A stretch of 61,285 bases of DNA from Pirellulales bacterium (GTDB taxonomy: Bacteria; Planctomycetota; Planctomycetia; Pirellulales; JACPPG01), in contig DASXEJ010000077.1 in the NCBI GenBank assembly GCA_036490175.1, positions 1 to 61,285 on the forward strand. Direction: 5' to 3'. The translations under genes and the position numbers were made by a program. The notes below the pieces were generated by a model. The model saw only the letters and a program-made list of their open reading frames with translations. It did no database searches and was not told where the DNA came from. Within the stretch, counting starts at the first letter, position 1. Each line of letters starts with the position of its first letter. Of this stretch, positions 1 to 61,285 are shown one piece after another.

Positions 1-1570
1 CTTGCACCTCTTGCTGATGAATCTCGCGCTCGAACTTCTCCGAGGAGCGACGCGAAGCGTCTTGCAAGGCCGTTTCCAATTGGCCGGCCAATTGTCCACG
101 CAGCGCGGTATCGAGTTCGGGCGTCTTGCGCACGCGCTCCAGCTCGACCTTCAATCCATCGATCACCGCGTCCGGATTGGTGGCCATCTGGGTGCGGGCG
201 TCGTTGACGGCAGTGCGAACCTCGGTCTGCACCGATTGTTGCAACACGCGCCGCTCGCGATCGACCGCGTCTAGCAAGCCGCCGTCGGGTTCATCGGCGG
301 ACGGAGTATCCGACAACTCGTCGTGCAGAAGACCAAACTTGATAGCAGGCGCATCGGATCCAGGCTTTCCGGCTTTCTCAGCCAATCGCAATAACGTACC
401 GGCCTCGGAATCAGCTGCATTGATCTCTAATGCCTGAGTGGCCAGCCGTAAGGCATGTGCAGAATCGCCAGATGCCAAGGCGACTCGCGCGAGCCGATCT
501 AGCCCCTTGGCGTCGCTTAGCAACCGGCGGCGAACTTCAGCCAGCCCCTTACTTCCCAATGTCGGAAGGTTCACCCCACCGTCGCGTTGGCCGGCTTCGA
601 CCAAGTATTCCAAAAACGAATAGTCTGTGTTCGATTCCGTTGGCGCGAGTTGCCAGCTCAATTCGATAGCACGACCATCGGCGTTTTTTGCATTCAACTT
701 GACAATGGCCGGCGCTGACAACGAGCCACTGCCTATCAGAATCGTATCCCGGTCGAAACGCAGCGGTAATCCGCGGACACCGGAGAGTGCCTGCAAGGGC
801 TGCGGCAATTCGATCGACGTGGGCCACACCACAGGAGCAGGTAGGGCAGCAGCCAGCCAATTGCCAACTTGAGATGCGTTCAAGTCGTCGGTATCTACGG
901 CTAAAACCGCTCCGGTCTGCCTGGCCACGCAGGCCAGCAGGGCCGAATCCAGGCGCGGCCCTATCGCGTAGCTGTTGAACGGCACCTGAAGGTCGCGAAG
1001 GTGATCGATTCGAGGTCTTACGACCTCGGCCGCCAGCATACTGGCGCCGCTCATCCCATCGCCGATGTATAGCGCCGCGCGGCGACGCATTCCCTCCTTG
1101 ACCTCTGCGAACGATTCACCGGCCGCGGATAGAGTAGCCACCATATCCGTCGCGCCCAGAGGCACGCGCTCGCGCAATGCCGCGACCGCCTTCGCCATTT
1201 GTTTGCTAGTGGGTGAGACGAATGCCTGTGTCAGCGGAATCGCATTCAGGTCGACAGCCAACAATTGAATCCGATCATCCGGGTGCAACGCGGCCAGTAC
1301 GGTATCAAGTACGGCGAGCGCCTTGGTGCGATACTCGCCCGCCTGGCTGGCAGATGTGTCAAACAGTATGACAACGTCTGTCGCGACGCGCGGGGGTCGC
1401 GTGATAGCCGGCGCAAGGCGCAATACGAAGTACGCAGCGTCGTCTTTTGCAAATACGTCAAGCCTCGCGTCATTAGCGACCGGAGCCGCTACGACAATCG
1501 GACCTGGCATAGCCGCCAGTAGGCTACTTACCACGCATGCACTTTGGCATACTCGCTTGCACCATAACAT
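1..1570 (-). CDS. Secreted VWA-domain protein (partial, C-terminus beyond left edge)
   Basis: Read on the minus strand, a frame opens at an ATG whose complement lies at 1568-1570 and stays open to the window edge, giving about 523 visible residues. Residues 1-29 look like a signal peptide: KR near the start, then a hydrophobic stretch ending in VVAAP. A von Willebrand A domain follows with all three parts of the metal-ion-dependent adhesion site: DTSAS at 71-75, Thr141 in the GATD loop and Asp171 in YIGDG. After about residue 380 the chain turns helical and charged and looks like TPR or coiled coil. VWA proteins of this kind are usually exported and bind ligands or partner proteins through the metal site. 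Its partner is unknown. The start is supported by the leader; no strong ribosome binding site is visible. Confidence 0.8.
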   Translation of the reverse strand, partial: MLWCKRVCQSACVVSSLLAAMPGPIVVAAPVANDARLDVFAKDDAAYFVLRLAPAITRPPRVATDVVILFDTSASQAGEYRTKALAVLDTVLAALHPDDRIQLLAVDLNAIPLTQAFVSPTSKQMAKAVAALRERVPLGATDMVATLSAAGESFAEVKEGMRRRAALYIGDGMSGASMLAAEVVRPRIDHLRDLQVPFNSYAIGPRLDSALLACVARQTGAVLAVDTDDLNASQVGNWLAAALPAPVVWPTSIELPQPLQALSGVRGLPLRFDRDTILIGSGSLSAPAIVKLNAKNADGRAIELSWQLAPTESNTDYSFLEYLVEAGQRDGGVNLPTLGSKGLAEVRRRLLSDAKGLDRLARVALASGDSAHALRLATQALEINAADSEAGTLLRLAEKAGKPGSDAPAIKFGLLHDELSDTPSADEPDGGLLDAVDRERRVLQQSVQTEVRTAVNDARTQMATNPDAVIDGLKVELERVRKTPELDTALRGQLAGQLETALQDASRRSSEKFEREIHQQEVQ

Positions 1571-1635
1571 AGTGAGATACTCCCCGAACTTTTATCACAA
1601 CTGCTTTAGCGCAGACATCACCTTTCATGTTCGCG

Positions 1636-2033
1636 TCACCACGTCGCCCTGGGACGCGAAGCCGAAACGCGCCGAATAACCGCGCCGCGTCCAACATCAC
1701 GCCTTTGGCGAAGCGCCTTGCTGGAGGATGGACAGGTATGAACCCACAGCGCCTCAACGGTATTTCCGTCATGCTCCACAGCCTCGACGACAAACACGAA
1801 TCCGTTGGTACGGAAGTGTCGAAGATTTTCGCAGTGGATATGATCCCGAACCGACCGTCATCGTGAGGGGATGATCGCGTGAGATATCGTCCCGTCCAGC
1901 CGGTGATTACACCGTTCTCTTTCTCGCGCCACGGTGGCTCGTTGGCGTGGAAACAACGATACAGATTCGGTTCGAAGCGTTGACCCGAGCAATTCGTGTC
2001 GCGAGCGGCGCTTGTGGCTTTCATATCATTCAT
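1636..2033 (-). pseudogene. Possible frameshifted small hypothetical gene
   Basis: Two adjacent minus-strand fragments in different frames both look protein-like. The upstream one (ATG at 2033, or 2024) includes a Tyr-Arg-Cys-Phe-His stretch and EPPWREKENGVITGW. The downstream one, open from about 1857 to a TGA at 1636-1638, contains DHIHCENLRHFRTNGF and VFVVEAVEHDGNTVEALWVH, alternating hydrophobic and acidic residues as real proteins do. Joining them near 1858 would give a protein of about 130 residues. I do not recognise the family. It could be a pseudogene, a sequencing error, or chance open frames in GC-rich DNA. GC at third codon positions does not clearly favour the shifted reading, so confidence is low. 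Confidence 0.28.
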
Positions 2034-2281
2034 GGCAAGCTGCCTCACTCATCCATCCCGCCCGCGTGTGACTGGCCACCGCGCGAGCGCGCATAATGTA
2101 GACGAGGATGCCAAATGACCACGACATAACGACATCTCGACCCAAACGATGCAGCCACGGGCGAGCGCCACGGGCTGCCATGCCCGCAGGTGAAACGGTG
2201 TATGTTTCAGCGGCGGTCTTCGCCGTCGCTTCCATGGATGCTAAGGCGATACCCACAGGTAATCTACCGCCATTGCGTTAC

Positions 2282-2311
2282 AAATCGCTAAGGTGGATAA
2301 GCGATTTATCC
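2282..2311. repeat. Two overlapping, mutually exclusive hairpins
   Basis: AAATCGCT (2282-2289) pairs perfectly with AGCGATTT (2300-2307) across a 10-base loop. The same right-hand segment lies inside a second perfect inverted repeat, GGATAA (2295-2300) with TTATCC (2306-2311). Only one of the two can form at a time. It lies about 320 bases before the SemiSWEET-like gene, and no T-tract follows. Confidence 0.4.
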
Positions 2312-2629
2312 TGAAAACCACCTCTACCGCCTGGCAATGGCTCGTAAATTGCCATGCTGCGGACACCATTTTGTCGATCCGTACACAGCGACTTCTTCGT
2401 CGCTGCCGCCGTCATCATTTCCGGCCAAAATCTCATACTCAATGGACTCCGTTCCTTGGGTGGCAGCGTCATGTCGCTCGTGCGGCTCCTCGCAACAATC
2501 AATTGGACTGAGAGCGGATTGCGACGGGCACCTGTCGAATGCAAACGCAACGGCTACATTGTCAAGACGACCAGCTAGGGACAACTGCGTTCGCTTCGGT
2601 AGCGCGATTCCCGGCAGAAAGGCCGATCG

Positions 2630-2929
2630 ATGTTTCACGATCTTGCTGCATTTCTTTTTGATCCGTCCGTCGTGGGGTGGTGGGCGTTGATCGTGACGGT
2701 GCTCTATTCAATTTGCGGGATGCCGGCCCAGATTTGGAACAATTTCAAGAATCGCCATACGGTACGGCCGTCGTTGCTGTTTGGCGTGTCCATTGCCGCC
2801 ACTTTCAACAGTTGGGTGTGGTACGGCTATGTAAAGGGGGACACGTATGTGTTCGGATCGAATTGCCCCGGAGCGATTTGTGCGGTAGTACTCCTCTTGC
2901 AAGCCCTGTTTTACCGCCCCCGCCAGTGA
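2630..2929 (+). CDS. SemiSWEET/PQ-loop-like small membrane protein
   Basis: A 99-residue protein with three hydrophobic segments (about 13-31, 47-66 and 76-94). Around residue 30 it has a proline-containing turn, GMPAQIWNNFKNR, then a short loop and VWYGYVKGD, which matches the layout of SemiSWEET half-transporters: a PQ-like motif ending helix 1, a W-x-x-YG segment ending helix 2, and helix 3. SemiSWEETs are about 90 residues and act as dimers that move sugars across the inner membrane; the substrate here is unknown. The ATG at 2630 has an AGAAAGG ribosome binding site upstream. It stands alone, 132 bases before the sterol-desaturase-type gene on the same strand. The classical PQ pair is replaced by P-A-Q, so the assignment is likely but not certain. 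Confidence 0.62.
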   Translation: MFHDLAAFLFDPSVVGWWALIVTVLYSICGMPAQIWNNFKNRHTVRPSLLFGVSIAATFNSWVWYGYVKGDTYVFGSNCPGAICAVVLLLQALFYRPRQ

Positions 2930-3061
2930 TCCGGGGCACTGCAAGCGGCTGTCGACGAGCAATCGTCCTCATTGGCGTTCTTGTAGTTGACGCCAACCCC
3001 TGGCCGTCCGAAAATCGCACATCAGGGGATTGTTCACGTAAGCGCTAGTGGTTTTGCGGCA

Positions 3062-4372
3062 ATGGACACGCTCGTCGACAACGTTCTCGGTTCCGGCACC
3101 AATTACGTCACTCTGGCAGTGCCGTTTTTCTTTCTGCTGATCGGTCTGGAACTAGTGGCGGGCCTGGTCGAGCGCAAACGTCTCTACCGCCTCAACGACT
3201 CGATCAACGATCTGAGCTGCGGCATCGTGGATCAGATCCTGGGGTTGTTTCTGAACGTGCTGCTGTTGGCCAGCTACTTGTACCTGTTCGAGCATTTCCG
3301 GATGCTAGAGATCGCCGATGCCTCGCCGGCTGCCAAATGGGTGGCGGCGATCGGCTTGTTGTTCGGAGTCGATTTCTGCTTCTACTGGTTTCATCGCATC
3401 GCGCACGAGTATGCCTCTCCTTGGGCGACGCACGTCGTGCATCATCAGAGCGAGGAATACAACCTTTCGGTCGCGCTGCGCCAAAGTGCGCTCGAGAGCT
3501 GCTTTGCCTGGGTGTTCTACCTTCCGCTGGCCGTGATCGGGTTTCCGCCCGTCTGGTTCGTCGCCATGAAGGGGATCAACCTGCTCTACCAGTTCTGGAT
3601 CCACACCGAAGCCATCGACCGGCTGGGCCCATTGGAATGGGTCATGAATACGCCGTCTCACCATCGTGTACACCATGCCCGCAATCCAAAATATCTCGAC
3701 AAGAACTACGCTGGCATGTTCATTATCTGGGATCGCTTGTTCGGCACCTTCCAGCTGGAAGAAGAGCAACCCGTCTATGGCATCACCAAGCCGCTACAGA
3801 GTTGGAATCCCTTGTGGGCCAATCTGCACTCTTGGGCCGATCTCGCACACGACGCCTGGCATGCGCCGCGCTGGCAGGACAAGATTCGCATCTGGTTCAT
3901 GCCGCTGGGCTGGACCCCGCCTGGCCTGCCCGAACGGCCGCGGGCCCAGGAGGTCACCCGGGCGGACGTCAAGAAATATGATCCCTACGTGCCATGGCCA
4001 CTTACAGCATATGTCCTTGTCCATTTCCTGGTCGTGCTGGTGGTGGGTGTGGTCGTTTTATTGCTCGGCGATGATCACGCGCCGCTCGTATCAATCGCTC
4101 CGGCAGCGGCGTTCATATTGTGGTCTCTGGCGAATTTCGGCGGGATCATGGAGCGCCGTGGCTGGGCTTTTGTCGCCGAGATCGCGCGCCTGATCGCATT
4201 GCCCCTGGTCGCGGCACAATTGACTGATAATGAGACGTGGAGATTGGATGCTTGGAGATTCGCGGCACTGACGGCGTCGATCAGCTTGACTTGCATCTCG
4301 GTCATGTGGCTTGTGGGCACTCGCCGACAGTTCGCCACGGTGAATGCAATCCCCGCGCAATCCTCGACGTAA
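3062..4372 (+). CDS. Sterol desaturase / fatty acid hydroxylase family membrane enzyme
   Basis: A 436-residue membrane protein with the diiron histidine signature of the fatty-acid-hydroxylase superfamily: H-x3-H at His111/His115 (FHRIAHE), H-x2-HH at His124/His127/His128 (HVVHH), and HH-x2-HH at His200/201 and 204/205 (HHRVHH). Transmembrane segments flank these boxes, and two or three more close the C-terminus (about 315-425). Family members hydroxylate or desaturate lipid chains using a diiron centre facing the cytoplasm. The length, the C-terminal membrane extension and the phrase MFIIWDRLFGTF resemble alkylglycerol-monooxygenase-like members. The frame is open further upstream (to 2987), but the ATG at 3062 gives the natural N-terminus leading into the first helix. 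The substrate cannot be told from the sequence. Confidence 0.85.
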   Translation: MDTLVDNVLGSGTNYVTLAVPFFFLLIGLELVAGLVERKRLYRLNDSINDLSCGIVDQILGLFLNVLLLASYLYLFEHFRMLEIADASPAAKWVAAIGLLFGVDFCFYWFHRIAHEYASPWATHVVHHQSEEYNLSVALRQSALESCFAWVFYLPLAVIGFPPVWFVAMKGINLLYQFWIHTEAIDRLGPLEWVMNTPSHHRVHHARNPKYLDKNYAGMFIIWDRLFGTFQLEEEQPVYGITKPLQSWNPLWANLHSWADLAHDAWHAPRWQDKIRIWFMPLGWTPPGLPERPRAQEVTRADVKKYDPYVPWPLTAYVLVHFLVVLVVGVVVLLLGDDHAPLVSIAPAAAFILWSLANFGGIMERRGWAFVAEIARLIALPLVAAQLTDNETWRLDAWRFAALTASISLTCISVMWLVGTRRQFATVNAIPAQSST

Positions 4373-4452
4373 TACGATTCGGCTGCCGTTGCGAAGCGCT
4401 GACCACGCCTGCGACGTCGCTACGCCCCCAGATAGAACGGTTTGGCAGCGCC

Positions 4453-6387
4453 TCAGGGAGTTGGCCGTATAGCCTTGGCCGCTTCGGCCTCGATGCGCAA
4501 TGCTTCGGCGCTTTGTGGTTCATGCTGCTGGCGCCACATGACGCCCTCGCGATAAAACCGCAATGCCTCTTCGTGGTTCCCCAGTTTTTCGTTGATCATG
4601 GCCAGAAAGAATCGATCGGCGCTGTAGCCCCCGTTCGCCTTTACGGATTTCTCGAGGGCCTCGGTCGCCTTTGCCAGATCACCGGCTCGGTACAGCGCGG
4701 CGCCGAGCGTCCCTTGCAAAGCGCCAACGTCGGGGGCCAAGTGCACGGCCTCTTCCGCCATCGCCACGGCCCGTTGCGGATCGCGATGCCGCTCGTCTCG
4801 ACAAGTCGCCAAGATCCAGGCCAGGCTGTTGCAGGCGAGAGCACGCCGCGATTGCGGAACGTCGGGCACTGCCAGCGCCTGTTCGAGCAATTCAATCGCG
4901 CGCTGGCACTCTCCGATTTCGGCCAATGCCGCGGCGAACGCGATGTGCGTCTCGGTATAGGTCGGCTGAAGTTGCAGGGCAATGCTGAGGTGAGCGATTC
5001 CCTGCGGTACGTCTTTTTGCAAATAGAGTGTGCCGAGATTGTTGTGCCCGATCCAGCTTTTGGGATCGCGTGCGACGACGTCGGTGAACAGCGTCAGTTG
5101 ATCGTCGTAGACAAACGTGCGCTGCCAGGTGAGCACGCCCGACACGATCAAAACTGCCGCGGCCGTGAGTGCGCCGAGCCATCGAGACGAGTCCCCCAGC
5201 CGCCGCCAGCCGATAGTGGCAATCGCCGCCATAAGCGCGATCAGCGCCATGCTGGCGTGATATTGAAAATGATCGGCCACGAATGAGTAGCGGAACGGAT
5301 AGACATTGAAGAAACCCAACGCCGGCACCAGCACGCCCGCAAAAATCAGCACCGCCGCCAGCGGGCCGCGCCCGACTCGTCCTCGCGCCAGCCACAAGCC
5401 CAACAACACAGCCAACGCTGCCGCCGGATAGACGTATTGCCACAGGTCATGTGTGTTGATGTCCCAGCGTGGGTAGAAGAAGTTCAGCCCCACCGGCCAT
5501 AAGAGTTTGCCCGCGTAAAACCACAGCGCATGCCCCGCGATCAGGCATCTGCCGACAAAGCTCAAGTCCCAGGCCGCACCGACCGCGCCCACGGTATTCT
5601 TTTCCATCGTCACAGTGACCAGGGCTAGCGCGATTCCGATGACGAAAAACGGCCCCAATAGCGTTAGATCGCGCCAGGAAATCTTCCCTCGCTTCCACCA
5701 CAGGATCACCAACAGCACAGCCGGCACAGAAACCGCAACCGTCTTGCTCAATAGCGCCGCCACGAACAGTACAAATGCCAGGAAGTACGCCCGCCAGCGA
5801 GGCGCCGTTAGGGGCTGTGTTGCGCCGTCGTTCACCGTCTCGGGGGGAGAGAACTGCAAATAGGCCAGAATCGCGGCCAGTGCAAACACGGCCGAGAGAA
5901 CATTCTTGCGCTCGGTGATCCAGGCGACACTTTCGACTTCGACCGGGTGGACAGCAAAGATGGCTGCCGCCAACCAAGCGCCCGGCAAACCAAGCCGCGC
6001 GAGAAGCCGCCACAACAGCACGGCGCCCGTGGCGTGCAGCAACACATTCACCAGATGATAGCCCGCAGGGTGTAAACCCCACAGGTGATATTCGACCCAG
6101 AACGTCGTATGGACCAGCGGATAGTATTGCGGTACCGCGCCCGGCTCGAACCAGATGCGCCGCAGTCCGTCAATCGAGTGCAGCGTCTCGTTGGCTTCGA
6201 CGTAGTAATCGTCATCCCAAATGAAACCGCAGCCGATCGCATGCGAGTACGCGATCAAGGCGAACAGCAGCAACACGCCTGCCCAGGCCCAGGGTAGCCA
6301 ATACGAGGGACTGTCGGCGTCTTTGCGCGGCACCGAGCGCGCCGCGTTCGACTTCGCCTTCGTGCGGGTTTTGGCCGACATGTTCAC
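4453..6387 (-). CDS. Polytopic membrane protein with C-terminal TPR repeats (GT-C/TMTC-like)
   Basis: A 644-residue protein. A basic N-terminal tail of about 30 residues precedes roughly ten membrane helices (about 32-430). The first periplasmic loop carries an acidic WDDDYYV motif, as in GT-C glycosyltransferases of the protein-O-mannosyltransferase type, and HPVEVESVAWITERKN follows in a later loop. From about residue 445 the protein becomes TPR repeats (for example GHNNLGTLYLQ, and LGAALYRAGDLAKATEALEKS near 585). This arrangement, membrane core plus TPRs, resembles eukaryotic TMTC proteins and is frequent in planctomycetes. A role in transferring sugar from a lipid carrier is an inference. 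It converges with the desaturase gene with 80 bases between stops. The second Met, at 6381, is an equally possible start. Confidence 0.78.
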   Translation of the reverse strand: MNMSAKTRTKAKSNAARSVPRKDADSPSYWLPWAWAGVLLLFALIAYSHAIGCGFIWDDDYYVEANETLHSIDGLRRIWFEPGAVPQYYPLVHTTFWVEYHLWGLHPAGYHLVNVLLHATGAVLLWRLLARLGLPGAWLAAAIFAVHPVEVESVAWITERKNVLSAVFALAAILAYLQFSPPETVNDGATQPLTAPRWRAYFLAFVLFVAALLSKTVAVSVPAVLLVILWWKRGKISWRDLTLLGPFFVIGIALALVTVTMEKNTVGAVGAAWDLSFVGRCLIAGHALWFYAGKLLWPVGLNFFYPRWDINTHDLWQYVYPAAALAVLLGLWLARGRVGRGPLAAVLIFAGVLVPALGFFNVYPFRYSFVADHFQYHASMALIALMAAIATIGWRRLGDSSRWLGALTAAAVLIVSGVLTWQRTFVYDDQLTLFTDVVARDPKSWIGHNNLGTLYLQKDVPQGIAHLSIALQLQPTYTETHIAFAAALAEIGECQRAIELLEQALAVPDVPQSRRALACNSLAWILATCRDERHRDPQRAVAMAEEAVHLAPDVGALQGTLGAALYRAGDLAKATEALEKSVKANGGYSADRFFLAMINEKLGNHEEALRFYREGVMWRQQHEPQSAEALRIEAEAAKAIRPTP

Positions 6388-6514
6388 GTTGCAGACAGGG
6401 GGCGGCAGGAATTCCCGGTAGGAGCATCGCTCCCTAAATCAGCCGGCGATCGATCAGCAGGTCTTCATGCGGCCCAGCACTTCTTCGACGGCAGTCGGCA
6501 TGGCGCGTGCGTGG

Positions 6515-7318
6515 CTATTTTCCCAGATAGTTCGGCGCCCGCTTCTGCAGAAATGCCATCACCCCTTCGCCAAAGTCGTGCGTCTCGCACAGCGATTGCT
6601 GGGTTGCGGCCTCGTGACGCAGCGCTTGCTCGAACGTGGCCGCCCCCTCGTTGTTGCGGATGGCTGCTTTCGATTGCGCGATCGAAAGCGGGGCCTTGGC
6701 GGCCAGTAGCTCGGCGAACTTCTGCACCGAGTCCTCGAACCCTTCCGTTGGGTAGAGATGATTTGCCAGACCCCACTTTTCGGCGTCCTCGGCCGGCACA
6801 CGGCATCCGGTCATCACCATCTCTAGGGCTCGACCCGTTCCGACCAGCCGTGACAGCGTGAACGATCCGCCGCCGTCCGGCATGAGATTGATGTTGACGA
6901 AAATCTCGGCAAAGAAAGCCCGTTCGCTCACCAGGCGCAGATCTGCGGCCAGCGCGATATCGCAGCCAATGCCGGCCGATGCTCCGTCGACGGCCGCAAT
7001 CACCGGCAGCGGCAGACGCGTCATTGCCACGACCAGCGGATGATAATGATTTGTCAGGATGTCTTTGACGTTAACGCTTTCACCCAATCGCGGTGCCACG
7101 GCCTTCAGATCGGCACCGGAACAAAAGGCGCCCCCTTTGCCCGAAATCACCACAACGCGAGCCCCTTCGGCGACGCTGCTCTCCACTTCAGCCCGCATCT
7201 GGTCGGCTACCTCGGGCGTGAGCGCGTTCTTGACCTGTGGGCGGTTGAACCAGATCCATTTCACGGAACCCTTGGTTTCCGAGAGCACACTGGGGGCGGC
7301 GGTCGCAGTTGTAGACAT
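6515..7318 (-). CDS. Enoyl-CoA hydratase/isomerase family protein
   Basis: A 267-residue crotonase-fold protein, the usual length. It shows the CoA-binding and oxyanion-hole segments GKGGAFCSGADLKAV (about 55-70) and DGASAGIGCDIALAADLR (about 106-124), the latter followed by RAFFAEIFVNINLMPDGGGS. In hydratases the two catalytic glutamates lie in the second block and just after it; here the second position reads MPDGGGS, as in many isomerase or hydratase variants, so the exact reaction is open. The frame extends upstream to 7417, but MSTTATAAPS at 7318 is the natural start. Fatty-acid or amino-acid acyl-CoA breakdown is the likely setting. It lies downstream of the SelA-like gene on the same strand, with 290 bases between them. 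Confidence 0.88.
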   Translation of the reverse strand: MSTTATAAPSVLSETKGSVKWIWFNRPQVKNALTPEVADQMRAEVESSVAEGARVVVISGKGGAFCSGADLKAVAPRLGESVNVKDILTNHYHPLVVAMTRLPLPVIAAVDGASAGIGCDIALAADLRLVSERAFFAEIFVNINLMPDGGGSFTLSRLVGTGRALEMVMTGCRVPAEDAEKWGLANHLYPTEGFEDSVQKFAELLAAKAPLSIAQSKAAIRNNEGAATFEQALRHEAATQQSLCETHDFGEGVMAFLQKRAPNYLGK

Positions 7319-7518
7319 GATCGTGAACCTCGTGCGCGTGATGGGTGCCGAAATAACGTGGATCGTGCGTCGGGCATTTTCGCCCAGACAAACCTCGAGG
7401 TCAACGCGCAGACGCATCGGTCACAGAGGCTTTCATGGTGTCAACGTATGCACCGTTGCTGGCCGGGTATCCACGGGCTGCAGCGGAGTCTAAACGTCAA
7501 CGATCCTTTGCCGCTTTA

Positions 7519-7541
7519 CACGGCTTGGCAAGCCAGCCGTG
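7519..7541 (-). terminator. Stem-loop after the SelA-like gene, no U-tract
   Basis: CACGGCT (7519-7525) pairs with AGCCGTG (7535-7541). A bulged T at 7526 and further GG/CC pairing tighten the loop. It lies 68 bases past the stop of the minus-strand gene ending at 7609. No T-run follows in that direction, so it may be a processing or stabilising hairpin rather than a true terminator. Confidence 0.35.
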
Positions 7542-7608
7542 GCACCCGGAAATGAAGACTTTTGAAAAACAGAAGATGTCCTGCAAGGCCATCGGATGTG
7601 ACAGCCAC

Positions 7609-8790
7609 TCAACCTGCCAGCACGGTCTGCAGGCGGGCCACGACAACTTCGGCCTCGCCCGGCTGCAAACAGAAGGGATCGATCGCCAGCCGGCCGGTCC
7701 GGGCGTCGCCACTAGCCACATAGATAGGCGGCGAGCCAGCCTCGAGCACGCGAGCGACCTCGATCGCCGAGCGTCTGGCAGTACCAGGCAACTCGATACG
7801 GACGATCGGCCACAGGTCGGCACGTTCGACCAGTGTCGCCTGCGCCGTAGGAAGCGTGGCGAGAGCAGCCACGATTTGTGCCGCTGTCTTTGCCAATCTT
7901 GCCCGATCGGCTATCTCGTCGCTCGTTACGAAACGTTCAAGCGCTACTAGCAGTCCTACGATTTCTTCCTTGCCAACCTTCATCGCGCGGCCGATGCCGT
8001 GGTTCGGGACGCCCGACTGCAACAGAGCAGGATCGATCAGTGAGTCCGGCGGATTCCACAACTCTGGCAGAAAATCGAGATCCCACATCTGTAGCGCGGC
8101 CGAGGCGATCAGGCCCCTACGGCCGCAAAGGATGCCCGAGGCTTGCGGACCGCGAATCCCCTTGCCGCCGCTAAACCCTACCAGGTCGGCACCGGCGGCG
8201 ATGAACGATTTCAGGTTTCCCCGAGGAGGTAGCGCGGCCGAGGCGTCGACGATCACCGGCAGCCGGTGGCGATGGGCCACATCGATAACTTCGCTAAGCG
8301 CCAGCGGTGAAAAGCCGACCGAGAAGGCAACGGCCACGGTGCCCTCGCTGATCGCGGCTTCGATCTCCCAGGGCTGTGGATCCCGCGTGCGCTCGGCCAG
8401 CCCGACTTCCACTAGCCGTGCCCCCGCGGCACGCAGCGCATGGTCGTAGCCGTTGCGGTGCGATCGGGGAATAATGATCTCGTTGGGCATGCCCGCGGTG
8501 TCGGGCAGCCGGTCGATCCGGCCGAAATCGGTGCCGGCCAGGCAAGCCGCGGCGGCCAATGTCAGCGAAGCCGCGGCCCCGGCCGTGACCAGCCCGGCCT
8601 CGGCGCCAGTCCACTCCGCGATCTTGGCGCCTGCCACCGCGTGCAGTTGATCCATCCGCACGAAGGATCGCGCCGCCTCGGCCATGGCCCGCGTCACTTC
8701 CGGATCCATCAAACTGCCGCTGAGGCGCGTGAGCGTGCCCGCCGCGTTGATAACCGTGGGGACACCGAGTTGGCTGTAGATCGAAGACAT
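7609..8790 (-). CDS. SelA-fold PLP-dependent enzyme (D-glucosaminate-6-P ammonia-lyase-like)
   Basis: A 393-residue pyridoxal-phosphate enzyme of the L-seryl-tRNA(Sec) selenium transferase-like family. Diagnostic parts are the N-terminal VINAAGTLTRLSGSLMDPEV (about 13-32), a glycine-rich TAGAAASLTLAAAACLAG segment (about 69-86), the cofactor Asp in VIVDASAALPP and the Schiff-base lysine in GFSGGKGIRGPQASG (about 205-219). The size and the lack of an N-terminal tRNA-binding domain argue against genuine SelA. Characterised relatives include DgaE, which deaminates D-glucosaminate-6-phosphate. The start MSSIYSQLGVPT matches the family N-terminus. It is divergent from an alcohol dehydrogenase gene (266 bases apart), which suggests shared control of a small sugar-acid or amino-sugar pathway. 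Confidence 0.82.
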   Translation of the reverse strand: MSSIYSQLGVPTVINAAGTLTRLSGSLMDPEVTRAMAEAARSFVRMDQLHAVAGAKIAEWTGAEAGLVTAGAAASLTLAAAACLAGTDFGRIDRLPDTAGMPNEIIIPRSHRNGYDHALRAAGARLVEVGLAERTRDPQPWEIEAAISEGTVAVAFSVGFSPLALSEVIDVAHRHRLPVIVDASAALPPRGNLKSFIAAGADLVGFSGGKGIRGPQASGILCGRRGLIASAALQMWDLDFLPELWNPPDSLIDPALLQSGVPNHGIGRAMKVGKEEIVGLLVALERFVTSDEIADRARLAKTAAQIVAALATLPTAQATLVERADLWPIVRIELPGTARRSAIEVARVLEAGSPPIYVASGDARTGRLAIDPFCLQPGEAEVVVARLQTVLAG

Positions 8791-9056
8791 GGCGTATTGA
8801 CCGACCAGCGGACGGTGCCGCTTGCTTTTATGTGCGAGTTCCCTGACCAGAGCATGATTTGCCGTCTGGGGCCAGCATGCTCGGCACGTCAGTTGGTGTC
8901 AACGATCCCTTGTCGAGACTTCGCCGCGGTGTTGAACGATCGTAATGACCGCCTTGCCCTCTTACGCGGCGCGCGTATGCTGATGCGACACGGCGCGCTG
9001 GTATTGAAGCTGCGACGCCGGCTCTTAGGACCGAATCTTTTGCGGGGAGCCTTCTC

Positions 9057-10031
9057 TTGCTAGCCGGACACATTCAAGCGCGAGGCAAAATCACGCTGGT
9101 CGACATCCCGGAACCGAGCCTGGCCGACCCCGGCACGGAACCAGGGCAGATCCTGTTTGAGCCCCACCTGACTTGCCTGTGCGGATCGGACCTCCCCTAT
9201 TTCGATTCGTCGCATGCTGAATATCCGCAGCCGGTCGGCTACTCATTGCATGAGATGGTCGGCACGGTCGTGGCCACCAATGGTCAGCGGTTCAAGGCAG
9301 GAGATCGCGTGCTGGCCGTGCCCATCCGTCAGCGCGGACTCTACGAGCGTTACACACTCAGCGAGGAGCGGGCCATTCCGCTCGATCACCGCCGCCCGCC
9401 AGAGCAGGCCCTCTTGGCCCAACCGCTGGGCACGGTCATCTATGCACTCAAGAAGCTCCCTACGGTGCTGGACAAAGACGTCGTCATCGTGGGCCAGGGG
9501 CCGATTGGCCAACTGTTCAACGCCAGCCTGCGCAACCTGGGAGCGCGCGAGATTATCGGCGTCGACAAGCTCGCCTCGCGCCTGGCGACGAGCGAACGAA
9601 TGGGGGCCACAGCCACGATCGACAGCAGCCGCGAAGACCCTGTCGAGGCGGTGCGAAGAATCACCGGTGGAAACCTGGCCGATGTCGTGGTCGAAGCCGT
9701 CGGGCACGACGACCAGGCGCTCAACGTGTGCATCGACCTGTGCACGAAATTCGGCCGGATTCTATCGTTCGGCGTTCCCCCCGAGCGGATCGACGCCCTG
9801 CGTTGGAAGGACCTCTTCTATAAGAATATCACGGTTCATACGAGCGTCGATCCGGACTTCAGCAGGGACTTTCCTTTAGCGATGCGCTGGATCTGCGAGG
9901 GGCGCATCGATCTTTCGGCATTGCTGACGCATCGTTTTCCGCTGGCCAAGATCCAAACGGCGTTCGAGACCTTCCGCGATCGCGTCGATGGTGCGCAAAA
10001 AGTGCTGGTCGACTTCCCGCGCGCTCGCTAG
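9057..10031 (+). CDS. Zinc-type alcohol dehydrogenase (MDR superfamily)
   Basis: A 324-residue medium-chain dehydrogenase. The catalytic-zinc region reads CLCGSDLPYFDSS near residues 40-52, followed by GYSLHEMVGTVV in place of the canonical GHE. The cofactor-binding Rossmann motif is VIVGQGPIGQLFNASLRN (about 143-160), with an acidic residue (GVD) ending the second strand, which suggests NAD. The structural-zinc four-cysteine lobe is absent. The start is a TTG at 9057, since no earlier ATG lies in frame, and the protein begins directly with its first beta strand. A MaoC-like hydratase follows 22 bases later, so the two are probably co-transcribed. Substrate unknown; polyol or sugar-alcohol dehydrogenase is a reasonable guess. 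Confidence 0.85.
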   Translation: MLAGHIQARGKITLVDIPEPSLADPGTEPGQILFEPHLTCLCGSDLPYFDSSHAEYPQPVGYSLHEMVGTVVATNGQRFKAGDRVLAVPIRQRGLYERYTLSEERAIPLDHRRPPEQALLAQPLGTVIYALKKLPTVLDKDVVIVGQGPIGQLFNASLRNLGAREIIGVDKLASRLATSERMGATATIDSSREDPVEAVRRITGGNLADVVVEAVGHDDQALNVCIDLCTKFGRILSFGVPPERIDALRWKDLFYKNITVHTSVDPDFSRDFPLAMRWICEGRIDLSALLTHRFPLAKIQTAFETFRDRVDGAQKVLVDFPRAR

Positions 10032-10053
10032 CGCACGCTTCGGAGATCATCGT

Positions 10054-10503
10054 ATGTCGCGCCCACGCATCAGTTCCAAAATCCCAGCGAGCTTCGAAGT
10101 CGGCGGGCGCGTGACGTTCACACGCACGTTTACCGAAGGTGACATGTCGCTGTTCATCGGCTCGACCTGGGATGTAAATCCCTATCACACTGATGATCGT
10201 TTCGCCGCCCAGACACGCTTTGGCCGCCGCATTCTGCCAGGATTGTTGGCGGCCAGCATGGCCACGCACTTGGGCGGATTATGGGGCTTTCTGGCCACCG
10301 AGATGCACCTGGAATTTCTCGCCCCGGTTTATGTGGGAGACACGATCACCCTCGAAGTCGAGATCGTGGCCATCGAAGGCACGCGGCAAAAAGTCAATGC
10401 CCGCTCGCGCTGGACGAATGCCGACGGCGTAGAAGTCTTGCGCGGCAGCTTCGCGGGCTATCCGGCCGAACGCGACGATGCACCTGCTCCGGCTGCGGGA
10501 TGA
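10054..10503 (+). CDS. MaoC-like (hot-dog fold) dehydratase
   Basis: A 149-residue protein of MaoC/(R)-hydratase type. The active-site segment DMSLFIGSTWDVNPYHTDDRFA (about residues 30-51) is the family's hydratase motif, with catalytic Asp and His in the D-x-N-P-x-H core. GRRILPGLLAASM follows, and then the usual FLAPVYVGDTITLEVEI strand. Such enzymes hydrate trans-2-enoyl-CoA to (R)-3-hydroxyacyl-CoA. The ATG at 10054 gives a natural N-terminus; the frame is open upstream to 9988. It directly follows the alcohol dehydrogenase and ends 7 bases before the stop of putA on the other strand, so the two converge without a visible terminator. Confidence 0.86.
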   Translation: MSRPRISSKIPASFEVGGRVTFTRTFTEGDMSLFIGSTWDVNPYHTDDRFAAQTRFGRRILPGLLAASMATHLGGLWGFLATEMHLEFLAPVYVGDTITLEVEIVAIEGTRQKVNARSRWTNADGVEVLRGSFAGYPAERDDAPAPAAG

Positions 10504-10510
10504 TGGCTTC

Positions 10511-13500
10511 CTAGCTCTCGGTGCCGATCGGCGGCGCGAAACCACGACGCATCGTGTTTTCGGTCACGGTGCGCGGCACGACGAACTGCAACAAATAGTC
10601 GACGCCGCCGGCCTGGCTGCCAATGCCCGACATTTTGAACCCACCGAACGGCTGCCGCGCGACCAGGGCGCCGGTAATGGGCCTATTGAGGTACAAGTTT
10701 CCGACCAGCATCTCGCGCTGGGCACGATCAAGGTGCGCCGGGCTGCGCGAAAAAATGCCGCCGGTCAGCGCGTAATCCGTTCCATTGGCGATTCTTATGG
10801 CCTCGTCCAGATCGCCGGCGCGCAGCACGGCCAACACCGGGCCAAAGATTTCTTCCTGTGCCAGGCGAGACTCGGGACCGATGTCGGCAAAAATGTGCGG
10901 CCCGATATAGAAACCCCGTTGCGCGAGTGGGCCCGCTTCCACGCACAAGAGCGCTCGTCCCTCTTGGCGTCCGATAGCAACATATTTGCGAATCCGCTCG
11001 AAAGCTTCGTTGTCGATGACCGGTCCTACCGAGGTGGATGGATCGTCAGCCGGTCCAACCTTCAGGCTGCGCGTGGCTTCGGCCAGCCGTGTAAGGAATT
11101 GGTCGTAAACCGTGGCCAGCACGATCACGCGCGAGCAGGCTGAGCATTTTTGCCCTTGGTAGCCGAACGCGCTCTTCACTACACCCAACACCGCTTCGTC
11201 GAGATCGGCGTCATCATCGATGATGATGGCATTCTTGCCGCCCATCTCGGCGATGACGCGTTTGACAAGCGGATTAGCCCCGCGGCCCGAGGTTTCGGCG
11301 GCGCGGGCGTTGATAGCCAGTCCTACGCTGCGCGACCCGGTGAAAGCAATCACGGCGGTATCAGGATGCTCGACCAGTGCCGCGCCGACGGTCTCACCCG
11401 CACCCGGCAAGTAATTCAAGACGCCCGGCGGCAGCTCCACCTCCTGAAAAATATCCAACAGCTTGGCCGCCACAACCGACGACTGCTCGGCCGGCTTCAT
11501 CACCACGGTATTGCCAGTCGCCAAGGCCGCGGCCGACATGCCGGTGAGAATGGCCAGCGGAAAATTCCAGGGCGCAATGATCACGGCCACGCCGCGCGGC
11601 AGATAAAGAAAACGATTCTCCTCGCCGGGCACGTCGACACCACGCTCGGATTGCATGCGGACCGCTTCGCGGGCGTAGAACTCGCAGAAGTCGATGGCCT
11701 CGCAGACATCGCCATCGGCCTCGCGCCACTCCTTGCCGCATTCGTAGACTTCCCAGGCCGACAATTCCCAGCGGCGCTTGCGCATCAGGTCCGCCGCACG
11801 ATGCAGAAATTCGGCCCGCTCCTCGACGGGCCGGGCGCTCCAGGCCGGCAGCGCGCTCCGCGCCGCAGCGACGGCGCGGGCTGCGTCTTCCTTGGTGCCG
11901 GCGGCCACGATTCCGACGACTTGATCTTTGTCTGACGGATTGATCGACGTCAGCTGCCCGTTCGTTTCTGTCGGCTGATTGCCAATCCACAGTGGATAGT
12001 ACTGGCCGAATTCGCTGCGCACTTTAGCCAGCGCGGCGAGCATGGCACGGCGATTTTCTTCCTTCGCGAAGTCGGCCAGCGGTTCGTTACAAAACGGCTC
12101 GGACGCCATTGTTGTCTGAGATTCACGGCGCGGCGCGGCGACCGGCGCCGGTGAGGGGCGCCCGCCCTGATCGATCGGATTCATCAGCAAAGTCTCCGGC
12201 GAGATGTGCTCGGCAAAGCTCGCTCTCAAGAAAGAATCGTTGGAAGTGTTTTCCAGCAGGCGTCGCACGAGATAGGCCATGCCGGGGATCAATTCGCCGT
12301 AGGGCATATAGATTCGCATGCGATAGCCCATGTCGACCAGCACTTGCTTCTCGGGGTCACCCATGCCGTACAGCATTTGCAGCTCGAAGTTGGTCTTCGG
12401 CACGCCCAGGTGCTGCGCCACGGCAAGGCCGTGCGCCAGCGAGCGAATGTTGTGACTCCCCAACGCCGGGTGCAGATACGTGTGATGGGTCAGCAGGAAA
12501 CGGGTCAGTGTCTCGTAGTTGGCGTCCGTTTCCCATTTGCGTTCGAATACCGGCACCGGCCAACCCTGAGAGCGAGCCAGCACCGTCTCGTAGTCCCAAT
12601 ACGCCCCCTTGACCAGACGGACCCAGGCCGGCGTGCCACGGCGCCGGGACCAATCGGCCAGTCCGCGGAGATCGGCCTCGGCATCCTTCAAGTACGCCTG
12701 GATGACGATGCCCACATGGGGTGTGCCGCGGAATTCGTCCTCGGCCAGAATCTGCTGAAAGATGGCCAGCGTCAGATCTTTGACCTTGTACGATTCCATG
12801 TCGACATTGACAAACGCCCGCGCCTCGCGCGCAGCGCGCAAGAGCAATCGCAAACGCCTGCCGACGCGTTCGGTGGTTCCGACCGGGTCGATCGGATCGA
12901 ACTGGCTGTCGAGGGCCGAGAGTTTGACCGAGACATTCACACGCGGCAGTTTGCCACCGCCGTCACGATCAATCTGCGAGACCTCGGGCCAGCCATTGAC
13001 CGTGGGGGCAACGTCGCGGATCAGATCCAGATAAGCCTGCAAGTAGCTGTCGGCCTCGGCCTCGCTGGCCACGGCCTCACCCAGAATGTCGAGCGTAAAC
13101 GCGCGCTTCAGTTCCCGCTCGTGCAGCGCGGCCGCCAGGACTTCAGCGGCGTTCGTCCCGGCGATAAACCGCCGCGCATGGGCCAGCGCGTTGCGGCGTA
13201 CGGCGACGGCCAGCGTGCGGCCGGCCAGCGAACGGGCCGTGGCCAACGACAGCCCCAATCGCGCGGCGGCGGGCAAAAACTTCGCCACGTCGTCGAAGTA
13301 CTCGTGCACGTGGCGCGTCAACGATTCGCTGCTGCCGAGCATGGGGAGCACATCCAGCAGCCGAAACATCTGCACTTTCACTGACTCGTCGCGCATGGCC
13401 CAGGCCATGATCCGATCGTCCCACCAGCGACGCTGCAGAATATTCGGCTGGCTGTCGGCCAGATGCGCAAATATGTGCCGGCCAATCTGCTGGGTCGACG

Positions 13501-13543
13501 ATTCGATCGCGTCCAGGTCTTTGTCGGTCCATTGTGCAATCAA
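10511..13543 (-). CDS. putA: Bifunctional proline dehydrogenase / P5C dehydrogenase
   Basis: About 1010 residues in two catalytic parts. The N-terminal half is an FAD-dependent proline dehydrogenase barrel with PRVNVSVKLSALDSQFDP, RLVKGAYWDYE and LGSHNIRSLA. The C-terminal half is an aldehyde dehydrogenase: NFPLAILTGMSAAALATGN, FTGSRSVG, EMGGKN (general base Glu) and the catalytic cysteine at about residue 800 in GQKCSACSR, then EEIFGPV. Together they turn proline into glutamate and channel the P5C intermediate. There is no DNA-binding domain, so it is not a PutA repressor. The frame is open to 13933 but that extension is low-complexity and overlaps the SDR gene. I place the start at the TTG at 13541-13543 because GGAG lies 7 bases upstream and the sequence after it fits the family N-terminus. 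It is divergent from the SDR gene. Confidence 0.9.
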   Translation of the reverse strand: MIAQWTDKDLDAIESSTQQIGRHIFAHLADSQPNILQRRWWDDRIMAWAMRDESVKVQMFRLLDVLPMLGSSESLTRHVHEYFDDVAKFLPAAARLGLSLATARSLAGRTLAVAVRRNALAHARRFIAGTNAAEVLAAALHERELKRAFTLDILGEAVASEAEADSYLQAYLDLIRDVAPTVNGWPEVSQIDRDGGGKLPRVNVSVKLSALDSQFDPIDPVGTTERVGRRLRLLLRAAREARAFVNVDMESYKVKDLTLAIFQQILAEDEFRGTPHVGIVIQAYLKDAEADLRGLADWSRRRGTPAWVRLVKGAYWDYETVLARSQGWPVPVFERKWETDANYETLTRFLLTHHTYLHPALGSHNIRSLAHGLAVAQHLGVPKTNFELQMLYGMGDPEKQVLVDMGYRMRIYMPYGELIPGMAYLVRRLLENTSNDSFLRASFAEHISPETLLMNPIDQGGRPSPAPVAAPRRESQTTMASEPFCNEPLADFAKEENRRAMLAALAKVRSEFGQYYPLWIGNQPTETNGQLTSINPSDKDQVVGIVAAGTKEDAARAVAAARSALPAWSARPVEERAEFLHRAADLMRKRRWELSAWEVYECGKEWREADGDVCEAIDFCEFYAREAVRMQSERGVDVPGEENRFLYLPRGVAVIIAPWNFPLAILTGMSAAALATGNTVVMKPAEQSSVVAAKLLDIFQEVELPPGVLNYLPGAGETVGAALVEHPDTAVIAFTGSRSVGLAINARAAETSGRGANPLVKRVIAEMGGKNAIIIDDDADLDEAVLGVVKSAFGYQGQKCSACSRVIVLATVYDQFLTRLAEATRSLKVGPADDPSTSVGPVIDNEAFERIRKYVAIGRQEGRALLCVEAGPLAQRGFYIGPHIFADIGPESRLAQEEIFGPVLAVLRAGDLDEAIRIANGTDYALTGGIFSRSPAHLDRAQREMLVGNLYLNRPITGALVARQPFGGFKMSGIGSQAGGVDYLLQFVVPRTVTENTMRRGFAPPIGTES

Positions 13544-13776
13544 AGTCGTCGCTCCACGCGGCGCTAGCGGCCGTGGCCCTGTCCTCGGCAAGAATGCCTG
13601 TGGAATCCTATGCCAAGTGGGGCCTGCGCGGCAAACGAGATCGGTTATCGCCGAGAGATCACCGGCTTTTGGGCAGCGCATGGTGTTGCCGGCGCCGCGG
13701 CAGCGACTCGGGTCACCCCCTTGCTTTGGGTCTGGAAGAACTTCATAACTTCGGCTGTTACGCGATATCACGATCG

Positions 13777-14529
13777 ATGGAAATGAAAACAATGGCCAAT
13801 CGACTTGCGGGCAAGACGGCGCTAGTAACCGGAGGTGGCACAGGCATCGGACTGGGTGTCGCCTTGGCGCTGGCAGAGGAAGGGTGCCGGGTCGCGATCG
13901 CCGGCCGCCGGCGGGAACCTCTCGAAGCCGCAACCCGAGAGTTCAAAGGCGAGCCGCGAATGATTTTTCAAACGGTCGATATCGGCGATCTCGCCAGTGT
14001 CGAAAAGCTCTTCGAGTGGTCTAAGCAAGCCCTCGGCCCCCTCGACATTCTGGTCAACAGCGCGGGGGTGAACGTACGGCGCCGTACGATGGCCGAGCTC
14101 TCGCCCGCCGACTGGGACAAGATGATGCAGATCAACGCTAGCGGGACATTTTATTGCCTGCATTGCGCGCTCCCCCAGATGCGCGAGCGGCGGACAGGAT
14201 TGATCGTGAATATTTCTTCGATCGCGGGGATTCGCTCATCGATCCTGGGGGGCGTGGGCTACACGGCCTCGAAGTTCGCCATGACCGGCCTCGGCACGAC
14301 CGTGGGCCGCGAAGAGGCCGAACACGGCATTCGCGTGACCAACATCTATCCCGGCGAAGTCGAGACGCCGATTCTCGAAAATCGGCCCGTGCCAGTAAGT
14401 GCTGAGCACCGCGCGCGCATTTTGCAGCCTGCTGACGTGGCTGCCGCGGTCTTGATGGTGACCTGCCTGCCGCCGCGGGCGCACGTGACCGATCTGGTAA
14501 TCAAGCCCAGCTCGCAGGATTTTGCCTAA
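13777..14529 (+). CDS. Short-chain dehydrogenase/reductase
   Basis: A 250-residue classical SDR (245 if the third ATG at 13792 is used). The cofactor motif TGGGTGIG lies near residues 17-24, NSAG near 98, and the catalytic set Ser (in IVNISSIAG), Tyr162 and Lys166 (YTASK) is complete. IYPGEVETPI follows as in most SDRs. The basic residues after the second strand (AGRRREP) suggest NADP(H). Three in-frame ATGs at 13777, 13783 and 13792 make the start uncertain. It is transcribed away from putA across a 233-base divergent gap. Substrate unknown. Confidence 0.87.
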   Translation: MEMKTMANRLAGKTALVTGGGTGIGLGVALALAEEGCRVAIAGRRREPLEAATREFKGEPRMIFQTVDIGDLASVEKLFEWSKQALGPLDILVNSAGVNVRRRTMAELSPADWDKMMQINASGTFYCLHCALPQMRERRTGLIVNISSIAGIRSSILGGVGYTASKFAMTGLGTTVGREEAEHGIRVTNIYPGEVETPILENRPVPVSAEHRARILQPADVAAAVLMVTCLPPRAHVTDLVIKPSSQDFA

Positions 14530-14684
14530 CGCGCTCAACGCGCGAACCCCGCGTGCCTGCCCGCCTGTCTGCTCTGTGGTAGACTACAGAGACGGCGCAA
14601 GACGTAATAGGCTTCGACATGCGTCAAGCCGTGCCAGACGCGCGACCACGGTTCGCACGAAATCGTTTCCAAGAATTGCCGGGC

Positions 14685-15284
14685 ATGATCCTGCTGATAG
14701 ATAACTACGACTCGTTCACATACAACCTGGTGCAAAGGTTGGGTGAGATCGATGCGTCGCTGGACCTCGAAGTGCAGCGCAATGATCAGATCACCGTCGA
14801 CGAGATCGCCGCCCGCGCGCCCACGCACCTGATCATCTCGCCGGGTCCCTGCACGCCCACCGAGGCGGGCATTTCGATCGCGGCCATCGAGCGTTTCGCC
14901 AGCGAGATTCCCATCCTGGGCGTCTGCCTGGGTCACCAGTCGATCGGCCAGGCCTTCGGTGCCGAGATCGTACGGGCTCGCCGCCTGATGCACGGCAAAA
15001 CGGACATGGTGTATCACGACAATCTCGGCCTGTTCGCCGGGCTGGAGAATCCGCTACAGGCCACGCGCTATCACAGCCTGGTGATTCGTCCCGGAACCCT
15101 GTCGGACGACTTCGAAGTTTGCGCCTGGTGCGACGGCCCTGACGGCGAGCGCGAGATCATGGCCATCCGCCATCGCGAGTGGCCGCTGCATGGATTGCAA
15201 TTTCACCCGGAAAGCTTTCTTACGCCCCAGGGCAACGAGATGCTGCGTGCGTTCCTGGCGATTCCGCAGATCAGCAGGCGATAG
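14685..15284 (+). CDS. trpG: Anthranilate/aminodeoxychorismate synthase glutaminase subunit
   Basis: A 199-residue class I glutamine amidotransferase. It begins with ILLIDNYDSFTYNLVQ and has the oxyanion motif ISPGPCTPTEAG, the nucleophile Cys81 in GVCLGHQSIGQAFG, and the His174/Glu176 pair in FHPESFLTP. It releases ammonia from glutamine for anthranilate (tryptophan) or 4-amino-4-deoxychorismate (folate) synthesis; in many bacteria one subunit serves both, so trpG and pabA are equally apt names. The frame is open to 14619, but the ATG at 14685 is the conserved family start. No TrpE/PabB partner lies in the window. moeA follows 74 bases later on the same strand. Confidence 0.9.
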   Translation: MILLIDNYDSFTYNLVQRLGEIDASLDLEVQRNDQITVDEIAARAPTHLIISPGPCTPTEAGISIAAIERFASEIPILGVCLGHQSIGQAFGAEIVRARRLMHGKTDMVYHDNLGLFAGLENPLQATRYHSLVIRPGTLSDDFEVCAWCDGPDGEREIMAIRHREWPLHGLQFHPESFLTPQGNEMLRAFLAIPQISRR

Positions 15285-15358
15285 GCACCTGACCGATCTG
15301 CTGAAACGCAATACGCACTGGCAACCGCGCCGCGGCGCCTACTCAAAACATCACTCGC

Positions 15359-16639
15359 ATGATCACTGTTGCCGAAGCTCTGGCTCACGTGCGTGATCGG
15401 GCGAAAGCCAACCCGGCACGGCAAGTCCCACTCGCCGCGGCACTGGGACTAGTGCTAGCCGATGACGTCGCCAGCGACATCGACTCCCCCCCCTACGATA
15501 AGTCAATCGTCGACGGGTATGCCGTCATTGCCGACGATTTGCGTGGCGGCAAAGCACACTTGACGATCCTTGAGGAAGTCGTCGCCGGCGCCGTGCCGAC
15601 GGCGCGCGTCGTGCCCGGCACTGCCACGCGGATCATGACCGGGGCGCCCCTCCCGGCGGGTGCGAACGCCGTGGTGATGATCGAACGTACCGAGGTCGTG
15701 CGGACCGATATCAAACGCGATGAACTTCCACGCCATGAAATAAAACATCATGACGAAAGTCCTCTCGGCCAAGTCGTTATTTGCGATGCCGGAATAGGGG
15801 TTGGTCGCAACATTTTGCGGCGCGGCACCGCCATGCGCACAGGCGACATGGTATTGCGCCGTGGTGTGCGCCTGCGTCCGAGCGAAATAGGATTGCTGGC
15901 CGAAGTGGGCCGGGCAGTCGTTACGGTCGTTCCGCGCCCCACGGTCGCCATCTTGGCCACAGGCAACGAATTGGTTGAACCGAATGAAATACCGTCCGCC
16001 GGACAAATTCGCAATTCAAACGGACCCCTCTTGGCCGCCTTGGTCTCGCAAGCCGGAGGCGACCCAATCGTTCTTCCTGTCGCACGCGATGACGAGGCGG
16101 ATCTACGAGAAAAAATTTCCGCGGGGCTCGCGCATGACATGCTGGTGCTGTCGGGCGGCGTTTCGGCCGGCGTACTAGACCTGGTACCGCGTGTGCTCGC
16201 CGAGTTGGGTGCGCAGCAAATCTTTCACAAGGTGCGGCTCAAACCTGGCAAGCCATTGTGGTTCGGGATCGCCCCACGCGGAGACCGGCGGACATTGATT
16301 TTTGGTCTGCCTGGTAATCCCGTGAGCAGTTTCGTCTGCAGCGAGCTCTTCATGCGACCGGCGATCGAACAATTGGCCGGACGCGAGGGTGCCGGCCTGC
16401 GACGAGTCCGCGCACGCCTCGAAGCCGAGCATGCTCAGCGTGGGGATCGCCAGACCTATCTCCCCGGCGTGCTCTGCACGTCGCGCGATGCTCAGCCGGG
16501 CGTCAGGCTAGTCGATTGGCAGGGGTCGGCCGACCTGCGTGGCTTGGCAGCCGCCACGGTCCTGATCGAATTCGCCCCTGGCGAACGCCAGTACGCGGCA
16601 GGCGAGTTGGTGGACATCTTATTGCTCGAAGGCGCTTAG
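15359..16639 (+). CDS. moeA: Molybdopterin molybdenumtransferase MoeA
   Basis: A 426-residue MoeA/gephyrin-E-type protein. Family landmarks in order: SPPYDKSIVDGYAV (about 42-55), IMTGAPLPAGANAVVMIE (about 92-109), GDMVLRRGVRLRPSEIGLLA (about 162-181), ILATGNELVEP (about 199), LSGGVSAG (about 263), KVRLKPGKPLWFG (about 286) and FGLPGNPVSSFVCSELF (about 316). It inserts molybdate into adenylylated molybdopterin to finish the molybdenum cofactor. The length is slightly above the usual 400-410 because of a charged insertion around residues 118-142 (KRDELPRHEIKHHDES). No other moa/moe gene is present in the window. Confidence 0.93.
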   Translation: MITVAEALAHVRDRAKANPARQVPLAAALGLVLADDVASDIDSPPYDKSIVDGYAVIADDLRGGKAHLTILEEVVAGAVPTARVVPGTATRIMTGAPLPAGANAVVMIERTEVVRTDIKRDELPRHEIKHHDESPLGQVVICDAGIGVGRNILRRGTAMRTGDMVLRRGVRLRPSEIGLLAEVGRAVVTVVPRPTVAILATGNELVEPNEIPSAGQIRNSNGPLLAALVSQAGGDPIVLPVARDDEADLREKISAGLAHDMLVLSGGVSAGVLDLVPRVLAELGAQQIFHKVRLKPGKPLWFGIAPRGDRRTLIFGLPGNPVSSFVCSELFMRPAIEQLAGREGAGLRRVRARLEAEHAQRGDRQTYLPGVLCTSRDAQPGVRLVDWQGSADLRGLAAATVLIEFAPGERQYAAGELVDILLLEGA

Positions 16640-16878
16640 CTCGCCGGGCAATTCATCGACACATGGCTCCCGGACGGGGACCGCCGACGACGAGCTGACC
16701 TGGGCAAGTTTGGCGAACTGCCGTAGTCTGGAAGGGGGCGCACGAACTTGCCCTGGCTGGTCTGCAACCGACCCCGACGTTCCGGCGACGACGCCGATTG
16801 ATCCTTGGCGTGTACGCACACGGGACGGCTGCTAGGGTTTTGCTGCTTCGTAACTTCCGAGTATTAAGTGGCCCGGAC

Positions 16879-18621
16879 ATGTCCAGCGTGAAGCCGCGAC
16901 CCAATGCACCGCGCCCGGATACCAGCGGCAACAATCCCGCCCAGCGCGCCAGAATGAAAGGGCGCACCGCGGTACACATCGATTCTGTCACGCGCAGCCG
17001 CGTCACGCTTCTGTATGGGTTAACGGGTAGCCTGCTGTCTTGGTTGGCTTTGCCGCCGGTCGGTTGGTGGCCATTGGCGTGGGTAGCCCCGGTACCGTGG
17101 TTGTTACTGGTGCGCCGCGAACTGCTACCAGGGCGTCGCCCCTACGCGGCACTTTGGTTCTCTGGATTCGCTTTCTGGTTGGGCGCTCTGCATTGGCTGC
17201 GGTTGCCTCATCCGGCGACCAGCTTGGGCTGGCTGGCGCTGTCGAGTTATCTGGCATTTTATCTTCCGCTATTCATCGCGCTGTGCCGTGTGGCAGTGCA
17301 CGAGCTGCGGTTGTCCGTCATTGTTGCGGCCCCCGTCGTTTGGAGCGGACTAGAGCTCGCCCAGTCGCACGCGCTAACAGGCATCAACATCGCCACGCCC
17401 GGCCACAGTCAATATCGCTGGATCGAGTTGATTCAGATCAGCGATTTGTGCGGCGGATACGGCGTGAGCTTTGTGATCATGTTGATCGCTGCCTGCCTGG
17501 CGCGAATGCTACCGCTCGCTGGGGCACGCCGCGCATTCTGGCCGCTCGTGCCAGCGGCCGCCACAATGGCCGCGGTATTGGGATATGGTCACTTTCGCAC
17601 TTCGGGCGAGCACTTGCGCCCCGGGTTCAAGGTGGCCCTGATCCAGGGATCAATCGATACGGAAATGAAGGCCGATCCCGAGCAAGCGCAGCAAGTCCAC
17701 AAGCAATACCTGTTGCTCACGGATCGCGCTGTGCAGGAAAACCCGGGGCTCGATCTGGTCGTCTGGCCCGAGACGATGTTTCGCGAGCCACTGCGGATCT
17801 ATACGCCCGACATGTATCCCCCGGCGGGAGAAGATTGGACCAAGGACGACTTGGATCGCCGGGCCGCGGATTTAAAGATGGCCCTGTCGTACATGGGGGA
17901 GCGGTTCAAGGTCCCGCTGCTACTAGGCATGGACACGGTCGTCTTCGGACCCGGCAATGTGCGCTTCTACAACTCAGCCGTGCTTGTCGATGCCGACGGA
18001 AAAGTGCGCGGTCGGTACGACAAAATGCGACCGGTCATGTTTGGCGAGTACGTCCCGGGGGCGACCTACTTGCCGTGGCTGTATGGTTTGACGCCGCTGG
18101 ACCACGGACTGAATTCGGGCGAGTCGCCGCAGGCGCTCTCCGTGGGCGGAGTGCGGGTCGCCCCGAGCATCTGCTTCGAAACGCTGCTGCCTCATTGTAT
18201 CCGCGGACAGGTTGCCGCGCTATCGGATGCTGGCAGCGAACCGGATGTCTTGGTCAATCTGACCAACGATGGCTGGTTTTGGGGTTCGAGCGAGTTGGAC
18301 TTGCACCTGATGTGCGGGATATTCCGCGCCGTCGAATGCCGCAAGCCCCTGTTGATTGCCGCCAATACGGGCTTCTCGGCCGTGGTCGACGGCGACGGAC
18401 GCGTCCTGCAACAAGGTCCTCGCCGTGCCACGGAAATCCTGGTTCACGACGTGCAACTCGACAGCCGGAAAAGCCCTTACGTGCGTTTTGGCGACTGGGG
18501 CGCTGGCTTGTGCCTTGCCTGTGGCGTCGCGCTAGCAGGGACGGGCCTGTGGCGCCGACGTAGTCGGCGAATCGATGCCCGCGGTACTTCCAGCAATGCG
18601 GCGGATCACTCGCCGGCATGA
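16879..18621 (+). CDS. lnt: Apolipoprotein N-acyltransferase
   Basis: About 580 residues. An N-terminal soluble tail of roughly 40 residues precedes about six membrane helices ([19 protein letters not shown] onward), then a periplasmic nitrilase domain. The catalytic triad is visible: Glu298 in VVWPETMF, Lys382 in [16 protein letters not shown] and Cys432 in [11 protein letters not shown], equivalent to E. coli Glu267, Lys335 and Cys387. A last hydrophobic helix closes the protein. Lnt adds the third acyl chain to lipoproteins in the inner membrane. The ATG at 16879 is preferred over an upstream TTG at 16798 because the intervening residues look random. It lies just before the cell-shape operon but appears to be a separate unit. 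Confidence 0.92.
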
Positions 18622-18677
18622 CTCCTCGCCGATGCCTGCCCAAAGCCCCTAAATCCTCGGTTTTGGGTCGATCGTGA

Positions 18678-18707
18678 TTGACTCGTGCGCGCGTGCGAAG
18701 TTATAGT
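18678..18707 (+). promoter_or_regulatory. Sigma-70-like promoter before the mre operon
   Basis: TTGACT (18678-18683) and TATAGT (18702-18707) each match the -35 and -10 consensus at five of six positions, with an 18-base spacer. They lie between the lnt stop and the first gene of the cell-shape cluster, about 165 bases before its ATG, leaving a leader of roughly 160 bases. It is the clearest promoter in the window. Confidence 0.55.
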
Positions 18708-18872
18708 AGGGGTCTAGTCGCGATCGGCCCTATCTCTTTTCGTACGTGAATGTTCGGTGATTAACTCGACATTCCACTCGGCCCAGACCATGATGGAATT
18801 CATCGGTCGCACGCCGGCGATTGCCAACTTCTGATTGATCTTCCGTCGAAGCAGCGCTTTGAGGCCCGTTAG

Positions 18873-19733
18873 ATGAACCTCGTCGGGAAAATCTTCGTTG
18901 TGCTCATTCTGTTGATGAGCTTCCTGTTTATGGGCTTTGCGGTGGCGGTCTACTCCACGCACCAGAATTGGGAGAAGGTCGTCAACTTGCCCAAGGACAA
19001 GGCCACGGCCAACCAGCCGGTGGGCTTGCGCATTCAGCGGGACGAGGCGCGTGCGGAACGCGACAAGCTCTCCAAGGAAAAGGGACTGGCCGAGGAACGT
19101 GCCAAGACCGAACTAGCGGCACGTCAGGCTCGCCTGGCGCAACTCGAAACCGAGGCCAAGGAACTACGCACCGAGCATGAAGCCCTGGTCAACGACAACG
19201 CCAAGCTGGTGCAGCAATCGCGCGAGGCAGTAGCCGCCATGCAGAGCACCCAGGATCACCTGGCGAACATGCGCAAGGAGCTCGATGCACTTCGCGACTC
19301 GGTGCGCACGGCGCAGACCGAACGCGACGAGCAATTCAAGAATTTCGTCAAGCTCACAGATGATTTCAACCAGGCACAAGGAGAGTTGAAACGTCTGCAG
19401 GGACAGACCTTGACCTTAACCGAACAAATCACCAAATACGAAGCCGTGGCCCGACGCTTGAAAGTAAACCTCAACGTGCAGCCTGAGGGAGTGAAGCCCA
19501 CGCTCGACGGCTTGGTTCTGGCCAGCAACAAGGATGGCCTGGTCGAGATCTCGTTGGGTTCCGACGACGGGCTGGAGCGAGGCCACACGCTGGAAGTATT
19601 TCGCGGGTCGCGGTATTTGGGCCGGATCGAAGTCTTTCAGACTTCGCCCGATAAATCGGTAGCCAAGGTACTACGCGAATTCCGTAAGGGCCCCATCGAG
19701 AAGGACGACCATGTCGCAACTCGGCTCAACTGA
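18873..19733 (+). CDS. Membrane-anchored coiled-coil protein at the head of the mre operon
   Basis: A 286-residue protein. One N-terminal membrane helix (about 5-27, KIFVVLILLMSFLFMGFAVA) is followed by a long charged coiled coil (about 50-195) rich in E, K, R, A and L heptads. The C-terminal domain (about 200-286) has ISLGSDDGLERGHTLEVF and YLGRIEV, which looks like the small beta-barrel phrase used by MreC-type proteins for assembly. No enzyme motif is present. Its position just before a small membrane protein and mreB-mreC-mreD-PBP2 suggests a structural role in the elongation machinery on the periplasmic side. It overlaps the next gene by 23 bases, so the two are probably translated together. 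Confidence 0.8.
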   Translation: MNLVGKIFVVLILLMSFLFMGFAVAVYSTHQNWEKVVNLPKDKATANQPVGLRIQRDEARAERDKLSKEKGLAEERAKTELAARQARLAQLETEAKELRTEHEALVNDNAKLVQQSREAVAAMQSTQDHLANMRKELDALRDSVRTAQTERDEQFKNFVKLTDDFNQAQGELKRLQGQTLTLTEQITKYEAVARRLKVNLNVQPEGVKPTLDGLVLASNKDGLVEISLGSDDGLERGHTLEVFRGSRYLGRIEVFQTSPDKSVAKVLREFRKGPIEKDDHVATRLN

Positions 19734-19983
19734 CAAAGGGACCGGGATTGCCGTCCCGAAGCCTCGTCCTGATATCTACACGGTATTGCTTGGCCTTTCG
19801 TTGGCGGCGATCCTGATTGCCATTCTCTGTCTGGTGCTGGAATTGGGCCGTTACAACTGGGATTGGAAAGCCAGTAGCGCCAAATTTTCCATGATGCCCC
19901 CAACGCCGACCCATCTCATGCCAAGCCCAACTCGGGGTTTGCCGATGGAAGAATCGTTAGCCTGGAGCGAAGCCCGCGTATAG
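19711..19983 (+). CDS. Small single-pass membrane protein of the mre operon
   Basis: A 90-residue protein with one strong membrane helix at about 25-44 (TVLLGLSLAAILIAILCLVLE), an N-terminal cytoplasmic tail and a proline-rich C-terminal tail of about 35 residues (SMMPPTPTHLMPSPTRG). The ATG at 19711 lies inside the end of the coiled-coil gene and has AAGGACG in front, which supports both the start and translational coupling. I do not recognise a family. Its consistent setting between a coiled-coil membrane protein and mreB suggests an accessory component of the same complex. Confidence 0.75.
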   Translation: MSQLGSTDKGTGIAVPKPRPDIYTVLLGLSLAAILIAILCLVLELGRYNWDWKASSAKFSMMPPTPTHLMPSPTRGLPMEESLAWSEARV

Positions 19984-20114
19984 CGTAAACGTCGCCGTTG
20001 CCGCACAGACACTCTGTCGTGGCAAAAAATGGTGCCCATAGCGCACCGCAACGCAAGGGAGTGCGTGCGTCTTTGAAATAGTCCCGAACGGATTCATTGC
20101 GATCGCGAGCAAGG

Positions 20115-21164
20115 ATGCTTGAGCGACTCTTCGGACTGCTGGGTTCCGACCTGGCCATCGACCTGGGTACAGCCAACACGCTGATCGGCGTGGCGGGCGA
20201 GGGCCTGATCGTCGACGAACCCTCGGTCGTGGCCGTCGAAGAGGGAACGACTCGCGTCGTCGCGGGGGGACGCGCGGTCGGCCATCTGGCCAAGCAGATG
20301 CTGGGGCGAACGCCTGGCAGCATTACAGTAGTTCGTCCTCTCTCGGCTGGCGTCATCACGGATTTCGAGTTGTGCGAAGCGATGCTGCGCTACTTTCTCA
20401 ACAAGGCGCAGCGCGGCGCGTGGTCACGTGGACCACGCGTGTTGGTGGCCGTGCCCGGCTCGATAACGCCGGTCGAAAAACGCGCCGTGTACAACAGCGC
20501 GCATCGAGCGGGCGCCCGGCAAGTATTTCTAGTCAGCGAGGCAATTTGCGCAGCGGTTGGCGTGGGCCTTCCGATCACAGAGCCCGTGGCCAGCATGATT
20601 TGCGACGTGGGTGGTGGCACAACCGAAGTGGCCGTGCTCAGCCTGGGAGACGTCGTGGCCAGCACCTCGGTGCGCGTGGGGGGCGATCGCATGGATCAAG
20701 CGATCCTCGATCACTTGCGCCGCCATCACAACTTGCGGATTGGCGTGGCAACCGCTGAACAATTGCGGATCGAAATCGGTAGCGCAGCGCCGCTCGCAGA
20801 CGAACTGCTCACCGAGGTGCGCGGCGTCGACGCGACGACCGGCCTGCCGCGTCGAGAGGAACTGTCGAGTGTCGAGATGCGGGAAGCGCTGGCCGGGCCA
20901 TTGGCTGACATCATTGACGCGCTAAAAGCCACGCTCGACGGCTGCAGTCCCGACCTGGCATCTGACCTGGTTGAGCATGGCGTTGTACTGTCCGGCGGTG
21001 CGGCCTTGCTGCGGCAGTTCGATGTGTTGGTCCAGCAGAGGATAGGCCTGCCGGCGCGCGTGGCTCCGGAGCCGCTAACGACTGTCGCCAGCGGCATGCT
21101 CACCCTGCTCGAGCACCTGCCCCAATGGCAACAGATGCTCGAATCGAGCGACGACGATGTATAA
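20115..21164 (+). CDS. mreB: Rod-shape-determining actin homologue MreB
   Basis: A 349-residue actin-fold ATPase. The phosphate-1 loop reads AIDLGTANTLIG (about 15-26), phosphate-2 reads ICDVGGGTTEVAVLS (about 161-175), the interdomain and adenosine segments VAVPGSITPVEKRAV and VVLSGGAALLRQFD are present, and the C-terminal LTTVASGM phrase matches MreB. Filaments of MreB guide peptidoglycan synthesis along the inner membrane. It begins with LERLFGLLGSD, an amphipathic stretch suited to membrane attachment. The ATG at 20115 is preferred to an in-frame TTG at 20097. Its last 8 bases overlap the mreC start. The ribbon of charged and insertion residues differs from enterobacterial MreB, but no key ATP-binding residue is missing. 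Confidence 0.92.
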   Translation: MLERLFGLLGSDLAIDLGTANTLIGVAGEGLIVDEPSVVAVEEGTTRVVAGGRAVGHLAKQMLGRTPGSITVVRPLSAGVITDFELCEAMLRYFLNKAQRGAWSRGPRVLVAVPGSITPVEKRAVYNSAHRAGARQVFLVSEAICAAVGVGLPITEPVASMICDVGGGTTEVAVLSLGDVVASTSVRVGGDRMDQAILDHLRRHHNLRIGVATAEQLRIEIGSAAPLADELLTEVRGVDATTGLPRREELSSVEMREALAGPLADIIDALKATLDGCSPDLASDLVEHGVVLSGGAALLRQFDVLVQQRIGLPARVAPEPLTTVASGMLTLLEHLPQWQQMLESSDDDV

Positions 21165-22146
21165 AGAGCACGCCTGGCGAAAACTGGCTGGCACTCCACG
21201 CGTGACGCTGGCCGTTACGCTCGTGGCAGGATTGATTTTGGCCCTGCTGCCGCGCCGCGCCATCGAGCCGCTGGCCACGCTTTATGCGGCCTGCGTCGAT
21301 CCGGGCCGAACGGCGGCGGCGCACGTGCGCGACCTAGGAACGCAGGTCGTCGCGCGCGTGCAGGAATCGTCGGCCACGGCCGACGACGTTACGCAACTCG
21401 CCGACGAGGTGCGCCGCTTGCGCGCTCGAAATCGCGAGTTGGAAACAGCCTTGGCCGTAGCCAGCAGCAGGTCGAGTCAACGCGATTGCTCGCTCGCAGC
21501 CTCCGAGGCACCGCCGCTGCTGCTGGCAAGTGCGATTCGCGGCCGGGTGTTGGGGCGCCGCGCCTGTGCCGTATTGTCCGCTACGCATATCGTGGCGGTC
21601 GGCGCGCGCGCTGGTGCGGAGCGCGAGTCATTGGCGCTCGTCGATAGCACTATTGGTCTCGATTTGGGTCAGGACAACGGACTAACCGCCGGAGACATCA
21701 CCCTCGAAGGTCGGCGCGTCTTCGGCAAGATATGCGACGTCGGACCGTACACTTCCGGGATACGGCGTGCTGACCAGGCAGGCTACCGCGATGTCGTCCA
21801 ATTGGCGCGCAAGATCGACGGCACGCTGCAATTCGGGCCGAGGGGAATCCTGGAAGGGAGCGGAGAGCATCATGGCCGTGTTCGACTGGTGAGCGCGAGC
21901 GAGACGATCGAGCCCGGTAATCTTGTCTTTACCGCAGGGCACGAAGGGCTGGCGCAGCAGCCCCTTTTATATGGCGTTGTGGCTCGGGCCGAGCATCGTG
22001 GGGGCGCACCGCATTGGGACATTTGGGTCGATCTTGCCGCGGGCGGCGACGAGCCTAGCCACTTGGTGGTGCTACGTGCCGGAGTGAATCCGGATCGCCT
22101 GGTAGCGACCCAGTCCGAATTCGTGCCTGGTCGAAATGACGAATAA
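21157..22146 (+). CDS. mreC: Rod-shape-determining protein MreC
   Basis: A 329-residue protein with a short cytoplasmic N-terminus, one membrane helix at about 11-29 (TLAVTLVAGLILALLP), a coiled coil at about 67-105 (QLADEVRRLRARNRELE) and a C-terminal region with two beta domains. The phrase GLDLGQDNGLTAGDI near residue 168 is the MreC assembly signature. MreC dimers sit in the periplasm and link MreB filaments and MreD to the PBP2 transpeptidase. The start codon lies within the end of mreB (ATGTATAAAGAG), a classic coupling overlap. mreD follows after 27 bases. Confidence 0.87.
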   Translation: MYKEHAWRKLAGTPRVTLAVTLVAGLILALLPRRAIEPLATLYAACVDPGRTAAAHVRDLGTQVVARVQESSATADDVTQLADEVRRLRARNRELETALAVASSRSSQRDCSLAASEAPPLLLASAIRGRVLGRRACAVLSATHIVAVGARAGAERESLALVDSTIGLDLGQDNGLTAGDITLEGRRVFGKICDVGPYTSGIRRADQAGYRDVVQLARKIDGTLQFGPRGILEGSGEHHGRVRLVSASETIEPGNLVFTAGHEGLAQQPLLYGVVARAEHRGGAPHWDIWVDLAAGGDEPSHLVVLRAGVNPDRLVATQSEFVPGRNDE

Positions 22147-22173
22147 GGTAAGCCAGTCGGCGAGCAAGCAACG

Positions 22174-22677
22174 ATGATCAGCCTGTTGGGAATCCTATTG
22201 TTGACGTACGTGGCAGCCATCGCCGAGACGGCGTTTGTGCCGACGCTCGCAGTCTATCACGCAGTGCCCAACGTGCTGGCGCTTTTGGGAATTCTATGGG
22301 CGGCATCAGCCGGCTCGTCTCAACTGCGGATTATCGAAGGGGCGTCGATCGGCCTCGTGTTTGATCTAAATTCTGGCAGCCATGTGGGAGTCGGCGTGGT
22401 TGCTTTTGCGCTGCTGGCGTTCGCTGTGATTCAAGCGCGGGCCGCCATACGTTGCCTGGGAATAGTGCAACAATCGATGGTGTGCGCGCCGCTGGTGGCC
22501 GGGATGATGCTAATCGTCGCCATGGGAAATCGGTTATTCGGAGAGGCCGTCCCTCCGCTTTCGGTTGTTTTGTGGGGGGCGGCGACAACCGCGGTCTACT
22601 CGGCAGCGGTCAGCTTGCCGATCTGGATGATGGTCGACTGGACGCGCGAAGTCCGTCGCGCCGCGTCGACGCTGTGA
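22174..22677 (+). CDS. mreD: Rod-shape-determining membrane protein MreD
   Basis: A 167-residue, mostly hydrophobic protein with about five membrane helices, beginning MISLLGILLLTYVAAIAET. The size, hydrophobicity and place between mreC and the PBP2 gene identify it as MreD; sequence conservation in this family is low. The N-terminal helix, the VPNVLALLGILWA segment and the C-terminal LPIWMMVDWTREVRR helix and basic tail match the family layout. It acts as an inner-membrane partner of MreC and PBP2. The stop lies 41 bases before the PBP2 start. Confidence 0.78.
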   Translation: MISLLGILLLTYVAAIAETAFVPTLAVYHAVPNVLALLGILWAASAGSSQLRIIEGASIGLVFDLNSGSHVGVGVVAFALLAFAVIQARAAIRCLGIVQQSMVCAPLVAGMMLIVAMGNRLFGEAVPPLSVVLWGAATTAVYSAAVSLPIWMMVDWTREVRRAASTL

Positions 22678-22718
22678 CAACGCGAAGCGTACGGCGGCCT
22701 GTCCGTGCCAAAGAATCC

Positions 22719-24917
22719 ATGCACAAACCTTCCCCGAATAATGTGCCCCGTCTCCTTACGCAGGCCCCTTCGTCGGCGCCGGCGACGATTGCCGACTCTG
22801 TCCGGCGGATGCGTCGGATGGCGATCGGCTTCGCAATCTGTTTAGCGTTGGTCTTCTTGCGCATTGTGGGGCTCGAGTTTTCCGAAGGTCGCGAGTTTCG
22901 CGCCTTGGCAGCCAAGCCGCTAGAAAAGACGCGCCCATTGCCTGGCGTGCGCGGGAGGATTCTCTCGCATGATCGCCAGGTGCTGGCCTTCGACCAGCGC
23001 ATAGCTTCGCTGGCGGTTCACTACCGATACCTGGAAGATCCAGCCAGCGCCCGTTGGTTGCGAAGCCAGGCGCGGGCGCGGATACCGCGCGATGAACCAC
23101 ACCGCGCAACCCGGCTGGCCGCCGAATTGACTTGGGTCACCGACTATCGTGCCGGGTTGATCGATCGCTTGGCGCGGCTCTGCGGCCGCCCCAGCGATGA
23201 GGTTGCCGCCCAGAGTCAGCATATCCAAATGCGTGTGCGCGGCATTGCCAAGGCCGTGAATCGCAACCGCCGCGCCGCCGCGCCGCCGAATTCCGTCGCC
23301 GACACGAACGAACAGCAAATCTGGCAGACCCTGCTTGCGCAATTGCCACTGTGGCTGTTTGCCTCGGACGAGCCGCGCGATCCGGCGAACGTTATTGTCG
23401 CCGAGGAGTTGGACTATCACGTGCTCGTGGCGGATATACCGCTAGAGGTCGTTGCCGAAATCGAGTCACGCCCGCTGGATTACCCGGGAGTTCGAATCGT
23501 CGAGCAATCTCGTCGACAATATCCAGCAGGTTCATCCGCCGCAAACATTCTGGGCCACCTTGGTCAGCCGGACGATGCGCGCGCAGGTGACGAAGCCGAC
23601 GTTCCAGGCAAACTTGTCGGTCGGTTGGCAACCGAAGGCGAGTTCGAGTCGCTGCTGCGCGGCCGCAACGGTCGCCTGGTAGATCTGACCGATCACAGCG
23701 GACGCTTGCTCAGCACCTATCGCCAGACGGAGCCAGCCAGCGGGCTCGACGTGGTGCTGACGCTGGATGCGCGATTGCAACATATCGCGGAAGAACACCT
23801 GGACCGCGCTTTGTCCAAGAAAGTGGGAGAAAAAGACGCCGTACTATCTGCCGGCGGCGCGATTGTTGTCCTGGATGTTACATCCGGCGCGATACTGGCC
23901 GCGGCGACGGCACCTCGCTTCAACCCAAACCTCTTCGCGGGCCAAGGCAACGACGCGGTGGAACGCCTGTTGCACGATCCGGCGCACCCGCTCTTCGATC
24001 GGGTGATCAAGATGGCCATTCCACCCGGATCCGTATTCAAGGTCGTTACGGCGTTGGCCCTGTTGGCTGACAACGAGTTTGATCCTGAAGCTACGTTCGA
24101 TTGCCAGGGCTTTCTCGTGCAGCCAGATCGGCAACGCTGCCAGATCTTTCGCCGATATGGGCTGGGGCACGGTCCGACGAATCTTTCCGCTGCACTCGCC
24201 CAGAGTTGCAATGTGTACTTCTTTCACCATGCCGAACGAGTAGGGCCGGCAGCATTACACGATTGGGCAACACGACTGGGGCTGGGCCTGCCAACCGGAG
24301 TCGATTTGCCAGGCGAGTCACCAGGCTTTGTCCCCGATCCGGCCCACACTGGTATGTCGGAACACACCTGGTCCTTAGCGGACACGCAGGCACTTAGCAT
24401 TGGCCAGAGCACGCTCACGGCTACGCCGCTCCAGGTGGCACGCCTGATGGCGGCTATCGCCAATGGCGGTTTGCTCGTGAGGCCGCACATTCTTTCAAAT
24501 TTCGACGCGGAAACGATCGAAAGGCGAGGGGACATCACGGCCGCAACGGCGCAGGCCGAAGTGCGGAGCCGGCTGATCGCAGGTCTCGGACCCAGCCAAC
24601 TGGCGCTGCTGCGTGGCGCGCTGACACGCGTCGTCGATGATCCGCAGGGAACTGCCTATGCGGCGCTCGCCGACAGCGGCGTCGCCGTGGCCGGCAAGAC
24701 GGGCACCGCGGAAACCGGAGATCGTTCGCCCGATCATGCCTGGTTTGCCGGCTATGCGCCGGCCCATGTACCGCGCGTGGCGTTTGCCGTGGCGCTGGAA
24801 CATCACGGCTCGTCCGATCAAGCGGCGGCCGTCGCCAAAGAACTGGTACAGGCGATGCAGGCCTTGGATTTGTTGTCGGATACGGGCAAGCTTGAAGTCG
24901 CAGGCCGAGAGCGCTAA
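22719..24917 (+). CDS. mrdA: Class B penicillin-binding protein 2 (transpeptidase)
   Basis: A 732-residue class B PBP. After a basic tail, a membrane helix spans about 38-56 (MAIGFAICLALVFLRIVGL). A non-catalytic pedestal region containing PGVRGRILSHDRQVLA follows, then the transpeptidase domain with S-x-x-K at Ser438-Lys441 (PPGSVFK), S-x-N in AQSCNVYFF and K-T-G in AGKTGTAETGDRS. It cross-links peptidoglycan during elongation. At 732 residues it is about 100 longer than E. coli PBP2; the extra length is in the pedestal (roughly 90-240). The frame extends upstream inside mreD, but the ATG at 22719 follows its stop. The next gene converges after 28 bases, so no rodA partner lies beside it. 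Confidence 0.9.
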   Translation: MHKPSPNNVPRLLTQAPSSAPATIADSVRRMRRMAIGFAICLALVFLRIVGLEFSEGREFRALAAKPLEKTRPLPGVRGRILSHDRQVLAFDQRIASLAVHYRYLEDPASARWLRSQARARIPRDEPHRATRLAAELTWVTDYRAGLIDRLARLCGRPSDEVAAQSQHIQMRVRGIAKAVNRNRRAAAPPNSVADTNEQQIWQTLLAQLPLWLFASDEPRDPANVIVAEELDYHVLVADIPLEVVAEIESRPLDYPGVRIVEQSRRQYPAGSSAANILGHLGQPDDARAGDEADVPGKLVGRLATEGEFESLLRGRNGRLVDLTDHSGRLLSTYRQTEPASGLDVVLTLDARLQHIAEEHLDRALSKKVGEKDAVLSAGGAIVVLDVTSGAILAAATAPRFNPNLFAGQGNDAVERLLHDPAHPLFDRVIKMAIPPGSVFKVVTALALLADNEFDPEATFDCQGFLVQPDRQRCQIFRRYGLGHGPTNLSAALAQSCNVYFFHHAERVGPAALHDWATRLGLGLPTGVDLPGESPGFVPDPAHTGMSEHTWSLADTQALSIGQSTLTATPLQVARLMAAIANGGLLVRPHILSNFDAETIERRGDITAATAQAEVRSRLIAGLGPSQLALLRGALTRVVDDPQGTAYAALADSGVAVAGKTGTAETGDRSPDHAWFAGYAPAHVPRVAFAVALEHHGSSDQAAAVAKELVQAMQALDLLSDTGKLEVAGRER

Positions 24918-24945
24918 TAGCCGTTGGCCAGCCTGCATCGCGCGA

Positions 24946-27900
24946 TTAATTCGGTTCGCGCAACACGATCGAACGCCCAGTCGACAGGGCCAGCAACTGC
25001 GGAATATCGAACTCGGCCAGCAATCCGAAGGCAAACAGCTCGGGAAACTCCGCAACGGTTTTATCTTCTTCGATCAGTTGCCGCAGGCTCTTTAACGAGC
25101 CCGTGAGTTCGGCGCCTTGGATTGCCGACGGCTCGATCGCCGAGGCAACAAGCGCGGCTGTGCTCGAACGCGGACCGGCTGCAAAAATCGTGATCGGCTC
25201 GTCGGGACGAAGCTCTCGAACGAAGCGGGCTATCCCCGCCAATTGTGCGGCCTGTATCGCCAGTGGCCGCTCGCCAACGGCCGACAGGAACAGCGGATAA
25301 AGGTACGGGGGGTCCTGCGCTACGACCTCGGATTCGCCCAACGAGAGGACGTCGACCGCCAGCACGCGATAGCCGGCCGGCACCAGTCGCCGGACTTCGT
25401 CCGTAGCGTTTCTTCTGCCGGCATCACTGACCAGCAGCGCCGTTTTCTGGGGCCGTGCGTCACTGGCCATGATCTCCAGGCATGGCACGGTCCACTGATC
25501 GCCACAACGCCAGAGGTGCGACGCAAGCTGGTAGCCCTCGATGCGACTAGCGGTCTTTGGTGAGTCCGCGACTTCGTATCGAGGAATTTTCAACAACTGT
25601 TCCAGTCGTTCTCGCATGGCGTGCTGCCACTGTTCGGCTGGGACTTTTTCAGTAGGCATCGATTCCGCATGCGGAACGTCTGCGAGCAAGCTCTTTGCCA
25701 ACCGCGTGAAATCGAGATTCTCGGTCGGTAGCGGCACGTGCAATTCCGCGGCTGTTTTCAACTCGGCGCGCGACGGAATCTCCTCGCGGACAAACTTGGT
25801 GTCGCCCGCGTAGAAGAAATCGCCGATCATGGCGTACAACTGTTCGCGATTCTCTTCATCGAAGTTATGGGTGCCTGGCGTGTAGTTGACGTGCCAACGC
25901 AACTGATCGGCGGCACCGCCAAGGGCAAACGCCGGCCGAGCCGCCTCCAAAAGCGGGGCGAGCGCGTATCCTGCCTTGAAGCAACAGTCGTCACCGGCGT
26001 TGTACGTCAACAGCGTGGGTCGCGGGGCGCGCAGCGCGGTCAGATGCGTGTAGTCCGCCACGGTCGCCATATCGGTGGGAGACTGTTCGGAGTCTCCCAT
26101 ATCGTCAAATAGGAGGTTCGTGCGAAAGCCACCGTATCCGGCCACGGGGTTTGCCAGCGTGACGCGTTCGTCGAGCGCAGATAACAAAATGGTTTGCCAG
26201 CCCCCACCCGACAATCCTGTGACCAACACGCGGTTGGGATCAACATGTTCAAGCGATAGCCCTAAGTCTAATGCCCGCGTCAGCGACAAATAAAACGGCG
26301 CCAGACCACCGGCGCCGCACAGTTCGAGCTGATTCATGCGGTAGTGCGAGAAACCTGACGTCGCGAGTTGCCCCATCCCGATCCATTCCAGATCGAGCAC
26401 TATCATGCCCCGCTTGGCGAGATTGATGCTCAGCAACTGCTTGTAATCAGTCGCCTTTCCTTCCTTCGTATGGCCGTTCAGGCTAAGCACCAGCGGCACC
26501 GAATCCTGCATGTGCTCTGGCAGGTAGGCCACGCCCGGAATCCACATGCCGGGCAGCGCCTCGTAGCGAAATTTGCGCAAGTGGTAGCCCGGCCCGCCCG
26601 GCACCATGTCGAGCCACGCGACTTCCGTCTTCGCCTGGCGCCAGGCCCGGGCGCGGCCACGGAAGATTATCTTTTCGAGCATGTTCTGGCGTATCTTCGC
26701 TGCGTCTTGTTGCCACCTGAGAAGACTCTCGAACTTTGGCGGCGCGACGATGCGTGGCTCGGCAAATGCTCTCAGCTCGGTCAACGGCGTGCCGGCCGGC
26801 AATAAGGATTGCTCAAGCGCCATCTGCAATTCCGAAATGCCCGGCTTAGCGGCGGGCGTCGTGCGCGCGGCGTGACGCCCTTTGAGTTCGAGCAAGATGT
26901 CCCGCGAGCGACGAAAATAATCGATCGCCTTTTGCTTTTCCGGCGCCGTGCGGGCCGAGTGATCCAGAATCTGTTCGTCCAATCGCGCGACGAGCCAATC
27001 GACGTCGGCTGCCTGATACGGACGTCGCCCGCCAATACTCACGTAGACCGGGTTCGTATGCGCTTCGGCGTCGGCCGCACCGGTGGGTGCGGTTGAAAAG
27101 GCGCGCGCCGCGATCCAGCTCGATTCTTTGATCTCGACTGTCTCATTCAATTCCAGCCATTGGCCGGCCCCCACATCGCGCGGCACCTTCAGCTCGCGTA
27201 CGACCCGGCCGTTGACGACGAGGTGTACATTCGTAACGGCCGCCGTCTCGCTGCGCACGCGCACCTGGGCACGCACGCGATGCGGCTTCGACTCGGCAAC
27301 GTTTTGCACCTCGACCGTGTCGCCGGCATGATGCCCGTCGACTTCCAACAGGATCAGCGGTCCACTGGTGACGAAGCTGCGTCCTGCGGCGGCCGCTTTC
27401 AGCCAGGCCTCGAAGGTGGGCTCACCATCTACATGCGCGTACGTGCGGCAATCTCCCAGCTTGCGACAGGCGGGATAATCGCTGGCGGCAATCGCCGGAA
27501 ACCGAAAGCCCGCGTTCAGGGCGTGATACCAGCCATCCAATCCAATGCCGCGATAAATGCCGAACTGCAACAGCTCGACGCCGGTCGTGGCCCCTTGCAC
27601 TAAATCGGCCCAGATCTCGAGTCCGTATCCGCCATGCGCGTGAAAAGCGTAACCTCCTTGCTGCCTGGTCTCTTCACCAATCGCGCCGAAAAGCGGCCCG
27701 TTATTGGGATCAAGCCGCACCCCATCCAGGTACAACCGGTCGCGTAGGAATAGATTCAGGTGCCCCAGCACCCCGTTACGGTACTCCTGGCCTGAGATAA
27801 TTCGATAGTCGCCGCGTTGGCGAACCGACTTGGCGCCCAGTCCGCGCAACTGCGGCGTCGCCAACTCAGGCATCAGCCCCGGATAGGCACTCGTGTCGTC

Positions 27901-28596
27901 GTTATAGCAGAGGACCATTCCTAGTCGGATGTCTTCGGCAGCGAGCAAATCGAAGATCGTATCGTCATCCGCGTCGTTGGCGCGCGTGAAATGCAAATGC
28001 GGATCAGCCGAGTGCCAACCCAAATCCGGCATCGAGACAGCTTTCACCAGCTTGATTTGTACGTCCTGCGGCGCACCGGCAACGGCGTGGGTGGAAAGCA
28101 TCTCGACACGATATTCAAAACCCTTCCAGACTTCGATACGCGTGGCACCGGCTGGCACCTCGACACTGAAAGTGCCGCGCGTGTAAAAGAAGTGGCCGAA
28201 GTAGCGAATCGGCGCCTTGCCCGGCCGGTTGCCGGCCAACGTTTCGGGCCAGTTGCCGATCAGGCTGTAAGGCCGCAGCGGATTGTCGCTGGGCTGGTAA
28301 TAGTTGCCGTCGCTCCCGACGACATTCACACGGCAAGGGGTCGGGTTGCCCGTCGCGCTGTCGAGGATCACGACGTTCAGCCGTGCTGCCTGTGCACCCT
28401 CGGTAGTAGCTGGCTTGCCGGCCTGTCGGAACCCGGCCGGGGTGAACAGGTACGCCTCGTCACGCTTGTCGGGCGTCGTGCGGTCGAATTGCCCGTGCTC
28501 GGCGTACGTCAATGCCGGACCGCAGCAGACTACGGCGCAGCAGCATGCAAACCCCACCAACAGAGATCGAGAAAATAATCCAGTGACAGCGTTCAT
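24946..28596 (-). CDS. CehA/McbA-like metallohydrolase fused to acetyl-xylan-esterase-like hydrolase
   Basis: A 1216-residue secreted protein with a signal peptide of about 32 residues that is unusually rich in cysteine (FACCCAVVCCGPALTYA). Residues about 70-190 form a beta-sandwich-like region. About 193-415 resembles the CehA/McbA (PHP-like) metallohydrolase family: WHSADPHLH (His200, His202), AAEDIRLGMV and YAFHAHGGYGLE. A second beta segment (about 420-520) and a helical linker lead to an alpha/beta hydrolase at about 620-930 with GLSGG around Ser796, Asp869/870 and His910 in GTHNFDEE. The last roughly 280 residues look like a further degenerate hydrolase-like lobe. Likely role: cleaving esters or phosphoesters of an external polymer. 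Convergent with PBP2; divergent from another esterase gene. Confidence 0.8.
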   Translation of the reverse strand: MNAVTGLFSRSLLVGFACCCAVVCCGPALTYAEHGQFDRTTPDKRDEAYLFTPAGFRQAGKPATTEGAQAARLNVVILDSATGNPTPCRVNVVGSDGNYYQPSDNPLRPYSLIGNWPETLAGNRPGKAPIRYFGHFFYTRGTFSVEVPAGATRIEVWKGFEYRVEMLSTHAVAGAPQDVQIKLVKAVSMPDLGWHSADPHLHFTRANDADDDTIFDLLAAEDIRLGMVLCYNDDTSAYPGLMPELATPQLRGLGAKSVRQRGDYRIISGQEYRNGVLGHLNLFLRDRLYLDGVRLDPNNGPLFGAIGEETRQQGGYAFHAHGGYGLEIWADLVQGATTGVELLQFGIYRGIGLDGWYHALNAGFRFPAIAASDYPACRKLGDCRTYAHVDGEPTFEAWLKAAAAGRSFVTSGPLILLEVDGHHAGDTVEVQNVAESKPHRVRAQVRVRSETAAVTNVHLVVNGRVVRELKVPRDVGAGQWLELNETVEIKESSWIAARAFSTAPTGAADAEAHTNPVYVSIGGRRPYQAADVDWLVARLDEQILDHSARTAPEKQKAIDYFRRSRDILLELKGRHAARTTPAAKPGISELQMALEQSLLPAGTPLTELRAFAEPRIVAPPKFESLLRWQQDAAKIRQNMLEKIIFRGRARAWRQAKTEVAWLDMVPGGPGYHLRKFRYEALPGMWIPGVAYLPEHMQDSVPLVLSLNGHTKEGKATDYKQLLSINLAKRGMIVLDLEWIGMGQLATSGFSHYRMNQLELCGAGGLAPFYLSLTRALDLGLSLEHVDPNRVLVTGLSGGGWQTILLSALDERVTLANPVAGYGGFRTNLLFDDMGDSEQSPTDMATVADYTHLTALRAPRPTLLTYNAGDDCCFKAGYALAPLLEAARPAFALGGAADQLRWHVNYTPGTHNFDEENREQLYAMIGDFFYAGDTKFVREEIPSRAELKTAAELHVPLPTENLDFTRLAKSLLADVPHAESMPTEKVPAEQWQHAMRERLEQLLKIPRYEVADSPKTASRIEGYQLASHLWRCGDQWTVPCLEIMASDARPQKTALLVSDAGRRNATDEVRRLVPAGYRVLAVDVLSLGESEVVAQDPPYLYPLFLSAVGERPLAIQAAQLAGIARFVRELRPDEPITIFAAGPRSSTAALVASAIEPSAIQGAELTGSLKSLRQLIEEDKTVAEFPELFAFGLLAEFDIPQLLALSTGRSIVLREPN

Positions 28597-28731
28597 GAAC
28601 TTGAGGGCGCGATTACACTAGGGGCCGGGGTACAGCTCGCTTCTTCGGTGCAATGCTATACAGAGCCTCGGCGAGCCGCAACGAGTTGGCCCCTGATTTA
28701 CGTTCCCGGCAGATGTCGACGAGGTAAAGCA

Positions 28732-29463
28732 ATGCGATACGCAATTTCGATGCTGGCCCTGCTGAATGTATTCTCCCTGGCTGGCCTGACCCGCGCCGAC
28801 GAGCCTGCGCAAAAGCCAGCCAAGCTCGACACGCAGTTACATGTGACGCTCGACTACTTGCTCTATCTGCCGGCCGATTACGACGCGAAAAAGGACTGGC
28901 CGCTCGTGGTGTTTCTGCACGGGGCTGGCGAACGAGGAGACGACCTGAACCTTGTGAAAAAGCATGGGCCTCCCAAGCTCATCGAGCAAGGCAAGGCGTT
29001 CCCGTTCATCGTGGTGAGCCCACAATGTGCCAAAAACAACTGGTGGCATTGGCAGCTGCGGGAATTGTCGGCACTCATCGACGATGTGGTGGCTAAATAC
29101 AAGGTCGACAAAGATCGCATCTATCTCACCGGCATCAGCATGGGAGGCTTCGGCACCTGGGCGCTGGCGTCGTACGACCCCGATCGATTCGCCGCGATCG
29201 TGCCGATCTGCGGCGGTGGCGAAGTTTTGGCGGCCGCGCGGCTGCGGCAGACGCCCATCTGGGCATTCCATGGTGCCAAAGATCCGATCGTTCCTCTTAG
29301 GCGCTCTGAGGAATTGATCAACGCCCTGCAAAAGAATAATCCGCAAGCGAAATTGACGGTCTATCCCGAGGCCATGCACGATTCGTGGACGGCGACGTAC
29401 GATAATCCCGAAGTCTACGCCTGGCTGCTCGAGCACAAGCGAACGTCCGCTACGGCACCCTAA
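28732..29463 (+). CDS. Secreted alpha/beta hydrolase (prolyl-oligopeptidase/PHB-depolymerase-like esterase)
   Basis: A 243-residue exported esterase. The signal peptide (about 1-22) ends at LTRADE. The hydrolase core runs from LYLPADYD with PLVVFLHGAGERGDD (oxyanion region), the nucleophile serine in LTGISMGGFGTW (about 145), the acid in FHGAKDPIVP and the histidine in EAMHDSWT. Relatives are annotated as phospholipase/carboxylesterase or PHB-depolymerase-like. The ATG at 28732 has a GAGGTAAAG ribosome binding site and produces the signal peptide; the frame is open to 28648. It is divergent from the large metallohydrolase/esterase gene with 135 bases between them, so the two may be expressed together on the same substrate. 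Confidence 0.86.
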   Translation: MRYAISMLALLNVFSLAGLTRADEPAQKPAKLDTQLHVTLDYLLYLPADYDAKKDWPLVVFLHGAGERGDDLNLVKKHGPPKLIEQGKAFPFIVVSPQCAKNNWWHWQLRELSALIDDVVAKYKVDKDRIYLTGISMGGFGTWALASYDPDRFAAIVPICGGGEVLAAARLRQTPIWAFHGAKDPIVPLRRSEELINALQKNNPQAKLTVYPEAMHDSWTATYDNPEVYAWLLEHKRTSATAP

Positions 29464-29822
29464 CGAAGGCGGTCTCGATTCCCGGCGAACCAACGGGCCG
29501 GCAATCTTTCGAGGACGTCAACGTTCGCCCATTTGCTGCCATGTGATCATGCAGCGCATGGGCCAGACGGGCGCGGCGCATAAAAACAGCCGCACGGAGG
29601 CAAAGGTTCTCCGGGCGGCAGATGGCGGCGGCATGTTGACGCAGTCGCAGCCAGCAGGAAATCATGCGCGACGAATTGCGGAAGTCAAATCGTCGCGCGG
29701 TTTGTCCGCGGCCAACCCCCTCTGCAAAGCCCGTTCGCTGGCTACCGTGACGACCCCGCCTATGTGGAACGGGCTCGGCCACGGCACCATCGCGTCGGGG
29801 GGCCACGAGATCGGCCGATGCC
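29464..29822. other. Non-coding gap between convergent genes
   Basis: Convincing coding frames are absent. The stretch holds a minus-strand terminator hairpin at 29589-29619 that belongs to the PilZ gene. Nothing else was recognised. Confidence 0.5.
29576..29619 (-). terminator. Intrinsic terminator downstream of the PilZ gene
   Basis: GCCGCaCGGAG (29589-29599) pairs with CTCCGgGCGGC (29609-29619): ten base pairs with one A/G mismatch and a 9-base loop. Read on the minus strand, the stem is followed by TG and five Ts, then ATGCGC (29576-29586). The PilZ stop lies about 200 bases upstream. The same U-tract plus AUGCGC tail occurs at two other terminators in the window. Confidence 0.6.
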
Positions 29823-30188
29823 CTATTCCTCGCCCACCGTGGGAACCGACGTGAATTGACCGCCACTGATGTAATGTCCATCGCCGCATGGCCTGCACCA
29901 CGAGATCGAGATGCGGACCTTTACATGGTAGCCGCGTCCAGTCTTGATGCTGACGGCAACTTCTTCGAGCGGAAGTGGCACCTCGTGCAGTAATCCGATC
30001 CCCAGCCCAGAAAGGTCACGGCTGAAAGCCATCAGCCGATGACCGTTGTCGAACTGGATGGAAACGGGATGAAAAAAAGGATGCCGCGTACCGTTGGGGT
30101 TCTCGCGCAAATCTTCGTCGCGCGCCGCTAGAAGTATCGGTCGCATCACCGAACGCACCGATTGCTTGTTTTGCAGTTCGAGTGGCAT
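29823..30188 (-). CDS. PilZ-domain protein
   Basis: A 121-residue single-domain protein. The PilZ pattern is visible: an N-terminal basic run with R-x(n)-R (RENPNGTRHPFFHPV, about 29-43), the D-x-S-x-x-G motif in SRDLSGLGIGL (about 56-66), and a C-terminal beta hairpin ending in YISGGQF. PilZ domains bind cyclic di-GMP and adjust motility, exopolysaccharide or transcription. The ATG at 30188 has a strong purine-rich GGGGGAGGAAA stretch immediately before it. It stands alone between a secreted esterase and a broken pyruvyl transferase gene. One basic residue of the canonical R-x3-R is spaced differently here, so c-di-GMP binding is probable rather than sure. Confidence 0.72.
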   Translation of the reverse strand: MPLELQNKQSVRSVMRPILLAARDEDLRENPNGTRHPFFHPVSIQFDNGHRLMAFSRDLSGLGIGLLHEVPLPLEEVAVSIKTGRGYHVKVRISISWCRPCGDGHYISGGQFTSVPTVGEE

Positions 30189-30424
30189 TTTCCTCCCCCT
30201 TAGCTCTTCATGGACTCCACAGATATATAGCTCGACACGAAAAATGCACGTCGCTGGTGGACGTCAAAATTATTCGCGGTGGTCGCGGGGCGGCCCAACG
30301 GTTCCGAATAGTGGGGGGCCATGACTGGCGCGAACCGCGCAAGCGGCACGCCACTACCCAATAGGAGGCTCGCCGGATGACCACAGCGTGATTGGGACTC
30401 TAAATGCCACATTGGAACTGGTAA

Positions 30425-31323
30425 ATGCCATGGACGTTTTCAGGGGTTCGCACACATTTTTCAGCACGCAAGGAAGGCGACGGGAGCGCCTTTCCGTGCG
30501 AGCCGCCAGCGACATCCGCGACGGCCAGCGACCTGATTGCCGGCCAGGTGGTGCATGGCTGGCTGCGCGAACGTGGCATCCCCGGCGACATGGCGCTGGC
30601 GGTGCCCAATGGTTCCTTCGACTGGCGAACGGTCGATCCTGCGCCCTATACGTACTTTGTCTTTGTATGCGGGCCCTTCGGGCGTGATTGGATTTCCGAG
30701 TTCCGCGCGCGATTTGCCCATTGCCACACGATCGGCGTCAACCTCTCGATGATCGACGGCAGTAATCCGTTCGACATGCTGCTGGCGCGGGATGGACGGC
30801 CGTCCAGACACGGCCGGTGCCGCTTGTCGGTCTGGTACGGATTCATCCTCAGTCCGAATATGGAGAGCGCAGCAAAGCCGCCGAAGCTAATCGCGCCTTG
30901 GAAGAAATGGTCCACACCCGATCTTGCGTACCGGTATCGATCGACACTCGGCTAGATGGCCACAATGCCACCAACCTGCGCACGGCGGCCGAGGTGGAGT
31001 CGGCGATCGCCCGCATGGACGTGGTTCTGACAACGCATCTGCACGGGTGGGTATTGGCCCTAAAGAATGGTGTGCCGGTATTAGCACTCGATTCGGTTTC
31101 AGGCGGAGCGAAAGTGACGGCGCAAGCCCAAGCGGTCGACTGGCCGGTGTATTCCATCGATCGATTGGACCCGGCAGAATGGGCACGCGCATTCGACGTT
31201 TACTTGACGGACGAAGCCAGGGCACCAGCTCGATCCTGCGCGGCCACGGCAGTCAGGACAATCGACGAACTGAGGACTGAGTTTCTCGTACTGCCGATAT
31301 TCGATGCCGTTTGCACGGCCTGA
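30425..31323 (+). pseudogene. Polysaccharide pyruvyl transferase family gene broken by a frameshift
   Basis: Two overlapping plus-strand frames carry consecutive parts of one protein. The first (from about 30425) includes TASDLIAGQVVHGWLRERG, FVFVCGPFGRDW and IGVNLSMIDGSNPFDMLLAR. The second, in the next frame to 31323, continues with PVPLVGLVRIHPQSEYG, VSIDTRLDGHNATNLR, IARMDVVLTTHLHGWVLALK and NGVPVLALDSVSGGAKV, which are the conserved C-terminal parts of polysaccharide-pyruvyl-transferase-like proteins. The switch lies around 30790-30816. No in-frame reading joins them, and the N-terminus also looks worn. Intact members add ketal pyruvate to exopolysaccharide sugars. A sequencing error cannot be excluded. 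A weak hairpin (GACCGATCCGGTC, 31322-31334) and a run of six Ts at 31343 lie just past the end. Confidence 0.7.
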
Positions 31324-31418
31324 CCGATCCGGTCGACTGCGCTTTTTTAAGGACATTGACTTCGCAACTGGACCGGCCCATCGCTGCGCCGTATGGTGAC
31401 AAGTAGAGGACCCCGTTG

Positions 31419-32099
31419 ATGTCCAACCATCCAGACAATTCGTTCCACTTGGCAGTGCAAGAATTCGTTGCCCATTCGCAGCGCGACGATGGTACTCAAA
31501 TCGTCGCCGGTCTCACGGCGGGCTTGGATCGGCTGGCCGTGCTGATGGTTGACCGCATCGCGACCGAGCCCGAGATGAAGTTCGGCGTCGACTCCATGAT
31601 CATGCCCCGCATGGTCGTCAGTGGTCACGTGGCGGCCGGCTTGGAGATCGAGCTTTTTCAGGTGGTCGAATCGGCCGCAGCCGCGCGAAACGGAGGTTAT
31701 ATTTCCGCGAGCGACGATTGGTATCTGCGCTGGTTGGCCAAGACGCGTCTGCCTGAGCGTTACCTCGAACCGGCGGTAATCGCGCGGCTGGCGGTATATC
31801 GCGCCAAACCGAGCGACGGGCGGCGTCTGGCCTTCGAGACGGCAATCGATCGTGCCCTGCCACAAGCCGTTCGCGCGCCCGTGGTACTGTATCGGTTATT
31901 TCCCATGGCTATCGAGATCGCCACGGCCATCGCCTTTGACGATGCCGAGGGCGCCCAGGCAGCGCGGAAGCGGCAGATCGAGGTGCTGGCGAATCTGGCG
32001 GACTGTCACGCCTGCCACGGCAGCCTGCTCGACAATGGCGAGGAATGCCGTCAATGTGGCAACCCGCTCTGGAAGTTCGACTGGCTGACAGCCGAGTAA
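31419..32099 (+). CDS. Hypothetical protein with C-terminal zinc ribbon
   Basis: A 226-residue soluble, mostly helical protein ending in a four-cysteine knuckle, CHACHGSLLDNGEECRQCG (about 196-214), spaced C-x2-C-x11-C-x2-C, a typical structural zinc ribbon. The body (about 10-190) has no motif I recognise; VVLYRLFPMAIEIATAIAF near 160 is a hydrophobic helix but not clearly a membrane span. The ATG at 31419 is preferred over a TTG three bases before it. It follows the broken pyruvyl transferase by 95 bases on the same strand. No function is assigned. Confidence 0.68.
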   Translation: MSNHPDNSFHLAVQEFVAHSQRDDGTQIVAGLTAGLDRLAVLMVDRIATEPEMKFGVDSMIMPRMVVSGHVAAGLEIELFQVVESAAAARNGGYISASDDWYLRWLAKTRLPERYLEPAVIARLAVYRAKPSDGRRLAFETAIDRALPQAVRAPVVLYRLFPMAIEIATAIAFDDAEGAQAARKRQIEVLANLADCHACHGSLLDNGEECRQCGNPLWKFDWLTAE

Positions 32100-32340
32100 C
32101 AGTCGCAGGGCTGCCCCCACGATGTCGTTTTGATCGTGATGTCGTCCTGAGGCAGTCGGCGCAGGTTCCGAGTCCGGCGGCTCAGAATCCAGCGGGTTGC
32201 CAAGCCCGGCCGATTTTGAACACAGCTCGGGTCCCGTGCGATTCAAGAATCCGCGGTCGTACACGAATACGCTTTCGGTGCTTCGGCCCCGGCTTTTGTT
32301 TCAAAAGCCACGGAATCGCGTTCTCTTGCGAGGATACGCC

Positions 32341-34143
32341 ATGTCGCGTGCAAACTCGTTCCTGCGACGAAATGCGGCGCTTGCCGGCCCACTGGCCATG
32401 GCCTGGGCAACAACCGTTTTCATTTCGGCGGTGCGGGGCCAAGGCGACACGGCCGACGCAAAGCCGGTAGCGGCTGCATCGCAAGCACCCTCCGCCGCGG
32501 CCGAGGCGCCGGCGCCTGCGGAGCTTTTCCAAATGCTCGGTGCGGCTGATGCCGCGTTTCGCGGCTTTGATTATCCGCGGGCGGCGGATCTATACGAGCG
32601 CATCACACGATGGAATCCTTACAACGGCGACTACTGGCTGCGCCTGGCCCGCTGTCAGGAGCGGTGCGAACAGTTGGACCAGGCCGTGGCGTCGTTCGAG
32701 CGAGGACTGGAACTGGGAGAGGATTCGCCCCCCGGGCAGACTCAATATCAGATTGCCGTCCTGCAGGCTCGCCGCGGAGAAATCCAGAGCGCGATCGACT
32801 GGCTGGAAAAGGCGATGGCCGCGCGCCACGAGCACCGGCACGTGTTGCGCACGGACAAACGGCTCGACCCGTTGCGGTCCGACCCTCGCTTCGTTGCGCT
32901 AGCTGGCGGACCGGTCGACGCCGACACGCTGAGCCGAGAGCAGCGCTGGAATCGCGACCTGGATCACCTGGCCGCCGAAGCGGCTCGTATGCACATCTTG
33001 TGGCACGAAGGGGACCGCGCCACGCGATTTGGTCAGGCACTGGACGCGATTCGCAAACGCATCCGCGAATTGACGGATGAGCAGTTGCTCGTCGAAATCC
33101 AAATGGGAGTCGTGCAACTGGGGGACGGGCATTCGTTGGTGCGGGCCGCGGGGAATGTGCCCGTGCCCCAGCGGCTGCCGCTACGGCTGTACTTTTTTAC
33201 CGACGGACTATTCATCATTGATGCGGCCGCGCCGTATCAAGATCTGATCGGCTGCCGCATCGATCGCATCGGCTCGGCTACGGCCGCCGAGGCCGAACAA
33301 CTCCTGTCGCACATGGTAAGCCACGACAATCCGATGGGCATCAAGTCGAACGGGCCCGCCAGCCTGGTGAATCCGCAGCGGCTGATGGCCCTGGGGATCA
33401 TCGAAAACCCCAGCACGGTGAAACTGACCGTCACAGATCAAGCCGACAAACAGCGCACAGTCGACGTCGTGCCAGGCGCGCCGCTGCCCCCAGTGGATCG
33501 GCTGATTGCCTCGCGGCTGCCGGATGTCGCTGATTCGCCGCTTTACTTACGGCGTGCCGACGAAAACCTGTGGTTCCAACCTCTGCCCGAAATCGACGGC
33601 GTGTACGTTCAATTCAATGATGTGAGCGATCAAAAGGGGCGACAAATCGTCGATGTGTCGCGCGAGCTGCGCGAATACCTGGCGGCGCATCCCACTCGAA
33701 CGCTCGTGCTCGATGTTCGCCACAATGGCGGTGGAAATACCTATCTTACTTTGCCGTTGTTGAAGGCGCTGTTGTACTACGAGCTGACGCAACCCGAAGG
33801 GCAGATATTTACGGTGATCGGCCGCGCTACATTCTCGGCGGCGCAGAACTTCACGAATGACGTCGATCGCCTGACTGGGACCATCTTCGTCGGCGAGCCT
33901 ACGGGCTCGCGCCCCAGCTTCGCTGGGGAAGGCACAATGGCGGTGCTCCCCTACAGCGGCATTGGGCTGAGCATTTCGACGCGTCTGCACCAGCACGCCT
34001 ACGCGACCGATCGGCGGATCTGGATCGCGCCCGATGTGCCGGCCGAACTCTCCTCGGCCGACTACTTCGCCAACCGCGACCCGGCGCTCGACGCGATTCA
34101 GGCGATTGTCAAAAAGCCCGCTGCGGCCGAACCCGCGCGGTAA
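32341..34143 (+). CDS. Secreted TPR protein with S41-like peptidase domain
   Basis: A 600-residue exported protein. A signal peptide (about 1-37) ends near SAVRGQG and an Ala/Pro-rich linker follows. Residues about 62-170 form TPR-like helices (AADLYERITRWNPYNGDYWLRLARCQ). The C-terminal half resembles the tail-specific protease fold: LVLDVRHNGGGNTYLTLPLL (about 449-468), then the expected nucleophile serine in GRATFSAAQNFTND and the FVGEPTGSRPSFAGEG phrase. The lysine and other partners of S41 proteases are not obvious, and no PDZ domain is seen, so activity is uncertain. The ATG at 32341 starts the signal peptide; the frame is open upstream to 32197. It converges with the DUF1501 gene with 23 bases between stops. 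Confidence 0.76.
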   Translation: MSRANSFLRRNAALAGPLAMAWATTVFISAVRGQGDTADAKPVAAASQAPSAAAEAPAPAELFQMLGAADAAFRGFDYPRAADLYERITRWNPYNGDYWLRLARCQERCEQLDQAVASFERGLELGEDSPPGQTQYQIAVLQARRGEIQSAIDWLEKAMAARHEHRHVLRTDKRLDPLRSDPRFVALAGGPVDADTLSREQRWNRDLDHLAAEAARMHILWHEGDRATRFGQALDAIRKRIRELTDEQLLVEIQMGVVQLGDGHSLVRAAGNVPVPQRLPLRLYFFTDGLFIIDAAAPYQDLIGCRIDRIGSATAAEAEQLLSHMVSHDNPMGIKSNGPASLVNPQRLMALGIIENPSTVKLTVTDQADKQRTVDVVPGAPLPPVDRLIASRLPDVADSPLYLRRADENLWFQPLPEIDGVYVQFNDVSDQKGRQIVDVSRELREYLAAHPTRTLVLDVRHNGGGNTYLTLPLLKALLYYELTQPEGQIFTVIGRATFSAAQNFTNDVDRLTGTIFVGEPTGSRPSFAGEGTMAVLPYSGIGLSISTRLHQHAYATDRRIWIAPDVPAELSSADYFANRDPALDAIQAIVKKPAAAEPAR

Positions 34144-34166
34144 TTATAGACCGTACGCATCCCGGC

Positions 34167-35651
34167 TTACGCCATCAATTGGGGCACGATGTGCGCCGGC
34201 TCAACCGTGCTGAGCCGTTGATCGAGTCCCTGGAAGTGGTACGTGAAACGCTGATGGTCGAAGCCCAGCAGATGCAGCACCGTGGCGTGGAAGTCTCGCA
34301 CGTGGACCGGATCGCGGATAATGTTGTATGAAAACTCATCGGTTTCACCGTGGATCATGCCCCCCTTCGATCCGCCGCCCGCCATCCACATGGTGAAGCA
34401 GCGCGGATGATGATCGCGGCCGTAGTTGTCCTTCGACAACCCTCCCTGCGAGTAGATCGTGCGGCCGAATTCTCCACCCCAAATAATCAAGGTCTCGTCG
34501 AACAGGCCGCGAGCCTTCAGGTCTTGAATCAGTCCGTAGCAGGGTTGATCGATGTCGCGACACTGATCCGGCAATCGGCCGGCGACGTTGCCATGCGTGT
34601 CCCAGTTATTCAGATAGACCTGGACGAAGCGCGTGCCACGCTCGATCATCCGCCGCGCGAGTAGCACGGTATGACCGAAGCTGCCCGGCTTGCGCGCCGT
34701 TTCGCCGTAAAGCTTGTACGTCGATTCTGGCTCGCTGCTCAGATCCGTCAACTCGGGCACGCTCGATTGCATGCGGAACGCCAGTTCGTACTGCTGGATG
34801 CGGGTGTGCGTCTCGGGATCGCCCACCTGCCTGAAATTCATTTCGTTCAGCTCGCGCAATCCGTCCAGCGTATTGCGGCGCACCGCCGAGGGCACACCCG
34901 GCGGGTTGTTGATGTACAGAATCGGATCGGCGCCCGCGCGGAACGACACGCCGGCGTGCTCGCCCGGCAGGTAACCGGCCGACCAGAGCCGTGCCGAGAT
35001 AGCTTGTACCTGCTCGGTATTGGTTGGCTTGGCCACCAACACCACAAACGTGGGCAGGTCCTGGTTCATAGAGCCCAAGCCGTACGACACCCAAGAGCCC
35101 AGGCAGGGCCGTCCGGTAATCTGGTTGCCGGTCTGCATATAGCTGATGGCCGGCTCGTGATTGATGGCTTCGGTCTGCATGCTGCGGATAAAGCAGATGT
35201 CGTCGACCGATTTGGCCAAGTTCGGCAGCAGCTCGCTCACCCACATACCGCTGCCGCCGTGCTGGGCGAATTTGAACTTCGAGGGAGCAATCGGAAACCG
35301 CTTCTGGCCCGAAGTCATCGTCGTCAGCCGCTGGCCCATGCGGATCGAATCGGGCAGGTCCTTGTCAAACCATTCCTGCATGGTGGGCTTGTAGTCGAAC
35401 AGGTCCATCTGGGCAGGGCCGCCGACCATGTGCAGGTAAATCACCTGCTTGGCCTTGGGGGCGAAATGGGGGCCGATCGGCAAATGACCGTCAGGCATGC
35501 CGGCCGGCGTGCTGCTGGTCGCGGCCTGTGCGCGGGACAATCCGCCCCCCAAGAGCGACGCCAGCGCCGCCGTACCCAGGGCATTCGCCCCGCGGGTAAA
35601 GAACTGGCGGCGGGTCTCACTGCGAACCCATTCTTCGAAAAGCGGATGCAT
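34167..35651 (-). CDS. DUF1501 protein with twin-arginine leader
   Basis: A 494-residue protein. ETRRQFFTRGANALGTAALA (about 12-31) is a twin-arginine leader followed by AQA, so it is exported folded. The DUF1501 body shows VIYLHMVGGPAQMDLFDYKP near 70, the LNNWDTHGNV phrase, IIWGGEFGRTIYSQGG and GRDHHPRCFTMWMAGGGSKGG near the end: the alkaline-phosphatase-like/sulfatase-type core conserved in this family. The enzymatic role of DUF1501 is not established. It lies directly downstream of a DUF1549/DUF1553 cytochrome-like protein with 111 bases between them, the pairing seen again and again in planctomycete genomes, so the two very likely work together. Confidence 0.9.
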   Translation of the reverse strand: MHPLFEEWVRSETRRQFFTRGANALGTAALASLLGGGLSRAQAATSSTPAGMPDGHLPIGPHFAPKAKQVIYLHMVGGPAQMDLFDYKPTMQEWFDKDLPDSIRMGQRLTTMTSGQKRFPIAPSKFKFAQHGGSGMWVSELLPNLAKSVDDICFIRSMQTEAINHEPAISYMQTGNQITGRPCLGSWVSYGLGSMNQDLPTFVVLVAKPTNTEQVQAISARLWSAGYLPGEHAGVSFRAGADPILYINNPPGVPSAVRRNTLDGLRELNEMNFRQVGDPETHTRIQQYELAFRMQSSVPELTDLSSEPESTYKLYGETARKPGSFGHTVLLARRMIERGTRFVQVYLNNWDTHGNVAGRLPDQCRDIDQPCYGLIQDLKARGLFDETLIIWGGEFGRTIYSQGGLSKDNYGRDHHPRCFTMWMAGGGSKGGMIHGETDEFSYNIIRDPVHVRDFHATVLHLLGFDHQRFTYHFQGLDQRLSTVEPAHIVPQLMA

Positions 35652-35762
35652 AAAAACCTCGGAATTAGTATTCGATAGCCGGGGGGCAAGTCGTCAGGAG
35701 CCCGCGCTCAGTCTCGCAAATTCATTCTGATTAATAACGACGGATTGCTCGCCACTGTGTTC

Positions 35763-38700
35763 CTATTTATTCAACACTTCGTCCAGATTCAGTAGTTCGT
35801 TGGCCAGCATCGTCCAACCGGCCAGCGTGCCGGCGTCGAGTGCCGCGTCGGGTTGCGATTCGCCGAACGTGACGACCTGTCGCGCGTCATCGGCGTGCTC
35901 ACGATAAAAGGCGACCAGTGACGCCACCGATTTTTCCACCAGCGGCTGCTCTTCAGCGGTAAAGGGGCGCGCCAGCAGTCGTCGGGCCAGGAAATCGATC
36001 CGCGACGGATCGTTGTCTCCCCCTTCGCGCAGTGTTCGCTCGGCCAGCCGTCGCGCCGCTTCAACCATCTGGGGGTCGTTCAACGTTGCCAGAGCTTGCA
36101 GCGGCGTATTCGTCCGTTCGCGGCGCACGGTGCATTGCTCGCGGTTGGGGGCGTTGAAAATCTCCATCGACGCTGGCGGGGCCGCACGCTTCCAGAACGT
36201 ATACATGCTGCGGCGATACAGGTTATCGCCCGAGTCACGCTTGTAGTCGCGGGTGTTGCTGCCGATCATGGCCACCGCCTCCCACACGCCTTCAGGCTGA
36301 TAGGGGCGGACGCTCGGGCCACCGAGCTTGCGCGTCAAAAGCCCGCTCGCCGCCAAGCCATAGTCACGCACCATTTCGCCATCCATGCGAAAGCGCGGGC
36401 CGTGCGCCAGCAAGCGGTTCTGAGGATCCTTCTCCTGCTTCTCGGTGGTGGTGGCAGCCGATTGCCGGTATGTCGCCGACAGTACGAGCTGCCGGAAGAA
36501 GCGTTTCATATCCCAGCCGTTTTCGCGGAAGTCGACGGCCATCCAGTCCAACAGCTCCGGATGCGACGGCAGTTCGCCCGCGACGCCGAATTCGCCACTC
36601 GTCTTGACCAGCCCCGTGCCGAACACTTCCTGCCAGAATCGGTTCGTCGTTACCCGTGCCGTCAGCGGATGCTCGGGTCGCAACAACCACTGGGCATAAC
36701 CCAGGCGGTTGCGCGGCACTTCGGCCGGGAAAGGGGGCAGGATATCCGGTGTGTCGGCCTTTACTTCGTCACGGCGTTTGTCGTAGTCACCTCGATAAAG
36801 GATGTAGGCCACCGGGGTATCGGTTTTTTCCTGGGCCACATGGGCAATCGTGGCCCGCCCCTTGATGGCGGCCTCGCTGGAATCCAACTCGCGCTTGCGC
36901 GCCGTAAGTTGCTGGTACGAAGGATCGACCGCTGCTAGCCACCAACCGTACAGCTCTTCGACCTCGCTCGGGCTGCGTCCTTCGGCCGGCTTGGCCACCA
37001 GGTACGCGGCGCGCGTCGCGCTGGCAAGCTGTGCCACTTCGGCCGGCTCGAGGGACCGGCTGTACAAACGCAGATCTTGCAGCGACAAATCGTCAACGCG
37101 CGAGCTGGTATTGCGCTGCGCCAGTTTCAAGGGGACCGTGGTGCGGATGGAATTCTTCAACGAATTGGCCGCCACCTCGACGTCTTGCACCGCGCCGTCG
37201 ACGTACAGCTTCACCCCTTCGGCCTTACCCGACCCGTCGTAGGCGACCGTCACATACTGCCACTTGTCGACCGTCATTGGCTTCTTGCCGACCACCTTCA
37301 CGGCGTCATCCGGCCAGCTATGAACAATGTGCGTCGCCGGGCGACCATTATCGAGCCACATGTCCCAGCCACGATATCCGCTCGCTTCGTCCATGCGAGC
37401 AACCATCGCCCCGCTGAGTTTCTCGCGCGGCACCTTGACCCAGGCACTGCAGGTAAACGCCTGATCCTTCTCGAAGTCGCCGACACCGGCCACCTCCATC
37501 ACCGTTTCGGGCCGGCTTTTGAAAGCCTTGCTGGCCGTCACGCCGGTATCCCAGGCTGGCTCCGCGCCGAGCGTGACCGGCCGAGGCTGCCCGCCAACCG
37601 ATACGGCCAGCACGTTGCCGGCGCTCTCGCCCAGCGGGGCATAAAACGCCAGGCCGGCGCTTACCAGTTTGGCTTCGATCGTGGCCGGCGCGGCTTGCGC
37701 GAGCCAGACGTCGAATTCTCCGCGGGCCGCGGCACGTCGCGAATCGATCTGTTGCTGCGCGGTCGCTAGCTGGCCGGGGAGTTGCTCCCAAGCGTGGCAA
37801 TCTTCCATCGTGGGAACGACCACCACCGGAGGCGTATCCTTAATGTTGCCGTCCATGGCACCCTGGGTGGTGTTATTGAAGAACGCCGCCATCTCGTAGA
37901 ACTCGCGCTGCGAGAAGGGATCGAACTTGTGATCGTGGCACACGGCACAACCGGTCGTCATGCCCAGCCACACCTGAGAAACCGTCTCGGTGCGATCGCG
38001 CGTGTACAGCACCAGATATTCTTCCGGGATGACCCCCCCTTCGTTGGTCGTCATGTTGCAACGATTGAAGCCCGAGGCCACCAATTGGTCGAGCGTGCGC
38101 CCCTGCAGCAAGTCGCCGGCCAATTGCTCGATCGTGAATTGGTCGAAAGGCAAGTTGCGATTCAGCGCGTTGATGACCCAATCGCGATAGGCCCAGCCCT
38201 CGCGATAGTTGTCAAAGTGGATGCCGTGCGTATCGGCGTAGCGGGCCGCATCGAGCCAATAACGCCCGCGATGCTCGCCCCACTGCGGCATGGCCAGCAG
38301 GCGATCGACATAATGTTCGTAGGCCTCGGGCGACGGGTCATTGACGAACGCCTCGACGTCGGCCGGCTCTGGCGGCAGGCCAACCAGGTCGAGACTCGCG
38401 CGACGCGCCAAGGTGCGGCGATCCGCTTCGGGCGCAGGCTTCAGCCCTAACGATTCGAGCCGCGCTAAGATGAAGTTGTCGATCGGGCTGCGCGGCCAGG
38501 CTTTATCCTGCACCTCGGGCACAGCCGGACGCACCGGCGCGATAAACGACCAGTGCGGCTGATACTCGGCACCGGCCGCGATCCAATCGGTGAGCATTTT
38601 CTTCTGCTCGGGCGAGAGCGTCTTGTGCGCGGCCGCCGGCGGCATCACGGTGTCTGGATCCGTCGAATTGATCCGTTTCACCAGCTCGCTTTCCTCCGGC

Positions 38701-38921
38701 TTGCCGGGTTGAAACGCCCCACTCTCGATGGCCGCCTCGCGACGGTCGAGCCGCAGGTCCGCCTTACGCGACGCACTGTCCGGCCCGTGGCAGGCAAAAC
38801 AGTTCTCGGCCAAGATCGGCCGAATGTCGTGGTTGTAGCCGATCGCCTCGCCTGCCTGAGCCGTGGCAGTCAATAGTGCCAGGCAAACCAGAGCGGCCAG
38901 CAGATGCGCGCGTCGCGTCAT
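35763..38921 (-). CDS. PSCyt1-DUF1549-LamG-DUF1553 surface protein
   Basis: A 1052-residue secreted protein. After a signal peptide (about 1-23) comes a cytochrome-c-like PSCyt1 domain with the heme motif C41-x2-C44-H45 (ENCFACHGPD) and distal MPP (VMPPAAAHKTLSPEQ). DUF1549/PSCyt2 follows (PRSPIDNFILARLESLGL, NLPFDQFTIEQLAGDLLQ) with a second C-x-x-C-H (CAVCHDHKFDPF). A LamG-like concanavalin domain occupies about 440-640 (FTCSAWVKVP). DUF1553/PSD1 ends it (NRFWQEVFGTGLV, PNREQCTVRRERTNTPLQAL). Such proteins are restricted largely to planctomycetes and their relatives. The role in electron transfer or sugar processing is inferred. The ATG at 38921 precedes the signal peptide; the frame is open to 39197. 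The DUF1501 gene follows. Confidence 0.92.
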   Translation of the reverse strand: MTRRAHLLAALVCLALLTATAQAGEAIGYNHDIRPILAENCFACHGPDSASRKADLRLDRREAAIESGAFQPGKPEESELVKRINSTDPDTVMPPAAAHKTLSPEQKKMLTDWIAAGAEYQPHWSFIAPVRPAVPEVQDKAWPRSPIDNFILARLESLGLKPAPEADRRTLARRASLDLVGLPPEPADVEAFVNDPSPEAYEHYVDRLLAMPQWGEHRGRYWLDAARYADTHGIHFDNYREGWAYRDWVINALNRNLPFDQFTIEQLAGDLLQGRTLDQLVASGFNRCNMTTNEGGVIPEEYLVLYTRDRTETVSQVWLGMTTGCAVCHDHKFDPFSQREFYEMAAFFNNTTQGAMDGNIKDTPPVVVVPTMEDCHAWEQLPGQLATAQQQIDSRRAAARGEFDVWLAQAAPATIEAKLVSAGLAFYAPLGESAGNVLAVSVGGQPRPVTLGAEPAWDTGVTASKAFKSRPETVMEVAGVGDFEKDQAFTCSAWVKVPREKLSGAMVARMDEASGYRGWDMWLDNGRPATHIVHSWPDDAVKVVGKKPMTVDKWQYVTVAYDGSGKAEGVKLYVDGAVQDVEVAANSLKNSIRTTVPLKLAQRNTSSRVDDLSLQDLRLYSRSLEPAEVAQLASATRAAYLVAKPAEGRSPSEVEELYGWWLAAVDPSYQQLTARKRELDSSEAAIKGRATIAHVAQEKTDTPVAYILYRGDYDKRRDEVKADTPDILPPFPAEVPRNRLGYAQWLLRPEHPLTARVTTNRFWQEVFGTGLVKTSGEFGVAGELPSHPELLDWMAVDFRENGWDMKRFFRQLVLSATYRQSAATTTEKQEKDPQNRLLAHGPRFRMDGEMVRDYGLAASGLLTRKLGGPSVRPYQPEGVWEAVAMIGSNTRDYKRDSGDNLYRRSMYTFWKRAAPPASMEIFNAPNREQCTVRRERTNTPLQALATLNDPQMVEAARRLAERTLREGGDNDPSRIDFLARRLLARPFTAEEQPLVEKSVASLVAFYREHADDARQVVTFGESQPDAALDAGTLAGWTMLANELLNLDEVLNK

Positions 38922-39502
38922 TTCGAAATCCCCGGAGAAGCAGTTCAGGCGGGAGGGTGCAATGCCAAGAGACGATGCGCCGGGTGGGGTAGGCAGGGCT
39001 GAGGTCGGCGCGACTCGCCTCTGGCCATGATTGTAAACCATCGTACGAGCGGAGGAAACAATTCGGCGGCCAGGAACTGGGAGGGGCGTCGCCGACTTGG
39101 GAGGGTGGCAGCCCGGGAAAGTCCGGCCGCCGCCATGAGGTTGCGGATCAGCGACCGTGCATCGGCAGGACACGAGGCCACGGGCTGGCAGAGGCAAGCC
39201 GGCCGTTAAGTCCCGCTGCGCCGGACGCGGCGCTGCGGTTTTTGCCGACTGGCGCAGAGTTTGCTATCGTTTCCCGCCGGCGTTTCCCGTCGGACTCGCT
39301 ACTCGGTAGTCGTCGCAGTCACCGCCCGACGGCATCCTGATAGGCGTCTGGGGCACACGGGGGTCAAGAATTCGGGTCCCAGGGCAAGACTTACCATGGC
39401 AGGGTCCCAGATCAAACAATTTACGTATTTCGCAATTCACGTATTACACTTTGGTACGCTCTGATTCCGAGCGTTTTCTTCCGCCAGGCAAGGGTCTTCG
39501 AC
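38922..39502. other. Divergent intergenic region with AT-rich repeat patch
   Basis: No credible gene. It must hold the promoters for the DUF1553 gene (minus) and the metallopeptidase gene (plus). An AT-rich island at 39408-39447 stands out from its GC-rich surroundings and contains a 13-bp tandem direct repeat (listed separately). GGGTCCCAG occurs twice just before it, at 39374-39382 and 39402-39410. TTTACG (39420) and TATTAC (39442), 16 bases apart, could serve as a weak -35/-10 pair. Confidence 0.5.
39417..39445 (+). promoter_or_regulatory. 13-bp tandem direct repeat, operator-like
   Basis: CAATTTACGTATT (39417-39429) and CAATTCACGTATT (39433-39445) agree at 12 of 13 positions and are separated by TCG, a 16-base period. 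They overlap a possible -35/-10 pair and end 57 bases before the ATG of the zinc-ribbon metallopeptidase. Direct repeats of this size and position are typical of response-regulator binding sites, but no regulator gene lies nearby. Confidence 0.45.
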
Positions 39503-40612
39503 ATGCGACAGTACCGTTGCGTCTGTAATAACAAAATCTTCTACGAGAACAGCCAGTGCCTGGCTTGCGGGCGCGAGCTGGGTTTCTGTCCGACTTGTCG
39601 GCGGTTGGTGGCCCTCGCGCCGCAGCCGGATGGCGGCTTTACGTGCAGCAATCCGGAGTGCGGCGCCGAGTTGGTGAAGTGCATCAACTATTCCCAGCAC
39701 AACGTCTGCAATCGATGCGTCGCGCGGCAGAATGCCGGCGAAGGGGGGTTGTGCGACTGCTGTCGGTTCAACGACACCATTCCGGACCTTTCGGTCGCGG
39801 GAAATCTGGAAAAATGGCGCCGCCTCGAAGCCGCCAAGAGACGCCTGTTCTATGACCTTGACGAACTAGGGCTCCCCTACGGCACCGCGGTCGACCAGGT
39901 CGATCCGCCCCTCACGTTCGACTTCAAGGCCGACGTGATCAAGAACTCCGGGTTCTGGCGCTCGGTCGGTTCGCAGCAAAGAGTCTTTACCGGCCACGCC
40001 GAAGGACGCATCACGATCAACATTCGCGAAGCGGACGACGTCGTCCGCGAAAAGCTGCGGGTTGACCTCGGTGAAGCGCACCGCACGCTGATCGGCCACT
40101 TTCGCCATGAAGTAGGGCACTACTATTGGGATCAGCTCATCAAAGGGCGTCGCGAGGATGCCTCGCGCGCGGTCTTCGGCGACCACGATCAACCGACCTA
40201 CGCCGATGCGCTCGATACCTATTACAAAAATGGGGCACCGTCGGATTGGGCTTTGAGCCACGTCAGCGCCTATGCCACGATGCATCCCTGGGAAGATTTT
40301 GCCGAGACCTGGGCCACGTATCTGGACATGGTCAGCGGCCTCGATACGGCCCATCACGTCGGCTTCGGCGGGGAACCGGAACCTGCCAGCGCCGATGTCG
40401 ACCGCATGGTCAAGCGCTATCAGCAACTGGGGATCGCGCTGAACGAGATCAACCGCAGCATGGGTTTGTTGGACGTGGTGCCCGAGGTCTTTGTGCCGCC
40501 GGTCGTGGAGAAGCTTCGCTTCATTCACGAGTTGGTGCAGGCGGGCCGCGCCGAAAATGGCGCCCTAGGCGGACAACCCCCGGTGCTGGCGGCGCCAGTA
40601 GCAGCCAACTGA
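39503..40612 (+). CDS. Zinc-ribbon putative metallopeptidase (DUF2248-like)
   Basis: A 369-residue cytoplasmic protein. The N-terminus carries several zinc-ribbon knuckles: C-x-C near 6-8, C-x2-C at about 20-23 and 30-33, C-x4-C near 50 and further pairs up to CDCC near 91. The C-terminal domain has the gluzincin-type motif HFRHEVGHYYWD (about 200-211), followed by HPWEDFAETWATYLDM near 268, which supplies the third metal ligand region. This combination is the putative zinc-binding metallopeptidase family (DUF2248). Substrates are unknown. The start at 39503 begins directly with the first knuckle. It stands alone, with a repeat-bearing upstream region and 187 bases before the next gene. Confidence 0.85.
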   Translation: MRQYRCVCNNKIFYENSQCLACGRELGFCPTCRRLVALAPQPDGGFTCSNPECGAELVKCINYSQHNVCNRCVARQNAGEGGLCDCCRFNDTIPDLSVAGNLEKWRRLEAAKRRLFYDLDELGLPYGTAVDQVDPPLTFDFKADVIKNSGFWRSVGSQQRVFTGHAEGRITINIREADDVVREKLRVDLGEAHRTLIGHFRHEVGHYYWDQLIKGRREDASRAVFGDHDQPTYADALDTYYKNGAPSDWALSHVSAYATMHPWEDFAETWATYLDMVSGLDTAHHVGFGGEPEPASADVDRMVKRYQQLGIALNEINRSMGLLDVVPEVFVPPVVEKLRFIHELVQAGRAENGALGGQPPVLAAPVAAN

Positions 40613-40799
40613 CGCGCCAGCCCGCACAAGCATAAGAACCTGCGGCGCGCCCGGTCGACCGACCGAAAATGTTGTACCGCCGCACTGCGCGCGGTAGAGT
40701 GACGCTGGAATCTCAGCGGGGGTGCTAACGACGGTCTTGGCCGACCGTCTTCTAAAGATCGTGCGTCACGGCTCAGTCCCAACGACAAAGGAGCGTGCC

Positions 40800-42359
40800 A
40801 TGTCTCAGCGAAACCGGCGGGCCTTTTTGGCCGAAGTGGGTCAGGGAGTCATGGTCGCCACGATTGGCTACGGGGCGGCCGTCGAAATGGGGCTGGCACG
40901 CGCAGTCGCCGACGAAGCACCGCTGCGGCTGTCGTTCGGTCCGCGCGAGTCGTTAGTCGCGCTGATGCAAGAGACGCCCATCGATCGGCTGATGCCAACT
41001 CTGGTCGAGCAGCTTCGCCAGGGAGTCGCACTCAAGGAGCTGGTCGCCGCAGGGACGCTGGCCAACGCCCGCACTTTCGGCGGCGAGGATTACATCGGCT
41101 TCCACGCCTTCATGGCGCTGGCGCCCGCCTGGCAGATGGCGAACGAAATGCCCGAGGCGAGCGCCGCATTGCCGGTGCTGAAGGTGCTCTACCGCAACAC
41201 GAGCCGCATCCAGGCCAAGGGAGGTTCGTCCGAAGAAGTGCTGCACCCGATCGCTGATAGCGCGGCGGTCGACGCCACTCAAGCGGACGAGCGCATTCGC
41301 GAGGCGGTACGTGCCAAAAACCTGCCTCTTGCCGAACAGCTGCTGGCCGCCGCTGCCCGCAATTCACCCGAAGAAGCTTTCAACGATTTGTTGCCGGCCG
41401 TGGCCGACGGTGTCGAAGTGCATCGAACCGTCTTGGCTTATCGGGCCTGGGATCTGTTGGACCTGGTGGGTCGCGAACATGCCGTGACCATGTTACGGCA
41501 ATCGTTGCACTACTGCGTCGAGAACTGCAAGCCGCAATACACGGACCGGTTTGCCGGAATTCGCGCCCTGTTGCCGCGGCTGCTCGATCAATACAAGCTG
41601 GTCGAGCGAGAAGCGGGCACGCGCGTGGCCGACGACGCCTGGATCGAGTCGATGTGCAACACGATATTCACCTCCAGCGCCGATCAGGCGGCCGACGCCG
41701 TTGCCGCCGCACTGGCCGATGGAATGAGCGCAAGCTCGGTGGCAGACGGCATTGCCCTGGCAGCTAATCAGCTGGTGCTGCGCGATGCCGGACGTGCCGC
41801 CAGAAATGTCCAACCGAACAAGCCCGTCGGCAGCGTTCACGGCGACTCGATCGGCGTGCACGCCTGCGACTCGGTGAACGCCTGGCGGAATATTGCCACG
41901 GTGAGCAACCGTCGCAACGCCGTGGCCAGCTTGATCCTCTCGGCCTGGCAAATTGCCAGCGACCGTGGTTACGGCGGTAGCGAGATATTGGCCGCGCATC
42001 CGCGACCCGACACCGAGCAGGTCGACAAAATCGCGGTGCGCGATCAAGATTCCCTGGTCCGCGAGTTGGACGATGCCATCCGCCAGCAAGATCAGGCAAG
42101 GGCGTGCGCCCTGGTACATGTCTACGGCCAGCAAGGATTCGCGGTCCGACCGGTGCAGGACCTGTTGCGGCAATATGCCATCAGTGAAGACGGAGCCCTG
42201 CACGCAGAGAAGTTCTACCGCACCACCAGCGAAGAGTTCGCCCGATCGCGGCCGCAATTCCGCTGGCGGCAATTCGTGGCGCTGGCCCGCGTCACGGCCA
42301 GCGAATATGGCCAACCGGCTCCGGGCGTGGCCGAGGCACGTCGACTGCTGAATGTGTAG
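40800..42359 (+). CDS. Tat-exported protein of unknown function
   Basis: A 519-residue, largely helical protein with a twin-arginine-like leader, MSQRNRRAFLAEVGQGVMVA, suggesting it binds a cofactor before export. AAGGAG lies upstream of the ATG at 40800. The interior has conserved-looking His/Asp-rich phrases: GGEDYIGFHAFMAL (about 102-115), VLYRNTSRIQAKGG, SVHGDSIGVHACDSVNAWR (about 347-365) and ALVHVYGQQG (about 441). Several histidines set in helices could ligate a metal or heme. I do not recognise the family with confidence. It is followed after 84 bases by a TolB-like propeller on the same strand. Confidence 0.72.
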   Translation: MSQRNRRAFLAEVGQGVMVATIGYGAAVEMGLARAVADEAPLRLSFGPRESLVALMQETPIDRLMPTLVEQLRQGVALKELVAAGTLANARTFGGEDYIGFHAFMALAPAWQMANEMPEASAALPVLKVLYRNTSRIQAKGGSSEEVLHPIADSAAVDATQADERIREAVRAKNLPLAEQLLAAAARNSPEEAFNDLLPAVADGVEVHRTVLAYRAWDLLDLVGREHAVTMLRQSLHYCVENCKPQYTDRFAGIRALLPRLLDQYKLVEREAGTRVADDAWIESMCNTIFTSSADQAADAVAAALADGMSASSVADGIALAANQLVLRDAGRAARNVQPNKPVGSVHGDSIGVHACDSVNAWRNIATVSNRRNAVASLILSAWQIASDRGYGGSEILAAHPRPDTEQVDKIAVRDQDSLVRELDDAIRQQDQARACALVHVYGQQGFAVRPVQDLLRQYAISEDGALHAEKFYRTTSEEFARSRPQFRWRQFVALARVTASEYGQPAPGVAEARRLLNV

Positions 42360-42443
42360 GGCGTTGTACTCGGCAGTGGTTGGGTGATAATCGACAGGCG
42401 ACAGCGTGACCAACTTCCCGCCTTCCCCTGCCGGATCCCTCCC

Positions 42444-43736
42444 ATGCTCGCACGAAATCTCTTAAGAGTCCCCGTCGGTCCAACACGCCGCGATTTGCTT
42501 CCCAAGTTGGCCTTGGCGTTTTCGCTTGCCCTTGTGGCCAGCGTCTCGCAGCATGCGCCCGCCGCCGACAGCGAAGCATCCAAGTCGCCGGCGCGTTTAT
42601 TCTTCACCTCGCAAGGCAAGACCGCCATCGTCAATGCCGACGGTAGCGGGTTGCGATACTTCGATTTCGACGTGCCGGGGCAGGCCACCTGGCAACCGAG
42701 TTCGGCTTTTACCGACGGCCGGCGCGTGGTGTTCCTCAGCATGGAGCCACGTCGCGACGGACCGGGCCGGCCGTTCGATGAGTATTACACGCAAACGCCG
42801 ACACATCTGTGGATTCATGACCTGGCCGACGGTTCACTCACCGAGATTTGCAATCGCGATAGGCTGGCGCCCTTCGAAACTCCGGCCTTGCTGATCAATG
42901 ACGAGCGATTGCTGGTGCAAGTCGTGCGCAACAGGGTGGGCCAGATTTTCAGCATGCGGCTCGACGGCAGCGATCCGCGCGAATTCACCCGCGCCGGCGA
43001 AGGCCTGCCCTACGGCCTGAGCCTGAGCCCCGACGGCAAACGCGTGGCATTTCATCTGGCGAGCCCCCAGGGCTATCAAGTTTGGACGAGCGATGTCGAT
43101 GGCGGCAATCGCGTGCGCGTGGCGGCCCATCCCGACCACCTGTACTTTGGCACCAGTTGGTCGCCCGACGGAAAATGGATCTTGTACGTCGATTGCCAAT
43201 ACAAGCAACAGCCGGGGCATGACTGGGCCGATGTGTGTGTCGGCCGTGCAGACGGCAGCGAACATCGCGTGCTGACCACGGGCGCGGCGATGTGGTTTGC
43301 CGCCACGTACGGTGATCCGCAGACGCGCGGCAGCGGTTCCAATCTGCCGGCCTGGACGCGCGACGGCCAGATACTGTTCCCCCGCCGCACCGAGGGCGCG
43401 GTCGTCCCTTGGCAGTACCGCGTGGGGCAGCCCGACGTTGACCATTTCAATCGCGACTTCAAGCCCGAGCTAGCCCGCGGCGGCACCGAGATCTGTCGCC
43501 TTGATCCACGCGACGGCCAGGTCACGGCCCTGACGCATAGCGACCCACCAGTGTGGGATTTTCGCGCCAGCGAGTCTCCGGACGGAAAACAGCTCGTAAT
43601 TTGTCGGGCAGCGACCGGCGCCGCCCCAGCCATTTGGGTTATGGATGCCGACGGCACGAGCCCGCGGCGAATCACGCAGGGTGTCGACGATCGCGGTGCG
43701 GATCATCCGCGCTGGTTGCCCCAGCCGATCAGGTAG
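42444..43736 (+). CDS. Secreted TolB-like PD40 beta-propeller
   Basis: A 430-residue exported protein. The leader has RRD near residue 15 then LALAFSLALVASVSQHAPAAD, which could be a Sec or weak Tat signal. The rest is PD40/TolB-type repeats: SLSPDGKRVAFHLAS, SWSPDGKWILYVDC and SESPDGKQLVICRA, each followed by an outer-strand phrase such as IWVMDADGTSPRRIT. Such propellers bind partners or carbohydrate in the periplasm; some have lost or gained enzyme function. The start at 42444 gives the leader; upstream codons belong to the gap. It follows the Tat-exported protein by 84 bases and may share its transcript. Confidence 0.8.
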   Translation: MLARNLLRVPVGPTRRDLLPKLALAFSLALVASVSQHAPAADSEASKSPARLFFTSQGKTAIVNADGSGLRYFDFDVPGQATWQPSSAFTDGRRVVFLSMEPRRDGPGRPFDEYYTQTPTHLWIHDLADGSLTEICNRDRLAPFETPALLINDERLLVQVVRNRVGQIFSMRLDGSDPREFTRAGEGLPYGLSLSPDGKRVAFHLASPQGYQVWTSDVDGGNRVRVAAHPDHLYFGTSWSPDGKWILYVDCQYKQQPGHDWADVCVGRADGSEHRVLTTGAAMWFAATYGDPQTRGSGSNLPAWTRDGQILFPRRTEGAVVPWQYRVGQPDVDHFNRDFKPELARGGTEICRLDPRDGQVTALTHSDPPVWDFRASESPDGKQLVICRAATGAAPAIWVMDADGTSPRRITQGVDDRGADHPRWLPQPIR

Positions 43737-44024
43737 GCCCTCACGTGGCGAAACCAAGTGACCAGGTCGTGCAACCGGCTTTTGCGGTGATGGAATGTGC
43801 AGGGGCAACGTGCATTTGCTTGCGATTTCGCCATCGCAACTGCAAGGGCGCGGGAAATGCTGCCCTTGCTATGCTGCTGGGCGCGGTATGATTTAGATAT
43901 CGCCCACCGCATGCGGGGAAGTCGTGCGGCTTCCTTTCCGCTGCTGCTTCTGACTGCGTGCGGAATTTGTCTCGCCGAGAAGCGCCGTGCTTGCTCGGTT
44001 ACACGCAGTCAGGAGAGCTTGCCC

Positions 44025-44492
44025 ATGTATGCCCTACTTTGCACAGCGGGGGCCACCACCGCATTGCTGGTGGCAAGTGTAGTCTCGGCCGCCGATCCCG
44101 CGTCCGCGAATGCTGCCGCCGCGCAGAATGCTGTTGCGCCGGCCGCCGCGGCCAGCGCGCCACAAGCGGCCCCACAGGCGACCACGCCCGCCGCCACGAA
44201 CCAGTCGCGGTATCGCCGCCACAACGGACGGTGGTGGTACTCGATGCCCAACAACAGTTGGGTCGTCTGGCAGAACAATGCTTGGGTTCCCTACACCGCA
44301 GGTATGTTCGCGGGGGACCGCAACATGGCCAGCAACAACGCAACGCGACGATATTCGTACGCCCCGGGATCGTCCGGATATCCGCGCGTATTTCGCACCC
44401 CCCGCGCTTCTGGCGACTCGCGTAGCATTCGTTACGCAGGCTCGAAGGCAAACTTCGATTACGCGCCTTATACCGGCGGAAGCGTTCAATAG
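44025..44492 (+). CDS. Small secreted Ala/Pro-rich protein
   Basis: A 155-residue protein. The signal peptide (about 1-22) ends in VVSAAD and is followed by an Ala/Pro/Gln-rich low-complexity linker (about 24-60). A basic aromatic segment YRRHNGRWWYSMPNNSWVVW (about 63-82) and NNAWVPYTAGMF follow; similar tryptophan-rich W-W-Y phrases recur in small planctomycete secreted proteins. AGGAGAG is placed well before the ATG at 44025, which settles the start although the frame is open to 43797. Function unknown. Confidence 0.66.
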   Translation: MYALLCTAGATTALLVASVVSAADPASANAAAAQNAVAPAAAASAPQAAPQATTPAATNQSRYRRHNGRWWYSMPNNSWVVWQNNAWVPYTAGMFAGDRNMASNNATRRYSYAPGSSGYPRVFRTPRASGDSRSIRYAGSKANFDYAPYTGGSVQ

Positions 44493-44579
44493 TTACCACT
44501 TGAATACACTCCCTGAGATCGCGACGCGCGACCAACGCGTGACACGCGCGGTCTCGGGGATCAGTGTATTGGCAGGGCC

Positions 44580-46196
44580 TTAGGGCGCGGCAGCGCTAGC
44601 GACCGACAATTGTGGTCGCCGGGCTGCCCAAGTCGATCCGCGACGTATCAGTGCTGATGTGCCCGGATTGCGCGTGGCCGCCGCATCATGCCCCAGCACC
44701 GTCTGAAATACGCGACCCTGGCCATAGTCGTAGACGAACGCCATTGGCTCGTCCTGCTTGGTATCGCGACTGCGGGCCGTGGCTAGCACGTGAATCGGCT
44801 CACTCCCTTGTTGGCGGTAGTACAACTCGTCGGTCGTATCAAACGCGGCCAATCCCTGCGTGATCTCGTGCTGGCCGTCCGCGATATCGACACGGAACGG
44901 TCCGTAGGCGTCGTGCCCGCTTTTACCGGCTGTGTGATCCCACACGCGGCGGCAGATTTTGGTGCGGTATTCCGGCCAATCGGATTCTCCCGCGCCGGGC
45001 AACGAGAAATTGAAGGCCCCATTCGCGAAATGGATAATCGACAGTCCGCCGCCCGCTTGCAGATACTCTACAAAGTTGTCGCGGGCCTGCTGGCTCAAGC
45101 CTGGACGTTGCCAATTGCAATAGTTCAGCACAACTAGATCGAACTTTCGCAGCTCGTCGCGTGCCAGAAACTCGGGATCCTCCTCGACCTGGACCTGGTA
45201 ACGTTTGTCGGCACCGGATAGCGCTTCGACCAGCACCGGCGTCGTTTCGCGCCAGGGGTGAGCCGGATGCTGATGCCCGGTAATGATCAGGGTGCGAATC
45301 GGCTTCGTGTCGATCGACTGCGACGCGGCGTCCGGCAGGGTCGACTGCACACCGCCAACGGGCACTTCGGCGTGCGCCGTCCACAACAGTGCATTGAGCA
45401 CCATGCGGCGATAGTTTTCGACCTGCCAATTACTGTGAAAATGCCCGCCAGAAAAACCGAAGCCGCGTCCACCATCGGCCCGCTCGACGGCATACGCCAC
45501 GACTTGCGGTTGCGTTTCTCCGGGAATCTCGGTCGTCAGGATCGGCGTCAGCCGCTTGTCTTTCGCCGCGAATCGCAGGTTGTAGTAATACTCTTCTTGC
45601 AGTTCGAACGGGCCGAGACCGCGACAAATGGGATGTTCGGGCGCACCGGGACGCGGCGTGGTTTTATGCGTGGCAATCTTCGAGAACCAGCCGCGCTCGC
45701 CCGGACCGCTCTGGTAGTCGAAGTAGCCGCCGATCCAATCCAGGAACTGCCGTCCCCCTTTTTCGTTGGGAACGAAGATCGTGTAGTGCAGCGCCACCAA
45801 TCCGCAGCCACGCTTCATCTGCCGTTCGATGGTCGCCAGGCGCTCGGGCCGCAACAACGGATGGTCTCGCTCGTCGTGGTCGGAGCCATCACAGAAAAAC
45901 AAAATCGTGTCGGCATCGTCGAACGTGCTGGGATCCTTCGGCCATCCGTCGGTATGAACTTCGGTCACCACGGGAGGAACGTTCGGCGAACTATCGAGAC
46001 ACGCTTTCAGCAACCGTGCGCCCTGTTCATATTCATGGTGCCCCGGCCCATGGCTTTTTGTGCCTGCCACCAGGACGATTTTTTTCGGTCGCGGGGACGC
46101 GTCCTTCGGTGGCGGTTTGTCCTCGGCCGCACCCAAAGCGGCAGCAATCGCGCCCACGATCACCAAGCACATACCGGCGTAAGCGAACATTCTCAT
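44580..46196 (-). CDS. Secreted protein with two ThuA-like domains
   Basis: A 538-residue exported protein with a signal peptide (about 1-23). Two ThuA/class I glutamine-amidotransferase-like domains follow in tandem. The first (about 35-275) begins KIVLVAGTKSHGPGHHEYEQ and contains GLVALHYTIF and GFSGGHFHSNWQ. The second (about 295-515) begins IRTLIITGHQHPAHPWRET and contains GGGLSIIHFANGAF and QTVLGHDA. ThuA proteins take part in oxidation of trehalose and related disaccharides to 3-keto forms; planctomycetes have many. The duplicated layout is larger than the single-domain ThuA of about 260 residues. The start at 46196 is chosen for the signal peptide; the frame is open to 46247. It is divergent from the hydrolase operon that starts at 46405. 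Confidence 0.84.
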   Translation of the reverse strand: MRMFAYAGMCLVIVGAIAAALGAAEDKPPPKDASPRPKKIVLVAGTKSHGPGHHEYEQGARLLKACLDSSPNVPPVVTEVHTDGWPKDPSTFDDADTILFFCDGSDHDERDHPLLRPERLATIERQMKRGCGLVALHYTIFVPNEKGGRQFLDWIGGYFDYQSGPGERGWFSKIATHKTTPRPGAPEHPICRGLGPFELQEEYYYNLRFAAKDKRLTPILTTEIPGETQPQVVAYAVERADGGRGFGFSGGHFHSNWQVENYRRMVLNALLWTAHAEVPVGGVQSTLPDAASQSIDTKPIRTLIITGHQHPAHPWRETTPVLVEALSGADKRYQVQVEEDPEFLARDELRKFDLVVLNYCNWQRPGLSQQARDNFVEYLQAGGGLSIIHFANGAFNFSLPGAGESDWPEYRTKICRRVWDHTAGKSGHDAYGPFRVDIADGQHEITQGLAAFDTTDELYYRQQGSEPIHVLATARSRDTKQDEPMAFVYDYGQGRVFQTVLGHDAAATRNPGTSALIRRGSTWAARRPQLSVASAAAP

Positions 46197-46404
46197 CGTG
46201 AGCAGAACCTTTTTACGATCGGGAGCACGACTGGTAGACTGCCACAATCCGAGAGACCGGCGAAACGGGCGGAACTACCAGGAAGGATGATCACCAGCAA
46301 CGCAGCTATTGTGGCCAACCGCGCAAGGCGGCGTCAAACGTACGACCATCCTTTAATTCAACCTTGCAGCCCCCCGCCCCGCATCGCGTACCTAGACTCT
46401 CAAC

Positions 46405-47256
46405 ATGTTGCAAGAAACCCAGCTCGAATCCGATCGTGTCACGCTCAATCTGGCCGCCGGGCCGTCGGCCGGGCCGCCGCTTCTTTTGCTGCACGGAGTG
46501 GCGCGCTGCTGGCAAGACTATATCACGCTGATTCCGACGCTGGGCACGCGTTGGCAAGTCATGGCGCTCGATTTTCGTGGGCATGGACGATCGTCACGCG
46601 CCACGTCATACCGCGTCGTCGATTACGTGCGCGACGCCGCGGCCGTTGTCGCGCGCAACGCTTCCGAGCCTGTCGTCGTGTACGGCCATTCGTTGGGGGC
46701 CATGGTCGCAGCGGCAGTCGCCGCTGAACTGCCAGGCCAGGTGCGGGCCATCGTGCTCGAAGACCCACCGTTTGGCACTCTTGGTGCAAACATTCGTCAG
46801 ACCGTCTATCACGGCATGTTCGCGGCCTTTGGCCAATTGGCCGCGTCAGGACAAACGGTCGACGAGCTGGTCGCGCTACTCGCGGGCGTCACGTTGGCGA
46901 CTCCGGGAAAATCACAACGCTTGCGGCTGGGTGAGCTGCGCGATCCCGCGGCTCTGCGATTCATGGCCAAATGTCTTAGTCAACTCGATCCTGCGACCAT
47001 GACACCCCTGGTCGAAGGATGCTGGCTGGACGGCTATGATCAAGATGATCTGCTGCGGCGCGTCGCTTGTCCGACGCTGCTGCTACAAGGAGAAGCCTCG
47101 CAAGGAAGCATGCTCGACGACGCGGAGGCAGCCCGCGTCACCGCGCTATTACCACGCGCGACGCACGTACGCGTGGCCGGTGCGGGACATTTGATTCATT
47201 CAATGCAAACCGAAACGACCCTGCGCCTGGTCACGTCCTTTCTGGAATCCCTGTAA
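46405..47256 (+). CDS. Alpha/beta hydrolase, first gene of a three-gene operon
   Basis: A 283-residue alpha/beta hydrolase without a signal peptide. Landmarks: the oxyanion loop LLLLHGVARCWQDY (about 26-39), DFRGHGRSS (about 55), the nucleophile in VVYGHSLGAMVAAAV (about 97), the LLLQGEAS acid-strand region and the histidine in VAGAGHLIHS (about 260). The fold covers esterases, C-C hydrolases and haloperoxidase-like enzymes. It is followed after 28 bases by an amidohydrolase and then by an aldo/keto reductase, all close-packed on the same strand, which points to a small catabolic pathway. Confidence 0.86.
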   Translation: MLQETQLESDRVTLNLAAGPSAGPPLLLLHGVARCWQDYITLIPTLGTRWQVMALDFRGHGRSSRATSYRVVDYVRDAAAVVARNASEPVVVYGHSLGAMVAAAVAAELPGQVRAIVLEDPPFGTLGANIRQTVYHGMFAAFGQLAASGQTVDELVALLAGVTLATPGKSQRLRLGELRDPAALRFMAKCLSQLDPATMTPLVEGCWLDGYDQDDLLRRVACPTLLLQGEASQGSMLDDAEAARVTALLPRATHVRVAGAGHLIHSMQTETTLRLVTSFLESL

Positions 47257-47284
47257 ACACACCATCGCGGGCGGAGCTGCGACC

Positions 47285-48622
47285 ATGAAGACAGCGCAAG
47301 GAACGATCCTCGTCGAACACGGTCAATTGATCGATGGTACAGGGTCGCAGGCCACGGCGGATGCAGCCCTCGTGATTCGCGATGGGCGCATTGTGTACGC
47401 CGGCTCCGCAGTCGGGGCGCCGGCAGTACCGGCCGATGCCACGCGCATCGACGCTCGCGGCGGCACGATCATGCCTGGGCTCGTGGAAGCCCATTTCCAT
47501 CCGACGTACTTCGACGTTGCCGAGTTGCAGGATTTGGATATCAAATATCCCGTTGAGTTCGTCACATTGCTGGCGGCCGCCAATTCGCGGCTGGCGTTGG
47601 AATGCGGCTATACCGCGGCGCGCAGCGGCGGCAGCCTGTTCAACGTCGATGTGTGGCTGAAAAAGGCCATCGAAGACGGCCTCTCGCTGGGACCGCGCCT
47701 GGCAGCCAGCGGACGTGAGATCTGTGGCGCCGGGGGGCTGATGGACTGGAACCCCGACTTTCGCAAGATCGGCATGGAAGGGTTGGTGCTATTGATCAAC
47801 GGCGCCGAGGAAGGGCGCCGCGCCGTTCGCAAACTGGTAAAGGACGGCGTCGAATGGGTCAAGACGTACCCGACCGGCGACGCCGCCGCCCCCGATACTA
47901 ACGATCACCACACGCTATGCATGACGTTCGAAGAGATGCACGCCGTCGTAGCCGAGGCACACAATCACCATCTGAAGGTCACGGGGCATTGCCGCGCGAC
48001 CGAAGGAATCAAGAACGCGATTCGTGCCGGCTACGACACGCTCGAACATGGCACGTTCATGGACGCCGAATCGCTCGACATGCTACTCGCGCAGAATACG
48101 CCCGTGGTCCCGGCCTTACAGTTCGAGTACGCCAGCGTCGAGCGAGGCCCCGAGTTTGGCCTGTCTCAAGCCGTGATCGATGGCCATCAAGAAACGCTCG
48201 AAGGGGGCGCCGAAAGCGCCCGGCTGATTCTCCGTGCCGGCGGACGTATCGGGCTGGGGGGCGATTACGGTTTCGCTTGGAATCCTCATGGCGACTACGC
48301 CAAGGAGATCAGCTTCTTCGTCAACTATGTCGGCTTTACTCCGCTCGAAGCTATTCGCTCGGCCACGCAAACCGGTGCCGAGATCATGGGGCGCGCCACG
48401 GAATTTGGCACGCTCGCGCCCGGTAAGCTGGCCGACGTGCTGATAGTCGATGGCGATCCGCTGGCCGATATTCGCGTGCTGGAAGACCGCTCGCGCTTCA
48501 TTGCCATCATGCAGGGTGGCATCGTCAAAGCCGGTCAGTTGCTCGCGCCCGGCCCAGCGGCCGCGCGTGCCGCCGCGAATGGTTCCGGCGCCCCCGCGGG
48601 CCAACACGTTCGCGCAAACTAG
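47285..48622 (+). CDS. Metal-dependent amidohydrolase (imidazolonepropionase-like)
   Basis: A 445-residue amidohydrolase. The metal ligands are all visible: H-x-H in EAHFHPTYFD (about 69-78), a lysine candidate in WVKTYPTG near 197, His in VTGHCRATEG (about 238), His in TLEHGTFMD (about 259) and the Asp in LGGDYGFAW (about 322). The N-terminal ILVEHGQLIDGTGSQ and the C-terminal TEFGTLAPGKLADVLIVDGDP complete the composite beta-sandwich. Members hydrolyse cyclic amides, peptides or lactones; the substrate is unknown. It is the middle gene of the hydrolase/amidohydrolase/aldo-keto-reductase operon, with gaps of 28 and 30 bases. Confidence 0.88.
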   Translation: MKTAQGTILVEHGQLIDGTGSQATADAALVIRDGRIVYAGSAVGAPAVPADATRIDARGGTIMPGLVEAHFHPTYFDVAELQDLDIKYPVEFVTLLAAANSRLALECGYTAARSGGSLFNVDVWLKKAIEDGLSLGPRLAASGREICGAGGLMDWNPDFRKIGMEGLVLLINGAEEGRRAVRKLVKDGVEWVKTYPTGDAAAPDTNDHHTLCMTFEEMHAVVAEAHNHHLKVTGHCRATEGIKNAIRAGYDTLEHGTFMDAESLDMLLAQNTPVVPALQFEYASVERGPEFGLSQAVIDGHQETLEGGAESARLILRAGGRIGLGGDYGFAWNPHGDYAKEISFFVNYVGFTPLEAIRSATQTGAEIMGRATEFGTLAPGKLADVLIVDGDPLADIRVLEDRSRFIAIMQGGIVKAGQLLAPGPAAARAAANGSGAPAGQHVRAN

Positions 48623-48652
48623 AGGCAACTCACGATCACGCATAGAAAACCT

Positions 48653-49618
48653 ATGGAACTTCGTCGTCTGGGAACAACCGATTTGCTGGTTTCGCCGGTG
48701 GCGCTGGGGTGCTGGCCCATCGCCGGCATGACCAGCATCAACGTCAACGACATCGACAGCATCGCCACGATCAGAGCGTGCCTGGACGTCGGCATTAATT
48801 TTCTCGACACGGCATTCAATTACGGTCCCGACGGCGAAAGCGAGCGTTTGATCGCCCAGGCAATCGGCGGGCGACGCGACGAAGTTGTCATCGCCACCAA
48901 GGGGGGCCTGCACTGGGGCGCTCAGAAGGATCGCCAGCACGATGCGCGGCCCGAGACGCTATGGCGCGAATGCGACGAAAGCCTGCGCCGGTTAGGGACG
49001 GATCACGTCGACCTTTTGTATCTGCACGCGCCCGATCCCCAGACACCGATAACTGAATCGGCCGGAGCATTGGCCGGCTTGCTGGCCGCGGGCAAAACGC
49101 GGTCGGTGGGAGTTTCCAACGTCTCTCTGGCACAACTCCAACAGTTTGCTAGCGTGTGCCCCGTGACTGCCTGCCAGCCGAAGTACAACATGCTGCAACG
49201 CGAGATCGAGGCCGACATTCTTCCCTGGTGCCAAGCGCACGAGGTGTCGTTGGTCACGTACTGGCCGCTGATGAAGGGACTGCTGGCGGGCAAACTGCCG
49301 CGCGATCACCAATTCGATCCCACCGATGGCCGCGCCAAGTATCCGATGTTCCAGGGCACAGAGTGGCAGAGGAATCAGGACCTTGTCGAGGCCCTGCGCG
49401 AGATCGGCCACGAAGCGGGAAAAACCGTCGCGCAGGTGGTCGTTAACTGGACCATCCATCGTCCGGGGATCACGGCCGCGCTGTGCGGCGCGAAACGTCC
49501 GGAACAATTGCGTGAGAACGCCGGCGCACTCGACTGGCAGCTCAGCGCGACGCAATTAGCTGCAATTGATCAGGCGCTCCTCGATCGCGGGCCCGCGGCA
49601 TCGCAAAACGCGGTCTAG
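48653..49618 (+). CDS. Aldo/keto reductase
   Basis: A 321-residue (beta/alpha)8 NADPH-type reductase. The catalytic tetrad is in place: Asp and Tyr in FLDTAFNYG (about 47-55), Lys in VIATKGG (about 80) and His in LLYLHAPDP (about 123). The cofactor segment YWPLMKGLLAGKLP (about 203) and the C-terminal GAKRPEQLRENAGALDW follow. It ends the three-gene operon 30 bases after the amidohydrolase. The order hydrolase, amidohydrolase, reductase suggests ring opening or amide cleavage followed by carbonyl reduction, but no substrate is indicated. Confidence 0.88.
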   Translation: MELRRLGTTDLLVSPVALGCWPIAGMTSINVNDIDSIATIRACLDVGINFLDTAFNYGPDGESERLIAQAIGGRRDEVVIATKGGLHWGAQKDRQHDARPETLWRECDESLRRLGTDHVDLLYLHAPDPQTPITESAGALAGLLAAGKTRSVGVSNVSLAQLQQFASVCPVTACQPKYNMLQREIEADILPWCQAHEVSLVTYWPLMKGLLAGKLPRDHQFDPTDGRAKYPMFQGTEWQRNQDLVEALREIGHEAGKTVAQVVVNWTIHRPGITAALCGAKRPEQLRENAGALDWQLSATQLAAIDQALLDRGPAASQNAV

Positions 49619-49796
49619 CGCGAAACCTTGCCGAACGCAGGGCTCGTTCCCATGGCCCTGGGCATCCGTCAGCTCTGCCGTGACCGGAGCTACGTGCTGC
49701 TGAAATTGACATCTGTCATCCGCGGGTTATGTTTTCGCGGCCCATTTGTGCGCGCCTCCGCGCCACCTTGGCCGGCCCGAGACAGGGAACGAGTCG

Positions 49797-50510
49797 ATGG
49801 CTCAGGCTTTCCGCGCCGGAATCTTTTACGGCGTCTTCGTAATTGGCATTGTTTGTTCCGGTGCCACGGGACAACGCCACGTTGCAGCGGCGCCCCCCTC
49901 GACAAATCCGTCACGTTCCGCAGGGGTTCGCTACCAGGCCAACTCTCGCCAGACGGCAGCCACGGCGCCGGGTGTTGGCAATCCTTTACGCAGCGCGCCG
50001 TCGGCACCCGCCGCGCCAACAACGGCTCGCGACAAGGTATCGAAAACTTCCGTCGTGTCACGGCCGCCCCCGGCTAAGCCATTCGTGCCGAATACCGGCC
50101 TGTTGCATTTGTTCCGCAGGGCCGACAAGCCGACGGGGATGACAATCACAAGTGGGTCAACAAACGAAATCGGTTCGGGCCTGGGCGCGGGTTCGTCGCG
50201 CGCGGACTTATTTCCGCAAAGTAAATTCGCAGCATCGACACGTCCGCCGCTGCGTGTGATGCGCTTTGCCGACGTCCATCGCGGCGCGGCTGTGGTCCCG
50301 GTCACATCGCCACAGCGCGCCAAGGCCGCGGCTCAAGCGCTCGCATCGAGCCAGTCGACTTCGGCGAAGGCACCGTCCGACGCGGCTGAGCCGGAACCGA
50401 AAGTCTGGCGGCTCCCTCCGCTGGATCGTACGGTTCCTCCGACCCCTTTGCCGTCCGGCACCAAACTGCCGCAAGAGCCGATCAAGATCTATCCCGAAAC
50501 CGGCTTGTAG
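49797..50510 (+). CDS. Secreted low-complexity Pro/Ala/Ser-rich protein
   Basis: A 237-residue protein. A signal peptide (about 1-26, RAGIFYGVFVIGIVCSGATG) is followed by a chain rich in Ala, Pro, Ser, Thr and Arg with no globular motif. It ends in a Pro-rich tail containing LPPLDRTVPPTPLPSG. The ATG at 49797 is the start that gives the signal peptide. I recognise no family; an extended, surface or envelope-associated protein is the likeliest reading. Codon use resembles that of its neighbours. Confidence 0.6.
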   Translation: MAQAFRAGIFYGVFVIGIVCSGATGQRHVAAAPPSTNPSRSAGVRYQANSRQTAATAPGVGNPLRSAPSAPAAPTTARDKVSKTSVVSRPPPAKPFVPNTGLLHLFRRADKPTGMTITSGSTNEIGSGLGAGSSRADLFPQSKFAASTRPPLRVMRFADVHRGAAVVPVTSPQRAKAAAQALASSQSTSAKAPSDAAEPEPKVWRLPPLDRTVPPTPLPSGTKLPQEPIKIYPETGL

Positions 50511-50642
50511 ATTCTTAGCACGCTCGTCGGCAGTCCTGCGCCGTAGATCACCGCTTGGGCGACGTCCTGGCACCGCGTGCGCGCGACTCGTAAGATAGGG
50601 CAACGTTCTCACTGCCATGCCCCAACGCGCGCCCGATTCGAC

Positions 50643-51788
50643 ATGAGTAGCCAGCCCTGCGATTCACCGCGCGGGAATGACCTGGGGCAAGCGACTCTCA
50701 CCGCCATGCTCTGTGGCACGCTGCATATTCACGTGGCGTTCGATATCGGGGGCGAGGTGCTGCTAGAGCGGGCAAGAAAGTTGGTGCCGGCCGAATCGCA
50801 GAGCCTGCCGCGCCGGCCACGCACGCCACCCTCGATTGCCTATCGGCCTGCGCCGCTGCGATTTCCCTTGCCGCCTGCGAACTTGGCCTTGGCGGAATTG
50901 GGCGCGGTCCAAGCCTCGGTGGAAGCTACCGTGTTCGACTTTGGCGCCGTTGGTGTGACGCTGCAGGTGCCGTTTCAGCTCTCGGCCGCGGCGCTGTTGC
51001 GGCTTGCCCGCAGTCTGGCCGAGCCTGGCGAAATCGTGCGCGTCACCCGACAATCGTTCGCCCCGCTGTATGCCAGTTTGCTGCCGGCGATTCATCAGCC
51101 CGACTGGAGCGACCTCACCGAGGAGTATTTTGTTTTTCAGCTTCCGCCTAACGACTCGCTGCCGCCGCCGGCCGCATTGCTAGCGCAGCACGGCGCCTGG
51201 TTGGCAGGCCTGGTGCGATTGGAGGACGAGCCGCTCAGCCAGGAAGAAATCGACGAGGCGCTGCGTGCGCGCATCGGCTACGGCCCGCGCGATTTGTTCA
51301 TACCCGAATGGTCAGCCGCCTTTTTGTTGGATCAGGAATGTGGCGAGACACTGCAAACGATCGAGTTTGCTAATCTGCAGCTGCTGGAATTTCGCTTCCT
51401 GGACGAGCAGCTCGATCGGCGACTGTCAGAGGCTTATCGGTTGATCCACCCACGCCAGCGATCGATCCTGCCTTTCTGGCGTACACACTCACTGCCGCTG
51501 CGGGCGCTGGGCGAGTTGCGGATGGAAGCCAACGACGTCTTCGAGCGGACGGGCAACGTGCTGAAGCTAGTCGGCGATCAATACCTGGCCCGTGTCTATC
51601 GCCTGCTGGCGGGCCGATTTCACCTCGACGCCTGGGAACAGAGCATCACCCGGTCGTTGCGCACGATGGAAGATGTTTACGCCATCGTCTCGGATCGGGC
51701 CGACACGTTCCGCGCCGAGTTCATGGAGGTGGTGATCATCGTACTGATCGCGTTGGAAATCGTCTTGACATTGGTAAAGGTTATGTAG
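50643..51788 (+). CDS. Rmd1/DUF155 family membrane protein
   Basis: A 381-residue protein. The family pattern is strong at the C-terminus: AAFLLDQECGETLQTIEFAN (about 225-244), LRALGELRMEANDVFERTGN, KLVGDQYLARVYRLLAGRFH (about 303-322), then a coiled helix and one terminal membrane helix EVVIIVLIALEIVLTLV (about 362-378). This matches the DUF155/Rmd1 family, whose yeast members are linked to sporulation and mitochondria; the bacterial role is unknown. An acidic segment at about 90-150 is variable. The ATG at 50643 is the family-like start; the frame is open to 50577. Confidence 0.78.
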   Translation: MSSQPCDSPRGNDLGQATLTAMLCGTLHIHVAFDIGGEVLLERARKLVPAESQSLPRRPRTPPSIAYRPAPLRFPLPPANLALAELGAVQASVEATVFDFGAVGVTLQVPFQLSAAALLRLARSLAEPGEIVRVTRQSFAPLYASLLPAIHQPDWSDLTEEYFVFQLPPNDSLPPPAALLAQHGAWLAGLVRLEDEPLSQEEIDEALRARIGYGPRDLFIPEWSAAFLLDQECGETLQTIEFANLQLLEFRFLDEQLDRRLSEAYRLIHPRQRSILPFWRTHSLPLRALGELRMEANDVFERTGNVLKLVGDQYLARVYRLLAGRFHLDAWEQSITRSLRTMEDVYAIVSDRADTFRAEFMEVVIIVLIALEIVLTLVKVM

Positions 51789-51967
51789 CGGCGACTTGCC
51801 TGCACATCCAAATCCAACCTGATTCTCTCCCAATTTGCTTGCTGCGCCACGTTCCGATGGGTACGCTCGCAAGCGTGTTGGTTGGCCGCACTTCAGGCCC
51901 CGCCTCACGGTCGATCGCACTTCTTGAGTTCAACTGCAACTACAGCGGCATTAAGGAGTATTCGGAC

Positions 51968-52930
51968 ATGCGTTGCCTTCGAGTTAGTGGTGGGCGGAGT
52001 CTGACGATCGCCAGCCTGATCGCGGTTTGCAGCCTGATGCTGGGCACGGCGATCGCCGGCGCCGCCGATGATCCGAAGTACAAGCGCACCGAAGACGTGA
52101 TCTACGGCCGCAAGTTCGGTACCGCGCTGACGATGGATGTCTTTCAACCCTCGAAGCCCAACGGCGCCGCGATCGTGTTTTGCGTCAGCGGCGGTTGGTT
52201 TTCGGCGCACGAGGCGATCAATACTTCACTTTTAAACGAGTTCCTCAAGCGCGGTTATACAGTCTTTGCCGTGGTACACGGCAGCCAACCGAAGTTCACC
52301 ATTCCCGAGGTTCTAGAAGACATGCACCGCGCGGTCCGCTACATCCGCTATCATGCGGCCGACTACGCGATCGACCCGCAAAGGATCGGCATCAGCGGGG
52401 GCTCGGCGGGCGGGCATCTTTCGCTGATGCAGGGCACCGCCGGCACCGCCGGCAATCCCGAAGCCAAGGATCCCGTCGAACGCGAAAGCAGTCGCGTGCA
52501 GGCCGTGGCCTGCTTCTTCCCCCCGACAGACTTTTTGAACTATGGCGAGCCGGGCGAGAACGCTCTGGGGCGCGGCGTACTGAAGAACTTCAAGGCGCCC
52601 TTCGACTTCCATGAGTTCGATCAGGAAACGAAGCATTTCGTGCCGCTGACCAACGAGCCCAAGATCGTCGAAGTCGGCAAACAGATTTCGCCGATCACGC
52701 ATGTCTCGTCCGACGACCCGCCGACATTGATCATTCACGGCGATGCCGACAAGCTGGTGCCAATTCAGCAGGCGGATTCGATCGTCGCAAAGCTGAAAGC
52801 GGCGGGTGTTCCGGCCGAAGTAGTCGTCAAGAAAGGGGCCGCGCATGGCTGGCCCGACATGGTGGCCGACACGGCCCTGTTGGCAGATTGGTTCGACAAG
52901 TACCTGGCCGCTCCGGTCGCCGCAAAGTGA
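51968..52930 (+). CDS. Secreted alpha/beta hydrolase (acetyl esterase/lipase-like)
   Basis: A 320-residue exported esterase. AAGGAG lies 9 bases before the ATG at 51968, and the signal peptide (about 1-32) ends at IAGAAD. Landmarks: AIVFCVSGGWFSAHEAIN (about 65-82; the usual HGGG reads SGGW here), the nucleophile in IGISGGSAGGHLSLMQ (about 144-159), the acid in LIIHGDADKLVPI (about 255-267) and the histidine in GAAHGWPD (about 296). It most resembles the acetyl-esterase/xylan-esterase branch. A perfect hairpin lies 27 bases after the stop. Confidence 0.84.
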   Translation: MRCLRVSGGRSLTIASLIAVCSLMLGTAIAGAADDPKYKRTEDVIYGRKFGTALTMDVFQPSKPNGAAIVFCVSGGWFSAHEAINTSLLNEFLKRGYTVFAVVHGSQPKFTIPEVLEDMHRAVRYIRYHAADYAIDPQRIGISGGSAGGHLSLMQGTAGTAGNPEAKDPVERESSRVQAVACFFPPTDFLNYGEPGENALGRGVLKNFKAPFDFHEFDQETKHFVPLTNEPKIVEVGKQISPITHVSSDDPPTLIIHGDADKLVPIQQADSIVAKLKAAGVPAEVVVKKGAAHGWPDMVADTALLADWFDKYLAAPVAAK

Positions 52931-52957
52931 TGAGAGCCGCGCAAATCAGCTAAGGAC

Positions 52958-52980
52958 GGATCCCGAACGATTCGGGATCC
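52958..52980 (+). terminator. Perfect 10-bp hairpin after the esterase gene, no T-tract
   Basis: GGATCCCGAA (52958-52967) pairs with TTCGGGATCC (52971-52980) across a CGA loop. It lies 27 bases past the esterase stop and 55 bases before the SDR start. The bases after it (GTGACATATC) lack a T-run, so it may be a processing or 3'-end-stabilising hairpin rather than a full intrinsic terminator. Confidence 0.45.
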
Positions 52981-53035
52981 GTGACATATCTACAGCAAGA
53001 TCCGCCCGAGGTGCCTGATTCCCCGCTGCATCTTC

Positions 53036-54148
53036 GTGACCGGCTATCCGGGCTTCATCGCTGGACAATTGTTGAAACGTTTCCTAGCCAAACCCGGAAC
53101 CACGGTCCGGCTGCTCGTCATTCCGGCAATGCGCGCCGCCGCCGAGGCAGCCCGCGAGGAAATCCCGTTGGGGCGCGAGCGGACGGAAATCGTGTTGGGG
53201 GATATTACGCGGCCTTATCTGGGGCTCGACGCAGCCACCCTCGCCAGCCTGGCCGCCGAAGTCGACACCGTCTATCACCTGGCCGCGATTTATGATTTGG
53301 CTACGCCGCAGCAGATTTCGCGGCTGGTCAATGTCACAGGCACGGAAAACGTTCTCGATTTCTGCGAATCGCTTCCCCATTTACGCAAGCTTGTTTACTT
53401 TTCCACGGCTTACGTCTCGGGCACGCGAACCGGCCGGGTCCTGGAAGACGAGTTGTCCGAGTCGACCAGTTGGAAGAACTATTATGAACTCACCAAGTGG
53501 GAGGCCGAAGTCGCCGTGCGCCGGCGCTGGAAACGGATTCCGACCGTGATCATCCGGCCAGGCGTCGTAACCGGCGATTCGCGAACCGGGGAAATCAACA
53601 AGTACGACGGGCCCTACTTCGTGATTCGCGCGATGGCCGCCCTGGAACAGAAAGGTCTGCTCGGCTGGAGCCGTTACTTCTGGTCGGGCGGGCGCGACAC
53701 ACGTTTCTACATGGTGCCGGTCGATTTCATCTGCGACGCGACTGAGTTTCTGGCACATCATGACAGTGCCGCGGGCAAAGCCTATCACGTGCTGCCGAAT
53801 CCAGCCGTGACGATGGGAGAACTGAGCGCCGCATTGTTTACCGCATTCGGATTGCGACCGCCGCCGTTCAGCACGCCCCCATGGCTCGCCCGTTTTTTCT
53901 TCAAGATGTTTCCGGTTCTGTCGCGGGCGTTACAATTTCCGCCCGAAGTGTTCGCCTACATGAAGCACGACGTGACCTACGATACGCGCAATCTGGATGC
54001 CGCGCTCGCCGGCTCGGGCATTCACTGCCCGTCGCCGCGAGAATGCGTGCCCGCGATGGTCGATTTCGTGCGCCGGCATCCTGATATCGCCACCAACTTC
54101 GGCCAGAATGCGACCAGCCGGCCCGAGATGGTGACGACGGCTCCGTGA
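53036..54148 (+). CDS. Extended SDR / NAD-dependent epimerase-dehydratase
   Basis: A 370-residue extended SDR. The cofactor loop TGYPGFIAGQLL starts the protein (G-x-P-G-x-x-x-G), VYHLAAIYDL near 80 and STAYVSGTRTG near 122 follow, and the catalytic Tyr-x3-Lys is in NYYELTKWEAEV (about 148-159). IIRPGVVTGDSRTGEI matches the family's substrate loop. The nearest types are dihydroflavonol-reductase and fatty-acyl-reductase-like proteins. Start problem: the only usable GTG, at 53036, cuts off part of the first strand; in-frame ATC TTC and, earlier, CTG and ATT codons precede it. The true start may be a rare codon up to about 20 bases upstream. Confidence 0.8.
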   Translation: MTGYPGFIAGQLLKRFLAKPGTTVRLLVIPAMRAAAEAAREEIPLGRERTEIVLGDITRPYLGLDAATLASLAAEVDTVYHLAAIYDLATPQQISRLVNVTGTENVLDFCESLPHLRKLVYFSTAYVSGTRTGRVLEDELSESTSWKNYYELTKWEAEVAVRRRWKRIPTVIIRPGVVTGDSRTGEINKYDGPYFVIRAMAALEQKGLLGWSRYFWSGGRDTRFYMVPVDFICDATEFLAHHDSAAGKAYHVLPNPAVTMGELSAALFTAFGLRPPPFSTPPWLARFFFKMFPVLSRALQFPPEVFAYMKHDVTYDTRNLDAALAGSGIHCPSPRECVPAMVDFVRRHPDIATNFGQNATSRPEMVTTAP

Positions 54149-54215
54149 CACGCGATCGCCGAGCGATCGCGAGCCCAGAGTGCGCGTTGCCTTTGCCGCG
54201 CCGCGCATAAAAAAA

Positions 54216-54250
54216 GCCGCGGCCATCTTGTTTGAGAAGATGGCCGCGGC
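54216..54250 (-). terminator. Strong intrinsic terminator, minus strand
   Basis: GCCGCGGCCATCTT (54216-54229) and AAGATGGCCGCGGC (54237-54250) are a perfect 14-bp inverted repeat with a 7-base loop. Read on the minus strand the stem is followed by seven Ts and then ATGCGC (54203-54215). It probably ends the DUF1501-DUF1080-FlgM-like transcript, although it lies about 540 bases past the FlgM-like stop. The opposite side has no T-run, so it should act mainly on minus-strand transcripts. Confidence 0.8.
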
Positions 54251-54338
54251 CTAACTGAATCCAACCTCCCGCCGATTGCGACGGTGGAGTCGCTGCGAGA
54301 AGGACGATGGTCAGGCTGTGCTAGGCACTAGCCGGTCT

Positions 54339-54360
54339 AGGACCCCGGTCCTCGCTTTTT
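54339..54360 (+). terminator. Possible weak plus-strand terminator
   Basis: AGGAC (54339-54343) pairs with GTCCT (54348-54352) around a CCCG loop, and five Ts follow after CGC. It could end the SDR transcript, 190 bases past its stop. The stem is only 5 bp, so this is tentative. Confidence 0.35.
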
Positions 54361-54445
54361 GGGTTGGCACCTCCGACGGAATTCGAGGCGAGAGGCATGG
54401 CTCTAAAAGTCGTATCTACTGGTTGCAGATTACATCGGCAGCATT

Positions 54446-54497
54446 GCCCGGCGGGTACGACGGAATTTTCGATTTTTTACGTCGCCACCCGCCGGGC
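54446..54497. repeat. Long inverted repeat with AT-rich loop
   Basis: GCCCGGCGGGT (54446-54456) and ACCCGCCGGGC (54487-54497) are perfect 11-bp arms. Inside them CGACG and CGTCG pair again after a small internal bulge, for about 16 bp in total. The apex is AT-rich (AATTTTCGATTTTTTA). It lies in the non-coding stretch between the FlgM-like stop and the terminator. Confidence 0.6.
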
Positions 54498-54788
54498 GAT
54501 TTTGCAACCCGGTAATAACATTCTACCGCGCGAACGCTTAGAGTGATTCCAGGAGGCGAAAACTTCCCGAGATTTGCGCTGCGGCTCGTGATTTGCATTG
54601 CCGGCAAAGGGTAGCAACGGGCGTCCTCATGCAGTCGCGGGCTGGCCTTACGGCAGCGTCGAACCCATGAGGGCAATCCACGCCAACAATAAGCCGCCTG
54701 GGCCCCGGGACGACGATCGCCTGACGGAGTGCTGTCGTAAGACAGTTTGGCACTCGCACGGCGGGGAAGCGGCAGAACCGCCTATGGC

Positions 54789-54968
54789 CTATTTCGGCCG
54801 GCGCCGCGGACCGTTGGCAGAGTCCTCCCGACCCTCAAAGTCGTCCAGCAGGGCGTCCACAGCGGCCGACAGACGCTCGGGCGTTTCGTACGTCCCGGCC
54901 TCGATGGCTTGCCGAATCTCGGCCAGCCGAACTCGTCGCTCCGCGGGGCTCTGCGGGAAATTGGTCAT
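54789..54968 (-). CDS. FlgM-like 59-residue protein
   Basis: A 59-residue protein beginning MTNFPQSPAERRVRLAEIRQ, followed by AIEAGTYETPERLSAAVDAL and LDDFEGRED. The spacing of the basic helix, I-R-x2-I-x2-G-x-Y, T-P-E-R-L and A-x-D-x-L-L matches the conserved half of FlgM, the anti-sigma factor that holds sigma-28. Such short FlgM-like proteins are widespread in planctomycetes, often without any flagellar gene nearby, as here. The ATG at 54968 lies 6 bases after the DUF1080 stop, so it is very probably translated from the same mRNA. At 59 residues it is shorter than enterobacterial FlgM (97); only the sigma-binding-type helices are present. Its sigma partner, if any, is unknown. Confidence 0.72.
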   Translation of the reverse strand: MTNFPQSPAERRVRLAEIRQAIEAGTYETPERLSAAVDALLDDFEGREDSANGPRRRPK

Positions 54969-54974
54969 GGCGCT

Positions 54975-55979
54975 CTATTTCTTCTCGACAATCCAGATGT
55001 TGCGATAGTAGACCGGGTTGCCGTGGTTCTGCAGCTGGAACGGTCCGACGCCGGGTGCCTCTTGCGGCAAGCCGCCTGGCGTCAGCTTCGGCAGTTCGAA
55101 GTTCTCGTAGATCGGCACGCCGTTGTGCCGCACGCTGACGATGGCATTCTTCGTTTTCTTGCCGGCGTCATCAAATCGTGCCGCGGTGAAGTCTATGTCA
55201 TAGGTCTGCCACGTCAGCGGCGGATAGCACATGTTTACGGCCGGCGCCTGAATTGAATAAAACCCGCCACATTCGTTGTCTTTTCCGTCCAACCCGAACG
55301 AATCGAGCACTTGCAGTTCGTAGCGGTTTTGCAGGTAGACGCCGCTGTTGCCCCGGCCCTGGCCGCGCGCGGCTGGCATAAACGGGGTTTGGAACTCGAT
55401 GTGCAACTGAAAATCGCGGAAGCTGTCCTTACTGATGCAACCAGCAGCGAGCAATCCGCCGTCCGCCAATCGACCGCCGTTCCACTTATCGACCGACGTG
55501 CCGTCGAATAATACGATAGCGTCTGCGGGTGGTTTGGCACCGAGTGTGGGGCTTTTGCGTTCAACGCGCTTCAATGTTCCGATTTTGGCGCCGTCGGCAC
55601 CAGTCACAGTAATTACGCCGTCGACCAGTTTGCCGGTGGGGCCCTCTCCACTAATCGTTGTCACGCCGTCCTTGGTCTCGCCCGAGCGATGGCGCCGACC
55701 CGCGTCCTTGTTCCAGCCGTCGCCCGGCAGACCGCCAGGATATCCCTCGGCATCGAACTTGCCGTCCCCCAGCGCGATGACCTGCATACCAACCTTGCGG
55801 GGCTCTCCGTTGATCGTCAGTTCGCCCACGTACTCGCCCTGCACTTTGTAGTCAGGCCCAGCGTCGGCTGCCGCGGTGAACGTGGACTGCCCCTTGTCGG
55901 CAGCGATCGCTTGGCCGAGCGGCGCGGCAGCAAACAGCAACAGGGCGGGCAGAACGGCGCGGGCGAAGAGGCGGCTCAT
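54975..55979 (-). CDS. DUF1080 (3-keto-disaccharide hydrolase-like) secreted protein
   Basis: A 334-residue exported protein. The ATG at 55979 has AAGGAAA before it and a signal peptide (about 1-26). A beta-rich N-terminal region (about 35-135, with PGGLPGDGWN) precedes the DUF1080 jelly-roll: AIVLFDGTSVDKWNGG (about 148-163), FQLHIEFQTPF (about 188), GNSGVYLQNRYELQVLDSFG (about 207-226), then NPVYYRNIWIVEKK at the end. The DUF1080 fold resembles LamG-type lectins, and the family is annotated as a 3-keto-disaccharide hydrolase. A palindromic operator-like sequence lies 74 bases upstream. The FlgM-like gene is coupled 6 bases after its stop. The DUF1501 gene lies upstream on the same strand. 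Confidence 0.85.
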   Translation of the reverse strand: MSRLFARAVLPALLLFAAAPLGQAIAADKGQSTFTAAADAGPDYKVQGEYVGELTINGEPRKVGMQVIALGDGKFDAEGYPGGLPGDGWNKDAGRRHRSGETKDGVTTISGEGPTGKLVDGVITVTGADGAKIGTLKRVERKSPTLGAKPPADAIVLFDGTSVDKWNGGRLADGGLLAAGCISKDSFRDFQLHIEFQTPFMPAARGQGRGNSGVYLQNRYELQVLDSFGLDGKDNECGGFYSIQAPAVNMCYPPLTWQTYDIDFTAARFDDAGKKTKNAIVSVRHNGVPIYENFELPKLTPGGLPQEAPGVGPFQLQNHGNPVYYRNIWIVEKK

Positions 55980-56052
55980 GGTGTTTCCTTGTGGCGCGGG
56001 AATGACTCGTATGCACCGAAGCATTGAGAAAGCAGGCTTCGGTCGGCCGCTA

Positions 56053-56068
56053 TTGTGCGCACGCACAA
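56053..56068. promoter_or_regulatory. Perfect palindrome upstream of the DUF1080 gene
   Basis: TTGTGCG (56053-56059) and CGCACAA (56062-56068) form a perfect 7-bp inverted repeat with a 2-base CA centre. It sits about 74-89 bases before the DUF1080 ATG, inside the 228-base gap after the DUF1501 gene. The size and symmetry suit a dimeric regulator's operator. Confidence 0.42.
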
Positions 56069-56207
56069 CAGACACCGCAAGTTTCGGAAGAAAGTTGCCA
56101 GGGAGTCCCATCCCACGAGCGCAGCCGAAAGGCGAGCGTCTACACGCACCAAGAATTGCGATTACACGCATCCGCAAACACCAACCACGCACGATCGCGC
56201 GGCGGTT

Positions 56208-57674
56208 CTACGCCAACAACCCTGTAACGACTTCCCCCTTCACCAGCTCGCGAGGCTGGTTCAGGTGGTTGTAAACGATCGTATTCGGATCGATGCCGAC
56301 CGAATGATAGATCGTCGCCAACAGGTTGGCCGGATGGACCGGATCCTCGAGGGGGCCGCTGCCCGTGGCGTCCGACTTGCCGTACACGCTGCCCCGTTTG
56401 ATGCCGGCACCCGCGATGCAGGCCGTATAGCAATACGGCCAGTGGTCGCGGCCATCGTCGCTGTTGGTATTGCCCGAGGTACTCACGCCGCGTTTGGGGC
56501 TGCGGCCAAACTCACCGATGGCCAACACCAGGGTGTCGGCCAATAAACCGCGTTCGTCGAGGTCGGCGATCAATGCCGACAAGCCGCCATCGAGCAGCGG
56601 CGCACATTGATTCTTCATGCGGCCCGATAACCCCACATGTACATCGAACGAATGGTTGTCGCTGTTGGCGACCTTGGGCCAATTGACTTCCACCACGCGG
56701 GTGCCGGCCTCGACCAATCGGCGGGCGAGCAGCAGGCTCTGGCCAAAGGTGTTGTTGCCGTATTTTTCGCGTGTGGCGAGCGTTTCCTTCGATAGATCGA
56801 ACGCATCGCGTGCTCGTCCCGAGATCACCAGGCTGAGAGCCCGGTCATAGTATTCGTCCAGATCGTAGCGCGCCGTGGCTCGCTCGACGGCGGGCATGCC
56901 CTCGGCAATCACATCACGCAGCTTGGCACGACGCTCCAAGCGCGCCGAGGAAACTTCGGGACGCAGCTGTAAGTCGTCGACCTTGATGCGCGACATCTTG
57001 GCCATGTCCATGTCGTCGCCAGTCGGATAGAGATAGTACGGGTCAAAGGCGCGGCCGAGAAAGCCTGCCGTGCCGGCCTTGCCCACTACGTTGCTCTCCT
57101 GCAGCGGTCGTGGCATCATCACGAACGGCAGCATCGGCACCGTCGTCGGTTTCAGACGGACGATGTTGGAGCCAAAGTTCGGAAAGTCCTTCGGGCTCGG
57201 CGGCTCCAATTGTCCCGACGCGCTGACGCGATCGGTCGTATAGCCGGTCAGCATTTGGTAGATGGCAGCCGTATGATTGAACAGGCCATTCGGCGTGTAG
57301 CTTACGGAACGGATCAGTGTCAGCTTATCAGTCACTTGTGCGAGCTTGGGCATCAGCTCCGTGACTTGCAGCCCTGGCGTTTTGGTATCGATGGGATTGA
57401 AGACGCTCTTCACATTGTCAGGAACGTTAGGCTTGGGATCCCACAAGTCGAGATGACTGGGACCGCCCTGCAAGAAAATCAAGATCACGCTTTTCGCCTT
57501 GCCCCAACCAGGCCCACCGGTCACGGCGGCTTCGGCAGCACGTGCGCTCTGCTGATGACGGAACATGTCGGCGAGAGAGAGTCCCAACATCGACGAACCG
57601 CCGACTCGCAGCAACTCGCGGCGGGTGACTCCGTCGCATGTGTCTTTGCCAGCCCGTCCAGGAATTACCAGCAT
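56208..57674 (-). CDS. DUF1501 protein with twin-arginine leader (second copy)
   Basis: A 488-residue protein with the Tat-type leader [20 protein letters not shown] (about 16-35). The DUF1501 core is clear: [20 protein letters not shown] (about 63-82), [15 protein letters not shown], a [18 protein letters not shown] segment, then [15 protein letters not shown] and [21 protein letters not shown] near the end. It is not close to the first copy (34167-35651) in these phrases and belongs to the shorter, DUF1080-associated type. Two cleaner phrases, [20 protein letters not shown] and [19 protein letters not shown], are typical of the C-terminus. It heads the group DUF1501, DUF1080, FlgM-like on the minus strand. 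Confidence 0.9.
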
Positions 57675-57912
57675 CGTGGGCTCCTCGCGTCGTGGGGTTT
57701 GCGGTGGGGCGCATCGCAGGGCGCGGAATAGAATCCGCGCAGCCGCCGCGTGCGCAATGCTTTGGCGTGCAAGGGGCAGTATAGCGCCGGCGGAAAGCGC
57801 GTGTCAACTGCGTGGAATCGCGAAACCCAGCCCAAGAAACGACTTGCGATCATTTTACAGAAATCGCGATGGCGGCGGCAAAACCATGTCCGCCACGGCT
57901 CGATCGCTGACG

Positions 57913-58866
57913 CTACCACGACTCAACTTGCAGTGCATGAGCCGCCAAAAAGGCCTCGGCCTCGGATCGCGAGAAAACGCTCTCGGTGGCACTGATCGAA
58001 CGCACGCAACTGGCTCCCAGGGCGCTGGCCCAGGCCAGGCAGCCGCGCGGGTCGGCACCGGCCAGCAGTCCGGCGATGTAGCCGGCGTCGAAGGCGTCGC
58101 CCGCGCCGGTGCCGCCAACATAGTGGGTTGGAAATACGCCGGCTTTTAATCTCAGGTCTTTCGTGGCCAAAACGGTTCCCTCGCCGCCGCAGGTAATCAC
58201 GGCCGTACCGGCGCCTGCCGCTAAAAAGCGCTCGGCCTGCGCCTGGGGTTCGGCCAAACCGGTGATGGCCGCGGCCTCGTCGGTGTTCGGCAGAAAGATG
58301 TCGGTCTCGGCAAGCACTGGCGCCAACTGCGACCAATGGTCGCCGGGACCCGGCAGAACTACGTCCAGGACCGTCGTCACGCCCCAGCGGCGGACCTGAC
58401 GAAATACTTCGGTCAATTCATCGGGCAATAGCGCGGGCATCAGCAGATATCCGCCGACGTACAGAACCTTCGCCGCGCGCACGCGCTCCAACGGAATATC
58501 GGCCGCGGTGAAGCGGGCGTTGGCTCCTACGGTGTGTACGAAGCGCCGGTCCTGGCCGCGCACATTAACAATAAGGGTTCCTGAGGTGCCGACGCCCGCC
58601 AATTCGCGCACGCTCGAGATGTCGACGCCCGACTCGGCGAGCGACTCGACGATATAGCGTCCAAATACGTCGCGCCCGACTGAACCGACGACCGCCACCC
58701 GCACGCCGACGCGGGCCAGGTCCACCGCGGCATTTGACGCACAACCGCCGATCGACAGCGACAAGTGATCGGTCAGAATCAGCTCTCCCGCCGCTGGCAC
58801 ATGCTCGATCGGCGCACAGCCGTGATCGGCCACCAGAATCCCCACGCTTAAGCAGTCGATATCCAT
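57913..58866 (-). CDS. PfkB-family carbohydrate kinase
   Basis: A 317-residue ribokinase-like kinase. The sugar-binding GGCASNAAVDLARVGVRVAVVG (about 36-57) and DVFGRYIVESL come first. The C-terminal PfkB signature VGGTGAGDAFDAGYIAGLLAG (about 250-270) carries the catalytic Asp and the anion hole. The preceding ITCGGEGTVLATKD strand binds the nucleotide. Substrates in this family include ribose, fructose, adenosine, sulfofructose and others; none is specified by the sequence. The ATG at 58866 is the natural start. It lies between amt and the DUF1501 group on the same strand, with gaps over 200 bases on each side, so it is probably its own unit. Confidence 0.88.
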   Translation of the reverse strand: MDIDCLSVGILVADHGCAPIEHVPAAGELILTDHLSLSIGGCASNAAVDLARVGVRVAVVGSVGRDVFGRYIVESLAESGVDISSVRELAGVGTSGTLIVNVRGQDRRFVHTVGANARFTAADIPLERVRAAKVLYVGGYLLMPALLPDELTEVFRQVRRWGVTTVLDVVLPGPGDHWSQLAPVLAETDIFLPNTDEAAAITGLAEPQAQAERFLAAGAGTAVITCGGEGTVLATKDLRLKAGVFPTHYVGGTGAGDAFDAGYIAGLLAGADPRGCLAWASALGASCVRSISATESVFSRSEAEAFLAAHALQVESW

Positions 58867-59034
58867 CGTGTTGCGAAACGCCCTGGCAGGGCCTTAAGAA
58901 AGTTGGGCCGCCGGTCGATGCCGGACCGTTGGCGACGATCTTAGTGAACGCTGCCGCGGTTGTCGAACGCGGCCATACGGGCCAGATCACATCGCCATTG
59001 CAGATTGGGCCGCGCCACCGTTTTGTTACGGGGG

Positions 59035-59082
59035 CGCATAAAAAAAACCTTGGCCCGGGTAACAAAGTCACCCGAGCCAAGG
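59035..59082 (-). terminator. Intrinsic terminator of amt
   Basis: CCTTGGCCCGGGT (59048-59060) pairs with ACCCGAGCCAAGG (59070-59082) with one mismatch and a 9-base loop. On the minus strand eight Ts follow the stem and then ATGCGC (59034-59047). It lies about 140 bases past the amt stop. Confidence 0.8.
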
Positions 59083-59138
59083 CCGTCCTTCTGGCTTGGC
59101 GAAAGCCAGAGTTCCGTGATAAGGATCCACTCGATCCC

Positions 59139-59160
59139 ACGATTCGGCGTGCCGAATCGT
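59139..59160. repeat. Perfect 10-bp palindrome in the amt 3' region
   Basis: ACGATTCGGC (59139-59148) and GCCGAATCGT (59151-59160) are perfect complements with only GT between them. It lies 61 bases past the amt stop and before the terminator. Such a tight palindrome suits a protein-binding site or cruciform better than an RNA hairpin. Confidence 0.5.
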
Positions 59161-59220
59161 CATTGATCAGCAGCGATAAAGGCGATCGCCGCCGGCCAAC
59201 GGACCGTGCAGGGTCCTTCC

Positions 59221-60651
59221 TCAAATAAAGATGTAACCCTCCTCGTTGTGCTGGGTCAGGTCGAGGCCGCGCTGCTCGTCGTCGTGCGAGACACGCAGAC
59301 CCATGACGACGTCAAGTATCTTCAGCAAGACAAACGTGGCCACTATGGCCAGGACCCAAGTGCCGGCGACGGAAATCAGCTGGGCCTTCATGATCGAGCC
59401 CCCTTCCAACAAGCCAAGCGGCTTGTGTGTGCCGGCCACGTCCTGGACGGCACGGGTTGCGAAAACGCCTGTCAGGATAGCGCCCAACGTTCCGCCGACA
59501 CCATGCACGCCGAACACGTCCAAAGAATCGTCGTAGCCCATCGCCGGCTTTAGCACGGCACAGGCCAGACTGCATACCACGCCGGCAATTGCACCCATGA
59601 TCAGCGACGCCATGGGGGTCACGAAGCCCGACGCCGGTGTGATACACACCAGGCCGGCTACGGCTCCTGAAGCGGCACCGAGTAAAGTGGGCTTGCCCGT
59701 ACGTAGCCAATCAACGACGGCCCAAGCTACGCATGCGGCCGCAGCCGAGAAGTGCGTATTGCAGAAGGCGCTGGCCGCAATGCCGTCGGCCGCCAGGGCA
59801 CTACCGGCATTGAATCCAAACCACCCCACCCACAGCAGTCCGGCACCAATCAACGTATAGGTCAGGTTGTGCGGAGGCATCGGTTCGGTCGGGAAACCAA
59901 CCCGCTTGCCGATAACCAAAGCACAGACCAAGGCCGAGATGCCCGAGCTGATGTGCACGACCGTGCCGCCGGCAAAGTCGAGAGCTCCCCCTTCGATGGC
60001 ATTGGGCGAGTTATAGGCAAAGATGCCGCCACCCCACACCCAATGGCAGAGTGGACAATAAACGATGAAGTCCCACAGAATCGTGAACACCACCATCGTG
60101 CTGAACTTCATGCGCTCGGCGAACGAGCCAACAATCAGGGCCGGCGTGATGATGAAGAACATCCCCTGAAACAGCATGTGCGTCAGGTAAGGAATCGTGA
60201 GTCCTGGAAACATCGGCGTCGACTGGAAGGTAGTGTCGTTCCACTGTCCCCCCACGCCTTCCATGAAGAACATTTTGGCGTCGCCGATGTACTTCTCGGT
60301 GCCGCTGAAGCACAGCGAGTAGCAGAACAACGCCCACAACACCGTGTTCAACCCCATCAGGAAGAAGCATTGCATGAACACGTTGACAACGTTCTTCTTG
60401 CGCACCAGGCCGCCATAAAACATGGCCAATCCCGGCGCGGTCATCATCAGCACCAGGGCCGATGAAGTAAGAATCCAGGCATTGTCTCCCTTGTCCAGCG
60501 CAGGTTGCGGGGCAGGTTCCCCCGCTGCCGCGGCTTCCGCGACTTTCTCTTCAGCCACCTCGGCGGCTTCCTGGGCCCAGGCCTGTGTCGCCAGCTGCGC
60601 TAGCAGACTAAGCACCACGGCTGCGGTACAACAACACAACAACTTTTTCAT
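59221..60651 (-). CDS. amt: Ammonium transporter
   Basis: A 476-residue Amt/Rh-type channel. An N-terminal signal-like segment (about 1-26, ending AQA) and an acidic, alanine-rich stretch to about 55 come before the first channel helix (WILTSSALVLMMTAPGLAMF), a leader found in many Amt proteins. The family motif GGTVVHISSGISALVCA near residue 230 and VHGVGGTLGAILTGVF near 390 supply the twin pore histidines. About eleven channel helices follow. The C-terminal tail HDDEQRGLDLTQHNEEGY is the segment that PII/GlnK proteins contact in other bacteria. No glnB/glnK gene lies in the window. A strong terminator is found 140 bases downstream. Confidence 0.93.
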   Translation of the reverse strand: MKKLLCCCTAAVVLSLLAQLATQAWAQEAAEVAEEKVAEAAAAGEPAPQPALDKGDNAWILTSSALVLMMTAPGLAMFYGGLVRKKNVVNVFMQCFFLMGLNTVLWALFCYSLCFSGTEKYIGDAKMFFMEGVGGQWNDTTFQSTPMFPGLTIPYLTHMLFQGMFFIITPALIVGSFAERMKFSTMVVFTILWDFIVYCPLCHWVWGGGIFAYNSPNAIEGGALDFAGGTVVHISSGISALVCALVIGKRVGFPTEPMPPHNLTYTLIGAGLLWVGWFGFNAGSALAADGIAASAFCNTHFSAAAACVAWAVVDWLRTGKPTLLGAASGAVAGLVCITPASGFVTPMASLIMGAIAGVVCSLACAVLKPAMGYDDSLDVFGVHGVGGTLGAILTGVFATRAVQDVAGTHKPLGLLEGGSIMKAQLISVAGTWVLAIVATFVLLKILDVVMGLRVSHDDEQRGLDLTQHNEEGYIFI

Positions 60652-60980
60652 TTCCGGCCTCGCTTTTTAGAAGGACTCCCTGGAAAAATCGAATGCTCGC
60701 CGTGCCGAGTCCAGGTCGCTCGGCAGGGCGTTTTTGATCGAGGATCGACAGACCGCCTCGCCTGTTGTGCGGTCCGCGCGTTTTCTGCAACAAACACAGT
60801 CGCGGCTTACCGATCACATAAATCGCGACCGAATCCACGAAACTCTGCTGGCAAGAATCGCTTGGGGCTAGCGAACGTCCACACGGGTCGCGTCAAGCTG
60901 TTCCTTCGCATCAAGGCGAGGGAGAATCGACGCAAAAAACCGTTGTCCTGGACGCCCAAGTCACGATTCTTGAATGCACG
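60652..60980. other. Region upstream of amt
   Basis: No gene recognised. It should hold the amt promoter; no clear sigma-54 (GG-N10-GC) or sigma-70 pair was found that I would defend. GAGGCCGGAA precedes the amt ATG as its ribosome binding site. A run of six Ts on the minus strand near 60935 could help end the upstream transcript, but its stem is weak. Confidence 0.4.
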
Positions 60981-61003
60981 TCAAACTTGCAACTTGACGT
61001 GCA
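60975..61003. repeat. Perfect 10-bp inverted repeat across a gene end
   Basis: TGCACGTCAA (60975-60984) pairs with TTGACGTGCA (60994-61003) across a 9-base loop. It overlaps the stop codon of the partial minus-strand gene at 60981, so part of the stem encodes its last residues. No T-tract follows on either side. Confidence 0.55.
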
Positions 61004-61285
61004 ACGAGTTGGGGCTGAGAAAGCCCAGAGATATCAGCACGGCACCAGGTAGGGTCGCGGTCTGCGAACAATACCGCAGGCCGGCGCCGGCCAAATTGAA
61101 GGTGGCATCGAATTGCCGCTTGCCCCCGATCAGATAGTTGCTCAGCTTGCCTTTCTCATGCCCGCTGATGCGTGCAGGTGGCCAAGGCATCGAGCCGGAC
61201 GCCATTATGCTGTAGGACGCTTTAGCGCGGCTGGCATCGGCAGCGCTTGGTGCGTCGAGACGTAAAGCGCCAAACAGAGCGATCA
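60981..61285 (-). CDS. C-terminal part of an unidentified protein (partial at right edge)
   Basis: The minus-strand frame is open from the window edge to a TGA at 60981-60983, giving 101 visible residues, among them RLDAPSAADASRAKA, ARISGHEKGKLSNYLIGGKR and AGLRYCSQTATLPGA, ending SLHVKLQV. The composition looks like a real protein, with glycine-rich turns and alternating hydrophobic residues suggestive of beta structure. An ATG at 61205 could also be a start, giving 74 residues, but the frame upstream of it is equally protein-like. No family recognised. It precedes amt on the same strand by 330 bases. Confidence 0.42.
   Translation of the reverse strand, partial: IALFGALRLDAPSAADASRAKASYSIMASGSMPWPPARISGHEKGKLSNYLIGGKRQFDATFNLAGAGLRYCSQTATLPGAVLISLGFLSPNSLHVKLQV

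What the first reader, a model, noticed from the sequence alone, without database searches (positions are those of the whole stretch)
24946..28596. 1216-residue fusion of a CehA/McbA-like metallohydrolase with an acetyl-xylan-esterase-like hydrolase
A single exported chain carries a metal-dependent PHP-like domain (His200, His202) and a complete alpha/beta hydrolase triad (Ser796, Asp869/870, His910), plus a further C-terminal lobe that looks like a second, degenerate hydrolase. The two activities are normally separate proteins. With a secreted esterase gene transcribed divergently 135 bases away, this may be a dedicated system for stripping two kinds of substituents from one external polymer.
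Basis: partly seen in the sequence, partly recalled or inferred. Interest (0 to 1): 0.6.

Follow-up and report, generated by a model that had tools for sequence, protein, structure and literature searches.

The report
Secreted metallohydrolase–sugar esterase fusion enzyme
A planctomycete gene joins two enzymes in one exported protein, a metal-dependent hydrolase of a family known only for breaking down carbamate pesticides and a pectin-methylesterase-like serine esterase, and because evolution has coupled these two enzymes more than once they probably work on the same sugar polymer, which gives a testable lead to the natural job of the pesticide-hydrolase family.

Summary
The gene is real: one 1216-codon frame (24946-28596, minus strand; the finding gave no strand). 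Residues 193-519 are a CehA/McbA PHP metallohydrolase with its catalytic histidines. Residues 595-943 are a serine esterase with an intact triad, closest to the pectin methylesterase BT1017 (CE19), not to acetyl-xylan esterases. Residues 964-1216 are a second, degenerate alpha/beta-hydrolase domain. The fusion recurs in three other genomes of the genus (about 65% identity), so it is not an assembly error; I saw it nowhere else in 396 genomes of the order or 392 of the phylum. In the nearest outside relatives the CehA domain carries a beta-propeller–HEAT–cytochrome c tail and the esterase is the next gene, 3-12 bases on; trees place the loss of that tail, with joining, in the window's genus. 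Elsewhere the same CehA domain is fused, in the opposite order, to a different BT1017-type esterase. So CehA and this kind of esterase were joined at least twice, and neighbours (sulfatase, heparinase/alginate-lyase-like gene, 3-keto-disaccharide hydrolase, symporter) point to glycan breakdown.

The parts
24946..28596 (-). Whole fusion gene, 1216 aa plus stop
   Evidence: same joined frame in G001, G002, G003
28501..28596 (-). Residues 1-32: probable Sec signal peptide (cleavage near TYA|E)
   Evidence: read from sequence, no predictor run; stand-alone relatives also begin with hydrophobic leaders
28021..28500 (-). Residues 33-192: conserved beta-rich N-terminal part of the CehA module
   Evidence: present in the CehA relatives; confidently predicted
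27040..28020 (-). Residues 193-519: CehA/McbA PHP-type metallohydrolase domain
   Evidence: NF038032 153 bits; PHP fold Z 16.0 to 2anu
27991..27999 (-). H200 and H202, the HxH metal motif
   Evidence: invariant in 27 CehA rows, aligned with HxH of McbA and CehA
27784..27786 (-). E271, candidate metal ligand
   Evidence: invariant in 27 rows; shared with McbA, absent in CehA
27760..27762 (-). H279, aligns with McbA His467 and CehA His453
27634..27636 (-). H321, aligns with McbA His504 and CehA His495
27478..27480 (-). D373, candidate metal ligand
   Evidence: invariant
26815..26865 (-). Residues 578-594: fusion junction; a propeller-HEAT-cytochrome c module sits at this point in relatives
25768..26814 (-). 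Residues 595-943: BT1017-like (CE19-like) catalytic alpha/beta hydrolase domain
   Evidence: 6goc E 1.7e-13; Z 33.3 over 325 residues
26209..26211 (-). S796 nucleophile (aligns with BT1017 Ser282)
25990..25992 (-). D869 triad acid (aligns with BT1017 Asp352)
25867..25869 (-). H910 triad base (aligns with BT1017 His388)
26344..26472 (-). Stretch from H709 (26470-26472) to H751 (26344-26346), which align with the two zinc histidines of BT1017
   Evidence: the two zinc cysteines of BT1017 are not conserved
24949..25707 (-). Residues 964-1216: second, degenerate alpha/beta-hydrolase lobe; R1143 (25168-25170) stands where the nucleophile serine would be
   Evidence: Z 14.9 to 3nuz, 13.5 to 6goc; R1143 conserved in the 27-row esterase alignment
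28597..28731 (.). 135-base intergenic region between the divergent genes
28732..29463 (+). Divergently transcribed, probably secreted carboxylesterase (Abhydrolase_2/DLH/PHB-esterase-like, GISMGG)
   Evidence: orthologue beside the fusion in G001 (71%) and G003 (74%)

Best explanation
An exported two-enzyme fusion for breaking down an external glycan. The N-terminal half is a CehA/McbA-family PHP metallohydrolase: metal ions held by H200, H202, E271, H279, H321 and D373 activate water to cut an ester-type bond whose natural substrate is unknown. The C-terminal half is a BT1017-like serine esterase (S796-D869-H910) that would remove methyl or acyl esters, most likely from a uronate-bearing sugar, followed by a catalytically dead copy of the fold (R1143 in place of serine) that probably serves structure or binding. 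The gene arose in this genus when a CehA-propeller-HEAT-cytochrome c gene lost its redox tail and was joined in frame to the esterase gene behind it. Shown by computation: domain identities, conserved catalytic residues, predicted folds, history, restriction to the genus in the samples. Inferred: export, activities, uronate substrate, and that both sites serve one substrate.
For: CehA domain NF038032 153 bits, PHP fold Z 16.0, catalytic His shared with McbA and CehA. Esterase: 6goc best by sequence and structure, Z 33.3 against about 26 for CE15 and 21 for CE7. History: fusion clade 100/98 inside a clade with the CehA-propeller operon relatives 100/100; esterase tree agrees, fusion 100/98, then 96/92 and 99/95 with operon relatives. 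Second joining in opposite order: BT1017-type hydrolase (6goc E 1e-76, zinc CxC kept) at the N-terminus of CehA in about 2000-aa proteins. Co-occurrence outside the fused genus: 9 of 14 CehA-bearing genomes also have the esterase, base rate 54 of 392, p 1e-5; 6 of 11 with operon cases removed, p 0.001. Glycan context: sulfatase directly downstream in G001 and G003; heparinase/alginate-lyase-like gene between esterase and CehA genes in a Hydrogenedentota contig; esterase fused to 3-keto-disaccharide hydrolase in G143 and G187; symporter after the esterase in G017, G033, G062.
Against: No substrate evidence for either half. Many genomes carry the esterase without a close CehA gene (45 of 58), so the two are not obligate partners. 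The window's own locus lacks the CMD gene of its genus mates and the sulfatase next to it. The two zinc cysteines of BT1017 are missing. The relative placement of the two active sites was not determined; the full-chain model is poor in the esterase half. Co-occurrence counts are not corrected for shared ancestry beyond the genus count (p 0.001-0.007).
Confidence: 0.62

Rival explanations
1. The two halves do unrelated work. The join is a by-product of a deletion in an operon and gives only co-expression and co-secretion; the CehA half may act on a small ester or carbamate rather than on the glycan.
For: The esterase is a promiscuous module: it stands alone in most genomes and is joined to a nitrilase-type domain, a 3-keto-disaccharide hydrolase or a propeller-cytochrome c in others. 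Characterised CehA/McbA enzymes hydrolyse carbamates (PMC8292978).
Against: CehA was joined to a BT1017-type hydrolase independently in the opposite order, the genes co-occur beyond chance, and they lie near each other with a polysaccharide-lyase-like gene in another phylum.
Confidence: 0.25
2. One half is catalytically dead and serves as a binding or targeting module for the other.
For: The C-terminal lobe shows that this protein line keeps dead hydrolase copies, and the esterase half lacks the zinc cysteines of BT1017.
Against: The expected catalytic residues of both CehA and the first esterase domain are conserved across divergent relatives.
Confidence: 0.1
3. Assembly or sequencing artefact joining two genes.
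For: The genome is a draft in 393 contigs, and the halves are separate genes in the nearest outside relatives.
Against: The same joined frame is in G001, G002 and G003, separately assembled, at about 65% identity; no step in GC3 at the junction.
Confidence: 0.01

Closest known systems
BT1017 (PDB 6GOC), CE19 pectin methylesterase of Bacteroides thetaiotaomicron
   Same: alpha/beta hydrolase fold (Z 33.3), Ser-Asp-His triad in register, both zinc histidines
   Different: zinc cysteines Cys315/Cys317 absent; C-terminal DUF3826 replaced by a second alpha/beta lobe; 20% structural identity; fused behind a PHP metallohydrolase
TBR22_41900 of Luteitalea (PMC10483417), CE19 protein with a degenerate second CE19-like domain
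   Same: two-lobe layout of about 634 aa, zinc histidines kept in the first lobe, zinc site lost in the second
   Different: not fused to CehA; direct sequence comparison not made here
McbA (Pseudomonas sp. XWY-1) and CehA (Sphingobium sp. CFD-1) carbaryl/carbofuran hydrolases
   Same: PHP-type domain, HxH, and the catalytic histidines equivalent to H279 and H321; 27% identity to McbA over the domain
   Different: no esterase half; their known substrates are synthetic carbamates; McbA His477 is not conserved here
Four-module planctomycete proteins (L059, L060, L061, L064, L066, L068, L081): BT1017-type hydrolase, CehA, propeller, HEAT, cytochrome c
   Same: same CehA subfamily joined to a BT1017-superfamily esterase
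   Different: opposite order, a distinct zinc-motif-bearing esterase, extra redox module
CE15 glucuronoyl esterases and CE7/AXE1 acetyl-xylan esterases
   Same: same general fold and Ser-His-acid triad
   Different: structurally more distant (Z about 26 and 21 against 33 for BT1017)

Membership tests
CehA/McbA metallohydrolase (NCBIfam NF038032) | profile score above the curated cut-off | tested here: met
   153 bits against 80
CehA/McbA metallohydrolase (NCBIfam NF038032) | HxH motif and the catalytic histidines of CehA (453, 495) and McbA (467, 504) | tested here: met
   H200, H202, H279, H321
CehA/McbA metallohydrolase (NCBIfam NF038032) | PHP fold | tested here: met
   predicted model, Z 16.0 to 2anu, 14.8 to PsfC
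CehA/McbA metallohydrolase (NCBIfam NF038032) | metal-dependent ester or carbamate hydrolysis | not testable with these tools
   needs enzyme assay
CE19 (BT1017) pectin methylesterases | closest solved relative is BT1017 | tested here: met
   best in sequence (E 1.7e-13) and structure (Z 33.3)
CE19 (BT1017) pectin methylesterases | Ser282-Asp352-His388 triad | tested here: met
   S796, D869, H910 aligned
CE19 (BT1017) pectin methylesterases | zinc site of two Cys and two His | tested here: not met
   both His kept (H709, H751), both Cys absent; conserved D835/E837 lie in that loop. TBR22, listed in CE19, is reported to keep the His, so this may not be family-defining; I call the half CE19-like and do not file it as CE19
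CE19 (BT1017) pectin methylesterases | CAZy/dbCAN assignment and pectin methylesterase activity | not testable with these tools
   no dbCAN library or assay here
TBR22-type tandem CE19-like proteins | second alpha/beta lobe without a working active site | tested here: met
   R1143 in place of the nucleophile
CE7/AXE1 acetyl-xylan esterases | full-length AXE1 domain as nearest relative | tested here: inconclusive
   AXE1 25.8 bits over 21 but only profile 60-204 of 321; structure nearer to BT1017

The most novel reading that the evidence does not exclude
CehA/McbA-family PHP hydrolases have a natural role as glycan-tailoring enzymes that act in tandem with BT1017-type esterases (and, in relatives, with a propeller-cytochrome c oxidation module). 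The window's protein is a compact version of that pathway, and the PHP half would be a kind of carbohydrate esterase or lactonase not yet described.
Probability: 0.35. Interest if true: 0.7.

Novelty: new variant of a known kind. Interest (0 to 1): 0.42.

Why it matters
CehA/McbA enzymes are known from pesticide-degrading bacteria, where they hydrolyse man-made carbamates, so what the family does in nature is open. Repeated physical joining of this domain to a pectin-methylesterase-like enzyme, in both orders and with a shared glycan neighbourhood, turns that into a concrete test: assay the fusion, and each half with its active site removed, on esterified uronate glycans.

Tried and rejected
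Plus-strand reading: 17 stops. PDB sequence search with the CehA profile: no hit, so the fold call rests on the predicted model. Full-chain fold gave a good CehA domain but a failed esterase core because only a few esterase rows were usable; refolding the esterase half with 14 rows worked (pLDDT 83.8, pTM 0.84). Metal geometry and the distance between the two active sites could not be measured: no coordinates were available. The named-genome scan keyed only on CehA motifs, so it under-samples stand-alone esterases. No paper found that links CehA/McbA with planctomycete glycan loci. Neighbours of the four-module relatives are not consistent, so they were not used as primary evidence. McbA His477 has no counterpart. 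The positions 313/315 reported for CehA are not histidines in the plasmid record used, so HxH was matched by alignment alone. By my count BT1017's zinc His201 falls at 200; the other six positions match the paper exactly.

Full report
Observation. The ORF at 24946-28596 is a single open frame of 1216 codons on the minus strand; the plus strand has 17 stops. The own genome is a 7.58-Mb draft of 393 contigs, and the window is contig C77.

CehA half. NCBIfam places residues 193-519 in CehA_McbA (153 bits, cut-off 80). Alignment of 27 relatives gives invariant H200, H202, E271, H279, H321 and D373 (offset 32). I fetched the plasmid genes mcbA (Pseudomonas XWY-1) and cehA (Sphingobium CFD-1). H279 aligns with McbA His467 and CehA His453, H321 with McbA His504 and CehA His495, residues reported as essential (PMC8292978). 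The predicted domain is confident (pLDDT about 95 over most blocks) and matches PHP proteins: 2anu Z 16.0, PsfC 14.8, EndoQ 14.6, 3e38 13.9. The metal geometry itself could not be measured.

Esterase half. Its best solved relative is 6goc, BT1017 (E 1.7e-13), ahead of acetyl-xylan esterases (4e-5). S796, D869 and H910 align with Ser282, Asp352 and His388 of BT1017, which were confirmed by mutation (PMC7939467; numbering check). The refolded half (pLDDT 83.8, pTM 0.84) gives 6goc Z 33.3 over 325 residues at 2.9 A, 3nuz 29.1, CE15 about 26, CE7 about 21. BT1017's zinc ligands are Cys315, Cys317, His201 and His244: both histidines are kept here (H709, H751), both cysteines are not, and a conserved G-D-x-E-Q loop (D835, E837) lies there instead. 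The C-lobe 964-1216 matches the same fold (3nuz Z 14.9, 6goc 13.5), but at its nucleophile elbow arginine (R1143) is conserved in the 27-row alignment. The same two-lobe layout was described for TBR22_41900, a CE19 protein of Luteitalea (PMC10483417), so this half is of a published type.

Relatives and history. In G053 and G017 the CehA domain continues into a DUF7133 (PVC-type) propeller, HEAT repeats and a CxxCH cytochrome c (1563-1575 aa), and the esterase is the next gene, 12 and 3 bases on. G033 shows the same order split over two contigs. In G040 propeller-HEAT-cytochrome c is fused to the esterase at a contig end, and another contig end of that genome holds a matching CehA start, so a triple fusion is likely there but unproven. 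A scan of named genomes found 30 loci, nearly all Planctomycetota with some Verrucomicrobiota and one Hydrogenedentota. Seven complete proteins of 1966-2035 aa have the order alpha/beta hydrolase, CehA, propeller, HEAT, cytochrome c, and L067 is hydrolase-CehA alone. That N-terminal hydrolase is a closer BT1017 relative (E 1e-76, zinc CxC kept) and only 23-26% identical to the window's esterase. In the CehA tree the window's fusion is a clade (100/98) within seven rows that include the operon relatives (100/100), inside a 26-row clade nearly all of which carries the propeller tail (100/99). The esterase tree agrees: fusion 100/98, then operon relatives at 96/92 and 99/95. The simplest reading is loss of the redox tail with in-frame joining in the window's genus, and a separate joining in the other order elsewhere. 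At E below 1e-60 the fusion was found only in the window's genus among 396 genomes of the order and 392 of the phylum.

Function by association. Upstream of the fusion in G001 and G003 lies a carboxymuconolactone-decarboxylase-family gene and directly downstream a sulfatase, with the divergent esterase beyond. A symporter follows the esterase in G017, G033 and G062. In the Hydrogenedentota contig an esterase homologue, a heparinase II/III or alginate-lyase-like gene and the CehA gene lie together. The esterase is fused to 3-keto-disaccharide hydrolase in G143 and G187, and to a nitrilase-type domain in G126. CehA and the esterase co-occur in genomes of the order beyond chance: 9 of 14 against a base of 54 of 392 outside the genus, p 1e-5; 6 of 11, p 0.001 without the operon cases; p 0.001-0.007 at genus level.

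Verdict. Domain identities, conserved catalytic residues and history are shown by computation. Secretion, activities, the uronate-type substrate and joint action on one polymer are inferred. The fusion is a new combination of known families with a published precedent for its esterase half. The most useful point is the repeated coupling of a CehA/McbA domain with BT1017-type esterases in a glycan context, which makes the natural role of the CehA/McbA family testable.

Noticed in passing
L059, L060, L061, L064, L066, L068, L081: Giant proteins of 1966-2035 aa: BT1017-type hydrolase, CehA, DUF7133 propeller, HEAT, cytochrome c, in Planctomycetota and Verrucomicrobiota.
   Followed up: partly
L047 6999-11612 and L113 2-673 (G040): Propeller-HEAT-cytochrome c fused to the same esterase at a contig end, and a CehA start at another contig end of the same genome: probably one triple fusion split by the assembly.
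   Followed up: partly
L105 3345-6560, L106 2070-5180, L117 5227-8046: The same esterase fused behind a 3-keto-disaccharide hydrolase domain (G143, G187) or a nitrilase-type CN_hydrolase domain (G126; similar N-terminal part in L122 of G705).
   Followed up: partly
L077 1-5355: Hydrogenedentota contig with an esterase homologue, a heparinase/alginate-lyase-like gene and a CehA gene side by side.
   Followed up: partly
window 25168-25170 (R1143): Arginine conserved across the family at the nucleophile position of the dead hydrolase lobe; may bind an anionic ligand.
   Followed up: no
L080 3620-5359: CehA homologue split into two adjacent frames, likely a frameshift or sequencing error.
   Followed up: no
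window 34167-39197: DUF1501 gene next to a PSCyt1/PSCyt2/PSD1 protein with a LamG domain, a common planctomycete pair of unknown function.
   Followed up: no
window 20097-24917: mreB-mreC-mreD and a class B penicillin-binding protein run convergently towards the fusion gene.
   Followed up: no
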